DNA of 64,000 bases, from positions 62,001-126,000 of the forward strand of contig SBGP01000082.1 in the NCBI GenBank assembly GCA_006226595.1, read 5' to 3'. The position numbers and the translations under genes are program-made. Shown piece by piece: positions 1-64,000 of this stretch (position 1 is its first letter; each line of letters starts with the position of its first letter). The notes under the pieces are model-generated. The model was not told where the DNA came from. It saw nothing but the letters and a program-made list of their open reading frames with translations, and searched no databases. This DNA is from Deltaproteobacteria bacterium (GTDB lineage: Bacteria; Myxococcota_A; UBA796; GCA-2862545).

Positions 1-16
1 AAACGTGACGAGAGAC

Positions 17-44
17 TTGTCGCCTGGCAGGAAGTAGGTAAAAG
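17..44 (+). promoter_or_regulatory. Promoter of the tRNA-His/Lys/Leu cluster
   Basis: A -35-like TTGTCG (17-22) is separated by 16 nt from a -10-like TAAAAG (39-44). Transcription would begin near position 51, just before tRNA-His. It is the best sigma70-type match upstream of the cluster, but the window edge hides anything further upstream. Confidence 0.5.
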
Positions 45-56
45 GGGCCGGCGTAC

Positions 57-134
57 GGTGGGTGTAGCTCAGCTGGTTAGAGCGCCGGATTGTGGTTCCG
101 GAGGTCGTGGGTTCGAAACCCATCATCCACCCCA
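57..134 (+). tRNA. tRNA-His (anticodon GTG)
   Basis: A cloverleaf folds with acceptor strand GTGGGTG (58-64) against CATCCAC (124-130), and the T arm is GTGGG-TTCGAAA-CCCAT. The anticodon loop carries GTG. A G at position 57 can serve as the extra G-1 that is the histidine identity element, opposite discriminator C131. The CCA end is encoded (132-134). First gene of a three-tRNA cluster. Confidence 0.95.
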
Positions 135-154
135 GACATCGCTAGCTTCTAGAA

Positions 155-230
155 GGGCCTATAGCTCAATTGGCAGAGCACCGGACTCTTAATCCGTAGG
201 TTCTAGGTTCGATTCCTAGTGGGCCCACCA
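155..230 (+). tRNA. tRNA-Lys (anticodon CTT)
   Basis: Acceptor GGGCCTA (155-161) pairs with TGGGCCC (220-226), with one G-T wobble. The anticodon loop CTCTTAA gives anticodon CTT, reading AAG, the preferred Lys codon of this GC-rich genome. CCA is encoded at 228-230. It lies 20 nt after tRNA-His, so the two are probably co-transcribed. Confidence 0.95.
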
Positions 231-238
231 CTCCCGGC

Positions 239-275
239 GCTTGGGGGAGCGAGCACAACGTTCGCTCCCCCAAGC
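239..275 (+). terminator. Strong hairpin between tRNA-Lys and tRNA-Leu
   Basis: Perfect 14-bp stem (239-252 with 262-275) around a 9-nt loop, followed by TGTCTTTCC. It looks like an intrinsic terminator for the His-Lys transcript, or a processing hairpin if the cluster is read through into tRNA-Leu and tig. The T tract is weak, so complete termination is not certain. Confidence 0.6.
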
Positions 276-286
276 TGTCTTTCCCC

Positions 287-371
287 GCGAGAATGGCGGA
301 ACTGGTAGACGCGCCGGACTTAGGATCCGGTGGGGCAACCCGTGGGGGTTCGACTCCCCCTTCTCGCACCA
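287..371 (+). tRNA. tRNA-Leu (anticodon TAG)
   Basis: Class II tRNA of 85 nt with a long variable arm. Acceptor GCGAGAA (287-293) pairs with TTCTCGC (361-367). The anticodon loop CTTAGGA gives TAG. CCA is encoded (369-371). It ends 25 nt before the trigger factor start codon, so it may be processed from the tig mRNA. Confidence 0.95.
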
Positions 372-396
372 CCGCGACATGAAGAGGAAGTCCCGC

Positions 397-1935
397 ATGC
401 AGATCGAAGTCGTCGAGCTCGGCTCCTTCTCCCGCAAGCTCCAGGTCAAGGTCCCCGCGGACCGGATCGCCAAGGAGCTCGACCAGGCATTCCGCCGCGT
501 CGGCCGTCAGGCCCACCTGAAGGGCTTCCGCAAGGGCAAGGCCCCGCGCCGCGTGCTGGAGCTCCGCTTCGGTCCTCAGATCATGAGTGACGTCGCGCAG
601 AGCCTCATCCAGGAAGGCTACTCCACCGCGATTCGCGACAAGGGCATCGAGCCCGTGTCCCAGCCGCAGCTCGAGCCCTACGAGGAGATCAAGAGCGGCG
701 CGGAGTTCGAGTTCGCGATCACCGTCGACGTCCGCCCCTCGGTCGAGCTCGACAAGACCACCGGCGTCGACGTCGTCTACCCCAAGGTGGACGTGTCCGA
801 CGACGAGGTCGAGATGTGGGTCCGCGGTCGCCTCGAGGGCCAGGCCCGCCTGGTCGAGGTCACCGACCGCGCTGCCGAGACCGGCGACATGGTGCTCGTC
901 GAGCTCCACGCCAAGGACGGCGACGACGAGGTCGCGACCGAGCCCGGCACGATGATCCGCACGCAGGCCGACCCCTACTACCCGGGCGTCGATGCCCTGG
1001 TCGTCGGTCTGTCCGTCGGTGACGAGAAGACCGAGGAGATCACCTTCCCCGAGGACGCGCGCACCGACGCCGTCGCCGGCAAGACCCTCTCCGTCACCGT
1101 CAAGGTCATCGGCATCCAGGCCAACCAGGTGCCCGAGCTCAGCGACGAGATCGCCGAGGAGCTCAACTACGAAGGCGGCGCCGAGGGCATGCGCACCGCC
1201 ATCCGCCTCGAGATCGAGACCCAGAAGACCGAGATGGCCCGCAACCAGGCGCGCGCCAACCTCCTTCAGGCCCTCATCGCGGCGAACCCCTTCGACGTGC
1301 CGGGCGGCATGGTCGATCAGCAGCTGCAGATGCTCCTCGAGGAGCTCGGCCGTCAGCGGCGCGCCCGCGGCCTCGACCCGCGTAGCCTCAACCTCGGCCA
1401 GGCCGAGATCGCCGACCTCCGCGCTCGCGCCGAGTTCGCGGTCAAGGGCGGCCTGATCCTCGAGTACGTGTGCCAGACCGAGAACCTCGAGATCTCCGAC
1501 GACGAGGTCGACGCCCGTCTCCAGGAGATGGCCGACGAGTCCGGTCAGCCCATCGAGGCCATCAAGGGCTTCTTCGCCAAGGATGACGCCATCGACGAGC
1601 TCAAGGACCGCCTCCTCGAGGAGAAGGCCCTCGACTGGCTCCTCGAGCGTGCGAACCTCGTCGACAGCCTGCCCGAGGCGCCCGCCGAGGAGAAGGCCGA
1701 GGCCAAGCCCGCGAAGAAGGCCAAGAAGGCCAAGGCCGAGGAGCCCGCTGCCGAGGCCCCCGCCGCCGCGCCCGCTGGCGACGTGGACCTGAGCGTGCTC
1801 GATGGCTCCATCGGCGCCGTCAAGGACGCGCTCGCGACCGGCGACCACGATGCCTACCTCGCCGAGCTGCTCGCCGCCGAAGAGGGTGGCAAGGCTCGCA
1901 AGGGCGCCATCGCCGCCATCAACGCCCGCATGTAG
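397..1935 (+). CDS. tig: Trigger factor, ribosome-associated chaperone, with an extra C-terminal module
   Basis: Cytosolic chaperone that docks at the ribosome exit tunnel and folds nascent chains. The ribosome-binding signature GFRKGKAP is at residues 43-50, followed by the FKBP-like PPIase domain and the helical C-terminal chaperone domain. The 512-aa protein is longer than the usual ~430. After a Lys/Ala/Pro/Glu-rich linker (about 427-461) there is a ~50-residue tail ending in a GKARKGAI-type helix. The ATG at 397 was chosen because GAGGAAG lies 6 nt upstream; an in-frame ATG at 379 has no such site. The longer open frame upstream runs through tRNA-Leu and is not coding. First gene of a tig-clpPX-lon neighbourhood. 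Confidence 0.95.
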   Translation: MQIEVVELGSFSRKLQVKVPADRIAKELDQAFRRVGRQAHLKGFRKGKAPRRVLELRFGPQIMSDVAQSLIQEGYSTAIRDKGIEPVSQPQLEPYEEIKSGAEFEFAITVDVRPSVELDKTTGVDVVYPKVDVSDDEVEMWVRGRLEGQARLVEVTDRAAETGDMVLVELHAKDGDDEVATEPGTMIRTQADPYYPGVDALVVGLSVGDEKTEEITFPEDARTDAVAGKTLSVTVKVIGIQANQVPELSDEIAEELNYEGGAEGMRTAIRLEIETQKTEMARNQARANLLQALIAANPFDVPGGMVDQQLQMLLEELGRQRRARGLDPRSLNLGQAEIADLRARAEFAVKGGLILEYVCQTENLEISDDEVDARLQEMADESGQPIEAIKGFFAKDDAIDELKDRLLEEKALDWLLERANLVDSLPEAPAEEKAEAKPAKKAKKAKAEEPAAEAPAAAPAGDVDLSVLDGSIGAVKDALATGDHDAYLAELLAAEEGGKARKGAIAAINARM

Positions 1936-1955
1936 GCTCTCGCCTGCTGCCCACG

Positions 1956-1985
1956 AAGCCCGCCCGGCCCTGCCGCGGCGGGCTT
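1956..1985. terminator. Bidirectional hairpin terminator between tig and the SET gene
   Basis: Perfect 9-bp stem AAGCCCGCC / GGCGGGCTT lies between two convergent genes. T-rich ends on both strands (CTTTGTC on plus, CTTCG on minus) suit a shared terminator. Confidence 0.65.
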
Positions 1986-1992
1986 TGTCGTC

Positions 1993-2679
1993 TCAGCCGG
2001 CCAGGCTCGGGGCGCGCACGGCTCGCGGACCGGTTTGCGCGAGCGGCCGCCCCACCCCGACGAGATGCGCGGCCGCGCTCTCGACCGCCAGCTGACCCGC
2101 ACTCGCGGCGAGCAGGTCGCGCTTTCGCTTGACCAGCGACCATAGAGGCTGTTCGACCCCGCCGACTCGCGGCAGAGCCTCGGCGAGCGCGAGATCCCAG
2201 GCGGCCACCCGCGCCGGGGCGTCCTCCGGGCGGACGAAGCCGGTACAGCTCGGCGCCCCGCACTCGCACTCGAAGCGGTGGTCCAGGTTCAGGGCCGCAT
2301 AGTGGTTGGTGATCTGCTCACCGGGCTCGATGTCCCGCACCGCGAGGTCGAGCTCGAAGCCGCCGGGGCTGATGCAGTTCGGCTCGCAGCTGTGGTTCAC
2401 GAAGCGGGCGTGGTCCCAGCAGAGCACGTAGTCGCCGCGACGGTCGACGAAGCAATAGCGCTGGGTCGCCGCCCGATACTCCCCTCGCAGCGCACGAATG
2501 CGCGACGCCGGCAACGTCTGGTCGAGCCGGCACCGGACCCACACCACGGTCCCTCGGGGAATGAACTGCGTCGCGACGACGCCGCGTCCGCACGCGTCGC
2601 TGATGAACCGAAGGTCCGTATGGGGGTGAAGCATGGGGTGTCTGGGCAACCTCCTCGTCGAGCGTCTTCTGCTCTGCAT
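1993..2679 (-). CDS. SET-domain protein lysine methyltransferase
   Basis: Predicted to transfer methyl groups from SAM to protein lysines. The SET hallmarks are visible: GRGVVAT near the start, RFVNHSCEPNC (the NHSCxPN SAM/active-site motif), PGEQITNHY, and a post-SET zinc-type cluster ECECGAPSC. About 75 residues follow the SET core with no recognised domain. The 228-aa frame begins at the ATG of 2677-2679 with a weak AAGG upstream; ATG at 2632-2634 (15 codons in) would still keep the whole SET fold. Small SET proteins occur sporadically in bacteria, and the substrate is unknown. It stands alone, convergent with tig and divergent from the lipoprotein at 2759. Confidence 0.85.
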   Translation of the reverse strand: MQSRRRSTRRLPRHPMLHPHTDLRFISDACGRGVVATQFIPRGTVVWVRCRLDQTLPASRIRALRGEYRAATQRYCFVDRRGDYVLCWDHARFVNHSCEPNCISPGGFELDLAVRDIEPGEQITNHYAALNLDHRFECECGAPSCTGFVRPEDAPARVAAWDLALAEALPRVGGVEQPLWSLVKRKRDLLAASAGQLAVESAAAHLVGVGRPLAQTGPRAVRAPSLAG

Positions 2680-2746
2680 TCACCTTGCTTCGGGGCATAT
2701 CCACCGTCAACGAAGCTCCACCATTTCCCTTCCACGAAGGTCGCGC

Positions 2747-2752
2747 TATGCA
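2747..2752 (+). promoter_or_regulatory. -10 hexamer TATGCA, leaderless type
   Basis: TATGCA ends 6 nt before the ATG at 2759, so the predicted transcript starts at the start codon. No Shine-Dalgarno is present. Part of the recurring pattern described in the findings. Confidence 0.45.
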
Positions 2753-2758
2753 TCGCGG

Positions 2759-3487
2759 ATGCGCATTCTTCCCCTCCTCTTCCTCGCGGCGTGCGGCGCC
2801 AGCCCGGGCGAGCTGTACTGGCTCACCGTGGATGGTGCCTCGGCCGAGATCGGCGCGGCCTGCGTCGCCACTCCGGTGCACGACACGCACGCCCTCGCGA
2901 CGCTGTGGCAGGGCGACGAGCGGCTACTCGACGTGGACGGGCGCGTGTACGTGGGAAGCGCCGACAGCTGGGAGCTCGAGGCCAACCAGGTCTACAACAG
3001 TGGCGCGGGCTTCGAGGGCAGCCTGTCCCTCACCGAGCAGGGCGGCACCCTCACCGGCGACCTGCGCGTGGACGACACCACCGTGTCGGGCAGCACCTGC
3101 TCCACGTCGACACCGGTGACCCTCCGTCCGGTGAAGCGCGAGCTCGGCACCTGGCAGCTCTCCGGAAACGCCGGCGACGGGACCATCGAGCCCGACGGCT
3201 GCCGCGGCTCGCTGGGGGATGCGCCCTTCCAGCTCGTCGCCCAGGCCTGGGAACTGGACGACGGCACCGTCGGAGCGTGGCTGTCGCCCGACCCCATGCA
3301 GCGGCAGATCCGCTGGTTCGCCGGCACCGGCAACGGCAGCCGCATCGACGTGCACTGGGGCGGTGCCTTCGATCAGCTCGTCGACGAGAACACGATGGCG
3401 CTGTCCATCGAGGACGAGGTCGCCTCGCTCATCTGGCAGCAGGGCACCTGCTCGCTGGCCCTCACCATGACCGCGGAGGCGCGATGA
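2759..3487 (+). CDS. Lipoprotein of unknown function
   Basis: 242 aa. A very short signal peptide ends in the lipobox LAAC (cleavage before Cys12), so the protein should be lipid-anchored; Gly at +2 gives no inner-membrane retention signal. The mature part is acidic, rich in Thr/Gly/Trp and predicted mostly beta. Several Cys could form periplasmic disulfides. No family recognised. The next gene overlaps its stop by four bases (ATGA) and has the same style, so the two are probably co-translated and possibly paralogous. Confidence 0.8.
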   Translation: MRILPLLFLAACGASPGELYWLTVDGASAEIGAACVATPVHDTHALATLWQGDERLLDVDGRVYVGSADSWELEANQVYNSGAGFEGSLSLTEQGGTLTGDLRVDDTTVSGSTCSTSTPVTLRPVKRELGTWQLSGNAGDGTIEPDGCRGSLGDAPFQLVAQAWELDDGTVGAWLSPDPMQRQIRWFAGTGNGSRIDVHWGGAFDQLVDENTMALSIEDEVASLIWQQGTCSLALTMTAEAR

Positions 3488-4218
3488 GAGCCCACCTGCT
3501 CGCACTCCTGTGCCTCTCCGCCTGCGGCGGCGCCGAGGAGACCTGGCTGTTCTCTCTCGACCGCGACGCGGGCACCGGCTGCTCCGCGGACTTCTCAGGC
3601 ACCCTGCAGTACGCGCTCGACGTGCACCGCGACGGCGACACGGTGACCGCCTGGGTCGACGGCCGCAGCTCGGTGCTCGGGGGCACGTGGGACAAGGACA
3701 GCGTGAGCCTCGACGAGGCGGAGGGCCAGAGCGCGACCAGCACCATCTCGGTCCGTGCGAGCGTCGAGGGCGGCGAGCTCAGTGGCACGTGGAGCGACGC
3801 GAACCCCACCTGCACGCAGGACAACCCGCTCACCGCCTGGCGGCTGGACGCCAGGCGAGCCGAGCACTGGGCGATTCATCACGACCCGGCGAGCGGCGAC
3901 CGCCGCGGGGACTGCGCCGTGTCCGCGCTCGTCGAGCCCTGGACGGCGATGGGTGCGCTGTACGCGGACAAGGCACGCACCGTGCTCCTCGTCGACGGCG
4001 CCGCGCTGCTCGGCACCCTCGAGGGCGACACGGTCGACGTGACCCTCGAGGTCCGCGAGGAGTCGGCGGACGAGACCATCGCCCAGTCCACCCGGTACCA
4101 GCTCGACCTCGCGAGCCAGACCGGTACCGCGCTGGTCACCCGGACCGAGATCCGCGCCGGCCAGACCTTCGAGGACTGCGTCGAGGAAGTTCCCGTACGG
4201 CTCGCGCCCGCCGAGTAG
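3484..4218 (+). CDS. Lipoprotein of unknown function (second of a tandem pair)
   Basis: 244 aa with signal peptide MRAHLLALLCLSAC and lipobox LSAC. The mature region resembles its upstream neighbour in composition: repeated short beta strands, GTW and GELSGTW-like turns, and Cys in comparable places. I infer a tandem duplication that has diverged, but no alignment was made. Its ATG overlaps the upstream stop codon. A clear promoter for clpP follows after its end, so the pair forms its own unit. Confidence 0.8.
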   Translation: MRAHLLALLCLSACGGAEETWLFSLDRDAGTGCSADFSGTLQYALDVHRDGDTVTAWVDGRSSVLGGTWDKDSVSLDEAEGQSATSTISVRASVEGGELSGTWSDANPTCTQDNPLTAWRLDARRAEHWAIHHDPASGDRRGDCAVSALVEPWTAMGALYADKARTVLLVDGAALLGTLEGDTVDVTLEVREESADETIAQSTRYQLDLASQTGTALVTRTEIRAGQTFEDCVEEVPVRLAPAE

Positions 4219-4249
4219 GACGCGATCCTGACGTCGGGCACGCATCTCA

Positions 4250-4277
4250 TTGCCGCGGATCGGGACTGTGATACGGA
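4250..4277 (+). promoter_or_regulatory. Promoter of clpP-clpX
   Basis: TTGCCG (4250-4255), 16 nt, TACGGA (4272-4277). It lies about 33 nt before the clpP GTG, whose Shine-Dalgarno GGAGGA is at 4298-4303. Confidence 0.5.
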
Positions 4278-4309
4278 CCCTCAAAGCGCCCCGCGCTGGA
4301 GGACCTCCC

Positions 4310-4926
4310 GTGAACAGCATCGATCCCATGAACTATGTGATTCCCACGGTCATTGAGCAGACCCACCGCGGCGAGAAGGCGATGGACATCTGGTCCCGCC
4401 TGCTCGTGGACCGGATCATCTTCCTCGGTACCGCCATCGACGACCGCGTGGCGAACACGATCATCGCGCAGCTGCTGTTCCTCGAGAGCCAGGACCCCGA
4501 GAAGGACATCTTCCTCTACATCAACAGCCCTGGTGGCTCGATCACGGCGGGCATGGCGATCTACGACACCATGCACTTCATCCGCGCCGACGTGAGCACC
4601 ATCTGCATCGGCCAGGCCGCGTCCATGGGTGCGGTGCTCCTCGCCGGCGGCACCGCGGGCAAGCGCCGGGCGCTCACCAACAGCCGCGTGCTCATCCACC
4701 AGCCGCTCGGCGGCTTCCGCGGCCAGGCGAGCGACATCCAGATCCACGCCAACGAGATCCTGCGCTGGAAGGACGTCCTCAACAAGACGCTCTCCCACCA
4801 CACCGGCCAGCCCGAGGACCGCATCGCGAAGGACACGGACCGCGACACCATCATGGTCGCCTCCGAGGCCCTCGAGTACGGCCTCATCGACGAGGTCATC
4901 GCGCCTCGGAACCGGGGTAACGACAA

Positions 4927-4930
<4 letters not shown>
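4310..4930 (+). CDS. clpP: ATP-dependent Clp protease proteolytic subunit
   Basis: Serine peptidase that forms a double heptameric chamber and degrades substrates fed by ClpX. 206 aa, normal length. The catalytic triad is readable: Ser105 in GQAASMGA, His130 in VLIHQP, Asp179 in the DRDT segment. INSPGG precedes the active site as in other ClpPs. The GTG at 4310 is preferred because GGAGGA stands 6 nt upstream; an ATG at 4328 lacks one. The last codons overlap the clpX start (GTGA), so the pair is translationally coupled. Confidence 0.97.
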
Positions 4931-6183
<1,253 letters not shown>

Positions 6184-6255
6184 TCCGAGGAGGGACCCCC
6201 CGATGACGACGTCGAACCCGCGCCGAGGCGCCACGACCGCACGAGGGGTCCACCG

Positions 6256-8697
6256 ATGATCTTCCGCGACAAGCAAGGCGAGACGCGGCACATCTACCCG
6301 CTGCTGCCGCTCCGCGGCATGGTCGTGTTCCCGAACCAGCCCCAGAGCCTCGAGGTCGGCCGCAGCCGCAGCGTGGCCGCCGTGCACGCCGCCGAGGCGA
6401 ACAAGGGCGAGGGTCGGGCCGAGCTGTTCCTGCTCACCCAACGCAACGCCGACAACGACAGTCCGTCGCCCGACGACCTGTACGACTTCGGCACCCTGGC
6501 CGTGGTCGAGCAGACCCTGCGCCTGCCGAACAACAACACCAAGATCCTGGTCCGCGGTACGCGCCGGGCCCGGGTCAAGCGCTGGCTGCGCGTCGACGAC
6601 TACGATGCCGTCGAGGTCGAGCTCTTCGAGCCCTCTCAGGAGATGGACGCCGAGCTCTCGGCCCTCGTGCGCACGGTGAAGGCCACCTTCGAGCGCTTCC
6701 AGAAGCTCAACCGGGCCATCCCGCCCGAGATGCTGCTTCAGGTCAACGCCCTCGAGGACCCGGACCGCCTCGCCGACACACTGGTCGCGCCGCTTCAGTT
6801 CAAGATGCAGGAGCGCCAGGAAATCCTCGAGCTCGTCGACGTCCGTGCGCGGCTCGAGCGCCTGTACCGGGCCCTGCTCACCGAGATCGAGTTCCTGCAG
6901 GTCGAGCGCAAGCTCAAGTCCCGCGTGAAGAAGGAGCGCGAGGCAAACCAGCGCGAATACTGGCTCAACGAGCAGATGAAGGCCATCCAGAAGGAGCTCG
7001 GCGAGAAGGAGGGCAAGTCCGAGCTCGAGGACCTCGCCCGCGCGCTGGCAGCCAAGGACCTGCCCGAAGAGGTGCAGCAGCGCGCCGAGCGCGAGCTGCG
7101 CAAGCTGTCGCAGATGAACCTGATGTCCGCCGAGGCCACGGTCGTCCGCAACTACCTCGACTGGATCGTCGACCTGCCGTGGACCGAGCTCTCCGGCGAG
7201 CCGCCAGACCTCGCGCGGGCCGCGGCCATCCTCAACGAGGACCACTACGGGCTGCGGCGGGTCAAGGAGCGCATCCTCGAGCACCTCGCCGTCGACTCGC
7301 TGGTCACCAAGATGCGCGGGCCCATCCTGTGCCTGGTCGGCCCCCCGGGCGTCGGCAAGACCTCGCTCGCGCGGAGCATCGCACGGGCCACGGGCCGTCC
7401 CTTCGTGCGCATGGCGCTGGGCGGCGTGCGCGACGAAGCCGAGATCCGCGGACACCGCCGCACCTACATCGGCGCGATGCCGGGCAAGCTCATCCACTCG
7501 ATGAAGCGGGCGTCCACCGTCGACCCGCTGCTGCTGCTCGACGAGGTCGACAAGATGAGCGCCGACTTCCGCGGCGACCCGGCCGCGGCGCTCCTCGAGG
7601 TCCTCGACCCCGAGCAGAACAACGCGTTCTCGGACCACTACCTCGACCTCGACTACGACCTGTCGAACGTGTTCTTCCTGTGCACGGCGAACAACCTGCA
7701 GGGCATTCCCGCGCCGCTGCAGGACCGCCTCGAGATCATCCACCTCTCCGGCTACACCGAGCACGAGAAGGTGGCGATTGCGCAGCGCTACCTGATTCCC
7801 AAGCAGCTCGAGCTCACCGGCATCACCAATGCCCACCTCGAGGTCACGGGCGGCGCCCTGCTCACCATCGTGCAGAAGTACACCCGCGAGTCCGGTGTGC
7901 GCGACCTCGAGCGCCACGTGGCCAAGATCGCCCGCAAGGTGGCCCGTCGGGTCGTGCGCCTCGGCCAGGACACCCGCGTGCGCATCACCAGCCGCAATGT
8001 CGAGAAGGTGCTCGGTCCGCCGCGCTACGACTTCGGCAACAAGGAAGAGGCCGACTCCGTGGGCCTGGTCAAGGGTCTGGGCTGGACCAACTGGGGTGGT
8101 GACCTCCTCGACATCGAGGTCTCCGCCGTGCCCGGCAAGGGCAAGCTCATCCTCACGGGCCAGCTCGGCGACGTGCTCAAGGAATCGGCCACCGCCGCGC
8201 ACACCTACATGCGCTCGCGGGCCGAAGCACTCCACGTCGATTCGGACTTCCACGAAAAGTTCGACTTCCACATCCACTACCCGGGTCCCGGCGGTGTGGA
8301 GGGTCCGAGCGCCGGCATCGGAATGGCCACGGCGATGGTCTCGGCCATCACCGGCATCCCAGTGCGCAGCGACACCGCTATGACCGGGGAGATCACGCTC
8401 CGCGGGCGCGTTCTGCCGATTGGCGGTCTAAAAGAAAAGCTGCTGGCCGCGCATCGCGGTGGAATCACGCGTGTCCTGATTCCCGAGGCGAATACCAAAG
8501 ATCTCGAAGATGTGCCTCAGCACGTGAAAGACGGCCTATCGATCATTCCCGTCCGGCACATGGACCGGGTGCTCAAGGAGGCCCTCAACGAAGAAGCGGT
8601 TGCCGAAATATTTGGCGCTCATTCCGCTGATACCAAGCTTGCGGTAGACTCCGCGGAGGCTGAAAGGCCCTCCGGGGGGCCCGCGCGAGGCACTTGA
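6256..8697 (+). CDS. lon: Lon ATP-dependent protease
   Basis: Single-chain AAA+ protease for misfolded and regulatory proteins. 813 aa, typical of LonA. The N-terminal substrate-binding domain begins with [12 protein letters not shown] coiled coil precedes the AAA+ module with Walker A GPPGVGKT and Walker [11 protein letters not shown]. The catalytic dyad is Ser685 (GPSAGIG) and Lys728 (GGLKEK). The last ~75 codons switch to AT-ending codons such as AAA, GAA, ATT and GAT (about 56% GC by hand count of 8421-8640, against about 67% in a sample line upstream). This may reflect promoter or regulatory sequence for hup, or a recombination join. Confidence 0.96.
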
Positions 8698-8756
8698 GTC
8701 ATCGCCTGACTCCCGGACTCACCACACCCGAACCTCACCCATTCGGAGTCATCAAC

Positions 8757-9041
8757 ATGGCGAACTCTTACACCAAGGCTGATCTTGTCGACGCGGTTGC
8801 CGCGGCCACCGACCTCAAGAAGGTTCAGGCGGAGGCTGCGCTCGGCGCTGCCCTCGGCTCGATCCAGGAGGCCCTGACCTCCGGCAAGAAGGTCACCCTC
8901 GTCGGCTTCGGCACCTTCTCGGTCCAGCACCGCGCGTCCCGTACGGGCCGCAACCCGCAGACCAAGGCGCCGATCGAGATCCCGGCCAGCAACACCGTCA
9001 AGTTCAAGCCCGGCAAGGCTCTCCGCGACGCGGTGAACTGA
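8757..9041 (+). CDS. hup: HU-family histone-like DNA-binding protein
   Basis: 94 aa. It starts MANSYTKADLVDAV and carries the HU/IHF signature GFGTFSVQHRASRTGRNPQT followed by a short beta-arm and helix ending KPGKALRDAVN. It binds DNA non-specifically as a dimer and compacts the nucleoid. Start ATG at 8757 has CGGAG nine nt upstream. The 59-nt leader after lon contains a 6-bp hairpin (8696-8712) and a repeated GAGTCATC (8696 and 8746). Two terminator hairpins follow, so high expression with a defined 3' end is likely. Confidence 0.95.
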   Translation: MANSYTKADLVDAVAAATDLKKVQAEAALGAALGSIQEALTSGKKVTLVGFGTFSVQHRASRTGRNPQTKAPIEIPASNTVKFKPGKALRDAVN

Positions 9042-9048
9042 TTGGTGC

Positions 9049-9068
9049 GCGACCCCTGCGGGGGTCGC
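9049..9068 (+). terminator. Hairpin after hup
   Basis: GCGACCCC / GGGGTCGC, perfect 8-bp stem with a 4-nt loop, eight nt after the hup stop. It has no T tract and probably acts with the next hairpin or protects the mRNA end. Confidence 0.5.
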
Positions 9069-9079
9069 AAACTCACGGA

Positions 9080-9112
9080 AGAGGCGAGAGGGCTCACCCC
9101 CCTTTCGCCTCT
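9080..9112 (+). terminator. Intrinsic terminator of hup
   Basis: AGAGGCGA / TCGCCTCT stem followed by TTCCTGTTTT. The T-rich tail makes this the clearest rho-independent terminator in the window. It is also placed to act on the convergent folate ligase gene. Confidence 0.75.
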
Positions 9113-9139
9113 TTCCTGTTTTGGGCCCGGCAACGGGGC

Positions 9140-9607
9140 TCAGAACCAGTGCCAGCCGTTCTCGGTCACCACAGCGTCCATACGCAGGTCGTGGGGCTCG
9201 ACGGGCACGTTGGTCACCCGCTGCCCCTCGAACACGAGGGCGACCCGTAGTCCCTCGGTCCGATGCAGGAAGCGGTCGTAGTAGCCGCCGCCTTGACCGA
9301 GGCGCTCCCCCGCCGGGCCGATGCCGACCGCGGGAATGAGCACCAGATCGATGCCCTCCGGCGCGACCTCGGCTCCGGTCGGCGCGGGAATGCCGAGCAC
9401 CCCCGCCGCGAGCTCGCCCGGATAGCGAAACACGAGCTCGTCGCCCCGCACTTCGGGAAGCAGCAGGCGCGGGTCGTCGAGCAGCGGCTGGGTGTCGACC
9501 TCACCGCGCACGCCGAAGAACGCGGCGATGCACCGCGCACGCTGAAACGCAGCCCCTTCGCGGAGCACGTCGAGCACGGCCTCGGAGCGGTCCGCGTGGT
9601 CCGGCAA
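9140..9607 (-). CDS. 5-formyltetrahydrofolate cyclo-ligase family protein
   Basis: Converts 5-formyl-THF to 5,10-methenyl-THF using ATP in folate salvage. The family signature GQGGGYYDRFL is present, preceded by LIPAVGIGPAGERLG and followed by the usual C-terminal VPVEPHDLRMDAVVTE. From the first standard start (TTG, 9605-9607) the protein is 155 aa and lacks the family's basic N-terminal helix. That helix is encoded in frame just upstream as DAKAALRRQLRAWRKG, with no ATG/GTG/TTG before it. A CTG at 9665-9667 is the likeliest real start; it would overlap the end of the upstream lipoprotein gene, suggesting coupling. Confidence 0.85.
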   Translation of the reverse strand: MPDHADRSEAVLDVLREGAAFQRARCIAAFFGVRGEVDTQPLLDDPRLLLPEVRGDELVFRYPGELAAGVLGIPAPTGAEVAPEGIDLVLIPAVGIGPAGERLGQGGGYYDRFLHRTEGLRVALVFEGQRVTNVPVEPHDLRMDAVVTENGWHWF

Positions 9608-9654
9608 GCCCTTGCGCCACGCGCGGAGCTGCCGTCGCAGGGCCGCCTTGGCGT

Positions 9655-10008
<354 letters not shown>

Positions 10009-10033
10009 GGCGTCTCCTCGGCCCCGTGCTGCG

Positions 10034-10039
10034 AGGATA
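10034..10039 (-). promoter_or_regulatory. -10 hexamer TATCCT for the zinc-ribbon gene
   Basis: On the minus strand TATCCT lies 25 nt before the ATG, followed by a Shine-Dalgarno. Same hexamer as the terC promoter. Confidence 0.4.
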
Positions 10040-10110
10040 GCCCGAGTGTCGGCGATTGCGGAGACAATCCGACGCCCGACACCTCCCCCACCCTGCTGCC
10101 CCCGGCTCCC

Positions 10111-11286
10111 ATGGCCTTTCGCGACGCCGACGCCGAGATGACGCCTCACCCGCGCTACGTGGTGTGGGAGCTCACGCTTCGCTGCGACCTGCACTGCAAG
10201 CACTGCGGCTCGCGCGCCGGAAAGCCGCGCCGTGGCGAGCTCTCCGTGGACGAGGCCCGCGAGGTCGTCGCCCAGCTCGCGGCCGCGGGCACGCGCGAGG
10301 TGACGTTCATCGGCGGCGAGGCCTACCTCTACGAAGGCTGGCTGGAACTGGTCGAGGCGGTGGCCGACGCCGGCATGGCCCCGACGATGACCACGGGGGC
10401 CCGCGGTGTGGACGCCGAGCTCGTGCGAAAGGCCGCCGACGCCGGCATGAAGGCGATGAGCTGCAGCATCGACGGGCTCGAGGCCACCCACGACCACCTG
10501 CGCAACCTCAAGGGCAGCTGGCGCCGCGCCGTCGATGCCCTGGGCCACATCCGCGACGCGGGCATGGCCGCACACGCCAACACGCAGTTCAACCGCGCGA
10601 ACCTCGACGAGTGCGAGGCCCTGGGCGAGCTGTTCCACGACCGCGGCGTCCGGGTGTGGCAGGTACAGCTCACCGGCCCGATGGGGCGCGCCGCGGACGA
10701 GCCTGACCTGCTGCTCCAGCCCTACCAGATGCTCGAGCTGGTGCCGCGCCTGGGACGCCTCGCCGAGCGCCTGCGTCCCCAGGGGCTGAGCATCGAGGCG
10801 AGCAACAACCTCGGCTACTACGGCCCCTTCGAGAAGCACCTTCGCCGGAGCCACTGGCAGGGCTGCCAGGCGGGCCGCTTCGTGCTCGGCATCGAGGCGA
10901 ACGGCGACGTCAAGGGCTGCCCCAGCCTGCCGAGCGCGCCCTACGTCGGCGGCAACCTGCGCGACATGCCGCTCACCGACATCCTCGAGACCCGACGGCT
11001 GCGCTTCTCCCAGGACCGCGATCTCGACGAGCTCTGGGGCCACTGCAAGGGCTGCTACTACGCGGAGATGTGCCGCGGAGGCTGCTCGTGGACCAGCCAC
11101 ACGCTGCTCGGCAAGCGCGGCAACATGCCGTACTGCCACCACCGGGCGCTGGAGCTGCAGTCGGCGGGGATCCGCGAGCGGGTGCAATGGATCGAGGCAG
11201 CACCCGGCCTTCCCTTCGACTTCGGCCGCTACGAGCTCGTCGAGGAGCCCTGGCCCGAGGAGGCCGACGCCCCGACGCCGGCATAA
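10111..11286 (+). CDS. Radical SAM/SPASM domain enzyme, substrate unknown
   Basis: 391 aa. The radical SAM [4Fe-4S] motif is CDLHCKHC (CxxxCxxC) near residue 26, followed by GGEAYLY in the GGE position. The C-terminal half has SPASM-like Cys clusters: GCQAGRF, GDVKGCPSL, CKGCYYAEMCRGGC and CHHR. Such enzymes make radical modifications on peptides or protein substrates, for example RiPP maturation or quinohemoprotein biogenesis. No precursor peptide is visible beside it; the nearest small product is the divergent zinc-ribbon/MopE lipoprotein. The ATG at 10111 has no Shine-Dalgarno; ATG at 10138 is possible. A DsbA-fold gene follows after 10 nt. Confidence 0.85.
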   Translation: MAFRDADAEMTPHPRYVVWELTLRCDLHCKHCGSRAGKPRRGELSVDEAREVVAQLAAAGTREVTFIGGEAYLYEGWLELVEAVADAGMAPTMTTGARGVDAELVRKAADAGMKAMSCSIDGLEATHDHLRNLKGSWRRAVDALGHIRDAGMAAHANTQFNRANLDECEALGELFHDRGVRVWQVQLTGPMGRAADEPDLLLQPYQMLELVPRLGRLAERLRPQGLSIEASNNLGYYGPFEKHLRRSHWQGCQAGRFVLGIEANGDVKGCPSLPSAPYVGGNLRDMPLTDILETRRLRFSQDRDLDELWGHCKGCYYAEMCRGGCSWTSHTLLGKRGNMPYCHHRALELQSAGIRERVQWIEAAPGLPFDFGRYELVEEPWPEEADAPTPA

Positions 11287-11296
11287 GTCACCGGCC

Positions 11297-11977
11297 ATGA
11301 GCCTTCCCATCCAGCACTTCTCCGACGTCCTCTGCGTGTGGGCCTACGTGAGCCAGGAGCGCACCGACGAGCTCGAGCGCCACTTCGGCGACGAGGTCTG
11401 CGTCGACTACCGCTTCGTCAACGTGTTCGGCCACGCCCGGGACCGACTGACCGAGTCGTGGGCCGAGCGCGGTGGACTCGCCGGATACGCGGACCACGCT
11501 CAGCATGTCGTCAACCGCTTCGACCACGTCGACCTGCATCCGGACACCTGGCGCGTGGTCGCCCCGAGCTCGTCGCTCGCCGCTCACACCTTCCTGGCCG
11601 CCGTGCGGCGCCTGACCCGTGAAGGCACCTTCGACGGACAGCCGGGCCATCGGACCCGCGACGCCTCTTGGGCCGTGCGCTGCGCCTTCTTCAAGGACGC
11701 TCGCGACGTGTCGCTGCGCGCCGTCCAGCTGCAGATCGCCGAGGAGCTCGACCTGGCTCGCGCACCCATCGAGCGCGCCCTCGACGACGGCACCGCCCTC
11801 GCCGAGCTGTCGACCGACCTCATCGCCGCCCGCGACGGGAACATCCGGACCAGCCCGACCTTGTCGATGAACGACGGAAGACAACGGCTCACCGGCAACG
11901 TCGGCTACCGGGTCATCGAGGCCAACGTGCGCGAACTTCTCGAGCGCCCTCGCCAGGAACGCGCCAGCTGGTGCTGA
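11297..11977 (+). CDS. DsbA-fold thioredoxin-like protein with a single active-site Cys
   Basis: 226 aa of the DsbA/FrnE family, ten nt after the radical SAM gene and probably in one operon. The family's CPWCY site is replaced by DVLCVWAYVS, so only the first Cys remains. The C-terminal cis-Pro region is readable as IRTSPTLSMND, and the chain ends in Trp-Cys. No signal peptide, so it should be cytosolic. A mono-Cys site fits isomerase, glutathione-linked or adduct chemistry rather than disulfide formation. The link to the radical SAM enzyme rests on adjacency alone. Confidence 0.8.
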   Translation: MSLPIQHFSDVLCVWAYVSQERTDELERHFGDEVCVDYRFVNVFGHARDRLTESWAERGGLAGYADHAQHVVNRFDHVDLHPDTWRVVAPSSSLAAHTFLAAVRRLTREGTFDGQPGHRTRDASWAVRCAFFKDARDVSLRAVQLQIAEELDLARAPIERALDDGTALAELSTDLIAARDGNIRTSPTLSMNDGRQRLTGNVGYRVIEANVRELLERPRQERASWC

Positions 11978-12007
11978 CGGGCGCATGCTGCGCACGGGGC
12001 GCCGCGC

Positions 12008-12013
12008 TATCCT
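12008..12013 (+). promoter_or_regulatory. -10 hexamer TATCCT for terC
   Basis: TATCCT 24 nt before the ATG, followed by a Shine-Dalgarno GGAGGG (12029-12034). Confidence 0.45.
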
Positions 12014-12037
12014 CCGCGTGGATTTTGCGGAGGGAAG

Positions 12038-12832
12038 ATGGCTGAGCTGTTCACGGTCCAGAACCTGTTCACGTTGGGCATGCTGGTGTTCCTGCAGGCG
12101 GTGCTCGGCTTCGACAACCTGCTGTACATCTCGCTCGAGTCCAAGCGCGTGCCCGAGGACAAGCAGCAGTATGTGCGTCGCGTCGGCATTGGCCTCGCCA
12201 TCATCCTGCGCATCGTGCTGCTGGTGGTCGTGCTGCAGGCCATCGACATGTTCCAGGCGCCGTTCATCACCATCCCTCACGGCACGCCGTTCATCGAGGG
12301 CGCGTTCAACGTGCACGCGGCCATCGTGCTCGCCGGCGGCGCGTTCATCGTGCACACCGCGTTCAAGGAGATCAGTCACATGCTCTCCATCGACCACCTC
12401 GATCACGAGGTCGGGGGCGACGGAGGCGGTCGCTCGGTGGGCGTGGCCATCGCGTGGATCGTCGCGATGAACCTGGTGTTCTCGTTCGACTCCATCCTCT
12501 CGGCCATCGCGCTGACCAAGGTGGTGCCGGTCATGGCGACCGCGATCCTCATCAGCGGCGTGCTCATGATGCTGCTCGCGGACCACGTCGCCGAGTTCCT
12601 CAAGCGCAACCGCATGTACGAGGTGCTCGGACTGTTCATCCTCCTCATCGTCGGCGTGATGCTGCTCTCCGAGGGCGGCCACCTCGCGCACCTGCACCTC
12701 TTTGGCCAGCCGGTCGAAGCCATGAGCAAGACCACGTTCTACTTCAGCATCGCCATCCTCGTGATCGTCGACATCGCACAGGGTCGCTACCAGAAGAAGC
12801 TCGATCTCGAGCGTGCGCACGGCGAGCACTGA
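12038..12832 (+). CDS. TerC-family integral membrane protein
   Basis: 264 aa with about seven transmembrane helices. The paired TerC motifs with membrane-embedded acidic residues are present: GFDNLLYISL near residue 24 and SFDSILSAIAL near residue 150. The family is linked to tellurium resistance and to metal (Mn or Ca) export, including metal loading of exoenzymes. Extra His-rich stretches (SHMLSIDHLDHE, GGHLAHLHLF) could contact metal. Strong Shine-Dalgarno. A hairpin follows the gene, so it is probably monocistronic. Confidence 0.9.
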   Translation: MAELFTVQNLFTLGMLVFLQAVLGFDNLLYISLESKRVPEDKQQYVRRVGIGLAIILRIVLLVVVLQAIDMFQAPFITIPHGTPFIEGAFNVHAAIVLAGGAFIVHTAFKEISHMLSIDHLDHEVGGDGGGRSVGVAIAWIVAMNLVFSFDSILSAIALTKVVPVMATAILISGVLMMLLADHVAEFLKRNRMYEVLGLFILLIVGVMLLSEGGHLAHLHLFGQPVEAMSKTTFYFSIAILVIVDIAQGRYQKKLDLERAHGEH

Positions 12833-12839
12833 CACGGAT

Positions 12840-12870
12840 CGTCTCGACGGACGCGAACCGTCGAGAGACG
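12840..12870 (+). terminator. Hairpin after terC
   Basis: CGTCTCGACGG pairs with CCGTCGAGAGACG with a 2-nt bulge and a 7-nt loop. No T tract. Confidence 0.45.
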
Positions 12871-12951
12871 ACGGCGGCCCCGGGTGCCGGTCACATCGCG
12901 ATTGGTAGCCGCTCCGCGCCGCATCCATGCCTGGCACGCGACGTGCAGTGT

Positions 12952-12966
12952 CTCCGAGCATCGGAG
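12952..12966 (+). promoter_or_regulatory. Hairpin masking the Shine-Dalgarno of the stress protein
   Basis: CTCCGA-GCA-TCGGAG is a 6-bp stem with a 3-nt loop. Its 3' arm contains the GGAG of the Shine-Dalgarno (GGAGG, 12963-12967) for the ATG at 12973. Folding would block ribosome binding, so it could act as a thermosensor or protein-dependent switch. Inferred from pairing only. Confidence 0.4.
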
Positions 12967-12972
12967 GCACTC

Positions 12973-13473
12973 ATGTCCAAGAACAACCTTCTCGTCGCCG
13001 TCGACCCCTCGGGCTGTGCGGTGGATGTCGTCAGCCAGGCCGCTGTGCTCGCGCGCGACCTGAACGCGACCGTCGACCTGGTCACCTGCGTGGACCTGCC
13101 GAGCGGCGTGCAGGCCGACACACGGTTCACCGAGGGTCCGATGGCCGGCAAGACCGCGCTCGAGGCCCTCCGCGAGGACGCGTTCACCGCGCTCTCCGGC
13201 CTCAAGCTCACCTTCGACCAGTACGACGTCGCCGTGAACCTCGACGTCAAGGTCGGCGAGCCCGTAGAGCAGGTGCTCGAGGCCTGCGACGGCCACCGCA
13301 TGGTCATCCTCGGCACCCACGGTCGCAAGGGCCTCAAGCGCATGCTCTTCGGAAGCATCGCCGAGCAGATCCTGCGCCAGGCGGCCATCCCGGTGATGGT
13401 CATCCACGCGGACAATGCCGGGTCCTACCCCTCTCCCGTGCAGGAGATGGTCGAAGATCTCGCCAACGGGTAG
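12973..13473 (+). CDS. Universal stress protein (UspA family)
   Basis: 166 aa, single domain. The nucleotide-binding pattern Gx2Gx9G(S/T) is complete: GTHGRKGLKRMLFGS. The N-terminal strand LLVAVDPSG carries the conserved Asp. Such proteins help survival under starvation, oxidative or respiratory stress, often by binding ATP. Start fixed by GGAGG five nt before the ATG. The leader can fold to hide that site, a possible control of translation. Confidence 0.92.
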   Translation: MSKNNLLVAVDPSGCAVDVVSQAAVLARDLNATVDLVTCVDLPSGVQADTRFTEGPMAGKTALEALREDAFTALSGLKLTFDQYDVAVNLDVKVGEPVEQVLEACDGHRMVILGTHGRKGLKRMLFGSIAEQILRQAAIPVMVIHADNAGSYPSPVQEMVEDLANG

Positions 13474-13516
13474 CTGTGCGATATCGCCCAGTCATTGGGG
13501 ACCCATCGCGGTGGGG

Positions 13517-13522
13517 TAGCGT
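13517..13522 (+). promoter_or_regulatory. -10 hexamer TAGCGT for the GST gene
   Basis: TAGCGT 15 nt before the GTG at 13538, with TTGGGG sixteen nt upstream as a possible -35 and a CGGAGG Shine-Dalgarno between. Confidence 0.45.
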
Positions 13523-13537
13523 GTTCCCGGAGGTTTC

Positions 13538-14266
13538 GTGGCCACGCTGTACTACCTGCCGCACTCTCCCTGGTCGGAGCGAGCTCGCTGGGCCCTCGAC
13601 ACCTGCGGCATCGACCGCGAGGAGCGCGTCTACGTGTCGCGCTTCGGAGCGCCGTGGCTGCGACTCAAGCTGCGTCGCTTCGCGAAGCCGATCACCATGC
13701 CGCTGATGCTCGTCCACGGCCAGGTTCTCGACGACTCGCTGGACATCGCGCGATGGGCCGACGCACGGGCGAGCGCCGGGCTGTTTCCCGACGCCCACGC
13801 CGCCGAGGTCGCGGCCTGGCACGGACTTGCCGACCGCGTGCTCGCCGCCGGTCGGCGACGGACCACCCGCCTCGTGCGCGCCGATCCCGCCGCCATCAAG
13901 GCGACAGCCGCGAAGACCCTCCCCGGCGGCGGTCTGCTCCCCGGGTTCGTCCTCCAGGAGACCGCGGACTGGCTGCTCGCGAAGTACGCCCACCTCGAGG
14001 AAGACACCGACGACGAAGCCATCCTCGTCGAGGGCCTCGAGCGGCTGACCGCCGCGATCGCCGACGGCGAGTACCTGGTCGGCGGTCAGCGCACCTGGGC
14101 GGACATCGCGATGGCTACGGGCCTCGGCTTCATCGACCCGCACCCGTCGATGCAGCCGCACGTACCGGCCGCCGCTCTGCCCCACTGGCGAGCCCCCGCT
14201 CTCGCCGAGCGCTTTCCCGAGGCCCTGGCCTGGCGGGACCGGATCTGGGCGACGCGGAGCGCATGA
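13538..14266 (+). CDS. Glutathione S-transferase-like protein
   Basis: 242 aa. The N-terminal thioredoxin-fold half starts LYYLPHSPWSERARWAL, with Ser in the usual GST catalytic position, and a DSLDIARWAD segment corresponds to the glutathione gamma-glutamyl binding turn. The C-terminal half is helical and ends WRDRIWATR. Substrate unknown. It starts with GTG after a good Shine-Dalgarno and overlaps the next gene by four bases. Confidence 0.82.
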   Translation: MATLYYLPHSPWSERARWALDTCGIDREERVYVSRFGAPWLRLKLRRFAKPITMPLMLVHGQVLDDSLDIARWADARASAGLFPDAHAAEVAAWHGLADRVLAAGRRRTTRLVRADPAAIKATAAKTLPGGGLLPGFVLQETADWLLAKYAHLEEDTDDEAILVEGLERLTAAIADGEYLVGGQRTWADIAMATGLGFIDPHPSMQPHVPAAALPHWRAPALAERFPEALAWRDRIWATRSA

Positions 14267-15063
14267 GCGAGCCATCGGACATCGCGGCCCGGCTCGATGC
14301 GCGCCTGGTCTCGAGCTCCCTCCTGACTGGCGGCGTCTCGGCCCACGTCACCCACCTCGTGCTCGCACGCCCCGATGGCACGCGCCTCGACGTCGTGCTT
14401 CGCCAGCACGACGCCGGCGACATGCGGCGCGAGGCGGCGGTGCAGCGCTGGATCCGTAGCCACGGCGCATGCGCACCCGAGCCATTGCTCGTGGACGACG
14501 ACGGCACGTGGATGGTTCTCGCGTACGTACCCGGACGGCGCGCGGACGCGCGCGATGTCGACGCCATGGGCCACTACCTCGCACGACTGCACGCGTTGCC
14601 CATGGCGACGGCGCCGGCTCTCCCCTCTCGCGAGGCCCCGGATCTCCGTCCCTGGCTCCCGGCGAACCACCCGTTGCTCTCCGTGCCCCTCCCCAAACCC
14701 GAGGGACGCGGCGTGCTCCACGGCGACTTCTGGCCCGGGAACCTGCGCGTGCACGAAGACGGGATCTGTGCCCTCGACTGGGAGGACGCCGCCGTCGGCG
14801 ACCCGCTCTGCGACGTGGCGGGCGCGAGGGTCGAGCTCACCTGGGCCTTCGGCGAGGCCGCGGCGGAGCAGTTCACTCGGGCGTACGCGAGCCTCGCCGG
14901 CGCCGTCGATGCCACGCGACTCGCGCGGTGGGAGGCGTTCACCTGTGCCGCGGGTCTGGCCCACGTCGATCAGTGGGGGCTGCCCGAGGCGGACGTCCAG
15001 CGCATGCGCGAGCGCGGCACCGCCATCCTCGAGCGAGTCACCCGCACGCTCACTGGCGCTTGA
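14263..15063 (+). CDS. Phosphotransferase of the aminoglycoside/choline kinase fold
   Basis: 266 aa. Kinase-like motifs are VLHGDFWPGN (catalytic HxDxxxxN) and ALDWEDAAVGDP (metal-binding Asp). It may phosphorylate a sugar, choline-like alcohol or antibiotic; homologues are functionally diverse. A sugar nucleotidyltransferase at 16827 could pair with it in an AmgK/MurU-like salvage route, but the two are not adjacent and this is speculation. The start overlaps the GST stop (ATGA). Its 3' end overlaps the convergent small lipoprotein gene by 14 nt. Confidence 0.85.
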   Translation: MSEPSDIAARLDARLVSSSLLTGGVSAHVTHLVLARPDGTRLDVVLRQHDAGDMRREAAVQRWIRSHGACAPEPLLVDDDGTWMVLAYVPGRRADARDVDAMGHYLARLHALPMATAPALPSREAPDLRPWLPANHPLLSVPLPKPEGRGVLHGDFWPGNLRVHEDGICALDWEDAAVGDPLCDVAGARVELTWAFGEAAAEQFTRAYASLAGAVDATRLARWEAFTCAAGLAHVDQWGLPEADVQRMRERGTAILERVTRTLTGA

Positions 15064-15385
15064 GCAGGACCTCGCCGTTCTCGCCCGGCTGCTTCTTGAC
15101 CTCGAGCACCGTCCAGGTGGTGCCGTCGACTGCGATCACGCTGCCGGCGCCGACCCACACGCTGCTGTCGTCCGGCAGGGCGAGCACCGCCGCCACCCCC
15201 TTGGCTTCGGTGCCGTCGGGGAGGGTGTACTTGCCCGAGGTCACGACCGTTCCCACCGCCACGCGGGCGCCGTCCAGGTCTCCGACCGTCGTCTCTTCGA
15301 TGGATGCATCCGGCGTCACGGCCGGCGTTGCCTCAGCCACGGTCTTGCCTCCTCCACAGGCCAACGTGAGTAGCAGCCACCACAC
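15050..15385 (-). CDS. Small lipoprotein downstream of the calpain-like protease
   Basis: 111 aa from a GTG start. Signal peptide MWWLLLTLAC has lipobox LTLAC with Cys10. The mature part is two or three beta-hairpin units, with VGDLDGARVAVGTVV and WVGAGSVIAVDGTTWTVLEV resembling an SH3-like or KOW-like barrel. It follows the protease stop after 6 nt, so the two are very likely co-transcribed. Function unknown. Confidence 0.7.
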   Translation of the reverse strand: MWWLLLTLACGGGKTVAEATPAVTPDASIEETTVGDLDGARVAVGTVVTSGKYTLPDGTEAKGVAAVLALPDDSSVWVGAGSVIAVDGTTWTVLEVKKQPGENGEVLLKRQ

Positions 15386-15391
15386 TCAGCG

Positions 15392-16453
15392 TCACCCGCC
15401 GACACGAATGCTTCGGTAGAAGCGCATGAAGTCCTTGATGGGAAGCTTGTCCACGTGGTGCGAACCCCACGGGTTGGTCAGCGTCACGGTGCGACCGTCG
15501 AGATCGACCTTCTCGGGCACGTAGGCGTGGTTGCCGTACACGTTGAACTTGCGCGCGGCGTCGGCGAGCTGCTGATCGTCTTCCATGTTCAGCGAGTCGC
15601 AGGTGCACGGCTGCTTGTCGTCGAGCGCGATCGCCATGTGAAGCAGCGCGTCGTCCTCGTCCATGCCGGAGGTGGCCATGTAGCCTTCGTTCTTGCCGGT
15701 AAACAGCTCGGTGGCGCCGTGGAACTGGAAGCCCTTGCTGATGTTGCCGCCAGAGATGAGGTCGTAGCTGCCCTTGTGCTGGGCGACCGTCTTCTCGAGC
15801 AAGGCGGCCCACATCTCGGTCTTGCCCTCGGCCTGATCGCCGGTCTTCGCGTACAGCGCGGAGCTGCCGTTCATGGGCAGGCGGGCGTCGACGGTCTTGG
15901 TGACCTTGGTCGGCCGGCTGTAGTAGCTCTGGCGGATGTAGAGGCTGACGTCGAAGGTGCCGTCCTCGTTGTCCTTGATCAGGTTCTGGATGGCGTCGGG
16001 GTTCGCGCGAGCCACGGCGATCATGCCGGCCATCAGGTAGCAATCGCCGAGCGCCCCCTGCGCGACGTCGTTCGGGTCGATGGCGTGGTCGTCGTTCGCG
16101 CCCTTCACGAAGGCGGCGCCGTTCTCGACGTCCTTGTACTCCTTGCCGTCGTGCTTCGGACGCAGCGCCGGGAGCTCCTCTTCCTGCTGGACGCGGTCCC
16201 CATCCTCGGCCCAGTCGTACTTGCCGCCGTCCTCGGCGAAGTCGTACTTGCCCTTGTTCGCCGGGGCGACCTCCGTGTCGTGGAGCCCGAGCACGGTGCT
16301 CTGCTCGTCGACGCCGCCAGCCTTCGCAGCCTGCTCGAGGAGCGACACGAGCAGCTCGTTGCTCGGAGTGGCGCTCTCAGTGCCCTTCTTGTCCGCCTTT
16401 GGAGCCGGCGCGGACTTCTTGTTCTCGGGAGAGGCGCGGTGGGCCTTGGCCAT
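15392..16453 (-). CDS. Calpain-type (C2 family) cysteine protease
   Basis: 353 aa. The calpain triad is complete: Cys138 in QGALGDCYLMAG, His309 in YGNHAYVP and Asn327 in TNPWG. The N-terminal ~110 residues are Lys/Ala/Glu-rich, contain a KYD(F/W)AEDG duplication, and may act as a pro-region. No signal peptide is seen, so it is cytosolic or exported by a specialised route. ATG at 16451-16453 was chosen because AGGAG lies 6 nt upstream; an earlier in-frame start at 16489 lacks one. Bacterial calpains are uncommon and mostly uncharacterised. Confidence 0.88.
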   Translation of the reverse strand: MAKAHRASPENKKSAPAPKADKKGTESATPSNELLVSLLEQAAKAGGVDEQSTVLGLHDTEVAPANKGKYDFAEDGGKYDWAEDGDRVQQEEELPALRPKHDGKEYKDVENGAAFVKGANDDHAIDPNDVAQGALGDCYLMAGMIAVARANPDAIQNLIKDNEDGTFDVSLYIRQSYYSRPTKVTKTVDARLPMNGSSALYAKTGDQAEGKTEMWAALLEKTVAQHKGSYDLISGGNISKGFQFHGATELFTGKNEGYMATSGMDEDDALLHMAIALDDKQPCTCDSLNMEDDQQLADAARKFNVYGNHAYVPEKVDLDGRTVTLTNPWGSHHVDKLPIKDFMRFYRSIRVGG

Positions 16454-16826
16454 CTGGATCTCCTGGGGGTCCGATGAGGAAACGGACACGCGTCATTCTA
16501 CCGTGTCTCACGCGCATCCGAAAGGATCGACACGGCTTGCCGCTGACTGGCGGGATCTCCGAGACGGACCCGGCGGCGGGATCTGCGCAGCACGGTGCGA
16601 AAACAGAGCCAGGGTGAAGCGCCGCCCAGGTTTGCGTGTCGGAAGGCGCCTCACCCCAGCCACGTGCCACCTGAACACAGGCGGCGACGACTCGTCGAGT
16701 ATTTGAGCGAAATCCGCTCTCCAGCTGCGTTGTCGCAGGATCGGAACCCCTGGCCACACCCGCCGCAGAGTGGCGCGCGGTACGCTGTCCACCCTTCCCC
16801 CGATCCTCCCCTCCCCGGTCCCCGCC
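16454..16826. other. Intergenic region between divergent protease and nucleotidyltransferase genes
   Basis: No convincing ORF. On the minus strand TAGAAT (16495-16500) is a good -10 for the protease, with TTTCGG 17 nt upstream of it. On the plus strand TACGCT (16781-16786) is the -10 candidate for the nucleotidyltransferase. Nothing recognised in the ~280 nt between them. Confidence 0.5.
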
Positions 16827-17807
16827 ATGCACCAGGCCTTCGTGCTCGCCGCCGGCTTCGGCACGCGGCTGCAGCCGCTCACTCACCACCGCCCCAAGCC
16901 GCTCGTCCCCGTCTGCGGCATCCCGATGCTCAGGTACACGCTGGCGCACGCGGCCCGACACGGCCTGCGCACCGCGGTGGTCAATGCGCACCACCTGCAT
17001 GACCAGGTCGAGGCCTGGGCCGGAGCGCACGACGGCGTCGACGTCGAGGTGGTCAGCGAGCTGCCCGACATCCTCGGAACCGGCGGCGGCCTGCGCAACG
17101 TGCGCGACCGGCTCGCCGAGCGCTTTGTCGTGCTCAACGGCGACATCCTCCACGACGTGGACCTCGGCGCGCTGCTCGCGCGTGTACCTGCGGGCGGGGC
17201 CGCCATGGCGCTGCGACCGGACGAGGCCGACCGCTACGGGGTGGTCGCCGCCGACGCCACGGACACGGTCGTCCAGCTCGTCTCGGTAGCCGAGGCAGAC
17301 GCCGAGGGCCCCGTCGACCGGAGCACGCACTTCACCGGCATCCACGCCATGGACCGCGCCGCGCTCGAGCGCGTGCCCGACGGGTTCGCGTGCATCGTGC
17401 GCACCGCGTACAAGCAGCTCGTGCCCGCCCGATCCGTGCGCAGCCTGCGCCACGAGGGCCTGTGGCTCGATGTCGGCGATCCGGCGGCGTACCTGGCCGC
17501 GAACCGGGCCGCGCTTCGCGGTGACCTGCCCCTCGCGCTCGATCCGTTCGCCGAGGCTGCGCATGGCCGCACCACCACGGGTGAGGTCGGTACGCCCCGC
17601 GGTGCACGCATCGCCGGTACCGCGTGGATTGGCGCCGGGGCCACCGTCCGCGGTGCCTCGCTCACGGACACGGTCGTGGGCGTCGATGCCGTCGTGCCCG
17701 AGGGCACCGAGCTTCGCGGCTGCGTGGTCTGGGACGGCGTCACGGTTCCCGCGGGAAGCTGGACCGACACGATCTTCCTGCCCGACGGCCCGCACGGAAT
17801 CGGGTGA
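16827..17807 (+). CDS. Sugar-1-phosphate nucleotidyltransferase
   Basis: 326 aa of the NDP-sugar pyrophosphorylase family. The N-terminal nucleotide-binding loop is LAAGFGTRLQPLT followed by RPKPLVPV (catalytic Lys). GTGGGLRNVR and VLNGDI (metal Asp) follow. The C-terminal 60 residues look like a left-handed beta-helix (TAWIGAGATV, VVGVDAVVPEG). It makes an activated sugar (GDP-mannose, UDP-MurNAc or similar) for polysaccharide or wall recycling. Start ATG 16827 has no Shine-Dalgarno; the -10 TACGCT is 40 nt upstream. Confidence 0.88.
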   Translation: MHQAFVLAAGFGTRLQPLTHHRPKPLVPVCGIPMLRYTLAHAARHGLRTAVVNAHHLHDQVEAWAGAHDGVDVEVVSELPDILGTGGGLRNVRDRLAERFVVLNGDILHDVDLGALLARVPAGGAAMALRPDEADRYGVVAADATDTVVQLVSVAEADAEGPVDRSTHFTGIHAMDRAALERVPDGFACIVRTAYKQLVPARSVRSLRHEGLWLDVGDPAAYLAANRAALRGDLPLALDPFAEAAHGRTTTGEVGTPRGARIAGTAWIGAGATVRGASLTDTVVGVDAVVPEGTELRGCVVWDGVTVPAGSWTDTIFLPDGPHGIG

Positions 17808-17928
17808 CGAGCCGATTTCGGGACACGCGTCTGCGTCTGTGCAACGTCCGTCGACCCGTCTTGCTGACGCCACACCGGCTCCTCGCGCCGATCCACGTGG
17901 CCGTGCGTCTGCGCGCTTCACTCCTCGT

Positions 17929-17958
17929 TTGCATGTGCTCGACCTCCGCGCGTACGCT
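17929..17958 (+). promoter_or_regulatory. Promoter of the Ig-repeat lipoprotein operon
   Basis: TTGCAT (17929-17934), 18 nt, TACGCT (17953-17958), with a Shine-Dalgarno AGGGGAAG before the ATG at 17979. Confidence 0.5.
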
Positions 17959-17978
17959 CTGTACGTAGGGGAAGATTC

Positions 17979-20852
17979 ATGCGCGCAGCACTGCTTGTCA
18001 CCATCGCCCTCGTCGGCTGCAACGGAGGGGGCGACAGCACCACCGACAGCGGCACCAGCGCGATCACCGCTCCGGTCGTCACCACCGTACCCGCGGAGAA
18101 CGCCCCATCGTCTCGCGACGTCGACGTCGTGATCACGACCGACTCCGAAGGCCCGGGCGAGATCACCTACGAGTACCGGTGGCTCTCGGACAACGGCCTG
18201 ACGTGGACCACCCCGACGCTGCCGTCGACGGCCACCTCGCGCGGCGAGACGTGGACCGTATCGGTGACGCCCTACTCGGGCACGGTCTCCGGACCGCCCG
18301 GTGAGGCGACGGTGAGCATCGTCAACGGCGCTCCCACCCTCGAGGCGGCGAGCTTCAGCCCGTCCACCCCGACCATCGGCCAGGACCTGACGTGCGTGCC
18401 GGTGAACGGCGAGGACCCCGACGGCGACGCGCTGACCTACGTGTTTGCGTGGACGCGCGACGGCAGCCCACTCGCCGAGTCGACCGACACTCTCGCGTCC
18501 AGCGAGGTCCAAGTCGGTGCGACCATCGAGTGCAGCGTCTACGCCACCGACGGAACGGACGACAGCCCGACCCGCACCGTGTCCGGCGCCGCTACGAACT
18601 CGCCGCCGACCTCCACCGGCTCGACGATCACGCCGAGCAACCCGGCATCCACCGACGACGTCACCTGCGCCGGCGAGGGGGGCGTGGACCCGGACGGCGA
18701 CGCGGTGGCGTGGACCTACGAGTGGTACGTCAACGGCTCGAGGGTGCCGAACGAGAGTGGTGAGACCCTCTCCGAGAGCTACTACGTCGTCGGCGATGTA
18801 CTCAACTGCTCGGCGATTCCCAACGACGGCTCCGCCGCCGGTAGTGGCGTCGTGAGTGGCAACGTCACCGTCGGCAATGGCCTGCCAGTGATCGCCTCGG
18901 TGTCGCTGACGCCGACCACGCCCTACAACGGCGACACGCTGGTGTGCGACGTCGTCGGCTCAGACCCGGACGGCACCACGCTCAACTGGTCCTACGAGTG
19001 GACCCTCGATGGCACCGTGCAGTCCGAGACCTCGAACCTGTACCTGGGCACCATCGTGTACGGGAACGAGTTCACGTGCACGGCGACCGCGACCGACGGC
19101 ACAGACTCCGTAAGCCAGACCTCGAACACGGTGACGGTGGCGAATACGCTCCCCGTGGCGACCACGCCGTCGATCACGCCGAACTCCCCGATCGCCTCCA
19201 ACGCCCTGACCTGCGCGTCGACCGGCTCGGACGCAGACGGCCAGAGCGTGGGCCTGAGCTACCAGTGGACGGTGGGCACGAACACCTACACGGGCGCGGG
19301 CCTGCCCGCGAACACGGCGTCCAAGGGCGACACGGTCACGTGTACGGTCACCCCCAACGACGGCGTCGCAGACGGCGCGGCGGTCAGCGCGTCGGTGGTC
19401 ATCCAGAACACCGCGCCGCCGACGCCGACGGTGAGCATCAACCCGACCAGCCCCGGAACCGCGAACGACCTGACCTGCTCGGCGAGCCCGACGACCGACT
19501 CGGACGGCGACACCATCAACTACACGTACACGTGGACCATCGCTGGCTCCACGGTGGGGACCGGCCCCACCCTCGCGTCCAGCGCCACGAGCGGCGGCGA
19601 CACCGTGACCTGCTCCGCCACGGGCTCGGACGGAACCGATACCAGTCCCGCGGGTACGGCCTCCGTGCGCATCACCAACAGCCTGCCCGTCGTCTCGGCG
19701 TCGATCACACCGACGGTCGCCCAGGCCCAGGCGGATGACCTGATCTGTGCCGTGAGCGCCTCGGACCCGGACGGGGGCACGCCCTCGGTCACGGTGACCT
19801 GGGAGTTCCTGAACTACAGCAACACGTGGGTGGCCTGGACCACCGGTCTCGAGACCACGACCTACACCAACGACACGATCAACGCCGCGGATACAGTCGC
19901 GGGTCGCCAGTACCGCTGCACCGCCACCGCCACCGACACCGCTGGCGGTAGCGCGAATGGCGTGTCCAGCGCGCGCTCGGTCGGTGCCCCTCCGGGCTGC
20001 ACCGGCGGCATCGCCACCGGTGGCGCCTTGGCTGGACCGTACTCCGCCTACGGTGAGTGCTTCTACACCTCGACCTGGGGCCAGACCTGTGACCAGGCCT
20101 GTGCCTCGCAGGGCCAGGAGAACGTGTCCCACTTCGGCAAGGACCTGTGGCCAGACGCCTGCTCGGGCGGCCCGACGACCGCCGATCCGGTGCGCTGGTT
20201 CTACGAGCACGGCAACCCCGCCAACACCACGGGCACGCAGCACAGCTTCTCCGGGGCCGGCCTCGGCTACACGCGCAACAATCAGGTCCACACCGGAAAG
20301 TGCACCACCGGCAACTCGATCTACGGCACGTACGCAGGGTCGACGAACCAGGACAGCTCCGTCTCCAGCATCTGTGTCTGCGGTGACGAGCAGGTGATGA
20401 CGAACACGTCGCCGACCACCTCGTTCACCGGGACCAATTACTACCGCGGGAACACGTACCAGGTGACCACGGACACCGCGCTCAACGCGTTCTCCCAGTA
20501 CATGAACCCCGGTGTCTCGTGCAGCGTGGACTACTTCGTGTTCGAGACAGCGAGCGTCAGCGGTCCATGGACCCTGCTGTTCACGCGTCGTGAGACCGAG
20601 GCCGCCGGCGCAGGCTACAAGCTGGTCGACAACGTGAACCTGAAGCTCAAGGCCGGCAAGATGTACAACATCGGTGCTGCCTGGAACTGCAGCTCCGCGC
20701 AGTACTACGAGGTGGCCCCGGGCGGCTCCAGCATCGGAACCTTCCTCACCTCCGCATACAGCAACGCCTACGACGGCACCACGCCGAGCGCGTTCACGCC
20801 GGCCGAGGGCGGTGGCGCGCACTACTCCCAGCAGCACTACATCTATCAATGA
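17979..20852 (+). CDS. Large surface lipoprotein with tandem Ig-like repeats
   Basis: 957 aa. Lipobox LVGC follows a 13-residue signal. From about residue 120 to 665 there are six Ig/PKD-like repeats of ~90 aa. Each has one Cys after a DDLTC-like strand and another after a TVTC- or FTC-like strand, so one disulfide per repeat is likely. DPDGD loops may bind calcium. The C-terminal ~290 residues are a different, Cys-containing domain (TWGQTCDQACAS, FTGTNYYRGNTYQV) with a beta-sandwich look, possibly ligand-binding. Probably a long surface stalk with a terminal domain. The next gene overlaps its stop by four bases. Confidence 0.85.
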   Translation: MRAALLVTIALVGCNGGGDSTTDSGTSAITAPVVTTVPAENAPSSRDVDVVITTDSEGPGEITYEYRWLSDNGLTWTTPTLPSTATSRGETWTVSVTPYSGTVSGPPGEATVSIVNGAPTLEAASFSPSTPTIGQDLTCVPVNGEDPDGDALTYVFAWTRDGSPLAESTDTLASSEVQVGATIECSVYATDGTDDSPTRTVSGAATNSPPTSTGSTITPSNPASTDDVTCAGEGGVDPDGDAVAWTYEWYVNGSRVPNESGETLSESYYVVGDVLNCSAIPNDGSAAGSGVVSGNVTVGNGLPVIASVSLTPTTPYNGDTLVCDVVGSDPDGTTLNWSYEWTLDGTVQSETSNLYLGTIVYGNEFTCTATATDGTDSVSQTSNTVTVANTLPVATTPSITPNSPIASNALTCASTGSDADGQSVGLSYQWTVGTNTYTGAGLPANTASKGDTVTCTVTPNDGVADGAAVSASVVIQNTAPPTPTVSINPTSPGTANDLTCSASPTTDSDGDTINYTYTWTIAGSTVGTGPTLASSATSGGDTVTCSATGSDGTDTSPAGTASVRITNSLPVVSASITPTVAQAQADDLICAVSASDPDGGTPSVTVTWEFLNYSNTWVAWTTGLETTTYTNDTINAADTVAGRQYRCTATATDTAGGSANGVSSARSVGAPPGCTGGIATGGALAGPYSAYGECFYTSTWGQTCDQACASQGQENVSHFGKDLWPDACSGGPTTADPVRWFYEHGNPANTTGTQHSFSGAGLGYTRNNQVHTGKCTTGNSIYGTYAGSTNQDSSVSSICVCGDEQVMTNTSPTTSFTGTNYYRGNTYQVTTDTALNAFSQYMNPGVSCSVDYFVFETASVSGPWTLLFTRRETEAAGAGYKLVDNVNLKLKAGKMYNIGAAWNCSSAQYYEVAPGGSSIGTFLTSAYSNAYDGTTPSAFTPAEGGGAHYSQQHYIYQ

Positions 20853-21352
20853 GCCCAGAGACCATTGCCCGCCTCCAGGTCGCCATGCAGCGCTACCGGG
20901 AGGCCTTCGATCAGACCCAGGTTCACCTCCGTGCCGCGGGCGGTCCGCAGACACCTCAGTGGGTGTTCGCGCTCGACAAGCTCACGCTCGGAGAAGTGCG
21001 CGAGTACGGCATCCTCCTCGCCGAGGCCGAGGAGAAGCGACGCACCGCGCGCACGGCGCTGCACGCCATCGTCGAGCTGCTCGCCCTGCACGGTGACGGC
21101 ATCTCCGGCCAGGACCCGACCACGTGGATCGCCACGGAGTCTGCCGGGACCTCGGACGAGCACGCCTGGCACGACGCCCTCGACCGGTTCATCTCGGTCG
21201 TCAACTACGCTCGCGAGGCCGGCGTGATCTACGTGAACGGCGACTTCCGCCCCTCGGACGACGCCGGCAGCGACTCGACCGACGAGTGGTCGGTGCCCGA
21301 CTTCGCGGCCATGGGCATGGCGAATGCGGCCCAGGAGCGTATCGAGGAGTGA
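20849..21352 (+). CDS. Conserved-looking cytoplasmic protein of unknown function
   Basis: 167 aa, soluble, no signal peptide. Mostly helical with long amphipathic stretches (TIARLQVAMQRYREAF, GILLAEAEEKRRTARTAL) and an acidic C-terminus rich in Asp/Ser. Not recognised. It overlaps the end of the Ig-repeat lipoprotein gene (ATGA), so it is co-translated with it, and endonuclease V follows after 10 nt. Confidence 0.7.
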   Translation: MSPETIARLQVAMQRYREAFDQTQVHLRAAGGPQTPQWVFALDKLTLGEVREYGILLAEAEEKRRTARTALHAIVELLALHGDGISGQDPTTWIATESAGTSDEHAWHDALDRFISVVNYAREAGVIYVNGDFRPSDDAGSDSTDEWSVPDFAAMGMANAAQERIEE

Positions 21353-21362
21353 CCCGCGAGCT

Positions 21363-22028
21363 TTGAGGCAGATCCCGCCCGGCATCAGCGGCCTCACGGT
21401 CGACCAGATGCGCCGCATTCAAGCGGAGCTCGCCCCCAGGGTTCGCGTCGAAGACGCCCTCGGCACCGTTCGGTGGATTGCCGGGGTCGACGTGGCCTAC
21501 ACCGAGACCCACGCCATCGGCGCCGCCGTGCTCCTCGATGCGGAGACCCTCGAGGTCGCTCAGGAAGCCACCGCCATCCGCCCGCTCGAGACCGACTACG
21601 AGCCCGGGCTGCTCTCGTTCCGCGAGCTCCCGGCGGCCCTCGATGCGCTGGCCCAGCTGCCGGAGCCCGACCTCGTGTTCTGCGACGGCAACGGCCTCGC
21701 ACATCCCCGACGTTTCGGACTCGCGTGCCACCTCGGTGTGCTCACCGATCTCCCGACCCTCGGCGTCGCAAAGAGCCGGTACCTCGGCCAGCACGACGTG
21801 ATCGCCGAGCCTCGCGGCTCGTGGCGGCCAGTGCTCGATGCCGGGGACATCGTCGCCCACGCCCTGCGCACCCAGGACGGGGTGCGCTGGGTCTATGTCA
21901 GCCCCGGACACCGCATCAGCCTCGACACCGCCACCACCTGGGCGCTGCGCACCGCCACCGAGGCCCGCATCCCCCAGCCCACGCGACTTGCCGATCACCT
22001 GGCGAACCGCACCCGCCGCGAGCGCTGA
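21363..22028 (+). CDS. nfi: Endonuclease V (deoxyinosine-specific)
   Basis: DNA repair nuclease that cuts near deoxyinosine. Family motifs are in order: GVDVAY (metal Asp), YEPGLLSFRE (catalytic Glu), FCDGNGLAHPRRFGLACHLG, and GVAKSRY. About 221 aa. The start is uncertain: TTG at 21363 fits the family length and follows the previous stop by 10 nt, while ATG at 21324 would overlap the previous gene. Confidence 0.9.
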   Translation: MRQIPPGISGLTVDQMRRIQAELAPRVRVEDALGTVRWIAGVDVAYTETHAIGAAVLLDAETLEVAQEATAIRPLETDYEPGLLSFRELPAALDALAQLPEPDLVFCDGNGLAHPRRFGLACHLGVLTDLPTLGVAKSRYLGQHDVIAEPRGSWRPVLDAGDIVAHALRTQDGVRWVYVSPGHRISLDTATTWALRTATEARIPQPTRLADHLANRTRRER

Positions 22029-22047
22029 GCCGGGTTACTGCGCCGCG

Positions 22048-23124
22048 ATGTCGCGCACCGCCCGCTGGACCCGCAGAAACCAGGAGCTCGCAGAGCGAGG
22101 GCTGCGCCGTGCCGTGCGTACGCTCACCCCCACCGGCCCGACCACCGGCGTGCTCGATGGACGCGAGGTGATCGTCGCGTGCAGCAACGACTACCTCGGT
22201 CTCGCGGCCGATCCCCAGGTCCAGGCCGCCGCACGGGGAGGAGGCGCCACCGGCTCGCGGCTGATCTCGGGCTCGCGTCCCGCACACCGCGCCCTCGAGG
22301 AGGCGCTCGAGGACTGGCTCGGACGTCCGGCCCTGCTGTTCAACAGCGGCTACCAGGCCAACCTCGCCGTGCTCTCGACGCTGCCCGAGGCCGGCGACGT
22401 CGTCGCCAGCGACGCCCTGAACCACGCGAGCCTCATCGACGGCCTGCGCCTGTCGCGTGCCACCCGCCGCATCGTGCCCCACGCCGATCCGGACGCCGTG
22501 GGCGACGCCGACTACCTCGTGCTCGAGGGCCTGTACTCGATGGACGGCGACGTGCCGCCCCTCACGCGCTACCCCGAGGCACCGCTGCGCATCGTCGACG
22601 AGGCGCACGCGCTCGGCGTGCTCGGTCCCGAGGGGCGCGGTGCCAGCGCCGCTGCGGGACTCGTGCCCGACGTGTTCGTCGGCACCTTCGGCAAGGCCGG
22701 TGGAAGCGCCGGGGCGTTCGTGAGCGGCCCCGCCGAGCTGATCGACCTCCTCACCTCTCGTGGGCGCAGCTTCATCTTCACCACCGCCCTGCCCGAGCCG
22801 GTGGCGCACATGGCGCTGGCGGGGCTTACGCGGCTGCGCACCGCCGACGACCGGCGCGAGCGACTCGCCGCCAACGTACGCCGACTGCGCGATGGCCTGG
22901 CCGAGCTCGGCTGGCAGGCGCTCGGTGACCACCACATCGTGCCCATCGTCGTCGGTGACGGCGCCATGGACCTCGCGGCGCGCCTGCTCGACGGCGGCGT
23001 GTTCGCCCCCGGCATCCGCCCGCCCACCGTGCCTGCGGGCCAGGAACGCCTGCGGCTCACCGTGAGCAGCGAGCACACCGAGGCGCAGATCGACCGCATC
23101 CTCGAGGTGCTCGGCCCATGCTGA
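22048..23124 (+). CDS. bioF: 8-amino-7-oxononanoate synthase (biotin synthesis)
   Basis: PLP enzyme joining pimeloyl-ACP/CoA and alanine. 358 aa. SNDYLGL near the N-terminus, GSRLISGS, IVDEAHALGVLGPEGRG and the PLP lysine Lys216 in GTFGKAGG are all present. It could in principle be a related alpha-oxoamine synthase, but bioA 5 kb downstream supports biotin. A TACTGC hexamer ends 6 nt before the ATG, a possible leaderless start. The stop overlaps the next gene by 7 nt. bioB and bioD are not in the window. Confidence 0.85.
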   Translation: MSRTARWTRRNQELAERGLRRAVRTLTPTGPTTGVLDGREVIVACSNDYLGLAADPQVQAAARGGGATGSRLISGSRPAHRALEEALEDWLGRPALLFNSGYQANLAVLSTLPEAGDVVASDALNHASLIDGLRLSRATRRIVPHADPDAVGDADYLVLEGLYSMDGDVPPLTRYPEAPLRIVDEAHALGVLGPEGRGASAAAGLVPDVFVGTFGKAGGSAGAFVSGPAELIDLLTSRGRSFIFTTALPEPVAHMALAGLTRLRTADDRRERLAANVRRLRDGLAELGWQALGDHHIVPIVVGDGAMDLAARLLDGGVFAPGIRPPTVPAGQERLRLTVSSEHTEAQIDRILEVLGPC

Positions 23125-23855
23125 CCCGCCGTGAGCTGCTCGTCGCCCTCGCGGCGACTGCCTGCGTGCCCGCCGGGACCCTGCAGGCACCGCCGACGCT
23201 GCCCGTCGCCCTGGGCTGGCGGCTCGTCCCCGGCGACACCCTCACGCTGCTCGCATCCACCGAGCGCCGGGTGCCAGGCGAGACCATGGTCCGCAGCGAG
23301 CAGTGGACGTGGCGGGTGCTCGCCGTGTCCCACGGGGTCGCCGAGCTCGAGGCCGTGGTCACCGGACTCGGCGCCGGACGGGGCAAGGATGCGGACACGC
23401 TCGCGCCGCTCGACGCGTCGCCCTCGCCGCGGAGCACCCTGGCCCTGGGTCGAGACGGCACCCTGCACGCCGTCACCGATCCCTCCCCGATCGCGAGCCT
23501 GCCCCACTACGCGTTGGCCCTGGGACTGCCGTCCCAGCCGGTGGGCCTGCACCAGGAGTGGGAGGACCCGATCGGCCGCGTGGCGGCCACGCTGATCCCG
23601 GCGGCGCTGGAGCCCGTGGGTACGGCGACCACCGCGCTCCGCGCCGTCGACCTCGAGGAGGGTCGTCCCATCGCCACCCTCGAGACCCGCGGCGAGGTGC
23701 GCTCTACCGGACCCCGGCTCGAGATTGCCGGTTCGGCGAGCTGGGACCTGCTCGCCGGACGCCTGGTCTCCCGGAGCCTGGAGATCCGCCCCAGCCGCCT
23801 CGGGACGGCCCCGGGAGAAGATCCGGGAGTGCTCTCGATTCGGCTCGGGCCCTGA
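23118..23855 (+). CDS. Secreted lipoprotein of unknown function
   Basis: 245 aa. N-terminus MLTRRELLVALAATAC has lipobox AATAC, with a twin-arginine-like TRRELL before it. The mature region is Pro/Leu-rich beta, with repeated LETRGEV/LEIAGSA-type strands. It resembles the uncharacterised secreted proteins often seen in myxobacteria. Overlaps bioF by 7 nt and is read in the same operon, but nothing links it to biotin. Confidence 0.7.
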   Translation: MLTRRELLVALAATACVPAGTLQAPPTLPVALGWRLVPGDTLTLLASTERRVPGETMVRSEQWTWRVLAVSHGVAELEAVVTGLGAGRGKDADTLAPLDASPSPRSTLALGRDGTLHAVTDPSPIASLPHYALALGLPSQPVGLHQEWEDPIGRVAATLIPAALEPVGTATTALRAVDLEEGRPIATLETRGEVRSTGPRLEIAGSASWDLLAGRLVSRSLEIRPSRLGTAPGEDPGVLSIRLGP

Positions 23856-23896
23856 GTCCGCGAGAAGCCTGACCTGCCAGGGCCCCTCCGTCCCGC

Positions 23897-23902
23897 TATG
23901 CT
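23897..23902 (+). promoter_or_regulatory. -10 hexamer TATGCT for the dCache kinase gene
   Basis: TATGCT ends 8 nt before the ATG at 23911; CTGCCA is 17 nt upstream of it. There is no Shine-Dalgarno, so the mRNA should start at or next to the AUG. Confidence 0.4.
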
Positions 23903-23910
23903 GCCCTCCC

Positions 23911-26031
23911 ATGGCCCCCGACCACCGAGCGCTGCGAACCCTCGCCCCTCCCGACGACGAGGAGGTCGCTCTCTCCCTTCCCTCCACGAACACCGAGGTC
24001 GAGGGCTTCGCCTCGGAGCGAGACCTGTCGCTGGTCGGTGAGCTGGGGCGCGGAGGCATGGGCGCGGTCCACCTCGCACGCGAGGACGGCCTCAACCGGC
24101 TCGTCGCGGTCAAGGTCCTCGGACGGCCGAAGAACACGGCCCAGCTTCGCCGCTTCGTCGCGGAGGCTCAGGTCACCGCCCAGCTCGAGCACCCCAACAT
24201 CGTGCCCGTGTACCGCATCGAGCAGGGAGAGAGCGGCGAGCCCGCCTTCTCGATGAAGGTGATCCGCGGCGAGAACCTGCGCGACCGCATCTCGCAGGCC
24301 CGAAAGGCGCCCGACGCAGAAGCCGACTTCCCGCTCTCCGACCGCCTCGAGATCTTCGCGCAGGTCTGCGACGCCGTGGCCTACGCGCACAGCAAGGCCG
24401 TGGTCCACCGCGACCTGAAGCCCGAGAACATCATGGTTGGCGGCCATCACGAGGTGTACGTGATGGACTGGGGCATCGCGCGCGTGCTCGGTCGCGACGA
24501 CGAGGACCTCGACCTGCCCGAGCTCGACCCCGACGAGACGGTCGAGACCGATGCCGTCGGCGTGACACGCATCGGCGAGGTCATCGGCACACCCGCCTAC
24601 CTCTCCCCGGAACAGGCCCGCGCCGAGGCCTCCGCCGTGGGTCCCGCCTCGGACCAGTACGCCCTCGGTCTGCTGCTGTACGAGCTGGTCAAGCTGGTCC
24701 GCGCCCGAGACGGGGGTAGCGGCGTGCGCATGGTGTTCGCAGCGCAGGTCAACACGCTGCCCGAGCTCGACCGCGACTTTCCGCCCGACCTCGCCGCCAT
24801 CTTCCACAAGGCCTGCGCCGACCGCCCCGCCGAGCGCTATGCGTCGGTGGACGAGCTCGCCGCGGACGTGCGCCGCTACCTTCACGGCGAGGAAGTCAGC
24901 GTCCGGCCGCGCACCTCGATCGAGCGCCTCGGACGATGGGGAAGCCAGCGTCCGACGCTGATCGTGTCCCTCCTGTCGGCCATCCTCCTGCTCGCCGGCG
25001 GCTTTGCGGCGCTGACCGCCGTGAGCGCCCTCGCCTGGGAGAAGGAGGTCACCGAGCGAAACCTCGCGCTCACCCGCCTCGTCGAGGCGGCGCATGGACG
25101 CGCGCACGCCATGGACGTGACGCTGCTGCACTACGAGTCGCTGATGGACGGCCTCGCCCACCAGATGGAGGCGCAGCACGAGCGCGGTCAGCCGCAGCCC
25201 GAGTACGTGTTCTGGATGCGCGATGCGCTAGCGGGACGGCGTCCCCCGAGCATGGCGCCGGTCGAGCGCTACGGAGACCAGAACATCGACTTCGCGCTCC
25301 CCGTGGTGAGCACGAGCCCCGGCGTCGGTCCGGAGGAAGTCGCCGACGAGGTCAGTCGCCTCGCTCCGGCCTTCCCCGACTTCCGGCGGGCCATCCTCCG
25401 CTCTCACAGCGAGGCGGCGGTGCACCTCTCCCAGCCCGAGGAAGAGGGGCTGCTGCGGGGGGCGGGCGTGCCGGGCATGTGGATCTACGTCGGCCTCGAG
25501 TCCGGCGTGCTCGTGAACTACCCCGCGAACGACCGCATCTCCTCCGACTACGACGCCCGCAAGCGGCCGTGGTACCGCGACACGCTGGCCAAGCACGAGC
25601 CCCACTGGGGCAAGCCGTACTACGACGACTCGGGCGCCGCGATCCTCGTGCCGTGCAACGAGGCCCTGCTCACCCACGAGGGCAAGGTCTTCGGCGTCAT
25701 GGGCTTCGACGTGTCCCTCGACGTCATCCTCCGCATGCTCACGCTCGACATCCCCGGCGTGGAGGGTGCACACCTGGTCCAGGCCGACGGCACGGTGATC
25801 GTCGACAGCTCCCAGGCCGCGTTGACCGCCCAGGCCGGGCTGCACGACAACCTCGCGATCGGCACCGAGCGCCACGCGAGTGACCTCGTCGCTCAGGCCC
25901 TCGCCGACGGCCTCGAGAACGGCCACGTCGAAGAAGACGGGCTCATCCACGTGTACAGCAAGCTGTCGAGCGTCGGCTGGTGGTACGTGGTCGACGTCGA
26001 TCCGTCGGCCCTGCTCCACCTCGAAGACTGA
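23911..26031 (+). CDS. Transmembrane Ser/Thr kinase with an extracytoplasmic dCache sensor
   Basis: 706 aa. Kinase domain about 40-330: G-loop GRGGMGAV, VAVKVL (ATP Lys), VVHRDLKPEN, MDWGIA in the DFG position, and GTPAYLSPEQA. One membrane helix lies at about 348-375. The outer part (385-706) has the dCache signature DARKRPWYRDT...GKPYYDDSG followed by VMGFDVSLDVIL. Binding of a small ligand outside would control the inner kinase. Fusions of Cache with His kinases are common; with Ser/Thr kinases they are unusual. Likely targets are not visible nearby. Confidence 0.92.
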   Translation: MAPDHRALRTLAPPDDEEVALSLPSTNTEVEGFASERDLSLVGELGRGGMGAVHLAREDGLNRLVAVKVLGRPKNTAQLRRFVAEAQVTAQLEHPNIVPVYRIEQGESGEPAFSMKVIRGENLRDRISQARKAPDAEADFPLSDRLEIFAQVCDAVAYAHSKAVVHRDLKPENIMVGGHHEVYVMDWGIARVLGRDDEDLDLPELDPDETVETDAVGVTRIGEVIGTPAYLSPEQARAEASAVGPASDQYALGLLLYELVKLVRARDGGSGVRMVFAAQVNTLPELDRDFPPDLAAIFHKACADRPAERYASVDELAADVRRYLHGEEVSVRPRTSIERLGRWGSQRPTLIVSLLSAILLLAGGFAALTAVSALAWEKEVTERNLALTRLVEAAHGRAHAMDVTLLHYESLMDGLAHQMEAQHERGQPQPEYVFWMRDALAGRRPPSMAPVERYGDQNIDFALPVVSTSPGVGPEEVADEVSRLAPAFPDFRRAILRSHSEAAVHLSQPEEEGLLRGAGVPGMWIYVGLESGVLVNYPANDRISSDYDARKRPWYRDTLAKHEPHWGKPYYDDSGAAILVPCNEALLTHEGKVFGVMGFDVSLDVILRMLTLDIPGVEGAHLVQADGTVIVDSSQAALTAQAGLHDNLAIGTERHASDLVAQALADGLENGHVEEDGLIHVYSKLSSVGWWYVVDVDPSALLHLED

Positions 26032-26032
26032 C

Positions 26033-26566
26033 TCACAGGTTGTTGCGCACGCCCTGGCCGGTCACGCCGACTGCGAGGTCGAAGCGCGCCTCCACGCGGG
26101 TCGCCGCCTCGGGTCGACGCCCCTCCACCTCGGTGGTGATGGTCATCTCCTGCGACTGCACGTACTCGGTGAGATCGAGGTCCTCGATGTCGAAGGGCAC
26201 GAGCGCCTGACCCGCGGGGAACTCGGTCTGCGAGGCCATCAGCGCCAGCGGCAGTCCAGGCGCCTCGACCCAGATCTCGAGGCTGTCGAGGAAGGCGAGG
26301 TCGCCATCGCCGTCAAGCGCCTCGAGCTCGAACTCGTCGAGCCGCACGTCCTTCACGTCCCCGGGCTCGACACCCTGGTTCGCGAGCTCGTCCGCGGCGG
26401 TGATGTCCATGGACACGAAGTCGCCGAAGCCGAGGTCCGAGACGAGTAGCTCGAGCGGCGTGGCCGCGGGGACCTCGGTAATCGCAGCGTCGCGCACGTG
26501 GATGGTGAACAGCTTGCCGCCGCAGCCGGAGCTCAGCAGCACGAGAGCGAGGGTCGAAGAACGCAT
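26033..26566 (-). CDS. Small lipoprotein of unknown function
   Basis: 177 aa with lipobox LSSGC. The mature part is acidic with alternating strands (VRLDEFELEAL, LDSLEIWVEAPG, FDIEDLDLTEYV), consistent with a beta-sandwich exported protein. No family recognised. Convergent with the kinase gene, stops only 1 nt apart. A TAGACC hexamer (26573-26578, minus) ends 6 nt before its ATG and there is no Shine-Dalgarno, so it is a candidate leaderless gene. Confidence 0.75.
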   Translation of the reverse strand: MRSSTLALVLLSSGCGGKLFTIHVRDAAITEVPAATPLELLVSDLGFGDFVSMDITAADELANQGVEPGDVKDVRLDEFELEALDGDGDLAFLDSLEIWVEAPGLPLALMASQTEFPAGQALVPFDIEDLDLTEYVQSQEMTITTEVEGRRPEAATRVEARFDLAVGVTGQGVRNNL

Positions 26567-26595
26567 GTCTGTGGTCTACCCCACTCCAGGGCCGA

Positions 26596-27483
26596 TCACA
26601 GCCATCCGGCGAGGCGAACGGCTCCTGGATCGATCTCGGCCCGCATCCACATCCGGTCCGCGGGCTCGCCATCCGCGGTGGTCGGCAGCGGCTGCATCGC
26701 GCGGATCTCGACCCACGGAACCCGCCAGGTCTCGACGGACTCGGGCCGCGCGTGTGGATCGACGCGGGAAGCGAGGGCCGTCGGGATGAGCTCGGCGGCG
26801 GTCAGCTCGGGCACGAGCACGACGTCGAACAAGCCATCGTCGATCTCGGCGTCGGGGGCGACGGGATTGCCGCCCCCCGCGGCCTTGCCGTTGCACACGC
26901 ACACGGCCATCGCCTTGCCCGACCACTCGCGACCTGGCGCCCGGATCTCCATGTGCTTGGGCTGCCACAGCTCGAGGTTGGCGAGCCCGTGAAGCGCGTA
27001 GGCGAGCCCACCCACCGCGTCCTTGAGGGGACGTGGCGTCGTCGTCGACAGCTCGGCGGGAAAGCCGACGGTGAGCATGTTCAGGAAGGTCGTTGCCTGC
27101 CCGTTGGCGCGGCGCACGATGCCGGCATCGATGGGCGAGGCATCCGCGATCAGCGCGTTGCGCAGGGCCTCGCGGACAGGGAGCGCCGAGAAGCCCGTGC
27201 TCTTCGCGAAGTCGTTGGCGGTGCCCATGGGCACGATGCCGAGGACAGGCCGCTCCGCGGAGACGATCTCGCGAAGCCCGCCGGCGACCGCGCCGAGCGT
27301 GCCGTCCCCGCCGAGAGCGACCACCCGCTCCACGCCCTCCGAACCCGCGGCGAGCGCATAGGCCTGCTCCGCGCTGTGCGCGATGCGCACGTCCACGGCG
27401 AGCTCCGCGTCGAGGAGCAACCCGCCGAGCTCGGGGCCGAGCAGCGACCGATCCGCGCCTACCGAGACGATCATGCGGATCAC
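26596..27483 (-). CDS. Diacylglycerol/sphingosine kinase-like lipid kinase
   Basis: 295 aa. DAGK catalytic motif VVALGGDGTLGAVAGGL and the PMGTANDFAK loop are characteristic. The C-terminal half is the usual beta-sandwich with DGLFDVVLVP. It phosphorylates a lipid hydroxyl such as diacylglycerol or a sphingoid base at the inner membrane face. The start is GTG at 27481-27483: GAGGAGG lies 5 nt upstream and it overlaps the preceding stop (GTGA), so it is coupled to the lipoprotein gene before it. Confidence 0.9.
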   Translation of the reverse strand: MIRMIVSVGADRSLLGPELGGLLLDAELAVDVRIAHSAEQAYALAAGSEGVERVVALGGDGTLGAVAGGLREIVSAERPVLGIVPMGTANDFAKSTGFSALPVREALRNALIADASPIDAGIVRRANGQATTFLNMLTVGFPAELSTTTPRPLKDAVGGLAYALHGLANLELWQPKHMEIRAPGREWSGKAMAVCVCNGKAAGGGNPVAPDAEIDDGLFDVVLVPELTAAELIPTALASRVDPHARPESVETWRVPWVEIRAMQPLPTTADGEPADRMWMRAEIDPGAVRLAGWL

Positions 27484-28283
27484 CGCCGCCTCCTCACCAC
27501 AAGCAGCGGCAGCAGGGCCCACAGCCCGGCCCCCGGCCCCATCGTGGCGCAGCTGACGCCGCCGATCTCCCCCATCTCGACGCCGTCGAGACGCCAGTGG
27601 GCGGTGTGCTCGGGATCGCAGTCGACCTCGCCGTCGTAGGTGACGACGACCTCGCGACCGTCGGCGAGCATGCGCGTCTGCCCCGCGAGCGACTCGTACT
27701 GACAGCGCGCCTCGTCACGGCGCTGGCCGATGGTCTGGGCATGCACCGTCCCCTCGCCCTCGACCGCCACCGAACCAGCGCCGTCGCGCACCTGCACGCC
27801 GTCTTCCTCCCAGCGGGCGCCCTGGTACACGATGCCGACACGCTCACCGCGGTCTTCGCGGAGCATGTCGACCCAGTAGTTCTGCACGCCGTCCACGGTC
27901 TCGAAGCGGGCGGTCCCCGTGAGGCGGACCTCGCTGCCGAAGTCGACGAAGTGGTACGCGCCGTCCCCGGTCTCGGGGTCGTAGCCCTCGATGACCGCGG
28001 TCCCGTGCCACCCGGTGCCATCCGCGGTGGTGCACCAGCCATCGACGTGCAGCTCGCCGTCGACCTCGGTGGTCAGCGGACAGTCGCTGGTCAGGAACTG
28101 CGACTCGGACAGCGGCTCGATGGCGTAGTACGCGATGCTGAGCGGGCTCACGGTATTGGCCCACGACACGACCTGAGCCGGGTCGCGAAGGTCGACATCC
28201 TCGGGAGCCGACAGGCCGTCGATGGCCGTCGCGCAGCCCATCACAAGCCCAAAAGCCAACACGCCAAACCACTTGGGCTTCAT
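27480..28283 (-). CDS. Secreted protein with lipobox and a C-terminal MYXO-CTERM-like tail
   Basis: 267 aa. N-terminal lipobox LVMGC at residue 17. The C-terminus has a Cys, a hydrophobic stretch (GLWALLPLLVV) and a final RRRR, the plan of the MYXO-CTERM sorting signal of Myxococcota. Having both ends look membrane-directed is unusual; the N-terminal Cys may simply lie within a type I signal. The middle is beta-rich with disulfide-capable Cys. Shine-Dalgarno GGAGG before the ATG. Co-transcribed with the lipid kinase. Confidence 0.75.
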   Translation of the reverse strand: MKPKWFGVLAFGLVMGCATAIDGLSAPEDVDLRDPAQVVSWANTVSPLSIAYYAIEPLSESQFLTSDCPLTTEVDGELHVDGWCTTADGTGWHGTAVIEGYDPETGDGAYHFVDFGSEVRLTGTARFETVDGVQNYWVDMLREDRGERVGIVYQGARWEEDGVQVRDGAGSVAVEGEGTVHAQTIGQRRDEARCQYESLAGQTRMLADGREVVVTYDGEVDCDPEHTAHWRLDGVEMGEIGGVSCATMGPGAGLWALLPLLVVRRRR

Positions 28284-28398
28284 GAATCCTCCATGAGCCC
28301 ACCGTCCCACAGCCCGGGCCGTGGGTCGATTTCAGGCGGTGACCGGCCACATCGCGGCGATGACCCGCACCGTCCGTGCCACGAGGAGGTCGGTGGCT

Positions 28399-28404
28399 TA
28401 TCCT
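28399..28404 (+). promoter_or_regulatory. -10 hexamer TATCCT for bioA-regBA
   Basis: TATCCT 22 nt before the GTG start of bioA; GTGCCA is 17 nt upstream of it. Confidence 0.45.
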
Positions 28405-28426
28405 CCACCACTTCCCCGGAGAGCCC

Positions 28427-29751
<1,325 letters not shown>

Positions 29752-29755
<4 letters not shown>

Positions 29756-31025
29756 GTCGCTTCTGGCCCCGGCCCGCGGACCCGACGGACGAGGGCCGCT
29801 TGTGGCTGCTGTGGCTGATCCGCCTTCGCTGGGTCGCCATCGTCGCGCAGCTCGTCACCGTGGCCTTCGCGCACCGCCTGCTCGCGAGCCCGGCGCTGCT
29901 CATCCCCCTCGGTGCGATCAGCGCGATGCTCATCGCCGGAAACGCCGCGGCCATCGCCCGCGTGCGTCGCGAAGACAGCGTCGACCAGCGCGCCCTGCTG
30001 TTCCAGCTCGGCCTGGACGTGGTGTCGCTCACGGGCTTCTTCGTCCTCGCCGGCGGTCCCGACAACCCGTTCACCGCGCTGTACTTCATCCACGCCGCGA
30101 TGGGCGCGGTCATCCTCCATGCCCGGGGTGCCGCCGCCATCGGCATGCTGACCACCGGCTGCTACCTCCTGCTCCACGGCTACCACCTCGACCTCGACCT
30201 CACGCAGCACAGCCTGGACGCCCACACCCTGATCGTGCTCGGCCGCACCGTGGCCTTCGGCGTGACCACCGCGAGCGTCGTCGGCTTCGTCGTCACCCTG
30301 GCCAACGCGCGCCGCCGTCGCGAGCGCCAGCTGCTCGAGGCCCGCGACCGCACGGCCCGCGTCGATCGCCTGCGCAGCGTCGGCACCCTGGCCGCAGGTG
30401 CCGCCCACGAGCTCAACACCCCGCTGTCGACCATCGGCCTGCGCCTGCGCCGGGTCGCGCGCCGCCACAAGGACGACGACACCGTCGCGGACCTCGACAC
30501 CATCCGCAACCAGCTCGACCGTTGCAGCCGCATCGTCGACCAGCTGCTCGTCGGCGCCGGAGACCCCTCCGCCGCGCACCTCGAGCGTCGCGCTCTCGGC
30601 GAGCTCGTCTCCAGCGGCGTGAAGCTGTGGAGCAAGGGCGCGACGACCCCCGTCACCTTCGAGGACACGAGCGAGGGCCTCGAGATCGAGCTGCCGGCCA
30701 TCGCGTTCACCCAGGCCCTCGTGAACCTCCTCGAGAACGGGCGCGAGGCCCAGGAAGAAGTGTCGTGCACCGATGCCCTGGAGGTCCGCGTCGAGCGCGA
30801 TGGCCGCTTCGGCGTGGTGCGCGTCGTCGACCATGGCGTGGGGCTTCCGAACGACGTGGATCGGGTCGGTGACCCGTTCTACACGACCAAGGACACGGGA
30901 ACCGGACTCGGGGTGTTCGTCGCGCGGGCAGTCGCCGACGGCTCAGGCGGCGGTTTGCGTTATGAGAGCGTCTTGGGATCGACGCACGCGGTGTGGTGGT
31001 TCCCTGAGACGAGCCGGAGGAATCC

Positions 31026-31029
<4 letters not shown>
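29752..31029 (+). CDS. regB: RegB/PrrB-type redox-sensing histidine kinase
   Basis: 425 aa. Six transmembrane helices fill the first ~190 residues. The quinone-binding heptapeptide GGxxNPF of RegB proteins is present as GGPDNPF (101-107). The H-box AAHELNTPL holds His219, and Cys near residue 258 in QLDRCSRIV matches the place of the redox-active Cys of RegB. ATPase boxes NLLENG, VVDHGVGLP and GTGLGVF follow. Directly overlaps its response regulator. Known RegB systems switch respiration and carbon or nitrogen metabolism with quinone redox state. Confidence 0.9.
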
Positions 31030-31560
<531 letters not shown>

Positions 31561-31562
<2 letters not shown>

Positions 31563-31581
31563 ACGGCGGCCCTCGCCGTTC
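31561..31581 (+). terminator. Hairpin at the end of bioA-regBA
   Basis: GAACGGCG / CGCCGTTC, perfect 8-bp stem with a 5-nt loop, overlapping the regA stop codon. No T tract. Confidence 0.5.
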
Positions 31582-31606
31582 GAGTGACGTGGGCCCCCTC
31601 ATCGGG

Positions 31607-31612
31607 TAGCCT
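31607..31612 (+). promoter_or_regulatory. -10 hexamer TAGCCT for the OmpA-like gene
   Basis: TAGCCT 18 nt before the GTG at 31631, GTGACG 17 nt upstream, and GGAGG between hexamer and start. Confidence 0.45.
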
Positions 31613-31630
31613 CTCCCTCGGAGGCGACGC

Positions 31631-33508
<1,878 letters not shown>

Positions 33509-33530
33509 CGCTCGCCGCCTTGAAGCATCG

Positions 33531-33560
33531 CGCCCCACCCGGCCTCGGCTCGGTGGGGCG
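33531..33560. terminator. Terminator hairpin between convergent genes
   Basis: CGCCCCACC / GGTGGGGCG, 9-bp stem with a 12-nt loop, between the OmpA-like gene and the convergent membrane-protein gene at 33575. Confidence 0.55.
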
Positions 33561-33574
33561 TGTCGCTCAGGCCG

Positions 33575-34291
33575 TCAGAACCGAGCCGACAGCGCCAGGC
33601 CCTGCTGCTCGGGCCCGACCACCGGCATCAGCGCCAGCTGGTGACGTCGCGCCGAAGCGAGCCGCGCGTGGTTGACCACGGTCCCAGCCACCGCGGTGAG
33701 GAACATCCCCGAGAGGCCGCCGACCGCACCGATTCCTACCGCAGGCGAGTCGACGCCCTGGCTCATCGCAACGAGGCAGCCCACGCCCAGCGCCGCCGAG
33801 CCGACATTGGCCCACAACAGCGGGTTGCGACGACCGGTCTGCTGAAAGGCGTTGTAGCTGCCGCCGATCAGGCCGACCTCCGCGAGCAGCAGCCCGGAAC
33901 CCCCGAGGACGAGCCCTCCAGCGAGCAAGGTGGGCACGACCAGGAACACGTTGGCCAGGGCCCACTGCCACGGCACGCCCTCGATCGTCTGCACGAAGAC
34001 GGCGACCCCACCCGCGAAGGAGGCGCCACCCGCGACGAGCAGGCCCGTGCCACCGAGCACGGGCCCGAAGCCCGAGCCTCGCACGCGCATGTCGCCCAGC
34101 CACGGGAGGCCCAGGTGCCAGTGGAAGGTCTCGGCGAGCGCGGGCGACGGCGGCACCCACGCGGTGGTAGGCGCGACCGTGGCGCCCTCCGCGACGACAG
34201 CATCCATGGCGACGACCTCCCCCGGGGCCTCCGAGGCCCAGGCGGCGGGGGCGAGGGACAGGACGAGTGCGAGCGACGTGGTGCGAAGCAT
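33575..34291 (-). CDS. Membrane protein of unknown function
   Basis: 238 aa. Signal peptide ending AWASEA, then about four Gly-rich hydrophobic segments (GGTGLLVAGGASFAGGVAVF, ANVFLVVPTLLAGGLVLGG, GLSGMFLTAVAGTVV). The C-terminal 25 residues (LALMPVVGPEQQGLALSARF) look like a final beta strand with terminal Phe. The long open frame to 34594 is not used: the ATG at 34289-34291 has GGAGG eight nt before it and starts the signal peptide. No family recognised. Confidence 0.72.
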   Translation of the reverse strand: MLRTTSLALVLSLAPAAWASEAPGEVVAMDAVVAEGATVAPTTAWVPPSPALAETFHWHLGLPWLGDMRVRGSGFGPVLGGTGLLVAGGASFAGGVAVFVQTIEGVPWQWALANVFLVVPTLLAGGLVLGGSGLLLAEVGLIGGSYNAFQQTGRRNPLLWANVGSAALGVGCLVAMSQGVDSPAVGIGAVGGLSGMFLTAVAGTVVNHARLASARRHQLALMPVVGPEQQGLALSARF

Positions 34292-34626
34292 GGGGTGACC
34301 TCCGCTATGGGAGGTTGCGAGCGACGTGCCACGAGCGCCACTCGCGTGAAGCCGCTCATCAAGCGGATCCACGTCAGGAGGCTCCCGACAGGGGCGCCGC
34401 GGTGCCGCGACACTGTCCACGCCCGTGGACATGCCACGCACCGCGGGCGTACGGCCCCGGCCAGGTGCGGATGCAGCGCGGATCTCGCGGACGCGTGCGC
34501 GCGAGCCCGCCCTCCATGTCGATCCAGCAGGCTCCCCTTCGCCAGGCCGGGCAAAAGAGCCACGTTGTACCTCGCTTTCTTGAGCGTCACTCACTCTTGA
34601 GTTACGGTCTCGCCTCGGGAGGGAAC
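34292..34626. other. Divergent intergenic region with an inverted repeat
   Basis: No supported ORF in 335 nt. TGTCCACG-CC-CGTGGACA at 34414-34431 is a perfect 8+8 inverted repeat, the size of a dimeric regulator site. On the right, TTGAGC (34580-34585), 17 nt, TACGGT (34603-34608) form a good promoter for the lipoprotein at 34627. Confidence 0.5.
34580..34608 (+). promoter_or_regulatory. Promoter of the 34627 lipoprotein gene
   Basis: TTGAGC, 17-nt spacer, TACGGT, then GGGAGGG before the ATG. One of the best two-element promoters in the window. Confidence 0.6.
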
Positions 34627-35253
34627 ATGCGCTACCTCATCCCCGCACTGCTGCTCACGGGCTGCTCGGACTGGGCCCTGTTCGGCGAGGCCGATGGCAA
34701 TGGACCGGGCACCGACCCGGTGCTCCCGCTCGACACGGGCGAGGCCATCGTCGACGACGAGCCGCCGGCGTACACGAGCTGCGAGGCAGTGGGCCTGTGG
34801 ACCGACCAATGGTGGGGCAGCCAGCCGTTCACGACGCCGGACGACCCGACCGACTTCGCATCGCGTCCGTTCTGGGACGAGGACTTCGACCTCACCGATC
34901 AGGGCTGGTCCACGGTCAGCGTGCCCGACGTCGGCCACGTGCCCTCCGGCACCGACAAGGTCTACCGCACGACCCTGTGGCTCGACGCAGTCGGCCCGCG
35001 CACCTTCCTCGACATCCAGAGCGACGACGGCGTGTGGATGTGGCTCAACGGCGAGTACCTCGGCCACTGGGGCGGCGAGTGGCAGGAAGAGGGCTGCGTG
35101 AACGACGACGCCAACTGCACGACCTTCGTCGACGTCGCGCCGGTCGAGATCACCGACGAGGTCCAGGTGGGCGCCAACGTGCTCGCCGTGCGCCTGTCGA
35201 ACCCGATCCTCGGCGCGTACATGGGCGTGCACGCACGCTGCGCCGACGAGTAG
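34627..35253 (+). CDS. Lipoprotein with a carbohydrate-binding-like beta-sandwich
   Basis: 208 aa, lipobox LLTGC. The mature part starts with an acidic low-complexity linker. The core LDIQSDDGVWMWLNGEYLGH, with a second strand set ITDEVQVGANVLAVRLSN, resembles galactose-binding or PA14-type modules, where D-D-G loops bind ligand or calcium. Strong promoter and Shine-Dalgarno. The next gene begins about 4 nt after its stop, so the two are probably co-transcribed. Confidence 0.75.
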   Translation: MRYLIPALLLTGCSDWALFGEADGNGPGTDPVLPLDTGEAIVDDEPPAYTSCEAVGLWTDQWWGSQPFTTPDDPTDFASRPFWDEDFDLTDQGWSTVSVPDVGHVPSGTDKVYRTTLWLDAVGPRTFLDIQSDDGVWMWLNGEYLGHWGGEWQEEGCVNDDANCTTFVDVAPVEITDEVQVGANVLAVRLSNPILGAYMGVHARCADE

Positions 35254-35257
35254 CCCA

Positions 35258-36028
35258 CTGGCCACCGACGCACTGACCGCCCTTGGGCTCGCCCGCAACG
35301 AGGCCCTCGCCTACGTCACCCTGCTCGAGGACGACGGGGGCCAGGGTCTGACGGGCTACGAAGTCGCGTCCCGCTCCGGGATCCCGCGCAGCGCCGTGTA
35401 CGCGGTGCTCGCCAAGCTCGAGGAGGCGGGAGCCGTGTTCGCGGTGGGCGACAAGCCCCAGCGCTTCGTGCCGACCGACCCCGACTCGTGGATGGCGACC
35501 CGACGCCGCGAGCGCGAGGCCCGCGAAGCCGCCGCCGCCGAAGCGCTCGCCAGGCTTCCCAAGCGGGTTCGCCCGGAGCCGATCTGGACGATCAGCCGCT
35601 ACGAGCAGGTCCTCGACCGCATGGGCCAGATGATGGCCGGCGCTCAGGCGTCGATCACGCTGTCGATCTGGGCGCGGGAGCTCGCACAGCTCGAGGGGCC
35701 GCTACGGGCGGCCGCGGGTCGTCCCCTGCACCGCGTGCTGTACAGCCCCGAGCCCGTGCGCGCCGAGGGCTTCGCGTGCTGGTGCGACACCCTCGACGAC
35801 CCCACCAAGGCCGCGTGGTCCCACAAGGTCGTGCTCGTCGTCGACCATCGCGAGGCGCTGATCGGCGGCAGCGAGCCGGACGCCGAGAACCACGCCGTGT
35901 GGACCACCAACCCCTCGCTGATCGACCTCGCGGTGAACCACGTGATCCTCGACATCACCCGCCTCGCGACCCAGCGCGGTGTCGACCCGACCGGCGACGT
36001 GGCGCCGATGATGCGCCCGCACCTCTAG
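35258..36028 (+). CDS. TrmB-family transcriptional regulator, probable CTG start
   Basis: 256 aa if read from CTG at 35258. The N-terminal winged helix is clear: ALTALGLARNEALAYVTLL, then GYEVASRSGIPRSAVYAVLAKLEEAGAVF. The first standard start in frame is GTG at 35396, inside the recognition helix region, so it cannot be the true N-terminus; no ATG/GTG/TTG lies upstream in frame for well over 100 nt. The C-terminal domain (PIWTISRYEQVLDRMGQMM, SHKVVLVVDHREALIGGSE) has the PLD-like fold of TrmB effector domains. Known TrmBs sense sugars; here the ligand is unknown. Confidence 0.8.
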   Translation: MATDALTALGLARNEALAYVTLLEDDGGQGLTGYEVASRSGIPRSAVYAVLAKLEEAGAVFAVGDKPQRFVPTDPDSWMATRRREREAREAAAAEALARLPKRVRPEPIWTISRYEQVLDRMGQMMAGAQASITLSIWARELAQLEGPLRAAAGRPLHRVLYSPEPVRAEGFACWCDTLDDPTKAAWSHKVVLVVDHREALIGGSEPDAENHAVWTTNPSLIDLAVNHVILDITRLATQRGVDPTGDVAPMMRPHL

Positions 36029-36030
36029 CA

Positions 36031-36053
36031 GGCTGTGGGCTGTGCCACAGGCC
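36031..36053. terminator. Hairpin between convergent TrmB-like and CBS genes
   Basis: GGCTGTGG pairs with CCACAGGCC with one bulged G and a 6-nt loop. A second short hairpin, GTGCG-AG-CGCAC (36057-36068), follows. No T tract. Confidence 0.4.
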
Positions 36054-36079
36054 GGTGTGCGAGCGCACCCGATCGGAAG

Positions 36080-36493
36080 CTAGGCCGCGGCCATGTAGCG
36101 AAGCAGGTCGGTGCTGGTGACGATGCCGACGAGGCGGTCGCTCGCGTCGAGCACGGGCAGGCTGTGGAAGCCGCCGCTCGACAGCTTGTCCGCTGCATGG
36201 CGCACCGTGTCGGTGTCGCGAACGAACTCGGGCTCCCAGCTCATGATGTCCGCGACCTTGAACTGGGCGTCCATCCACGCCTTCTCGCTGTCGGCGTCGA
36301 CCCAGGCGCCAAGGCTGACCCGAGCGACGTCGAGCACGCTGACGATGCCGACCAGGACGCCCTTGTCGACGACCGGGACGTGGTGGAAGCTGAAGTCCTG
36401 CAAGATGGTGCGGACCTCGCTGGCCGGCGCGGTGGCGTCGACGGCAACGAGCTGGGTGGACATCAGGGAGCGAACGGAAGTGGTGTAGGACAT
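36080..36493 (-). CDS. Two-CBS-domain protein
   Basis: 137 aa containing only a CBS pair: first repeat VRSLMSTQLVAVDATAPASE...VGIVSVLDVAR, second VADIMSWEPEFVRDTDTVR...VGIVTSTDLLRYM. CBS pairs bind adenosine nucleotides and regulate partner proteins. No fused effector domain is present. Clear AGGAGG Shine-Dalgarno. It lies 50 nt downstream of the thiolase gene on the same strand, so they may be co-transcribed. Confidence 0.92.
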   Translation of the reverse strand: MSYTTSVRSLMSTQLVAVDATAPASEVRTILQDFSFHHVPVVDKGVLVGIVSVLDVARVSLGAWVDADSEKAWMDAQFKVADIMSWEPEFVRDTDTVRHAADKLSSGGFHSLPVLDASDRLVGIVTSTDLLRYMAAA

Positions 36494-36543
36494 GGCTCCT
36501 CCTGCCCGGTAGACAGCGAAGATCGTGCCAGCCTCACCGCGTC

Positions 36544-37740
<1,197 letters not shown>

Positions 37741-37799
37741 GGGGGCATCTCCGGGGAAGACCGCGTCCTAACCCATCGGAGCGATGACACACCGCGACC

Positions 37800-37827
37800 T
37801 TGCGCTGCCACTTCGATGCGATATGCA
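37800..37827 (+). promoter_or_regulatory. Promoter of the 2OG oxygenase gene
   Basis: TTGCGC (37800-37805), 16 nt, TATGCA (37822-37827). It supports the ATG at 37853, preceded by GCGGGAG, over earlier in-frame ATGs. Confidence 0.5.
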
Positions 37828-37852
37828 TCGAACAACCCTCGCGGGAGATGCG

Positions 37853-38515
37853 ATGCATGTACAAGCCCTGGCCGGAGACCGCGCCTTCGTGATTCGCGGG
37901 CTGCTGAGCCCCGAGGAGTGTGCCGCGTGGATCGCGCGCGCCGAGGGCCTCGGCTTCGGCGACGCGCCGGTCCACACCCTGCTCGGGGAGCGCATGAAGC
38001 CCAGCGTGCGCAACAACACGCGGGTCATCCTCGACTCGACCGACGAGGCCGACGCGCTGTTCGCCCGCTGCCGTCACCTCCTGTGCGACAGCGAGCCGCA
38101 TCCCATCGGCTTCAACGAGCGGCTGCGTTTCTACCGCTACGAGCCGGGGCAGTACTTCCGGCCGCACCTCGACGGGGCGTGGCACCCCCCCGACGGCAAG
38201 AGCTTCTCGCTGTACAGCGTGCTGATCTACCTGAACCAGCCGGGCCAGCCGGCCAGTCGCACCACGGGAACGAGTGACGCGACGAGCACGGCGAGCGCGC
38301 CGACTCCTCCGCAGCGAGTGGCCGACCCGGCGGCTCGCGAGGACTTCGAGGGTGGGGCGACGCGCCTGCTCCAGCACGGGGTGGACGTGCAGCCCGAGAC
38401 GGGCATGGCCCTGTTCTTCACGCACCGGCAGCTGCACAGCGGTGCGGAGGTCACGTCCGGGCGAAAGTACGTGCTGCGCACGGACCTGATGTTTCCGAAG
38501 GAAGGCTGGTGGTAG
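37853..38515 (+). CDS. 2-oxoglutarate/Fe(II) oxygenase, prolyl-4-hydroxylase-like
   Basis: 220 aa. Iron ligands His105 and Asp107 in YFRPHLDGAW and His195 in RQLHSG, with the 2OG-binding basic residue in SGRKYVLRTDL. RFYRYEPGQYFRPH is typical of the P4H branch. About 35 residues of low complexity (Ser/Thr/Ala/Pro, 132-165) are inserted between core strands. It probably hydroxylates a protein or small molecule. Start chosen from the promoter position and Shine-Dalgarno; in-frame ATGs at 37784 and 37823 lie on or before the -10. Confidence 0.88.
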   Translation: MHVQALAGDRAFVIRGLLSPEECAAWIARAEGLGFGDAPVHTLLGERMKPSVRNNTRVILDSTDEADALFARCRHLLCDSEPHPIGFNERLRFYRYEPGQYFRPHLDGAWHPPDGKSFSLYSVLIYLNQPGQPASRTTGTSDATSTASAPTPPQRVADPAAREDFEGGATRLLQHGVDVQPETGMALFFTHRQLHSGAEVTSGRKYVLRTDLMFPKEGWW

Positions 38516-38711
38516 GCGCAGGGCTCGACGCTAGAAGTCGCCCTCGACCACGTCCTGCTGTCGGGCGGGGTCCGTGGACCACACGAGGTCGAAGGACAGC
38601 CTCACGAGCTTCGCGCGTCCCGGACACACTGCATGAAGCGCTCGCTCACGAAGGACGACGTCGCGCGCCCCGGAAGCCGGAAGGTGTCGACGTCCCGCAG
38701 GAGCGCCTCGA

Positions 38712-39833
38712 TCACGCCGGCGCGAAGACCCGCACCGGGGTCGGCAGGCCGCGGACCACGTGCTCTCCGACGCTGCGCACCGGCACCCCCGAGGCATGCA
38801 CGAAGCCCTCGGAGAGCAGGATCGGCTCACCGAACGGCCTGCACAGCGCCTCGAGACGACTCACGCGGTTGACCGCCTCGCCGATCACGGTGAAGTCGAG
38901 ACGCCGGCTTGCCCCGATGTTGCCCCAGTGGACCGTGCCCACGTCGAGCGCTACGCCCGCGGACGCGCCGAGCTCGGGCAGCGAGGCGAGGGCCTCGTGC
39001 GCCGCCGCCAGCGCCTCGGCGCACACCGCGCTCACGTCGTCGGCGTGGGTCGGAAACAGCGCGAGCAGCCCATCGCCGATGAACTTGAGCACCTCGCCGC
39101 CGTGGGCGTGGATCTCGCGGGCCGTGACCTCGAAGTAGGCGTTGAGCAGCTCGATGGTCGCCTCGGCGCCGATCTGACGCGTGCGCTCGGTGAAGTCGCG
39201 CATGTCGCTCATCCACACGACCGCATCGATGGGCTCGATCTGACCTCGGCGAATGCGTCCCCCGAGGATGGCCTCGCCGGTACGGCGTCCGACGTACGTG
39301 TCGAGGAGCATGACCGCGGTGCGGTCCGCCTCGTGGCGCGCGAGGTGGAGCGCGAGCACACGATGTGCGTGGCGCAGATGCTTCCACTGCGCGTCGGTGA
39401 AGCCACCCTCCTGTCGGGTGGCTGCGATGAGCACGCTCGGGTGGCGGGTCGACTCGAGGCGGAAGGCCGCGTACTCGGTGAAGCCCTCGGCCGCGAGGTC
39501 GTCGAGGATCGGAAAGTCCCGCACCGCGTCTGGTCCCGAGAGCTTGCGACGCAGCAGGCGCTGTCCGTCGAAGATCGGCTTCAGCGGACTGTGGATGAAG
39601 CGCGGCATGTTGAGCTCGCCGTGCGGCAGCGACAGCTCGACGAAGGGCTGGTCGATGCGCCAGCTCCACGCGCGTCCGACCAGCGTGGGATCGAGGACGA
39701 GCGCAGCCACCTGCAGCCGATCCACCGGCAGATCGACCGCACGAGCTCGCTCGGCGAAGGCCGTGAGCAGCGCCTGGGTGTCGTCGATGACGCGCGCGTC
39801 GTCGAGCAACCAGTCGATCAGGGGGTCGGTCAA
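38712..39833 (-). CDS. Class III adenylate/guanylate cyclase
   Basis: 373 aa. The C-terminal catalytic domain (about 190-373) has the two metal-binding Asp regions, WMSDMRDFT and FIGDGLLALFP, and the transition-state Asn/Arg in IGEAVNRVSRLE. The N-terminal ~180 residues look like a GAF-type or small-molecule sensor but are not assigned. No membrane helix, so it is soluble. Starts with TTG at 39831-39833, supported by GAGGAG five nt upstream. Product (cAMP or cGMP) cannot be told by eye. Confidence 0.9.
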   Translation of the reverse strand: MTDPLIDWLLDDARVIDDTQALLTAFAERARAVDLPVDRLQVAALVLDPTLVGRAWSWRIDQPFVELSLPHGELNMPRFIHSPLKPIFDGQRLLRRKLSGPDAVRDFPILDDLAAEGFTEYAAFRLESTRHPSVLIAATRQEGGFTDAQWKHLRHAHRVLALHLARHEADRTAVMLLDTYVGRRTGEAILGGRIRRGQIEPIDAVVWMSDMRDFTERTRQIGAEATIELLNAYFEVTAREIHAHGGEVLKFIGDGLLALFPTHADDVSAVCAEALAAAHEALASLPELGASAGVALDVGTVHWGNIGASRRLDFTVIGEAVNRVSRLEALCRPFGEPILLSEGFVHASGVPVRSVGEHVVRGLPTPVRVFAPA

Positions 39834-39900
39834 GCACTCTCCTCGCCGCGCATCCTATCCCCCAACGCCGCGAGGTCGAGGACGAGTGCGCCGAGCGCGG

Positions 39901-39906
39901 TAGCAT
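39901..39906 (+). promoter_or_regulatory. -10 hexamer TAGCAT, leaderless type
   Basis: TAGCAT ends 5 nt before the ATG at 39912, without a Shine-Dalgarno. Confidence 0.45.
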
Positions 39907-39911
39907 GCCCC

Positions 39912-40856
39912 ATGCGCCACCTGCTGCTCCTGCTGCTCCTCGGGGGATGCGGTCCCGAAGCCGCCGCGCCCCCCAGCGTGGAAATCACCCTGCCCGACGC
40001 GCCACCCGGGACCGGCGAGGGCCAGCGCACCGACTTCGCGCGCGCGTTCACCCCCCGTCCCGTCGTGCTCGGCGAGGGCCAGGTGCTGCTGTCGACGCGT
40101 GTGCTCGGCGAGTTTCGCCTCGGAGACGAGTCGCTGTGCGCCGGCACCCCCGAGGCGTGCGAGGTGCTGCCCATCTCGCTGATCGCCGGGCAGTACCCGG
40201 TCGAGATCGCCGTCGCCGGCGAGGTCGTCGCCGCGCTCCGCGTGCGCATCGCCTCGGGCACCGCCGTTCGCTGGGACTTCGTGGGTAGCGCGGGCTCGGA
40301 TGGACACGTGCTGCTCTGCGGAGAAGCCGCGCGCGACGCGCTCGCGGGAGGACCGGGCCGCGACATCGCGGTGCGGAACCAGGCGGGACTCGACGCGGCC
40401 TACCTCCACGAGGCGGTGGAGCCCGGCGATGTCGCGGTGTGCGCGAGCGGCTACGGCGAGGGCGCCTACGACGTGTTCGTCGGCTTCGACAGCGAGGGCA
40501 CGGCCGTCGAGGTGGTCGTCGACTTCGGCGTGCTCGTGCGACCCGTCGAGGCCGCCCACGACCTCGGCGACCTCCTGGCGATGGGTGAGCAGGCCCTCGA
40601 GGTCCCCGGCCTCACCGACCGCGGCATCAAGGTGGCGCGGGTACACGCCGAAGACGCGGTGCTCGCACTGGACTTCGCAGCGGTGATCACCGACCCCACC
40701 ATCGGTGGCTACGAGCTGCAGTGGTACGACGAGCGCGGCGAGCCCCTCTTCGGGCGCAGCCAGGGCTTCGGTAGCAAGCTCACCTTCTCGGCCCCCCGAG
40801 GCGTGCGCGCCGCCCGCGCCGAGCTTCGCTGGGTGGCGCGACTCGAGCCGGTCTGA
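39912..40856 (+). CDS. Lipoprotein with a DUF4241-like domain
   Basis: 314 aa. Lipobox LLGGC after a leucine-only signal core. The mature protein has ISLIAGQYPVEIAVA and later CASGYGEGAYDVFVGFDSEG followed by a VVVDFGVL strand, which I recognise as the DUF4241 plan (a short beta protein with a GxGxYxVF motif). Function of the domain is unknown; most examples are cytosolic, so a lipid-anchored one is notable. TAGCAT sits 5 nt before the ATG, a leaderless arrangement. Confidence 0.7.
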   Translation: MRHLLLLLLLGGCGPEAAAPPSVEITLPDAPPGTGEGQRTDFARAFTPRPVVLGEGQVLLSTRVLGEFRLGDESLCAGTPEACEVLPISLIAGQYPVEIAVAGEVVAALRVRIASGTAVRWDFVGSAGSDGHVLLCGEAARDALAGGPGRDIAVRNQAGLDAAYLHEAVEPGDVAVCASGYGEGAYDVFVGFDSEGTAVEVVVDFGVLVRPVEAAHDLGDLLAMGEQALEVPGLTDRGIKVARVHAEDAVLALDFAAVITDPTIGGYELQWYDERGEPLFGRSQGFGSKLTFSAPRGVRAARAELRWVARLEPV

Positions 40857-40896
40857 CCCCCTACCCCGGGTTATGCGCGCCCTCCCGGAGGGAAGC

Positions 40897-41745
40897 ATGG
40901 ACAAGATCGGAGTCGTCGGCGCGGGCACCATGGGACACGGCATCGCGCAGGTCGCGGCCATGGCCGGCTACGAGGTCGTGCTCTTCGACCTCAACGCCGA
41001 GGTGCTCGCCAAGGGCGCCGCGAAGATCGCCGCAAACCTCGACAAGGGCGTGGCCCGCGGCAAGGTCAGCCAGGACGTTCGCGACCTCGCCCTCGCCAAG
41101 CTGTCCACCTCTTCCGAGCTCGCCGCGGTCGCGGACGGTGCAGACCTCATCGTCGAGGCGATTCCCGAGAAGCTCGAGTGGAAGCAGAAGCTGTTCGCGG
41201 ACCTCGAGCCCCTCGCGAAGTCCTCCTGCATCTTCGCGACCAACACCTCCTCGCTGTCCATCGCCAAGATCGCGGCCAACCTCGCCGATCCGGGCCGGGT
41301 GATCGGCACGCACTTCTTCAACCCCGTGCACATCATGGCGCTGCTCGAGCTCATCGTCGCCGACGCCACCCACGACCACGTGCTCGACGCGGTGAAGGCG
41401 TTCGGCGAGCGCATCGGCAAGCAGGTCATCGTGGTCAAGGACTTTCCGGGCTTCGCGACCAGCCGCCTCGGCGTGTGCCTCGGCATGGAGGCCATCCGCA
41501 TGGTCGAGCAGGGTGTCGCGAGCCCCGAGGACATCGATACGGCGATGGTCCTCGGCTACCGCCACCCGGTGGGCCCGCTCAAGCTCACGGACATGGTCGG
41601 CCTCGATGTTCGCATGCACATCGGCGAATACCTTGCACGCGAGCTCGGCAACCCGGCCTTCGAGCCGCCGGCGCTGATGCGCGAGATGGTGGCCGAGGGC
41701 AAGCTCGGCAAGAAGTCGGGCCAGGGCTTCTACTCCTGGGAGTAG
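40897..41745 (+). CDS. 3-hydroxybutyryl-CoA / 3-hydroxyacyl-CoA dehydrogenase
   Basis: 282 aa. NAD(P)-binding GVVGAGTMGHGIA at the N-terminus, catalytic His in GTHFFNPVHIMALLE, and C-terminal GYRHPVGPLKLTDMVGLDV. Length matches the single-function PaaH/Hbd branch. It oxidises or reduces 3-hydroxyacyl-CoA in butyrate, PHB or beta-oxidation routes, and pairs functionally with the thiolase at 36544. SD CGGAGGGA before the ATG; a TATGCG hexamer lies 25 nt upstream of the start. Confidence 0.94.
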   Translation: MDKIGVVGAGTMGHGIAQVAAMAGYEVVLFDLNAEVLAKGAAKIAANLDKGVARGKVSQDVRDLALAKLSTSSELAAVADGADLIVEAIPEKLEWKQKLFADLEPLAKSSCIFATNTSSLSIAKIAANLADPGRVIGTHFFNPVHIMALLELIVADATHDHVLDAVKAFGERIGKQVIVVKDFPGFATSRLGVCLGMEAIRMVEQGVASPEDIDTAMVLGYRHPVGPLKLTDMVGLDVRMHIGEYLARELGNPAFEPPALMREMVAEGKLGKKSGQGFYSWE

Positions 41746-41984
41746 CCCCGCTGCGACCGTCACTTCCACGACAGCGCCCCAAGCTGGCGTGGCGGTGCAG
41801 AAGCGGGGTCCCCACGTGCTCCTCGAGGCGCTCGATGGACCGCCGCACCGCCGCCCGCCCGAGTCCGAGCGACGCTCCGCCGCGCGAACCGAGCCGGGCT
41901 CGACCACCGCGAGCCACGCGGTCCTCGGAACCGCGTGTCACCGAACGCCACCATCCGTGACGTCCCCTGCTCCACCGCGGGCAC

Positions 41985-41990
41985 TACACT
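41985..41990 (+). promoter_or_regulatory. -10 hexamer TACACT, leaderless type
   Basis: TACACT ends exactly 6 nt before the GTG at 41997. No Shine-Dalgarno. GCAC precedes it, as at 45121. Confidence 0.5.
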
Positions 41991-41996
41991 GACCCC

Positions 41997-44900
41997 GTGA
42001 AAGACGCCGCCCCCCCCCTCGCCGACGGTCGCTACCGCCTGCTGTCCGTGCTCGGACGCGGCGGCATGGCCACGGTGTACCGCGGACTCGACACGCGACT
42101 CGACGTCGAGCGCGCCATCAAGGTGCTCGACCCCAACCTCGCCCTCGACCCCCAGCTCCGTGGACGCTTCGAGGACGAGGCGCGCACCCTCGCTCGGCTG
42201 CACCACGACAACCTGGTCACCGTCCACGACGTCGGCGCCGACGACAACCGCGTGTACTTCGTCATGGAGTGGGTGCCGGGCGGCTCGCTGCGCGAGCACG
42301 TGCGCGACCAGGGTCCGATGACCCTGCGCGAGGCCGCACGCGTCGTCGACGGCATGCTCGCCGGACTCGGCTACGCCCACGAACACGGCGTGGTGCACCG
42401 CGACATCAAGCCCCACAACGTGCTCCTCGCCGCCGACGGCAGCGCGCGGGTCGCGGACTTCGGCATCGCCCGCACCCAGAGTGCATCCGGGCCTACCCGG
42501 ACCGGCGCGGTCATGGGCACGTGGGCGTACATGGCGCCCGAGCAGCGCACCTCGGCCACCAACGCCGACGCGCGCACCGACCTGTACGCCACCGCCGCCA
42601 CCCTGTACGCGGTGCTCACCGGTCGCGAGCCGGTCGACCTGCACGCGTCCGACAGCCACGCCACGCTGTTCCGCGACCTGCCGCCCGCCGTGCGCCACTT
42701 CATCGCCCAGGGCACGCGCTACCACGCCGCCGACCGCTTTCAGAGCGCGGAGGACATGCGCCGAGCCCTGGCCGGGCTGGTCGACGCCGTGGGCGACACC
42801 ATGGCCCTCGCCGCCCCGCCCGCCTCCGCGGACGCCCCGCCGATCACGAATCCCAGCGACACCTTCGGCCTCTCGGCGCTCGGCATCGACACGGTCAACC
42901 CGACGCCGCCGCCCATCGAGCCGCCGCCCGACACCGAGTCCACGCTGCCCGACCGCGGCGAGGACGTGGGCACCTTGCCCCCCGCCGGCCAGCCCCCCCC
43001 GCGCGCCGGGCTTCCATGGGCCTTCATCCTGCTCGCCGTGGTCGGCATCTCGGCGGTGTGGTTCGCGGTCGACCTCGGCACCCTGCCGCAGACGACCTGG
43101 CACCGCGGACTGATGCCCACCGTCGACGGTCTGGTGCCGCTCGGCGCCCCCACCAAGCCTGCGCACCTCGGCCAGAGCCTGTGGCGGGTCACCCGCGACG
43201 AGAAGGGCCACCCCGTCGACATGATGCGCGTGAATGGCGCCGACTACGTGTGGCCCTACGACGCAGATGCCAACGACGTCGCCGCCGGCTACCGCCTCGC
43301 ATGGGAGGACGAACAGGTCGTCGCCATCGACGTCGTCAACGAGGCCGCAGTGCCCGTGCACCGCATGGTCCTCGAGCGCGACGGCGACACGCTCACCGTC
43401 AGGCACCGCCATCCCGAAGGCGGCGCCGCCCAGTCCGGCGCCTCGCTGGATCTCCGCTACCCCGACTTTCCGAGCGGGGACGCGCCGGTGGTCGAGGTGT
43501 ACACCGTGGACGCGGAGGGACGCTTCTCGACGGGCATGTGGTTCGACGCCTCGGGTCAGCCCGCCCAGGGCCCCGATCGCGCGTGGGGTGCCCGCTACGA
43601 CTGGGACGAACAGGGACGCCTCGCGCGGCGAACCGCCCTCGATGCCCGCGGCAACGACATGATCGGCGCAGGGGGCGTGGTGAGTGCCGTGTGGACCTAC
43701 GCCGAAGAAGCCCCGGGCCCCGTGTCCGTGCACTACGAGGCCTTCGCGGGCGTGCCCGCGCGCAGCACCGCCGGCGTGCACCGCATTCACATGGGCTACG
43801 ACGCCCAGGGTCGCCGCAATCGGTGGGACTTCCTCGACATCGACGGCGAGCCCGTGCGCCATCGCGTCGAGTACTGCGCGGGGTGGCGGATCCAGTTCCG
43901 CAGCGACACGCGCGTGCGAGCCTGCCTCGGACCCGACGGCAGCCTCACTCCCTCCGAGGGCGGCTGGTACCAGACCGAGGCCCGCTTCGACGACCGGCAC
44001 ATGGTCGTCGAGATGAAGAAGCTCGACGCGCAGGCCCACCCCATGGACAGCGTGGGATGGTCACGCCGGCTGATCGAGCGCGACGACCTGAGCCGCCTCG
44101 TCGTCCGCGGTCCATTCTTCCGCGCCGACGGCACCCAGACCCACGTGCCGGAGTACGGCGAGAACGTGGCTCGGGTCGAGGCGAGCTACGATGCCCGCGG
44201 CAACCTGGTCGAGATCCGGCACGTCGATGCCGATGGCGCGCTGGTCGCGGGTCCCGACGGAGCCGCCATCGTGCGCATGACCTACGACGGCACCCGCCGC
44301 ATCGAGTGGCGAGGCTACGACACCCAGAGCATGCCGGTGATGACCGAGCACGGCTACGCCTCGGCCGTCCAGAAGTGGGACGAGCGCGGCTACCTGGTCG
44401 AGCTCACCGTGCTCGACGTCCATGACCGGCCCGTCGTGTGGGACAAGGGCTGGGCGACGATGCTCAGCGAGTTCGACGACGCCGGACGCCCCACCGCCGA
44501 GCGCTTCCTCGACGCGGACGGGCGCCCCATCGCGACCTCGGACGGCTACGCCTCGAAGACCTGGACCTACGACGGCTCCACGTGGACCTACCGCCTGTAC
44601 GACGTCGACGGCGAGCTCACCGTCGGCAGTGGCGGCTGGGCCGTGGAGCAGGAGATCTACGACGCGCGCGGACTCGAAGCCGAGGAGCGCTTCTTTGGCG
44701 CCGACGAGCAGCCGCTGGCCCAGGAACAGGGCGAGGTCGCGCGAAAGTGGAGCTACGACAGCAGCGGGCAGAAGGTCGAGAAGCACCTGATCGGCGATGC
44801 CCTGCTCACGCCGTGCGTGCGCACCGTGTACGAGTGGGACGCGCGCGGCAACCTGACGCTCGTCGGCTGCCGCAACGCCGAGGGCGACCCCGTGCCCTTC

Positions 44901-45098
44901 CGCGCGGACGTCGCCTTCTCGGACCAGCGCGGCGAGTACGACGCGTCCGATCGCCAGACCCTGGCGACCTTCTGGAGCCCCGCCGGCGAGCGGGTGGTGC
45001 GCCCGGACGGCTGCTGGGCGCTGACCTACGACTACCCCGAGGACGCCGAGGAAGCCGACATCCGCTGCGACACGACGCCGCCGGTGAAAGCGGAATAG
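41997..45098 (+). CDS. Transmembrane Ser/Thr kinase with a YD/RHS-like repeat ectodomain
   Basis: 1033 aa from GTG. Kinase domain about 13-265: GRGGMATVYRG, AIKVLD, VVHRDIKPHN, ADFGIA and GTWAYMAPEQ. A Pro-rich linker leads to one membrane helix near 338-358. The outer ~670 residues contain some ten units of the form YDxxGxLxExxxxDxxGxPV followed by a Trp/Tyr strand, for example WDERGYLVELTVLDVHDRPV and YDARGLEAEERFFGADEQPL. They resemble YD/RHS or WG-type beta repeats. Sensor kinases with such an ectodomain are not a standard family; the repeats may bind a surface polymer or partner. Confidence 0.9.
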   Translation: MKDAAPPLADGRYRLLSVLGRGGMATVYRGLDTRLDVERAIKVLDPNLALDPQLRGRFEDEARTLARLHHDNLVTVHDVGADDNRVYFVMEWVPGGSLREHVRDQGPMTLREAARVVDGMLAGLGYAHEHGVVHRDIKPHNVLLAADGSARVADFGIARTQSASGPTRTGAVMGTWAYMAPEQRTSATNADARTDLYATAATLYAVLTGREPVDLHASDSHATLFRDLPPAVRHFIAQGTRYHAADRFQSAEDMRRALAGLVDAVGDTMALAAPPASADAPPITNPSDTFGLSALGIDTVNPTPPPIEPPPDTESTLPDRGEDVGTLPPAGQPPPRAGLPWAFILLAVVGISAVWFAVDLGTLPQTTWHRGLMPTVDGLVPLGAPTKPAHLGQSLWRVTRDEKGHPVDMMRVNGADYVWPYDADANDVAAGYRLAWEDEQVVAIDVVNEAAVPVHRMVLERDGDTLTVRHRHPEGGAAQSGASLDLRYPDFPSGDAPVVEVYTVDAEGRFSTGMWFDASGQPAQGPDRAWGARYDWDEQGRLARRTALDARGNDMIGAGGVVSAVWTYAEEAPGPVSVHYEAFAGVPARSTAGVHRIHMGYDAQGRRNRWDFLDIDGEPVRHRVEYCAGWRIQFRSDTRVRACLGPDGSLTPSEGGWYQTEARFDDRHMVVEMKKLDAQAHPMDSVGWSRRLIERDDLSRLVVRGPFFRADGTQTHVPEYGENVARVEASYDARGNLVEIRHVDADGALVAGPDGAAIVRMTYDGTRRIEWRGYDTQSMPVMTEHGYASAVQKWDERGYLVELTVLDVHDRPVVWDKGWATMLSEFDDAGRPTAERFLDADGRPIATSDGYASKTWTYDGSTWTYRLYDVDGELTVGSGGWAVEQEIYDARGLEAEERFFGADEQPLAQEQGEVARKWSYDSSGQKVEKHLIGDALLTPCVRTVYEWDARGNLTLVGCRNAEGDPVPFRADVAFSDQRGEYDASDRQTLATFWSPAGERVVRPDGCWALTYDYPEDAEEADIRCDTTPPVKAE

Positions 45099-45124
45099 AC
45101 AGCCGCGATCCGCCCGTTCCGCAC

Positions 45125-45130
45125 TACAAT
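45125..45130 (+). promoter_or_regulatory. -10 hexamer TACAAT, leaderless type
   Basis: TACAAT, close to the TATAAT consensus, ends exactly 6 nt before the ATG at 45137. No Shine-Dalgarno. Confidence 0.5.
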
Positions 45131-45136
45131 CTCGGC

Positions 45137-46114
45137 ATGCGCACCCTCTCTCTCCTGCTCCTCGTGGCGTGCACCGGCGGCCATGGCCAGGCGGCTCGCT
45201 ACGAGCTGCGCGCGGTCGAGGGCCTGCCCGCCGCGAGCAGCCACCAGTTCGCGGCCTTCGAGCAGCCCGACCACCTGATCATCGGGACCATGCCCTTCGA
45301 GGACGGCGGCCTGTACACCCTCGAGCCCGGCTCGGTGAGCGCCGAACACGCACTCACCCCCAGCGACCCCATCCTTCAGCTGTACACCGGCGTCGAGGTG
45401 GCCGAGCATGCGGCGAACCCGCTGTACCTGCTTCCGGGGGCCGAGCCGCGCCTGGTCGAGTACACCGGCGGGCAGCTCGTCGATGCCGCACCGCGCCCGC
45501 CGTTCAAGGGCACCGGTCAGTTCCAGGGCTTCGCGCGCCTCGCCGACGGCACCCTGTTGTACCTCGACGGCTCGATGCAGCTCTACGACCCCGACAGCGA
45601 CGGCTGGACCACGGTGTTGCCGGCGGACACGCTGTTTCCGCGACGCATGCGCTGGTGGGAAGACCAGCTGCTCGTGCTCAACGACACCTCGCTCGGCGCG
45701 CTCACCGCCGAGGGCTACACCGAGCTCGCCACGTGCCCCGACACCTGCGACTGGCAGGACCTCCTGCTGCCGAACAACGGGGAGGTGTGGATCCGCGAGA
45801 ACTGGCGCTACTGGAGCTGGGACGGGGACAGCCTCACCTCGCTCGGCGACTTCCCCAACCCGGGCGCGGAGCTCGGCGAGGCGCGGTTCATCAGCCAGGT
45901 CATGTCCGCGGGCGTGCTCGACGAGCGCATCTTCTCGCTCAACCGCGAGAGCTACACCGACACCTACGGGTGGATGTTGTCGTGGGCCCCGGGGCAGGAC
46001 GAACACCTGGACCACGAGGTCGGCGCGGTCGGACCGTTCGTCGGGTCCGACGACAACGGCATGGTCATCGTGCCTTGGACCCAGTACGACCCGGTCCTGG
46101 CGTGGGCGAAGTAG
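45137..46114 (+). CDS. Lipoprotein, possible beta-propeller
   Basis: 325 aa, lipobox LLVAC. Repeated strands of the kind LIIGTMPFEDGGLYTLEPG, GTLLYLDGSMQLYDPDSDGW and RIFSLNRESYTDTYGWMLSW suggest a Kelch-like propeller of about six blades. Function unknown. It has its own promoter 38 nt after the kinase gene. Its last 50 nt overlap the end of the convergent gene on the other strand. Confidence 0.75.
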   Translation: MRTLSLLLLVACTGGHGQAARYELRAVEGLPAASSHQFAAFEQPDHLIIGTMPFEDGGLYTLEPGSVSAEHALTPSDPILQLYTGVEVAEHAANPLYLLPGAEPRLVEYTGGQLVDAAPRPPFKGTGQFQGFARLADGTLLYLDGSMQLYDPDSDGWTTVLPADTLFPRRMRWWEDQLLVLNDTSLGALTAEGYTELATCPDTCDWQDLLLPNNGEVWIRENWRYWSWDGDSLTSLGDFPNPGAELGEARFISQVMSAGVLDERIFSLNRESYTDTYGWMLSWAPGQDEHLDHEVGAVGPFVGSDDNGMVIVPWTQYDPVLAWAK

Positions 46115-47381
46115 CCTCGTCCTCGCGGGCGACCTCGATACGCACGTCCACTCCGCCGTCCTCGGTGAGCAGGAAGTGCCCGGTGAGCGGGCGGTCGGTG
46201 GTCCACCACGGCGCCTCGGGGATCAGCTTGATCACGGGTCCTTCCTCGGTCCACGTGGACTCGACCCGCCCGACGGCGTGTCCTTCCTGGCCGTTCACGT
46301 CGATCGCGAAGCGGCCGTGAACCGTGCCGTGGAAGCGGTGGCCGAGGTCGGGCAGCGCCGGGCTGAACACCACGTGGGTGACCGGAGTCTCCTCGCCGAA
46401 CTGCTCGACCGTCGCCGACACGAGCTCGCGGCTGCCGCGCTCTCCCTTGCGGAAGCGGTAGCTCAGCGTGCGCATCTCGGAGACCTGCTTGGCGTGCACG
46501 TAGTCGCCGAACTCCTCGACCTCCCAGTGGCGACGCACCGCGTCTCCGTCGGGCATGAAGAACACCGCGTCGAAGGCGGGACCACCCTGCTGCGGCTCGT
46601 TGGCGTCCTCCATCTCGCCGGGGGTCGCGAAGGCCGAGGCCTCGACCTCGAGGCCCTCGTCCCAGGTCGGCTCGAGGCGCAGTGCGTGGGAGGCGAGCCC
46701 CCCCTGGGTCTGGGTCAGCGCGAGCTGGAACGGCACGAGACCGAGGGCGCGCTTCACCTTGTACGGCTCGCCATTGATGCGCATCGTCGCGCGGCGACCG
46801 AACACGCGGGAGGGCAGGTCGAGCACCGCGAGCACCTGTGGCGAGTGCCCCATGACCGAGCCGTTGCGCTTCTTCTGGTTCGGCCGGGGCGGCTTGCCCT
46901 GGTAGGTCACCTCGACGGGCTCGCCGTCGATGTTCTCGTAGCGGAGCTCGATATCGAGCCACTCCGCCGTCGAGCGGTCGACGACCTCGACAGGGTAGTA
47001 CTTCCGCTGGATGGGCCCCTCGGGCATGTACGACGTGATGCCCGGGAGGTCGGCGATGTACGACTGCATCATCGTCGACTCGCGCGCGTCCTTCGCAAAC
47101 CACACCGGGCCGTCCGGGGTGATGATGCGCGCGTACTCGTGCATGTTCCATTCGGGGTGCTGGCTGATGATCACCAGATCGAGGTCGTACTTGGCCCCGA
47201 ACACGACCACCGGAAGCACCGGAAACGGGGTCAGCGGCTCTCCGGAGTAGGCCGCACCCGAGGGCGCCTCGACGAAGGCCGCGCGAGCCGCCGCATCGAG
47301 GGCAGGCCCCTGCGGCAGCATTCGAGTGATGCTGCTGCACGCAGTGAGAAACAGCGACAGCACGAGTGGGCTCCAGCGCAT
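46065..47381 (-). CDS. Large lipoprotein of unknown function
   Basis: 438 aa. Lipobox LTAC with Cys15. The mature part is long, beta-rich and without obvious repeats; segments such as DLVIISQHPEWNMHEYARI, MRINGEPYKVKRALGLVPF and AIDVNGQEGHAVGRVEST suggest lipocalin-like or carotenoid-ester-type beta barrels, but I assign no family. C-terminal tail is Pro/Gly-rich. A minus-strand TAAGGT (47388-47393) ends 6 nt before the ATG, with no Shine-Dalgarno. Confidence 0.75.
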   Translation of the reverse strand: MRWSPLVLSLFLTACSSITRMLPQGPALDAAARAAFVEAPSGAAYSGEPLTPFPVLPVVVFGAKYDLDLVIISQHPEWNMHEYARIITPDGPVWFAKDARESTMMQSYIADLPGITSYMPEGPIQRKYYPVEVVDRSTAEWLDIELRYENIDGEPVEVTYQGKPPRPNQKKRNGSVMGHSPQVLAVLDLPSRVFGRRATMRINGEPYKVKRALGLVPFQLALTQTQGGLASHALRLEPTWDEGLEVEASAFATPGEMEDANEPQQGGPAFDAVFFMPDGDAVRRHWEVEEFGDYVHAKQVSEMRTLSYRFRKGERGSRELVSATVEQFGEETPVTHVVFSPALPDLGHRFHGTVHGRFAIDVNGQEGHAVGRVESTWTEEGPVIKLIPEAPWWTTDRPLTGHFLLTEDGGVDVRIEVAREDEATSPTPGPGRTGSKAR

Positions 47382-47387
47382 GTGCGG

Positions 47388-47393
47388 ACCTTA
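47388..47393 (-). promoter_or_regulatory. -10 hexamer TAAGGT, leaderless type
   Basis: On the minus strand TAAGGT ends 6 nt before the ATG at 47381. Confidence 0.45.
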
Positions 47394-47425
47394 GCGCGGT
47401 GTCGCGAGCATGGGTACGCCCACAC

Positions 47426-48295
47426 TCACTGCAAGCGGATGTGGAGCCACAGCACCTCGAGGGCGTGGTCGCCGCCGATCGGTGTGGCCACCGCCGAGAA
47501 CGGCACCCCGTCCAGGGCGGCCGTCTCGACGCCGTAGTCCTTGATCACGAAGCCCTCGCCGCTTCGGTGTACCTCGGGCGACATCTTCTGCAGGCCGAAG
47601 GTGGCCTCGCCGTTGACCGCCTGGGCCACCCCCTCCTCGTGGATCAGGTAGACGTGGTGGATGCCGGGCTCGAGCTTCGCGCCCCACCGGGCGCTCTCGT
47701 AGGGCTCGACCGTCATGCGCTTGCGCTCCAGCTCCCGCACGTCGCCATGCTCCACCAACGTACTCATGAGCTGGTCGGCAATGGCGTCCAGGTCCAGGCC
47801 CCTGGGCGCGTGAGTCGGGTCGCCGAACTGACGCCTCGGCGGCTGGACAGGCCTTCGCGGGCTTGCCGACCGACGCGCGTGCATCGCGTCGCTGCGCGCC
47901 AGACTGGTCACCGCCGTCGTCAACGACTGCCCCTCGGAGTCGAAGGTCTCGAAGATCGCGTACCCATCGCGGTGCGTCGACACGCTGCCCGAGTCCGCCT
48001 GCGTTCGCGCCTCCAGTCCGAGAGGCAACTCCCCGGGGTAGGCGCGCCGTCCGGCCCACCGCTTCAGGGTGAACTCGATGGAGTACAGGCCCTCCTCCGC
48101 GTCGAAGCTCAGGGCGATGCCGCGGCGAGTCGACCGATAGCCTCCGCCGCTGATCGGATAGAACTTCCACCACTTGTCCGAGACGATCTCGACGATCTCG
48201 GGTGAGTCCGCGGGCGCCCCGTAGAGCTCCAGCCACGCGTCGCCCGCGGGCGGTTCGGCCGCGAGAGCCAGGGCCGCTAGGAAGAAGACCAGCAT
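47426..48295 (-). CDS. Secreted protein of unknown function
   Basis: 289 aa. Signal peptide MLVFFLAALALAAEP is Sec type I without a lipobox Cys. The first half has strands with aromatic residues (SDKWWKFYPISGGGYRSTRR), then a basic low-complexity patch (RRSASPRRPVQPPRRQ) and a second beta region ending VLWLHIRLQ. No family recognised. A -10 TACGCT (48301-48306, minus) ends 5 nt before the ATG, so a leaderless message is predicted. Confidence 0.72.
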   Translation of the reverse strand: MLVFFLAALALAAEPPAGDAWLELYGAPADSPEIVEIVSDKWWKFYPISGGGYRSTRRGIALSFDAEEGLYSIEFTLKRWAGRRAYPGELPLGLEARTQADSGSVSTHRDGYAIFETFDSEGQSLTTAVTSLARSDAMHARRSASPRRPVQPPRRQFGDPTHAPRGLDLDAIADQLMSTLVEHGDVRELERKRMTVEPYESARWGAKLEPGIHHVYLIHEEGVAQAVNGEATFGLQKMSPEVHRSGEGFVIKDYGVETAALDGVPFSAVATPIGGDHALEVLWLHIRLQ

Positions 48296-48300
48296 GCCCG

Positions 48301-48326
48301 AGCGTACCTCACGCAGGTGTTATGCG
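48301..48326. promoter_or_regulatory. Compact divergent promoter region (secreted protein / thiG)
   Basis: Minus-strand TACGCT (48301-48306) and plus-strand TATGCG (48321-48326) face away within 26 nt. Only 49 nt separate the two start codons, so the polymerase footprints must overlap. Confidence 0.45.
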
Positions 48327-48344
48327 GGCTGTCCCGGAGGCCGC

Positions 48345-49109
48345 ATGCTCAAGCTCGGCGATCACACCCTGAACTCGCGCCTCGTCGTCGGCACCGGGCG
48401 CTATGCGTCCTTTGCGCAGATGCAGGCCTGCCACGAGGCCTCGGGCACCGAGATGGTCACGGTCGCGGTGCGCCGCGTCGACCTCGCCGCCGCCGCGGGC
48501 GAGTCGATCATGGACTTCATCGACCGCGACAAGATCAAGCTCCTCCCGAACACGTCGGGCTGCTACACCCCCGAGGATGCCGTGATGACGGCGCAGCTCG
48601 CGCGCGAGGCCTTCGGCACCGACCTGGTCAAGGTCGAGGTCATCGGCTGCGACCGCACGCTGTTTCCCGACGCCGAGGGCACGCTCGAAGCCTGTCGGCA
48701 GCTGGTCGCCGACGGGTTCACCGTGCTCCCCTACTGCGGCGACGACCCGGTGCTGTGCCAGCGCCTCGAGGACCTGGGCTGTGCGGCGGTCATGCCGCTC
48801 GCCGCGCCGATCGGCAGCGGTCTCGGCCTGCGAGACACCACGCGCCTGCAGATCATCCGCGAGCTGGTCGAGATCCCGGTCATCGTCGATGCCGGCATCG
48901 GCACGCCCTCGGACGCGGTGAAGGCCATGGAGCTCGGCGCCGACGCGGTGCTGCTCAACACCGCCATCGCGGCGGCTGGCGACCCGGTGGCCATGGCCCG
49001 CGCATTCAAGCTCGCCGTCGAGGCGGGACGCGTTGCGCACGAGGCCGGGCGCATGCCGATGAAGCTGTACGCGACGGCCTCCTCGCCGCTCGACGGGCGC
49101 ATTGCCTGA
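48345..49109 (+). CDS. thiG: Thiazole synthase
   Basis: Makes the thiazole phosphate of thiamine from DXP, the ThiS thiocarboxylate and dehydroglycine. 254 aa. LVVGTGRYASFAQM, TEMVTVAVRRVDL, LLPNTSGCYT, the Schiff-base lysine in LVKVEVIGCDRTLFPD, and VDAGIGTPSDA with ADAVLLNTAIA are all typical. CGGAGG precedes the ATG. The next gene overlaps by 8 nt. ThiS, ThiO/H and ThiF are not seen here, so the rest of the pathway lies elsewhere. Confidence 0.95.
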   Translation: MLKLGDHTLNSRLVVGTGRYASFAQMQACHEASGTEMVTVAVRRVDLAAAAGESIMDFIDRDKIKLLPNTSGCYTPEDAVMTAQLAREAFGTDLVKVEVIGCDRTLFPDAEGTLEACRQLVADGFTVLPYCGDDPVLCQRLEDLGCAAVMPLAAPIGSGLGLRDTTRLQIIRELVEIPVIVDAGIGTPSDAVKAMELGADAVLLNTAIAAAGDPVAMARAFKLAVEAGRVAHEAGRMPMKLYATASSPLDGRIA

Positions 49110-49656
49110 CACCCGCATCCTCGCGATCACGCCGGGGGACGGACGCGAGCTTCGCCCGTACCTCGACGCGCTCGAGGTCGATGCGGTGCTGTTTCGCGAG
49201 CCCGGTCGCGACGTCGCCGGTCTGGTGGCCCATGCGCGCGAGCGCGGTCTGACCACCCACGTGCACGCCTGCTGCGCCGACCGCCCCGACGCGGACTACG
49301 TGCACCTGCGAAGCGACATGCCCGCCGTCGGCACGCCGTTCGGCGTGTCGTGCCACGACGCGGACGAGCTGCGCCTGGCCTTCGCGCGCGGCGCGGCCTA
49401 CGCCCTGCTCTCACCCGTGTTTCCGCCGACCTCGAAGCCGGAGGACACTCGTGACACGCTGGGCATTCGCGGGTTTCGGGCGCTGGCGGGCGACCGACCG
49501 GTGTACGCGCTCGGCGGCCTCACCGACAAGACCGCCTTTCCGTGCCACGGGGTCGCGGTGCTCGGATGGTTCTTCGAGGTGTCGCCGGCCGAGGCAGGGC
49601 TGCGCGTCATGGCGCTGCGCCGCGCGCTTCAGAAGGCGAACAGCGTCTCGTCGTAG
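49102..49656 (+). CDS. Thiamine phosphate synthase / TenI-like protein
   Basis: 184 aa, TTG start overlapping thiG by 8 nt. The TIM-barrel motifs of ThiE/TenI are readable: YVHLRSDMP, FGVSCHDADELRLAFARGAAYALLSPVFPPTSKP and PVYALGGLTDK. It is ~25 residues shorter than ThiE, and the N-terminal phosphate and pyrimidine contacts are not all obvious. So it may be the TenI-type thiazole tautomerase rather than the coupling enzyme; the thiG linkage fits both. Confidence 0.85.
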   Translation: MPDTRILAITPGDGRELRPYLDALEVDAVLFREPGRDVAGLVAHARERGLTTHVHACCADRPDADYVHLRSDMPAVGTPFGVSCHDADELRLAFARGAAYALLSPVFPPTSKPEDTRDTLGIRGFRALAGDRPVYALGGLTDKTAFPCHGVAVLGWFFEVSPAEAGLRVMALRRALQKANSVSS

Positions 49657-49925
49657 CACTCGCCGTCGGCGATCTCGTCGCAGGTCGCGCTGACCACGCA
49701 GCGACGATGGGCGGCGAACAACTCCTTGCTGGCGTCGTCCTCTTCCTCGTCGTGCTTCTGCAGCAGGTCGCCGCACTGCTCCTCGCACTCGACCCGGGTG
49801 ATGGTCGAGCCGTCTTCGGCGCACTTGCTGAGCTTGCGGCAGGTGCGGTCACAGGAGGGCGCGCAGGCGGTGGCGAGCACCGCGAGGACCGCGATCAGGG
49901 CGCTAGATCGGAGCACAGAAACCAT
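49629..49925 (-). CDS. Small Cys-rich lipoprotein (second of a pair)
   Basis: 98 aa. Lipobox LATAC; the mature part has nine further Cys in APSCDRTCRKLSKC, VECEEQC, RRCVVSATC and GECYDE. The spacing CxxxCxxxxxxC...CxxxC suggests a disulfide-stabilised helical hairpin. Overlaps thiE by 28 nt (convergent) and the upstream sister gene by 23 nt, implying translational coupling; no Shine-Dalgarno of its own. Function unknown. Confidence 0.75.
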   Translation of the reverse strand: MVSVLRSSALIAVLAVLATACAPSCDRTCRKLSKCAEDGSTITRVECEEQCGDLLQKHDEEEDDASKELFAAHRRCVVSATCDEIADGECYDETLFAF

Positions 49926-50247
49926 CGTCGAGGAGTTCGCAGGAGAGCTCGTCCACGCAGTCCATCCACGCGGCGGCCTGCTTCTCGTTCTCGAGGTCGG
50001 GGATCTCGCCGCTGGTGATGCGCTCGTGCGGGTTGTAGCCGTTGAGCTCACCGGGCTGGGACAGCGCGAACTCGCACTCCTCGACGCAGCGGTCGAAGCT
50101 GGCGGTCGGGTCCTCGCCCGGAATGCGCTGGTTGCAGTTTCCGTCGGCGAGCTGGCCGTAGATCTTGCCGCAGGTGCTGGCGCAGGTGGGGCCGCAGCCC
50201 GAGGCGAGCAGACCGATGAGGGGCAGGGCAATCAGCGCGAGACGCAT
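49903..50247 (-). CDS. Small Cys-rich lipoprotein (first of a pair)
   Basis: 114 aa. Lipobox LLASGC. Mature Cys pattern GPTCASTCGKIYGQL, CNQR, RCVEECEFAL and CVDELSC parallels the downstream gene, so the pair is probably an old duplication. Shine-Dalgarno CCGGAGAAG and a minus-strand -10 TAGTCT (50270-50275). Such CxxxC helical hairpins occur in many uncharacterised myxobacterial lipoproteins. Confidence 0.78.
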   Translation of the reverse strand: MRLALIALPLIGLLASGCGPTCASTCGKIYGQLADGNCNQRIPGEDPTASFDRCVEECEFALSQPGELNGYNPHERITSGEIPDLENEKQAAAWMDCVDELSCELLDDGFCAPI

Positions 50248-50571
50248 GACTTCTCCGGAGTGACGGCGAAGACTATCCGATGTCCCGGATCATCGCGAGG
50301 GCTTGACGGACTCTGAGCCTCGACAGGTGCGACATCCGAGCGTTCTCAGTCCCTTCGTGTCGCCACGCCGTCATTCCTTCGCCCCGATTCCGCTCGGTTC
50401 CCATCCTCGCCACGGTCGCCGTCTGCTCGCGTGCCGCCGCGACCCGATGCCGCTCGTCGCGCATGCCCAGCGAAACGGCAGTGACCGCGCGACACATCCA
50501 TGACGCGCGCCCGACGGGCGCAACGCGGTAGCCTGCCCGGAAGTCGGCACGCGCGCGTGTCCGGAGGGGTC
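50248..50571. other. Intergenic region between divergent genes
   Basis: 324 nt without a credible ORF. It holds TAGTCT (50270-50275, minus) for the Cys-rich pair and TAGCCT (50529-50534, plus) for the DUF4240 gene. I see no repeat or RNA structure in the ~250 nt between. Confidence 0.5.
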
Positions 50572-51612
50572 ATGGACGTCCAAGAGTTCTGGAAGATCGC
50601 CGCGCGGGGCCGCAAGCACGAGGGCGGGCCGCTGATCCGCGGCGTGGAAGCGGCGCTGGAGGGCCTCTCCCCGCAGGACCGCCGCGACTTCCACACCTGG
50701 GTCGTCGACGTCGACAAGCGCATGCGCACCCGCGCGCACCACGAGGTCGCCGCGCTGTGCTTCTCCGCCCGGGCGACCCGCGACTTCGACCTGCTGCGCA
50801 CGTGGTGGATCATGCAGGGTCCGCGCTTCGTGGACACCATTGCCGGCAACCCGCAGACCGCCGCGGACCTGCGCGACGCCGAGATGCAAGCCGACGTCGG
50901 CGAGAGCCTGCCCCGCGCGGTGGGCACCCTGTGCGGCATCGATGTCGAAGCGGAAGACCACCACCAGGTGTGGCCCGCGGTGACGACGCCGCTCACCGGC
51001 CTCGCCGCACGCTATCCGCGAGCCGCCTCCGCGCTCGAGCGCAGCCAGGGTCCGTTGTGGTCGGCGGCCGATCTGCTCCGCCACACCGGTCGCCCCGTGG
51101 ACAGCCTGCAGCACCTGGTCGACGCGTTTCGGCGCGTCGCCGACGGCGGCGAGCGCGAAGCCATCGGACAGTGGGGCGTGATCGAGGGGCGCGCGCGTCC
51201 ATCCCGGCTCACGGTGGACGAGTCGGGTCGCGAGTCGCACATTCCGCCGGCGCTGTTCGTGTACTTCCGCCCGTCCAAGGCCTTTGCCGCCGCCCTGGCC
51301 GGCGAGGAAGCGCCAGCAGTGGACGTGCCCCGCGCCAACCTGTTCGCGGCGATGCTCGACCTCGGCGAGGAGCAGCTCCGTGTCGAGCTTCCTCACTGCG
51401 TGCTCCTCCGGGTGTACACCGCCGGCGAGGGCGAGGACCGACGGCGCCTGATCCGCACCCGACCCGCACCCGAGCTGTTCGAGCGCGCGAACCGCACGGC
51501 CCACGCCACCGATCCCGGTGCCGGCCGACGCCTGTTCACTCCGACGCCTGCGGGAGCACCGGCGCGGACCGAGGGCCTGCTCGGTCAGGTGAAGAGCCTG
51601 TTCGGGCTGTAG
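50572..51612 (+). CDS. DUF4240-domain protein
   Basis: 346 aa, soluble. The N-terminal 130 residues fit DUF4240: MDVQEFWKIA, LSPQDRRDFHTWV, and TWWIMQGPRFVDTIAGNPQT. The domain is known mostly from stand-alone bacterial proteins of unknown role. The remaining ~210 residues are unassigned, with a FVYFRPSKAFAAAL strand-helix segment and a Pro/Ala C-terminus ending VKSLFGL. GGAGGGG precedes the ATG. Confidence 0.75.
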   Translation: MDVQEFWKIAARGRKHEGGPLIRGVEAALEGLSPQDRRDFHTWVVDVDKRMRTRAHHEVAALCFSARATRDFDLLRTWWIMQGPRFVDTIAGNPQTAADLRDAEMQADVGESLPRAVGTLCGIDVEAEDHHQVWPAVTTPLTGLAARYPRAASALERSQGPLWSAADLLRHTGRPVDSLQHLVDAFRRVADGGEREAIGQWGVIEGRARPSRLTVDESGRESHIPPALFVYFRPSKAFAAALAGEEAPAVDVPRANLFAAMLDLGEEQLRVELPHCVLLRVYTAGEGEDRRRLIRTRPAPELFERANRTAHATDPGAGRRLFTPTPAGAPARTEGLLGQVKSLFGL

Positions 51613-51664
51613 CCGCGGACCGCGGTCCACGCGCGCCTCGGCGCTCGTCGGCCACGGCACGCTG

Positions 51665-51670
51665 TACACT
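51665..51670 (+). promoter_or_regulatory. -10 hexamer TACACT for the membrane-protein gene
   Basis: TACACT 30 nt before the TTG start at 51701, with CCGGAGAA as Shine-Dalgarno between. Confidence 0.4.
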
Positions 51671-51700
51671 CGCGCCTCGAGGCACACACCGGAGAACGCC

Positions 51701-53188
51701 TTGCCGCGTTGGCTCGCCCCCACCCCCGTCGTCGTCCTGTTCACGGTCCTGACAGCCTGGCTCGCCCTCGGCAGCGGCGTGTACCTGGTGAGCGCGGACT
51801 CCGACAGCCTGTTCCACATCCTCCTCGGCAAGCTGATGTGGGAGCAGGGAGGCCTGCTCGCGAGCGAGCCGACGACGTGGACCTACCCGGACGGACACCT
51901 CTCCGCGCACGAGTGGGGCTCGCAGCTCGTGCTCGCCAAGGCGTGGCAGATCGGCGGCCTTTCGCTGGTCGCCACGGTCGCGAGCATGACCATCGCCGGC
52001 GCGTGCGCGACCCTGCTCGCATGGCTGCAGTACCGACGCGTGGCCTGGCTTCCCGCGCTGCTCACCGTGGCGTCGGCGTGGATCGTGTCGCTGATTCACT
52101 TTCATGCCCGCCCACACGTGGTCACGTGGGTGTTCGCCACCCTGTGGGTCATCGGCCTGGAGATGCTGCACCGACGAGAGCTCGCGCCCGGAAAGTGGCT
52201 GGCGGGCAGCGCGGCACTCCTGTTCCTGTGGGTGAACCTCCACGGCGGCTTCCTGTACGCCTTCTTCCTGCTCGGCGCGTACGTGCTGGCCGGCATCGTC
52301 CGCGTGCTCATGAGCGACGAGCACGGGAGGGACGAGGCGGTGACGTGGACCGCGCGCCTCGCCGTGGCCGGAGCCATCCTCCTCGCTGTCTCGGCGCTCA
52401 ATCCGCAGGGGCTGGCCGTCCACGTACACCTGCTCGCGGTGGCGGGCGGATCCTCGACCCAGGGGCTCGTCGGCGACTCCGCGGTGCCCAACCTGCTCCA
52501 GCGTCCGCACCTGCTGCTCTACGTGCTCGGCGCGCTGTTCCTGATGGTGGCCGGCAAGCAGCGCCCGGCTCCCCGCGAGTGGCTGCTGGTGTTCATGCTC
52601 GCCGCGATGAGCCTGCAGTCGATCCGCAACTTCGCGGTGATGAGCTTTGCGGGTGCTGTGGTCCTCGGTCCGCGCCTCGGCCTGCTGTGGGACGAGCTCT
52701 CCGTCACGGATGGCCTCGCCGGTCGCGTTGCCCGAGGCCTGGCCACGCCGCCGATGCCCCCCCTACGACCCGACCCGTGGCTCGCGGTCGCCATGGTCGG
52801 ACTCCTCGGGCTGGGCATGAGCCGCACCATCGAGGTGGACCGTCGCATGCAGCCCCTCGACGCCATCGAGTTCGTGAAGACGCGGCCCGACCTGCGCGGC
52901 AAGCGCCTGCTGAACTCGTACAACTGGGGCTGCACTATCAGCTGGGTGCTCTACCCGGAGCACAAGACGTTCATCAACAGCTGGAGCGACTACCACGGCA
53001 ACGAAAGAGTGCAGCGGGCCATCGACCTCGAGCGGCTGGCGCCGGGCTGGTACGACGTGATCGAGGAGCTCGACGTGGGCTGGGCGATCTACAAGGTGAA
53101 CGCACCGCTCACCGAGGCCCTGCGCGAGAAGGGCTGGGAGGAGATCTACCGCGACGACACCGCCGCCATCCTCGTCAAGCCGCGCTAG
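51701..53188 (+). CDS. Polytopic membrane protein, GT-C glycosyltransferase-like
   Basis: 495 aa with about ten transmembrane helices. After the first helix a loop has SADSDSLFHILLGKLMWEQ and EPTTWTYPDG...SAHEWGSQL, recalling the first-loop acidic residues of PMT/ArnT-type enzymes that use polyprenyl-phosphate sugars. The C-terminal ~120 residues are extracytoplasmic (RLLNSYNWGCTISWVLYPEH, SWSDYHGNERVQRAI). Substrate unknown; no partner genes for glycan assembly are adjacent. TTG start chosen from the Shine-Dalgarno. Confidence 0.75.
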   Translation: MPRWLAPTPVVVLFTVLTAWLALGSGVYLVSADSDSLFHILLGKLMWEQGGLLASEPTTWTYPDGHLSAHEWGSQLVLAKAWQIGGLSLVATVASMTIAGACATLLAWLQYRRVAWLPALLTVASAWIVSLIHFHARPHVVTWVFATLWVIGLEMLHRRELAPGKWLAGSAALLFLWVNLHGGFLYAFFLLGAYVLAGIVRVLMSDEHGRDEAVTWTARLAVAGAILLAVSALNPQGLAVHVHLLAVAGGSSTQGLVGDSAVPNLLQRPHLLLYVLGALFLMVAGKQRPAPREWLLVFMLAAMSLQSIRNFAVMSFAGAVVLGPRLGLLWDELSVTDGLAGRVARGLATPPMPPLRPDPWLAVAMVGLLGLGMSRTIEVDRRMQPLDAIEFVKTRPDLRGKRLLNSYNWGCTISWVLYPEHKTFINSWSDYHGNERVQRAIDLERLAPGWYDVIEELDVGWAIYKVNAPLTEALREKGWEEIYRDDTAAILVKPR

Positions 53189-53331
53189 GCGGGCGGAGAG
53201 CGCGCGTAGCAGGAGGATGGCCGCAAATCCCGCATGCACTCGGGACCCTGGCATCCCAGTCCTCGCCGTCTCGGGGCTCGAGAGAGAGGCCGGGCCCGGG
53301 CAAGAGTTCCCCCGCCGCACGGCAACAGGTG

Positions 53332-53337
53332 TATCGT
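53332..53337 (+). promoter_or_regulatory. -10 hexamer TATCGT, leaderless type
   Basis: TATCGT ends exactly 6 nt before the GTG at 53344; no Shine-Dalgarno. Confidence 0.5.
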
Positions 53338-53343
53338 TTCCCC

Positions 53344-56300
53344 GTGAAGCTGGGAAGATACGAGATCGAGGCCGTGCTCGGGCGCGGCGGCATGGGCACG
53401 GTGCACCGCGCGACCCTGGTCGGGCCGGGAGGGTTCCGCAAGCCTGTAGCCCTCAAGGTGCTGCACAAGAAGGACGCTTCACTGCGCCGTGAGGCCCGCA
53501 TCGGCGGTCTGCTGCGCCACCGCCACCTGGTCGACGTGTACGAGGTCGGCGAGGCGGACGGCCGCTCCTTCTGCGCGATGGAGCTCTGCGAGGGCGGCTC
53601 GCTCGCCGAGTACGTGCCCTTGCCTCCGCGCGCGGTGGTCGAGGTCGGGCTGGCGGTGTGCGATGCGCTCGAGCACGCATCGCGCGTGCTGGACCTGGTC
53701 CACCTCGACCTGAAGCCTGCAAACCTGCTGCTCACCGCGGATGGCGAGGTGAAGGTCGCCGACCTCGGCATCGCGCACGCCGAAGGCTTCGAGGTCGGCG
53801 GCGGTGTCCGCGGCAGTCCGGCGTATATGCCGCCCGAGCAGGCGCGTGGCGGGCCCACGGACACCCGCAGCGACATCTACGCGCTCGGACGCACGCTGCT
53901 CGAGCTGGCCACCGGCAGACCGGAGAGCGCGGACGCGACCCTGGGACTCGCATGGACCGGCAGCGACGCCACCTTCCACTCGGGGTGGAGTGGGAGTGGT
54001 CCCCTGCCAGGGTCCGAGTCCATCCCGAGCTGGCTCGCGCCGGCCCTCGAACGCTGCCTGCTCGCACACCCCGACGACCGCTGGCAGACCATGGGCGCCG
54101 TGGCCGACGCCCTGCGCGGGCTGGACGTCGAGGGACCTGGGCTCGCCGAGTACCTGGACCTGTCCCCCGCCGCCGTGAGCGCCGCTTCCCCCGGCCCGGC
54201 CCAAGCCCCGCTGTTCGGCCGCGAGCAGCTGGTCGACGAGGTCGTGCACGCGCTCGACACGCCGGGAAGCACCGCCCTCGTCGGCCCCGCAGGCGTCGGG
54301 AAGTCCGCGGTGGCGCTTGCCGCAGCCCTCCGTTGGCAGGCCCTCACCGAGCACGCCTTCGCGATCACCGATCTCGCGAGCGCGACCGACCGGTTTGGCG
54401 CCCTCGGTATGGTCGCCGCCGCCCTCGCCCTCCCGCTGTCGTCCACCGATCCGGAGGCCCAGATCGGCGCGTGGCTCGCGGACGCCGGCCCCTTCCTCCT
54501 CGTCCTCGACAACATCGAGCACCTGCGCGCGCACACGTCGGTGGTCAGTGCCTGGCGCGCCGGAGCCCCCGAGCTGCGCATCCTCACGACCTCTCGGGTC
54601 TCCGAGCCACTCGGCCAGGAGCGACCGATCACCGTGGGCCCACTGGACCTCGAAGCCTCGGTCGGACTGCTCGCACGCGGTGCCGCCGAGCGCGGGCTGG
54701 AGCTGGATGCCGCGTCGCTCGTCCCGCTCGCCAGGCGCCTCGACGGACTGCCACTCGCGCTGGAGCTCGCCGCCGGGCGACTCGGCGTGCTGTCTCCCGA
54801 AGACGTGCTCGCCCACCTCGACGCCGCGTTCTTGCGCTCGGGGAGCTCGGGCCGCCACGCCACCCTCGAGGCCGCACTCGGGTGGAGCTGGGAGCAGCTC
54901 GGAGCCGACGGCCGACGAAACCTGGCGCGGCTCTCGGCCTTCGTCGGCGGGTTCGACGTCGAGGCCGCGGAGGCGATGCTCGCGCCAGCGCCGGTGCTCA
55001 CCTCCATCGAGACCCTGCTCCATCACAGCCTGATTCAGGCGCAGGGGGAGCGCTTCGGGCTGCTCCACAGCGTGCGTGACTTCGTCCATGCGCGCCTGGA
55101 GCCCGCCGAGCGCCAGGCAGCCGCCGAGCGCCACGCCCGGTACTTCACGCGCTTCGCGCTGGACGACGGATGGCTGAGCGGGGCCGCGGCGACCGCGATG
55201 TCCGAGGACCGAGACAACGTGCTGGAGGCGTATCGCTACGCAGTGCGCGAGCTCGACGCCGAGGTCGCCCTCGACCTGTTGTGGCTGTCCTGGTCCATCC
55301 TCCGACTGCGAGGCCCGCTCGGACTCGGCACCGAGCTCGTCGACGCGCTGCTCGAACGCGACGGCCTCCCCCCGCTCGTGGAGCGTCGCGCGCTGCTCAT
55401 CGCCTCGGCCACGCGCGTCGCCGTTGGTGAGCTCGCCGAGGCGGTGGACCTGGCCGAGGCTTCGCTGGCCGCCTCGCGGGAGCACGCCGACGGCCCGACC
55501 GAGGTCCGCGCACTCGACCAGCTCGGGGAGGCGCTGTGGCGGCAGGGAGAGCTGCAGCGGGCTGCGGAGTCGTACCGCCGGTCGATGGAGCGAGCCCAGG
55601 AGGTCGGGGAGCCGGCTCGCGAGGCCCGCGCGCGCGGCATGTACGGCGCGCTCCTCCACCAGCTGGGGCACCTCGAGCAAGCCCTCGAAGCGCAGCAGCA
55701 GGCTGTTCAGCGGTTTCGGGAGCTGGGTCTTCCCCACCCTGGCGCCACCGCCCTCGGCAACCTCGCAACACTCCTCCACACGCTCGGTCGCCTGGACGAG
55801 GCCGAGCGCGCCTACGAGCAGGTCATTCCGGAGCTCGAGCGCCAGGGCAACCGGCGCGTGGGCGCGGTGATGACGAGCAACCTCGGCAACCTGCTGCGCG
55901 AGCGCGGTGACATCGCTCCCGCCCGGCAGCTGTTCGAGCGCGCCCTCGCCGCCCATCGCGACCTGGGCAACCGCGCCGCCGAGGCGCGCACCCTGGGCTG
56001 CCTCGCCCTGTCCTACGAAGGAGCCGAGGCCATCGACTACTTCGAGCAGGCCATCGCCATCGCGACGCGATGCGGCGACGCGCGCCAGGAAGGCTACTGG
56101 ACCATGCACGTCGCGCTCGCGATCGGCGGATCCGAAGGGCTGGAGCGCATCGCCCATAGCCTGGCGATCTTCGAGAACGTGGGCGCACCCGGCATGATCT
56201 CGCTGGCCCACGCGGGTATCGCCGAGCTGGCGTTTCGGATGGGCAACGCGGATCGAGGCCGCGAGGCCCTCGCCCGCGCCGAGGACATCGCTCCCCCAGG

Positions 56301-56364
56301 AGATGGCGAGTGCGACGAGGCACTCGACCGCGTGCGAGCGCTGGCCGCCGCGTCCGGCGGCTAG
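53344..56364 (+). CDS. Ser/Thr kinase fused to a STAND NTPase and TPR repeats (PknK-like)
   Basis: 1006 aa, soluble. Kinase domain about 1-260: GRGGMGTVHRA, VALKVLH, LVHLDLKPAN (Leu for Arg in HRD), VADLGIA and GSPAYMPPEQA. STAND/NB-ARC-type NTPase about 285-560: P-loop GPAGVGKSAV near 314, FLLVLDNIEHL (Walker B), ILTTSR (sensor), and GLPLALELAAGRL. From ~650 to the end are TPR-like helical pairs (ALDQLGEALWRQGELQRAAE, GNLATLLHTLGRLDEAERAY). The layout matches mycobacterial PknK; ligand-triggered oligomerisation through STAND could switch the kinase. The open frame continues upstream of the GTG but is not coding there. Confidence 0.92.
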   Translation: MKLGRYEIEAVLGRGGMGTVHRATLVGPGGFRKPVALKVLHKKDASLRREARIGGLLRHRHLVDVYEVGEADGRSFCAMELCEGGSLAEYVPLPPRAVVEVGLAVCDALEHASRVLDLVHLDLKPANLLLTADGEVKVADLGIAHAEGFEVGGGVRGSPAYMPPEQARGGPTDTRSDIYALGRTLLELATGRPESADATLGLAWTGSDATFHSGWSGSGPLPGSESIPSWLAPALERCLLAHPDDRWQTMGAVADALRGLDVEGPGLAEYLDLSPAAVSAASPGPAQAPLFGREQLVDEVVHALDTPGSTALVGPAGVGKSAVALAAALRWQALTEHAFAITDLASATDRFGALGMVAAALALPLSSTDPEAQIGAWLADAGPFLLVLDNIEHLRAHTSVVSAWRAGAPELRILTTSRVSEPLGQERPITVGPLDLEASVGLLARGAAERGLELDAASLVPLARRLDGLPLALELAAGRLGVLSPEDVLAHLDAAFLRSGSSGRHATLEAALGWSWEQLGADGRRNLARLSAFVGGFDVEAAEAMLAPAPVLTSIETLLHHSLIQAQGERFGLLHSVRDFVHARLEPAERQAAAERHARYFTRFALDDGWLSGAAATAMSEDRDNVLEAYRYAVRELDAEVALDLLWLSWSILRLRGPLGLGTELVDALLERDGLPPLVERRALLIASATRVAVGELAEAVDLAEASLAASREHADGPTEVRALDQLGEALWRQGELQRAAESYRRSMERAQEVGEPAREARARGMYGALLHQLGHLEQALEAQQQAVQRFRELGLPHPGATALGNLATLLHTLGRLDEAERAYEQVIPELERQGNRRVGAVMTSNLGNLLRERGDIAPARQLFERALAAHRDLGNRAAEARTLGCLALSYEGAEAIDYFEQAIAIATRCGDARQEGYWTMHVALAIGGSEGLERIAHSLAIFENVGAPGMISLAHAGIAELAFRMGNADRGREALARAEDIAPPGDGECDEALDRVRALAAASGG

Positions 56365-57497
56365 CCGTCGAGCCAGCGGACGGTGAACGCGACGTCCTCG
56401 CCGACGTGGTGGATGTCCTCCAGGATCACACCGACCTCGGCGTCCTCGTAGCGTCTGACGCCTTCCGCGCCGGGGAACGGATCCCCCGCATCCCCGAAGT
56501 TCTCGTCATTCGGTGGCAGGGGGCGCTCGCCCATCGGCGTGCCATTCGCGAGGTCGTCGCGACCGTCTGCCTGGACGAGCTCGATGCGACGTCGCCCGAT
56601 CATGGCGTCGGGCCAGTATTCCCTCCAGATCAGCAAACCGTGACCTGGCAGCTCCGCCGAGAACCCGGTCGGTCCACGCACCTCGAGCACGAGATCGACG
56701 CCCGGACCGAGGAGTCGGAGCGCCCCTCCGCCGAGCTCGATGGGTGCCAGCTGGTGGGCGCCATCGTCGGTGACCCGCGCCATCTCCATCCACCCTGCGG
56801 CCTCCTTCGCCGAGGCATGGAAGTGGGTCGGTCGGGCGAAGATCTCGTCGGCCGGCACCTGGTTGTGGGGCCCCCAACCGCCGAGGCCCATCACGGTCCA
56901 GATCCCGGACCCGTACCGTCCCTGGGTGTAGTTGCCGTACATGTCGGGCTGGTTCAGGCTCCAGTGCCCGAGCTCGTGCACGATCATGCCGACGGGCAGT
57001 GCCTCGCTGACCGTCCCAAAGCCGCTGACCTGCGAAACGATGGTGAGGTCGGCCCGCCCGTCGAGCAACAGGTCCGACGGGGAGGGCCTGTCCATCGGGG
57101 AGCGAGCGCTGTGGAGCACGAACAGCTGGTCCACCCGCCCGTTCTCGTCGGCGTCGAAGGCTGCGACATCGAGATCCGCGAACACTTCGCGCGCGACCGC
57201 CTCGATCTCTTCCGGGGAGGCCTCCATGTCGACCCATCCCCTACCCGCCGAGCGCCAGCCGAGTACCTCACCGTCGATGCGCAACGCGCCGGCACTGTTC
57301 TCCTCGAGGTAGGCAGACAGCCCCGCCGGACCGAGCATCGCCTCCTCCACCTCCGCTGCGGACAGCGGAGCGGGCACATCCGTCCACTCGAGAAGCAGCA
57401 CCGCGGCGCGCTGCTCACCGAGGAGGGCACTCTGGCGATCACCTGGGGGTGAGCACGCCCCCAGGAAAAGCAGGCACGAGCTGGCAAACGATCTCAT
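56361..57497 (-). CDS. M6-like zinc metalloprotease lipoprotein
   Basis: 378 aa. Lipobox LFLGAC. The zinc site HELGH is at 174-178 in VGMIVHELGHW, followed by YGNYTQGRYGSGIWTVMGLGGWG, similar to the M6/immune-inhibitor-A region after the active site. FDADENGRVD (114-123) looks like a calcium loop. The shortened N-terminus lacks a long propeptide. Probably a surface protease. Its 3' end overlaps the kinase-STAND gene by 4 nt, convergent. A TAGCCG (57504-57509, minus) ends 6 nt before the ATG. Confidence 0.88.
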   Translation of the reverse strand: MRSFASSCLLFLGACSPPGDRQSALLGEQRAAVLLLEWTDVPAPLSAAEVEEAMLGPAGLSAYLEENSAGALRIDGEVLGWRSAGRGWVDMEASPEEIEAVAREVFADLDVAAFDADENGRVDQLFVLHSARSPMDRPSPSDLLLDGRADLTIVSQVSGFGTVSEALPVGMIVHELGHWSLNQPDMYGNYTQGRYGSGIWTVMGLGGWGPHNQVPADEIFARPTHFHASAKEAAGWMEMARVTDDGAHQLAPIELGGGALRLLGPGVDLVLEVRGPTGFSAELPGHGLLIWREYWPDAMIGRRRIELVQADGRDDLANGTPMGERPLPPNDENFGDAGDPFPGAEGVRRYEDAEVGVILEDIHHVGEDVAFTVRWLDG

Positions 57498-57544
57498 CGC
57501 CGCCGGCTAGCGCCGCGCGACGCCATCGCCAAGGAGCGGCGACC

Positions 57545-58309
57545 TCAGTCGTGGAGCAGGTCGAAGGTGAAGTAGTCGCTGGCTGCCGACAGAACGAGCT
57601 CCGCTGGCAGGTGCGGACAGTACTCGGGCTCCTTGCCCTCCTCGACGAACACGTAGCCGAACAGCTCCCCCGCGAAGGGGCTGAGGTCGACAACCTCGGT
57701 CCTTCCCTCGGCTTCGACCCGCGCCTCCGTCCCTTGTGCCCAGTAGGCGGGGACCCCGTATGCCTTGCTCTTGCGCGACACCTCGTCGGTGAACCAGGCC
57801 CAGTCCTCGCCCTTCTCGCCTTCCAGGATGTCGAACACGACGATGGCCCGCCAGGCTGGCGCGCGCATGGGCCTGCAGCGTAGATCCGCGGGACAACGGA
57901 TCGTCTCCAGTTCGGCCACGCGCACCTCTCGCACATAGGCACCGTCGTAGCGGGGGCGCACGGCATCGACGATGGACGTCGCCGTCGCTTCGTCATCCAC
58001 GGTCGCGCCGACGCTGATCCAGAAGCCGGGCTTGAGTCCCTCCACCTCGTCGGAGTGCACCAGACGGGGGTGCCCTCCCTGTCGAGCGATGCCCTTGGCG
58101 AGCACCGTCTCCAGGTCGCGCTTCCCGCTGGCCTCATCCGTGGCGCCCGACAAGATCACCATCCAGGCGGTGTGCAGCTCCGGCTCTCCGGGAGTCGGCG
58201 GCGTGGGCGCGACGACCTCTGGCGCCTCCGCCGAAGTGGCAGGCGGATCACCCGCGCAAGCCAGGGAGAGGCATAGAAAGGCGACGACGGGGGGAAGCAG
58301 CGTGCGCAT
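57545..58309 (-). CDS. Lipoprotein with a SPOR-like region
   Basis: 254 aa. Lipobox LSLAC, then a Pro/Ala/Glu linker. HTAWMVILSGATDEASGKRDLETVLAKGIARQ with a later WISVGATVDDEATATSIVD looks like the two halves of a SPOR-type peptidoglycan-binding fold, though the match is loose. The C-terminal half (WRAIVVFDILEGEKGEDWAW) is unassigned. A TAGCCT (58315-58320, minus) stands 5 nt before the ATG with no Shine-Dalgarno: leaderless candidate. Confidence 0.72.
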   Translation of the reverse strand: MRTLLPPVVAFLCLSLACAGDPPATSAEAPEVVAPTPPTPGEPELHTAWMVILSGATDEASGKRDLETVLAKGIARQGGHPRLVHSDEVEGLKPGFWISVGATVDDEATATSIVDAVRPRYDGAYVREVRVAELETIRCPADLRCRPMRAPAWRAIVVFDILEGEKGEDWAWFTDEVSRKSKAYGVPAYWAQGTEARVEAEGRTEVVDLSPFAGELFGYVFVEEGKEPEYCPHLPAELVLSAASDYFTFDLLHD

Positions 58310-58314
58310 GCCAC

Positions 58315-58320
58315 AGGCTA
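58315..58320 (-). promoter_or_regulatory. -10 hexamer TAGCCT, leaderless type
   Basis: On the minus strand TAGCCT ends 5 nt before the ATG at 58309. Confidence 0.45.
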
Positions 58321-58446
58321 GCCCACATGGCCGTGAGGGCGACCCAGCAGTGCCCGCCTCGCGCCCATGGGTCGACGGACCCGCACCCCAGCCACCGGGC
58401 CGCGGCTCGCGGCCCGCTCGTCACCCCACCGCGGTCCAACAACCAG

Positions 58447-58478
58447 AAAGCCCCGGCACTTTGCAGTACCGGGGCTTT
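58447..58478 (-). terminator. Terminator of tRNA-Leu(CAG)
   Basis: Perfect 10-bp stem AAAGCCCCGG / CCGGGGCTTT with a 12-nt loop, just downstream of the tRNA 3' end on the minus strand, then CTGGTTGTT. Confidence 0.7.
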
Positions 58479-58482
58479 GAGA

Positions 58483-58569
58483 TGGTGCGGAGGGGGGGAG
58501 TCGAACCCCCACGGGTTTTACCCCACAGGAACCTGAATCCTGCGTGTCTACCAATTCCACCACCCCCGC
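58483..58569 (-). tRNA. tRNA-Leu (anticodon CAG)
   Basis: Class II tRNA of 87 nt on the minus strand. Acceptor GCGGGGG pairs with CCTCCGC (one wobble), the anticodon loop TTCAGGT gives CAG, the T arm is GGGGG-TTCGACT-CCCCC, and CCA is encoded (58483-58485). It reads CTG, by far the likeliest Leu codon in this genome. Followed by its own terminator. Confidence 0.95.
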
Positions 58570-58654
58570 ATCGGAGGTGCGACAGCCGAGGCCATCACAC
58601 TGCTGGAATTGCCTCCGCCGTCTATCTGCGTGCGCGAGAGGCGTCAAGGAACAC

Positions 58655-58682
58655 TTGCCGGTTGATCTCGGGTGCGTAACCT
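58655..58682 (+). promoter_or_regulatory. Promoter of the HEAT-like gene
   Basis: TTGCCG (58655-58660), 16 nt, TAACCT (58677-58682), then CGGAGGAG before the ATG at 58705. Confidence 0.5.
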
Positions 58683-58704
58683 TGCCCCGGCAAACGGAGG
58701 AGCC

Positions 58705-59421
58705 ATGGGCCTGTTCGACATCTTCCTCTCCGAAGACAAGCTGATCGCCAAGCACGCGCGCACGATCACCAACCGCGATGCCCAGGAGGAAGACCGGGAG
58801 GCTAGCGTCCGCTGGTTGGCCAACCAGGGCTCCGAGCGCGCCATCCTCGGCCTGCTCGCTCGCTTCGACATGGCCCTCGAGCACCAGCTCAAGGACAAGG
58901 GCGAGAAGGACTTCACCTACGACGTGCTCCTCTCCCTCGGCGACAAGGCCGTCGGACCGACCGAAGCCTTCGTGCGCCGCAGCAAGCAGGTGGCCTGGCC
59001 CCTCCGCCTGCACACCGCGCTGACCTCCGAGGCGCGCTCCCTCGAGCTCGTGTACGAGCTGCTCGCCGCCGAGGTCGCGAAGAACGACTTCAAGCCGGCT
59101 CGCAAGAAGGCCCTCCTGCTCTGGCTCACCGAGCGCACCGACTCCGGCGCCATCGCCGCCGCGACCCCGCTCCTCGAGGACTTCGACGAGGGCGTTCGCT
59201 ACGCCGCCGCCGAGGTCATCCTCGGCCAGAACGACGCGGCCGGTCGCGAGCCACTGCTGTCGGTCCTCGACAACCCCGAGGAGGACTCGAACCGCCTCAA
59301 GCTGCGCATCGCCGACGTCTTCGCCCAGCGCCGCTGGAGCGTCGAGGGTGCGAGCCCGGAGCGCCTCGCCCTGCTCAACGGCTACGCCGTGCAGGACGAC
59401 CGGCTGATCGCCGCGCAGTAG
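58705..59421 (+). CDS. HEAT-repeat-like protein
   Basis: 238 aa, soluble and fully helical. Pairs of helices such as REASVRWLANQGSERAILGLLARF, YDVLLSLGDKAVGPTEAFV and VRYAAAEVILGQNDAAGREPLLSVL have the Ala/Leu/Val pattern and mid-helix Gly of HEAT repeats, about five units. It is probably a scaffold or binding protein. Own promoter and strong Shine-Dalgarno. Its stop is immediately followed by the stop of the convergent Cys-rich lipoprotein. Confidence 0.8.
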   Translation: MGLFDIFLSEDKLIAKHARTITNRDAQEEDREASVRWLANQGSERAILGLLARFDMALEHQLKDKGEKDFTYDVLLSLGDKAVGPTEAFVRRSKQVAWPLRLHTALTSEARSLELVYELLAAEVAKNDFKPARKKALLLWLTERTDSGAIAAATPLLEDFDEGVRYAAAEVILGQNDAAGREPLLSVLDNPEEDSNRLKLRIADVFAQRRWSVEGASPERLALLNGYAVQDDRLIAAQ

Positions 59422-59724
59422 CTAGAAGCTGCCCTCGACGAGGACGCAGCTGCCCGCGTTGCACTCGGCGGTGAGGGGCGCGCACCCCATCTCGGTGCAC
59501 GCAACGGCGCCGCCGCAGCTCTCGCCGTGCTCGTCGAACACCGCCTGCTCCTGGTCGGAACGCACGGCCACCGCCGCCCCGCCGTTGCACGAGTCGCAGC
59601 AGCCGAGCTCGACGACCACGCAGGTCGCGCCGTCCGAACAGTCGGTGTAGGCCGCATCGAGCGCGGTCTGCGGGACCGGCTCCCAGGTCGAGCACGCGAA
59701 GAACAGCCACAGCAGCGCCGGCAT
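59422..59724 (-). CDS. Small Cys-rich lipoprotein
   Basis: 100 aa. Lipobox LFFAC. Mature region has Cys in YTDCSDGATC, LGCCDSCNGG, SCGGAVACTEMGCAP and CNAGSC, about ten in 85 residues, typical of a disulfide-packed exported domain. ATG 59724 is preferred over the GTG two codons upstream, because GGAGG lies 5 nt before it. Minus-strand -10 TACAGT is at 59742-59747. Function unknown. Confidence 0.78.
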   Translation of the reverse strand: MPALLWLFFACSTWEPVPQTALDAAYTDCSDGATCVVVELGCCDSCNGGAAVAVRSDQEQAVFDEHGESCGGAVACTEMGCAPLTAECNAGSCVLVEGSF

Positions 59725-59760
59725 GTGCACCTCCGGCGCCGACTGTAGCAGCGCGACGGC

Positions 59761-60906
59761 CTACAGCGGCGTGATCGTCGCCGACGGCCAGTCGACCTCG
59801 GCAAACTCGATCACCGCGTCCTCCCCCTCCATGGGGCGGGTGTCGGTGAACTCGAGCAGCCCGTCGATGTAGATGTTCACGGTCACCTGGTTCACGCCGT
59901 CGAAGTCGGTGGGCGTGCCGAACACGGGGTGCACGCCGACCCAGTCGTGGGCAACCACCGTGTAGGTGCCCGCCGCGGGCGCGGTGATGTTGATGTTCTC
60001 GGGCCCCGTGCCCTCGGTATCGTCGAGATCCAGCGACGGGTTGTCGCCGGCCCCCGCGACACCCCACTCGAGGCCCGCGGTGCAGTTCCGCCAGTGGCAG
60101 TCCCGGGCGGCGTCGTGCAGGCGACCGTTACCCTCGAGCAGGTGCAAGTCGATGTCCTCGGCGGTTTCCCAGTACATCTCGATCCACAGGGCCTCGGCCG
60201 GAATCGCCTCCAGCTCGGCCACACAGGGCTCGCTCTCGCGGTTGTCATCGGTGACCACCACGAGCTGAGCCTGGTAGGTGCCCGCCGCATCCGCGAGGAA
60301 CGGCCGGTCGGGACCCGAGCCGCCGAGCGTCGCCGAGCTTCCCGCCGGCGCACTCACGAAACTCCAGCGGAAGTCGACGAGGTTGCGCCCTTCCGGGTCG
60401 TAGGAATCGGCGCCGACCCAGGTGTTGCTCTGCATCGGCGGACGCACGGTATCGGGGTCCGAAAAGCACACCGCCACCGGCAGCTGGAGCTCGCCCGCGG
60501 TGAGGCTCGCCGTACACGGCGCGGAGATGCGCCCGTCCTCGGTGACGACGACGAGCTCGGCCTGGTAGACGCCGGCGACGTCCGCCTGAAAGCCCCGGTT
60601 GGCGCCCGTGCCCGCCGCGAGCGCAGCGGTCGACCCGGTGGGCGCCGACACGAGCGTCCAGCGGTACTCGGTAATGCCGATGCCCTCGGGGTCCGAGGAG
60701 TTCTCGCCCACCCAGGTGTTCGGGTCCAGACCCGGGCGCACCTGACTCGGGTCGCTGGCGCACACCGCGAGCGGGTTGTCGAGCGTCTCGTCGACCACGG
60801 GCGGATCGTCGGTCTCCTCGATCGGCGCTTCCTGCTCGGGCGGCTCGCCGGTGAGGTCGTAGTCCGAACAGCCCGCAATCAGTGCGAGAACCCAGATGGC
60901 ACGCAT
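59761..60906 (-). CDS. Lipoprotein with two PKD-like repeats and a C-terminal YfaP/DUF2135-like domain
   Basis: 381 aa. Lipobox LIAGC. Two ~100-aa repeats share the order AVC.SDP, VRP, NTWVG, DPEG, YRWTLVSAP/FRWSFVSAP, YQAELVVVT/YQAQLVVVT and a closing PC; each has one Cys at either end. The last ~130 residues (WIEMYWETAEDIDLHLLEG, DCHWRNC, ENINITAPAAGTYTVVAHD) match the pattern of DUF2135-type domains. Likely a surface protein. GGGAGAAG precedes the ATG; minus-strand TAGGGT is at 60930-60935. Confidence 0.82.
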   Translation of the reverse strand: MRAIWVLALIAGCSDYDLTGEPPEQEAPIEETDDPPVVDETLDNPLAVCASDPSQVRPGLDPNTWVGENSSDPEGIGITEYRWTLVSAPTGSTAALAAGTGANRGFQADVAGVYQAELVVVTEDGRISAPCTASLTAGELQLPVAVCFSDPDTVRPPMQSNTWVGADSYDPEGRNLVDFRWSFVSAPAGSSATLGGSGPDRPFLADAAGTYQAQLVVVTDDNRESEPCVAELEAIPAEALWIEMYWETAEDIDLHLLEGNGRLHDAARDCHWRNCTAGLEWGVAGAGDNPSLDLDDTEGTGPENINITAPAAGTYTVVAHDWVGVHPVFGTPTDFDGVNQVTVNIYIDGLLEFTDTRPMEGEDAVIEFAEVDWPSATITPL

Positions 60907-61034
60907 GTCTTCTCCCGCGTCAGCGGCGCACCCTACACGTGAGCGCCCCCCACGGGGCACTCAGAGGATGTCAAGAGCCCGGGAGGGGCATGGGTCCGCC
61001 ATCGAGCCGGCCTCTTCTCGTTTCATGACCCCCG

Positions 61035-61208
61035 TCACGGTTTTCCAGAAAGTGGCCAGGGTGGCACGGTTGGCGGCAGGGGTCGCCGCTCCGGGAGCAT
61101 GACGCGCGGGGCCACCGGACGCGGAGTGAACCGGCGCGGACTCGGGTCGTCCACCGGCAGGTGACAGCGCTCCAGGAACGCCTCGACGGCGGCTTCGAGG
61201 TCGGTCAT
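61035..61208 (-). CDS. Possible 57-aa Pro/Arg-rich small protein
   Basis: Begins 5 nt after the stop of the deiminase-like gene on the same strand. A short helix (MTDLEAAVEAFLERCHLP) is followed by a Pro/Arg-rich tail (PRRFTPRPVAPR, LPPTVPPWPLSGKP). The helix start and operon position favour a real gene, but it is short and has only a weak GGGTGG Shine-Dalgarno. It could be a partner or carrier of the upstream enzyme, or spurious. Confidence 0.4.
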   Translation of the reverse strand: MTDLEAAVEAFLERCHLPVDDPSPRRFTPRPVAPRVMLPERRPLPPTVPPWPLSGKP

Positions 61209-61213
61209 GCGGC

Positions 61214-62488
61214 TCACCACCCGCTGTCCACGGACTTGGAGATGCAGTGGATCGAGCCGGCCAGCGGCGAGATGTGGTCCGAGGACACGCGGCGAACCGC
61301 GTAGCCCTGGGCCTCCCACACGGCGGCGGCCTGATCCTCGTACAGGTCGTGCTCGGCGTACGTCGGCATCAGGATCGTGCCGTTCACGGGGAGCACGTTG
61401 AGGTACGTGCGCCAGTTGCGGTCGCGAAGCGCCGTGCGAGGGCAGCTGTCCGGCGCGGTGGTCGCCCGCGGGCTGCGCTTCTTCGGGCAGTTCGACGGCA
61501 TGGGCATGCGCACGATGTCGACGGAAGCCTGGGTCTCGGGGTCGACGAGCCCGGCGAGCACGGTGACCACGTTGTTCTCGATGATGTCGTGGTTCACCCG
61601 GTCCTGGTCCGCGGTGTACTCGCCCACGATCAGCGTCGTCTGGTCGGCCCAGGCGAGCCACATGTCGACGTGACCTGTGGCGTAGTCCTGCAGGGCCTCG
61701 ACGACAACGAGCTGGTCGCAGCCGAGCTCGGTGGCGAACATCGTGCGGATCTCGGCCTCGGTGTACTGCGGGTTGGCGCCGTACACGATGTCGCTGACCA
61801 CGCAGAGGCCACCGCCGTTGGGCAGGAAGTTGCCGCCCTCGAAGTACAGCGGGAAGTCGCTGTGCAGCGCACCGACCCGGGCCGCAAAGTCCGCGGGCAT
61901 CGCGTCGTCGAGGTCTCGACCCGGATAGTACTTCGGGTCCTCGACGGAGAGCATGCCACTCATGCGATCCCGGACGATCTGGGGACCGAAGTCACGCATC
62001 CAGAATGCATCGGTGGGCACGCCCTGGACCCAGTCGACGGACGTGGCATCCACGCCCTCGGTGGCCTCGAGCATCGCCGAGCAGTTCGCGAGGGTCTCGG
62101 CTTCGGTGAAGCCGCTGCTCGCGGAGGTGAGGTACACCCAGGCGCCGGCACCGGAGCGCACGGACTCGCCGATCATGGCCATCCACATCTCGTCCCACAC
62201 GTCGGGCGTGCCACCGTTGCTACAGGGCCACTCGACGATCACCGAGTCGATGGGAGCGGTCTCGTTCGCACTCATCACCGGCGCCCCCGCCGAGCGACCG
62301 AGCGGCACCCGCGCGAAGCGGTCGGCGAGCGGCTGGGCGAGGAACTCGGCCTCGACCCGGAGCTCGGCATCCTGCCAGGCCTCGGTGGCGCGGGGAGCGT
62401 AATCCCGCGCCACGTCGACCTCAGCAGTACAAGCCGTCAACGAGAGCAACACCAGACTCAACGAACGCACAGACATCATGTTCACCAT
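61214..62488 (-). CDS. Peptidyl-arginine / agmatine deiminase-like lipoprotein
   Basis: 424 aa. Lipobox LTAC. The guanidine-modifying fold of the PPAD/agmatine deiminase family is shown by WMRDFGPQ (substrate Asp), YFEGGNFLPNGG, GHVDMWL (catalytic His) and AGSIHCIS with nucleophile Cys415. It should hydrolyse a guanidino group to a ureido group (arginine in peptides, free arginine, or agmatine) outside the cytoplasm. Cytosolic agmatine deiminases lack a lipid anchor, so a protein or peptide substrate is favoured. Minus-strand TTGCGC, 16 nt, TAGGAT forms its promoter. Confidence 0.87.
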   Translation of the reverse strand: MVNMMSVRSLSLVLLSLTACTAEVDVARDYAPRATEAWQDAELRVEAEFLAQPLADRFARVPLGRSAGAPVMSANETAPIDSVIVEWPCSNGGTPDVWDEMWMAMIGESVRSGAGAWVYLTSASSGFTEAETLANCSAMLEATEGVDATSVDWVQGVPTDAFWMRDFGPQIVRDRMSGMLSVEDPKYYPGRDLDDAMPADFAARVGALHSDFPLYFEGGNFLPNGGGLCVVSDIVYGANPQYTEAEIRTMFATELGCDQLVVVEALQDYATGHVDMWLAWADQTTLIVGEYTADQDRVNHDIIENNVVTVLAGLVDPETQASVDIVRMPMPSNCPKKRSPRATTAPDSCPRTALRDRNWRTYLNVLPVNGTILMPTYAEHDLYEDQAAAVWEAQGYAVRRVSSDHISPLAGSIHCISKSVDSGW

Positions 62489-62744
62489 CCACGCGGCGCA
62501 TCCTAGCCATTCATTTTGAATGCGCAACATTCTTTTTGAAGATCTCGCATGCGGTCGTGTCTGGGTCCGCATGCAGTCCGCGTTCAAGCGATCGACGCGG
62601 CGCCCCACCGCGCACCGAGCGATCGTCCCTGCGAGATCTGCATGCACCGGGCGGCAAGGCCCGGATCGCTCGCCAGGCGACTGCGCGATCTGCACGGATG
62701 CCGCACACGGGCACGCCCCCGCATGCTGGAGGTGGAGGTTCCCC

Positions 62745-63095
62745 ATGCGCACCCTCACCCTGCTCGCCGTCCTCGCACTCACCGCGTGTGCCGGAGACGA
62801 CGCGGCCCCCCAGGACAGCGGCACCGAGTCGGACACGGACACGGACACCGACGCCGATACGGACACCGACACGGATACCGACGCCGATACGGACACCGAC
62901 ACGGATACCGACACCGACACCGAGCCACCACCGCGCACGGCGGCCGGGATGCTCTCACCGGTGACCGCCGCCAGCGAGCTGTCGACGGACAACTACGGGC
63001 TGTCGCTCACCGTCGGCCCCGCAGTGTCCGCACACGACCTCGCCTCCGAGAGCTACCACCTCTCGCTGGGCATTGGTCTCGCGGTTCAGCCCTAG
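62745..63095 (+). CDS. Small lipoprotein with a DT-rich repeat tract
   Basis: 116 aa. Lipobox LALTAC. Residues ~28-60 are almost only Asp and Thr with a few Ala; in DNA the tract contains a perfect 30-nt tandem duplication. The C-terminal ~50 residues hold two related units ending NYGLSLTVGPAV and SYHLSLGIGLAV, like short beta-strand repeats. The DT tract is probably a flexible spacer, a style seen in many Myxococcota lipoproteins. GGAGG before the ATG. Confidence 0.75.
   Translation: MRTLTLLAVLALTACAGDDAAPQDSGTESDTDTDTDADTDTDTDTDADTDTDTDTDTDTEPPPRTAAGMLSPVTAASELSTDNYGLSLTVGPAVSAHDLASESYHLSLGIGLAVQP
62851..62910 (+). repeat. 30-nt perfect tandem duplication in the DT tract
   Basis: Positions 62851-62880 and 62881-62910 are identical; both begin ACGCCGATACGG. 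Flanking sequence continues with degenerate GACACC hexamers. In frame (10 codons), so copy-number change alters spacer length without shifting the frame. Confidence 0.9.
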
Positions 63096-63140
63096 CCGCG
63101 GAATCCGTGTGAGTGCGTAGCGCGAGCGCTCTCGCGGACT

Positions 63141-63146
63141 TACGCT
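63141..63146 (+). promoter_or_regulatory. -10 hexamer TACGCT for the phosphoesterase gene
   Basis: TACGCT 18 nt before the GTG at 63165, with GGGAGG between. A perfect hairpin, CGCGAG-CGCT-CTCGCG (63121-63136), lies directly upstream. Confidence 0.45.
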
Positions 63147-63164
63147 TCCTCGCTGGGAGGCGTT

Positions 63165-64000
63165 GTGCGGCATCTGGTGATCATGAGCGACATCGAGATG
63201 GGTGCCGGCGGACTCACCGACGACTTCCCGTACTCGCAGTGGCTGGGAGCCCGGCTGCTCGCCTATGCGGACCAGGCCGGTGAAGACGAGCTGTTCGTCG
63301 TCTTCAACGGCGACACCTTCGACTTCCTCAAGACCGCGGTCAACGGCGAGTACCCGACGCGCATCACGGCGCAGGTGGCGCTGGCGAAGCTGGCGCAGGT
63401 GCAGGCGGCTCATCCGCACTTCTTCCGCGCGGTGAAGGCCATCCTCGAGGACACTCGCGGCCCGCGACGCGTCGCCTTCCTGCTCGGCAACCACGACATG
63501 GAGCTGGCCTTCGCGAAGGTCCAGCGTGAGATCCGCGACGCGGTGGGCCCGGCCGAGTTTCCGGGGTTCAGCCTCGACGTCGGTGACCTGCACATCGAGC
63601 ACGGCCAGCAAGCCGACGGCATGTTCACCGTGGACCCGGAAGAGGTGTTCGTGCTCCACGATGGCGAGCCCGTCCTCTCGCTCCCCTGGGGCGCGGTGGC
63701 GCTGCTCGACGTCGCCCTGCCGCTGCAGCACCGGCTGCACGAGCTCGACCGCATCAAGCCGCGCAACAAGGTGCTCGAGATCGTGCCCGAGGTGAAGGAC
63801 CTGCTGGTCAACGCCTACTGGAACTACTGGACCCGCGACTGGTGGTCCGACTACTGGAACGGCGCCGACCCGAACAAGCGCATCAGCTGGACGATGATCC
63901 GCGACGTGACCTACCGCCTGGGCACACTGGACACGGATCTCAGCGTGGGCGACGTGCACAAGCAGCTGGTTCGGCAGGCCTTCGGCCCGAAGGTGTGCAT
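63165..64000 (+). CDS. Metallophosphoesterase, cut by the window edge
   Basis: Partial: 278 codons visible, no stop. Calcineurin-like metal-binding motifs are SDIEMG (DxH position with Glu), NGDTFDFL (GD) and LLGNHDMEL (GNHD); a later IEHGQQAD is the GHx-like block. UDP-diacylglucosamine hydrolase-like or other phosphatases are possible. Residues 195-230 are Trp/Tyr-rich (AYWNYWTRDWWSDYWNG), unusual for the family. GTG start with GGGAGG; ATG at 63183 is an alternative. Confidence 0.85.
   Translation, partial: MRHLVIMSDIEMGAGGLTDDFPYSQWLGARLLAYADQAGEDELFVVFNGDTFDFLKTAVNGEYPTRITAQVALAKLAQVQAAHPHFFRAVKAILEDTRGPRRVAFLLGNHDMELAFAKVQREIRDAVGPAEFPGFSLDVGDLHIEHGQQADGMFTVDPEEVFVLHDGEPVLSLPWGAVALLDVALPLQHRLHELDRIKPRNKVLEIVPEVKDLLVNAYWNYWTRDWWSDYWNGADPNKRISWTMIRDVTYRLGTLDTDLSVGDVHKQLVRQAFGPKVC

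What the first reader, a model, noticed from the sequence alone, without database searches (positions are those of the whole stretch)
15050..16453. Calpain-like protease and small lipoprotein operon
A complete Cys-His-Asn triad in a 353-aa bacterial calpain with a charged N-terminal region and no signal peptide is followed after 6 nt by a lipid-anchored beta protein. Such a pair could be enzyme plus inhibitor, receptor or export adaptor. Bacterial calpain systems are poorly described.
Basis: partly seen in the sequence, partly recalled or inferred. Interest (0 to 1): 0.6.

Follow-up and report, generated by a model that had tools for sequence, protein, structure and literature searches.

The report
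Calpain protease with exported partner protein
A bacterial protein-cutting enzyme related to our own calpains travels through evolution with a small exported partner protein, and both occur only in bacteria that also carry phage-tail-like injection machines, so the pair is probably an injected protease plus the protein that protects its maker.

Summary
A 353-aa calpain (Pfam C2, triad C138/H309/N327) is followed 6 nt later by a 111-aa all-beta, probable lipoprotein ('P2').

The linkage is strong and phylum-wide. In 284 Myxococcota genomes, 25 of 33 P2 matches lie beside a calpain gene, and all 31 P2-bearing genomes carry a calpain. Pairing survives reversal of gene order and paralogy, and the two proteins co-diverge.

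In relatives the same calpain domain is the C-terminal module of large carriers with eCIS_core (DUF4157) or annexin repeats, both hallmarks of payloads of phage-tail-like contractile injection systems. A contractile sheath gene is present in 31/31 P2 genomes and 73/77 calpain genomes, but in 58/207 genomes without calpain. T6SS and a papain-family control show no such link. Other calpain clades have other constant partners, and partner type follows the calpain tree.

Best reading: a calpain protease payload with a cognate exported inhibitor or immunity protein, resembling Bacteroides C10 protease/staphostatin-like pairs and eCIS toxins. Delivery, inhibition and target are inferred. The window protein itself lacks eCIS_core, a recognisable leader and a neighbouring eCIS operon. 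New variant of known kinds.

The parts
15392..16453 (-). Calpain-family (Peptidase C2) cysteine protease, 353 aa
   Evidence: ORF; Pfam PF00648 E 2.3e-20; AF2 model matches calpain-1 core, E 1.7e-13
16220..16453 (-). N-terminal region, residues 1-78: basic disordered tail, helix 32-45, acidic linker; no Sec signal
   Evidence: AF2 pLDDT and secondary structure; no match to a leader profile built from eCIS_core proteins
16040..16042 (-). Catalytic Cys138 codon (QGALGDC)
   Evidence: Invariant in alignment A4; codon checked
15527..15529 (-). Catalytic His309 codon (GNHAY)
   Evidence: Invariant in A4
15473..15475 (-). Catalytic Asn327 codon (NPWG)
   Evidence: Invariant in A4
16067..16069 (-). 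Asp129, aligned with Ca2+ site-1 ligand Asp96 of rat m-calpain
   Evidence: Profile alignment to PDB calpains; at least 90% conserved in A4
15815..15817 (-). Glu213, aligned with Ca2+ site-1 ligand Glu175
   Evidence: Profile alignment; at least 90% conserved
16460..16464 (-). AGGAG ribosome-binding site, 6 nt before the ATG
   Evidence: Sequence
15050..15385 (-). P2 partner: 111-aa probable lipoprotein, all-beta core (residues 27-110)
   Evidence: ORF; AF2 pLDDT 92.5; conserved beside calpains
15356..15385 (-). Short hydrophobic signal and lipobox MWWLLLTLA-C10 of P2
   Evidence: Sequence; equivalent signal or lipobox in most relatives
15386..15391 (-). 6-nt spacer between the two genes; in relatives often a 1- or 4-nt overlap

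Best explanation
The two genes are one functional unit: a calpain-type cysteine protease that serves as a payload (effector) linked to a phage-tail-like contractile injection system (eCIS), and P2, its cognate exported, usually lipid-anchored beta-domain partner, which binds and restrains it so that the producer and its kin are not damaged in the envelope. Shown here: the protease family and intact triad; conserved P2 linkage and co-divergence; fusion of the same domain to eCIS_core and annexin carriers in relatives; tight co-occurrence with contractile sheath genes but not T6SS; partner identity that follows calpain clades, with replacements. Inferred: proteolytic activity, injection, inhibition by P2, the target, and possible gating by Ca2+ (site-1 side chains kept), so that the enzyme is quiet in the low-Ca2+ cytoplasm and active outside or in the target.
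For: Linkage: 25 of 33 P2 matches in 284 genomes lie beside a calpain, and every P2 genome has a calpain. The partner precedes the protease in L056, L059 and L062 yet stays adjacent. Co-divergence over 24 pairs: Spearman 0.58 against a permutation maximum of 0.36. Payload architecture: annexin repeats + C-terminal calpain (L027, L030); eCIS_core + calpain (L036, L037, L071); L029 has an eCIS_core/annexin/ADP-ribosyltransferase gene two genes upstream of calpain+P2. L071 and L037 combine eCIS_core, calpain and a P2-like neighbour. CIS co-occurrence: sheath in 31/31 P2 genomes (p 4e-12) and 73/77 calpain genomes against 58/207 others (p 4e-26), also outside the window's order (15/15, p 8e-8; 38/41, p 6e-17). 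T6SS VipB shows no positive link; papain-family control 34/99, none. The window genome carries sheath and tube genes on C87 and no VipB. Partner classes follow the calpain tree: 18 changes against 54.8 in shuffles, 0/200 as low; a clade with a different 96-aa partner nests inside the P2 clade. The eCIS_core leader motif is enriched at calpain N-termini: 26/74 above the 95th percentile, 3.7 expected.
Against: The window calpain has no eCIS_core domain, scores at control level for the leader (p 0.50), and is not near the eCIS genes found (contig C87 against C103). P2 lacks a signal peptide in several relatives (L024, L051, L058, L061, L063, L033), so periplasmic action is not universal. Sheath co-occurrence is correlation, and PF17482 also matches phage sheaths. 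The P2 fold gives no significant match to any known inhibitor. No direct evidence of binding or toxicity.
Confidence: 0.57

Rival explanations
1. Ordinary exported protease plus dedicated inhibitor, without injection: the calpain reaches the envelope or medium by an unknown route or by lysis, and P2 protects the producer's periplasm, as in staphopain/staphostatin or the Bacteroides C10 bfp/bfi and btp/bti pairs.
For: P2 matches the Bacteroides inhibitors in size (111 aa; theirs 116-138), all-beta structure, lipoprotein signal, tight spacing and occasional upstream position (PMC3462683). Some calpains in the set carry their own Sec or lipoprotein signals (L076, L079, L121-L123).
Against: P2-linked calpains in the window's order have no Sec signal, and relatives are fused to eCIS_core or annexin carriers. 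Sheath co-occurrence is near-perfect.
Confidence: 0.22
2. CIS-delivered effector against eukaryotes (for example protist predators or prey) in which P2 is a docking, folding or assembly factor rather than an inhibitor.
For: eCIS_core and annexin carriers are typical of PVC/eCIS effectors, several of which act on eukaryotes (PMC8213781, PMC3482391).
Against: P2 is exported in most relatives, which is wrong for a cytoplasmic chaperone. Orphan P2 genes (L050, L052-L054, L064, L069) and partner replacement fit immunity better.
Confidence: 0.1
3. Endogenous regulatory protease: the calpain does site-specific cleavage in the envelope or in development and the lipoprotein is its receptor or activator.
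For: Some Sec-exported calpains lack a recognised partner (L076, L079, L087). Myxococcota have complex development (general knowledge).
Against: Patchy distribution tied to CIS, C-terminal placement on giant carriers, several paralogous pairs per genome and partner swapping are atypical of a core regulatory protease.
Confidence: 0.08
4. Chance neighbours.
For: None beyond two relatives without the partner (L025, L031).
Against: 25 of 33 linkages and persistence through gene-order inversion.
Confidence: 0.01

Closest known systems
Bacteroides C10 cysteine proteases with staphostatin-like inhibitors (bfp/bfi, btp/bti; PMC3462683), and staphopain/staphostatin and SpeB/Spi
   Same: Papain-superfamily protease with a small, mostly beta, often lipoprotein partner a few nt downstream or sometimes upstream; partner families unrelated between protease clades
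   Different: Those proteases are C10 or C47 and are Sec-exported; here the protease is C2, lacks a Sec signal, and relatives are fused to eCIS_core or annexin. P2 has no significant fold match to a solved inhibitor
eCIS-associated toxins (EATs) and PVC-metallopeptidase polymorphic toxins (PMC8213781, PMC11297309, PMC3482391)
   Same: N-terminal eCIS_core or annexin modules with swappable C-terminal enzymatic domains; CIS-bearing genomes; neighbouring partner genes
   Different: No calpain was found in the full-text searches of these papers, and immunity genes are described as mostly missing. The window protein has no eCIS_core or leader and is not beside an eCIS operon
Cpe1/Cpi1 papain-like protease toxin and immunity protein of T6SS/CDI (PMC12136450)
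   Same: Cysteine protease toxin with an adjacent, co-evolving small immunity protein
   Different: Cpe1 was structurally aligned with the peptidases ComA and LahT and is delivered by T6SS or CDI. Here a C2 calpain with an exported partner and no T6SS sheath gene in the genome
WXG100-calpain proteins (putative T7SS toxins; PMC4631099)
   Same: Bacterial calpain domain in a likely secreted-toxin setting
   Different: T7SS trafficking module; no P2 partner described
DUF6406 (PF19944)
   Same: Weak match over most of the P2 core (E 3.6e-4; also 4.8e-4 for the Luteimonas partner)
   Different: Both below the curated cut-off; no literature found

Membership tests
Peptidase C2 (calpain) | Pfam PF00648 match over the curated cut-off | tested here: met
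   73.3 bits against 23.8
Peptidase C2 (calpain) | Cys-His-Asn triad in QG..GDC / HAY / NPWG | tested here: met
   Invariant C138, H309, N327 in 32 sequences; codons
Peptidase C2 (calpain) | Calpain protease-core fold | tested here: met
   Foldseek E 1.7e-13 to human calpain-1 core
Peptidase C2 (calpain) | Ca2+ site-1 side chains (Asp96, Glu175); site 2 (Glu292 etc.) | tested here: inconclusive
   Site 1 aligned and conserved (D129, E213); the Glu292 equivalent is H333; Ca2+ dependence not testable here
Peptidase C2 (calpain) | Proteolytic activity | not testable with these tools
   Needs an enzyme assay
eCIS-associated toxin | CIS genes in the same genome | tested here: met
   Two sheath matches and tube genes on C87
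eCIS-associated toxin | eCIS_core (DUF4157) in the protein or within two genes | tested here: not met
   None in the window protein; nearest eCIS_core match at C103:20391, outside the window. Met in relatives L036, L037, L071 and, two genes away, L029
eCIS-associated toxin | Recognisable N-terminal leader | tested here: not met
   Window p 0.50; enriched among calpains overall, 26/74
eCIS-associated toxin | Within about ten genes of the eCIS operon (88% of known EATs) | tested here: not met
   Different contigs, C103 and C87, in a fragmented assembly
Staphostatin-like inhibitor | Small beta protein adjacent to a papain-superfamily protease gene | tested here: met
   111 aa, all beta; 6 nt spacing
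Staphostatin-like inhibitor | Staphostatin or lipocalin-like fold | tested here: not met
   No significant PDB fold or sequence match
DUF6406 | Score over the curated cut-off | tested here: not met
   21.1 bits against 26.9
T6SS effector | T6SS sheath (VipB) in the genome | tested here: not met
   No VipB in G000; 2/31 P2 genomes
Toxin-immunity pair | Partner neutralises toxicity | not testable with these tools
   Needs co-expression or an inhibition assay

The most novel reading that the evidence does not exclude
Calpains are a general payload class of contractile injection systems in Myxococcota, each clade with its own dedicated partner or antitoxin (exported P2, a beta-helix protein, 120-aa and 96-aa proteins). 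The calpain core, known mainly as a eukaryotic cytoplasmic protease, would then have a bacterial weapon role, with Ca2+ site 1 gating activity by location. This would also supply candidate immunity genes that eCIS toxins have been reported to lack.
Probability: 0.38. Interest if true: 0.82.

Novelty: new variant of a known kind. Interest (0 to 1): 0.62.

Why it matters
The role of bacterial calpains is unexplained, and for eCIS toxins the scarcity of identifiable immunity genes is stated as an open puzzle (PMC8213781). This work ties the two together with genome-scale evidence, names a specific two-gene unit, and gives directly testable predictions: P2 inhibits the calpain, and calpains are in CIS particles. 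It also suggests that a protease fold best known from animal cells is used by environmental bacteria as an injected payload.

Tried and rejected
PADLOC defence models: no match. T6SS as carrier: no VipB in the genome and no positive association. Leader shared with eCIS_core proteins: true for several relatives but not for the window protein; the 'SNELLVSLLEQA' helix only looks similar and is not claimed. P2 as staphostatin, lipocalin or any known fold: no significant hit in PDB or the viral library; repeated sub-threshold phage head-tail adaptor hits were not interpreted. DUF6406 membership: below cut-off. NCBIfam LolB1_Flavo hit for P2 (13.8 bits against 50): rejected. Generic protease-CIS association: rejected by the papain control. 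The truncated start called by my gene finder for P2 (15319) was rejected because relatives share the longer N-terminus.

Full report
WHAT IS THERE. On the minus strand of the window, an ORF at 16453..15392 encodes a 353-aa protein with an AGGAG site 6 nt before its ATG. Pfam assigns it to calpains (Peptidase_C2, E 2.3e-20). C138, H309 and N327 are invariant across 32 relatives. The AlphaFold2 model is confident from about residue 88 to the end and matches human calpain-1 at E 1.7e-13. Residues 1-31 are basic and disordered, 32-45 form a helix, and there is no Sec signal. Six nucleotides after its stop, a GTG starts a 111-aa ORF (15385..15050), which an in-frame stop prevents from starting earlier. 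Its first ten residues are MWWLLLTLAC, a short uncharged hydrophobic stretch ending in a plausible lipobox Cys; the rest is an all-beta domain (AF2 pLDDT 92.5). I call it P2. Its fold has no significant PDB or viral match, its sequence no PDB match, and its DUF6406 score is below cut-off.

LINKAGE. In the same order, P2 lies beside the calpain in L023, L024, L026, L027, L009, L029, L030 and L041. Searching 284 genomes of the phylum (Myxococcota, judged from named relatives) with a P2 profile gave 33 matches in 31 genomes. A calpain-domain profile on the same genomes found calpains in 77, including all 31. Twenty-five of the 33 P2 matches are directly beside a calpain. In L056, L059 and L062 the order is reversed, with P2 first, and adjacency is kept. 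Among 24 linked pairs the two distance matrices correlate (Spearman 0.58; maximum of 2000 permutations 0.36), with P2 cores about 33% and calpains about 40% identical on average. P2-like partners also sit beside calpains in Luteimonas (E 1.8e-5), Planctomycetota and, weakly, Actinomycetota. Most P2 relatives carry a Sec or lipoprotein signal; L024, L051, L058, L061, L063 and L033 do not.

CARRIERS. In several relatives the same calpain domain is the C-terminal module of a much larger protein. L027 and L030 (about 1150 aa) begin with annexin repeats; L036 and L037 (about 2400 aa) and L071 (487 aa) have eCIS_core, the former DUF4157. L029 has an eCIS_core/annexin/ADP-ribosyltransferase protein two genes upstream of its calpain-P2 pair. 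Published work describes exactly this layout, eCIS_core or annexin at the N-terminus and a swappable enzymatic domain at the C-terminus, for payloads of PVC-type or extracellular contractile injection systems (PMC3482391, PMC8213781). I found no calpain in the searched text of those papers or of PMC11297309.

CO-OCCURRENCE. Of the 284 genomes, 131 have a contractile sheath (PF17482) and 42 the T6SS sheath VipB. All 31 P2 genomes have the contractile sheath (Fisher p 4e-12), as do 73 of 77 calpain genomes against 58 of 207 without calpain (p 4e-26). Outside the window's order the figures are 15/15 (p 8e-8) and 38/41 against 46/194 (p 6e-17). T6SS shows no positive association, nor does papain-family Peptidase_C1, used as a patchy protease control (34/99 with sheath). 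These tests do not correct for shared ancestry beyond the order split, and PF17482 also matches phage sheaths. The window's genome has sheath and tube genes, in two sets, on contig C87 and no VipB.

PARTNER CLASSES. On a maximum-likelihood tree of 101 calpain domains, 33 have P2, 31 a beta-helix-like neighbour, 10 a 120-aa protein and 4 a 96-aa protein. The labels need 18 changes against 54.8 in shuffles, none of 200 as low. The 96-aa clade, whose calpains sit on giant carriers (eCIS_core detected in L036), nests within the P2 clade with strong support, so the partner was replaced there. Orphan P2 genes exist (L050, L052, L053, L054, L064, L069). The window genome's second calpain (L048) is followed by an unrelated 332-aa lipoprotein. 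Clade-specific partners, replacement and orphans are what one expects of toxin-immunity or protease-inhibitor pairs.

MECHANISM. I think the calpain is a CIS-linked payload and P2 the exported partner that keeps it in check. Staphostatin-like inhibitors of Bacteroides C10 proteases are the nearest functional precedent: small, beta, often lipoproteins, a few nucleotides downstream or sometimes upstream (PMC3462683). The side chains that align with Ca2+ site 1 of rat m-calpain (Asp96, Glu175) are conserved (D129, E213), while the Glu292 position of site 2 is His333 (site definition from PMC4631099). This suggests, without showing it, that the enzyme could be quiet in the low-Ca2+ cytoplasm.

LIMITS. 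The window protein has no eCIS_core, no neighbouring eCIS operon, and no leader by a profile trained on eCIS_core proteins (p 0.50), although that leader is enriched among calpains as a whole (26 of 74 above the 95th percentile of 607 controls). I therefore do not file it as a member of the eCIS-associated toxins; I say it most likely works like one. Genes in relatives were called by my own simple script, and signal peptides were judged by eye. Activity, inhibition, delivery and target need experiments.

Noticed in passing
L072-L074, L077, L078, L080-L086, L088, L089, L094, L095, L097-L104, L106-L109: A right-handed beta-helix-like protein (mostly about 190-310 aa) is the constant neighbour of two other calpain clades, downstream in one and mostly upstream in the other; it may be a second type of calpain partner.
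   Followed up: partly
L048:7366-10066 (G000:C47): The window genome has a second, divergent calpain (560 aa) followed 19 nt later by an unrelated 332-aa lipoprotein that looks beta-helix-like.
   Followed up: partly
L029:2194-8385: A 2063-aa protein with eCIS_core, annexin and a C-terminal ADP-ribosyltransferase domain lies two genes upstream of a calpain-P2 pair.
   Followed up: partly
L034:7149-7752, L036:10170-10469, L114:4795-5088: A 96-99 aa protein without Pfam match, duplicated in L034, replaces P2 behind calpains on about 2400-aa carriers.
   Followed up: partly
L137, L138, L139, L142, L150, L156, L158, L160: Calpains of about 580 aa in Archangium and relatives are followed within about 20 nt by a conserved protein of about 120 aa beginning MAKPPEPIEDV or similar, without Pfam match.
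   Followed up: partly
L050:5369-7721 and L052:3896-6327: Orphan P2 genes in two genomes of one genus start a conserved operon with a roughly 500-aa protein and a 157-182 aa lipoprotein-like protein; function unknown.
   Followed up: no
L044:15844-19761, L045:399-2883 (G000:C87): Contractile injection genes (two sheaths, two tubes) run to the contig end, with an eCIS_core-like gene about 5 kb away (L044:11763-12341).
   Followed up: partly
window 59422-59724 (-): Another gene with a very short, uncharged lipoprotein-type signal (MPALLWLFFAC), like that of P2.
   Followed up: no
L075, L076, L079: Calpains of about 560-630 aa; those of L076 and L079 begin with a Sec lipoprotein-type signal, and none has a recognised partner.
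   Followed up: no
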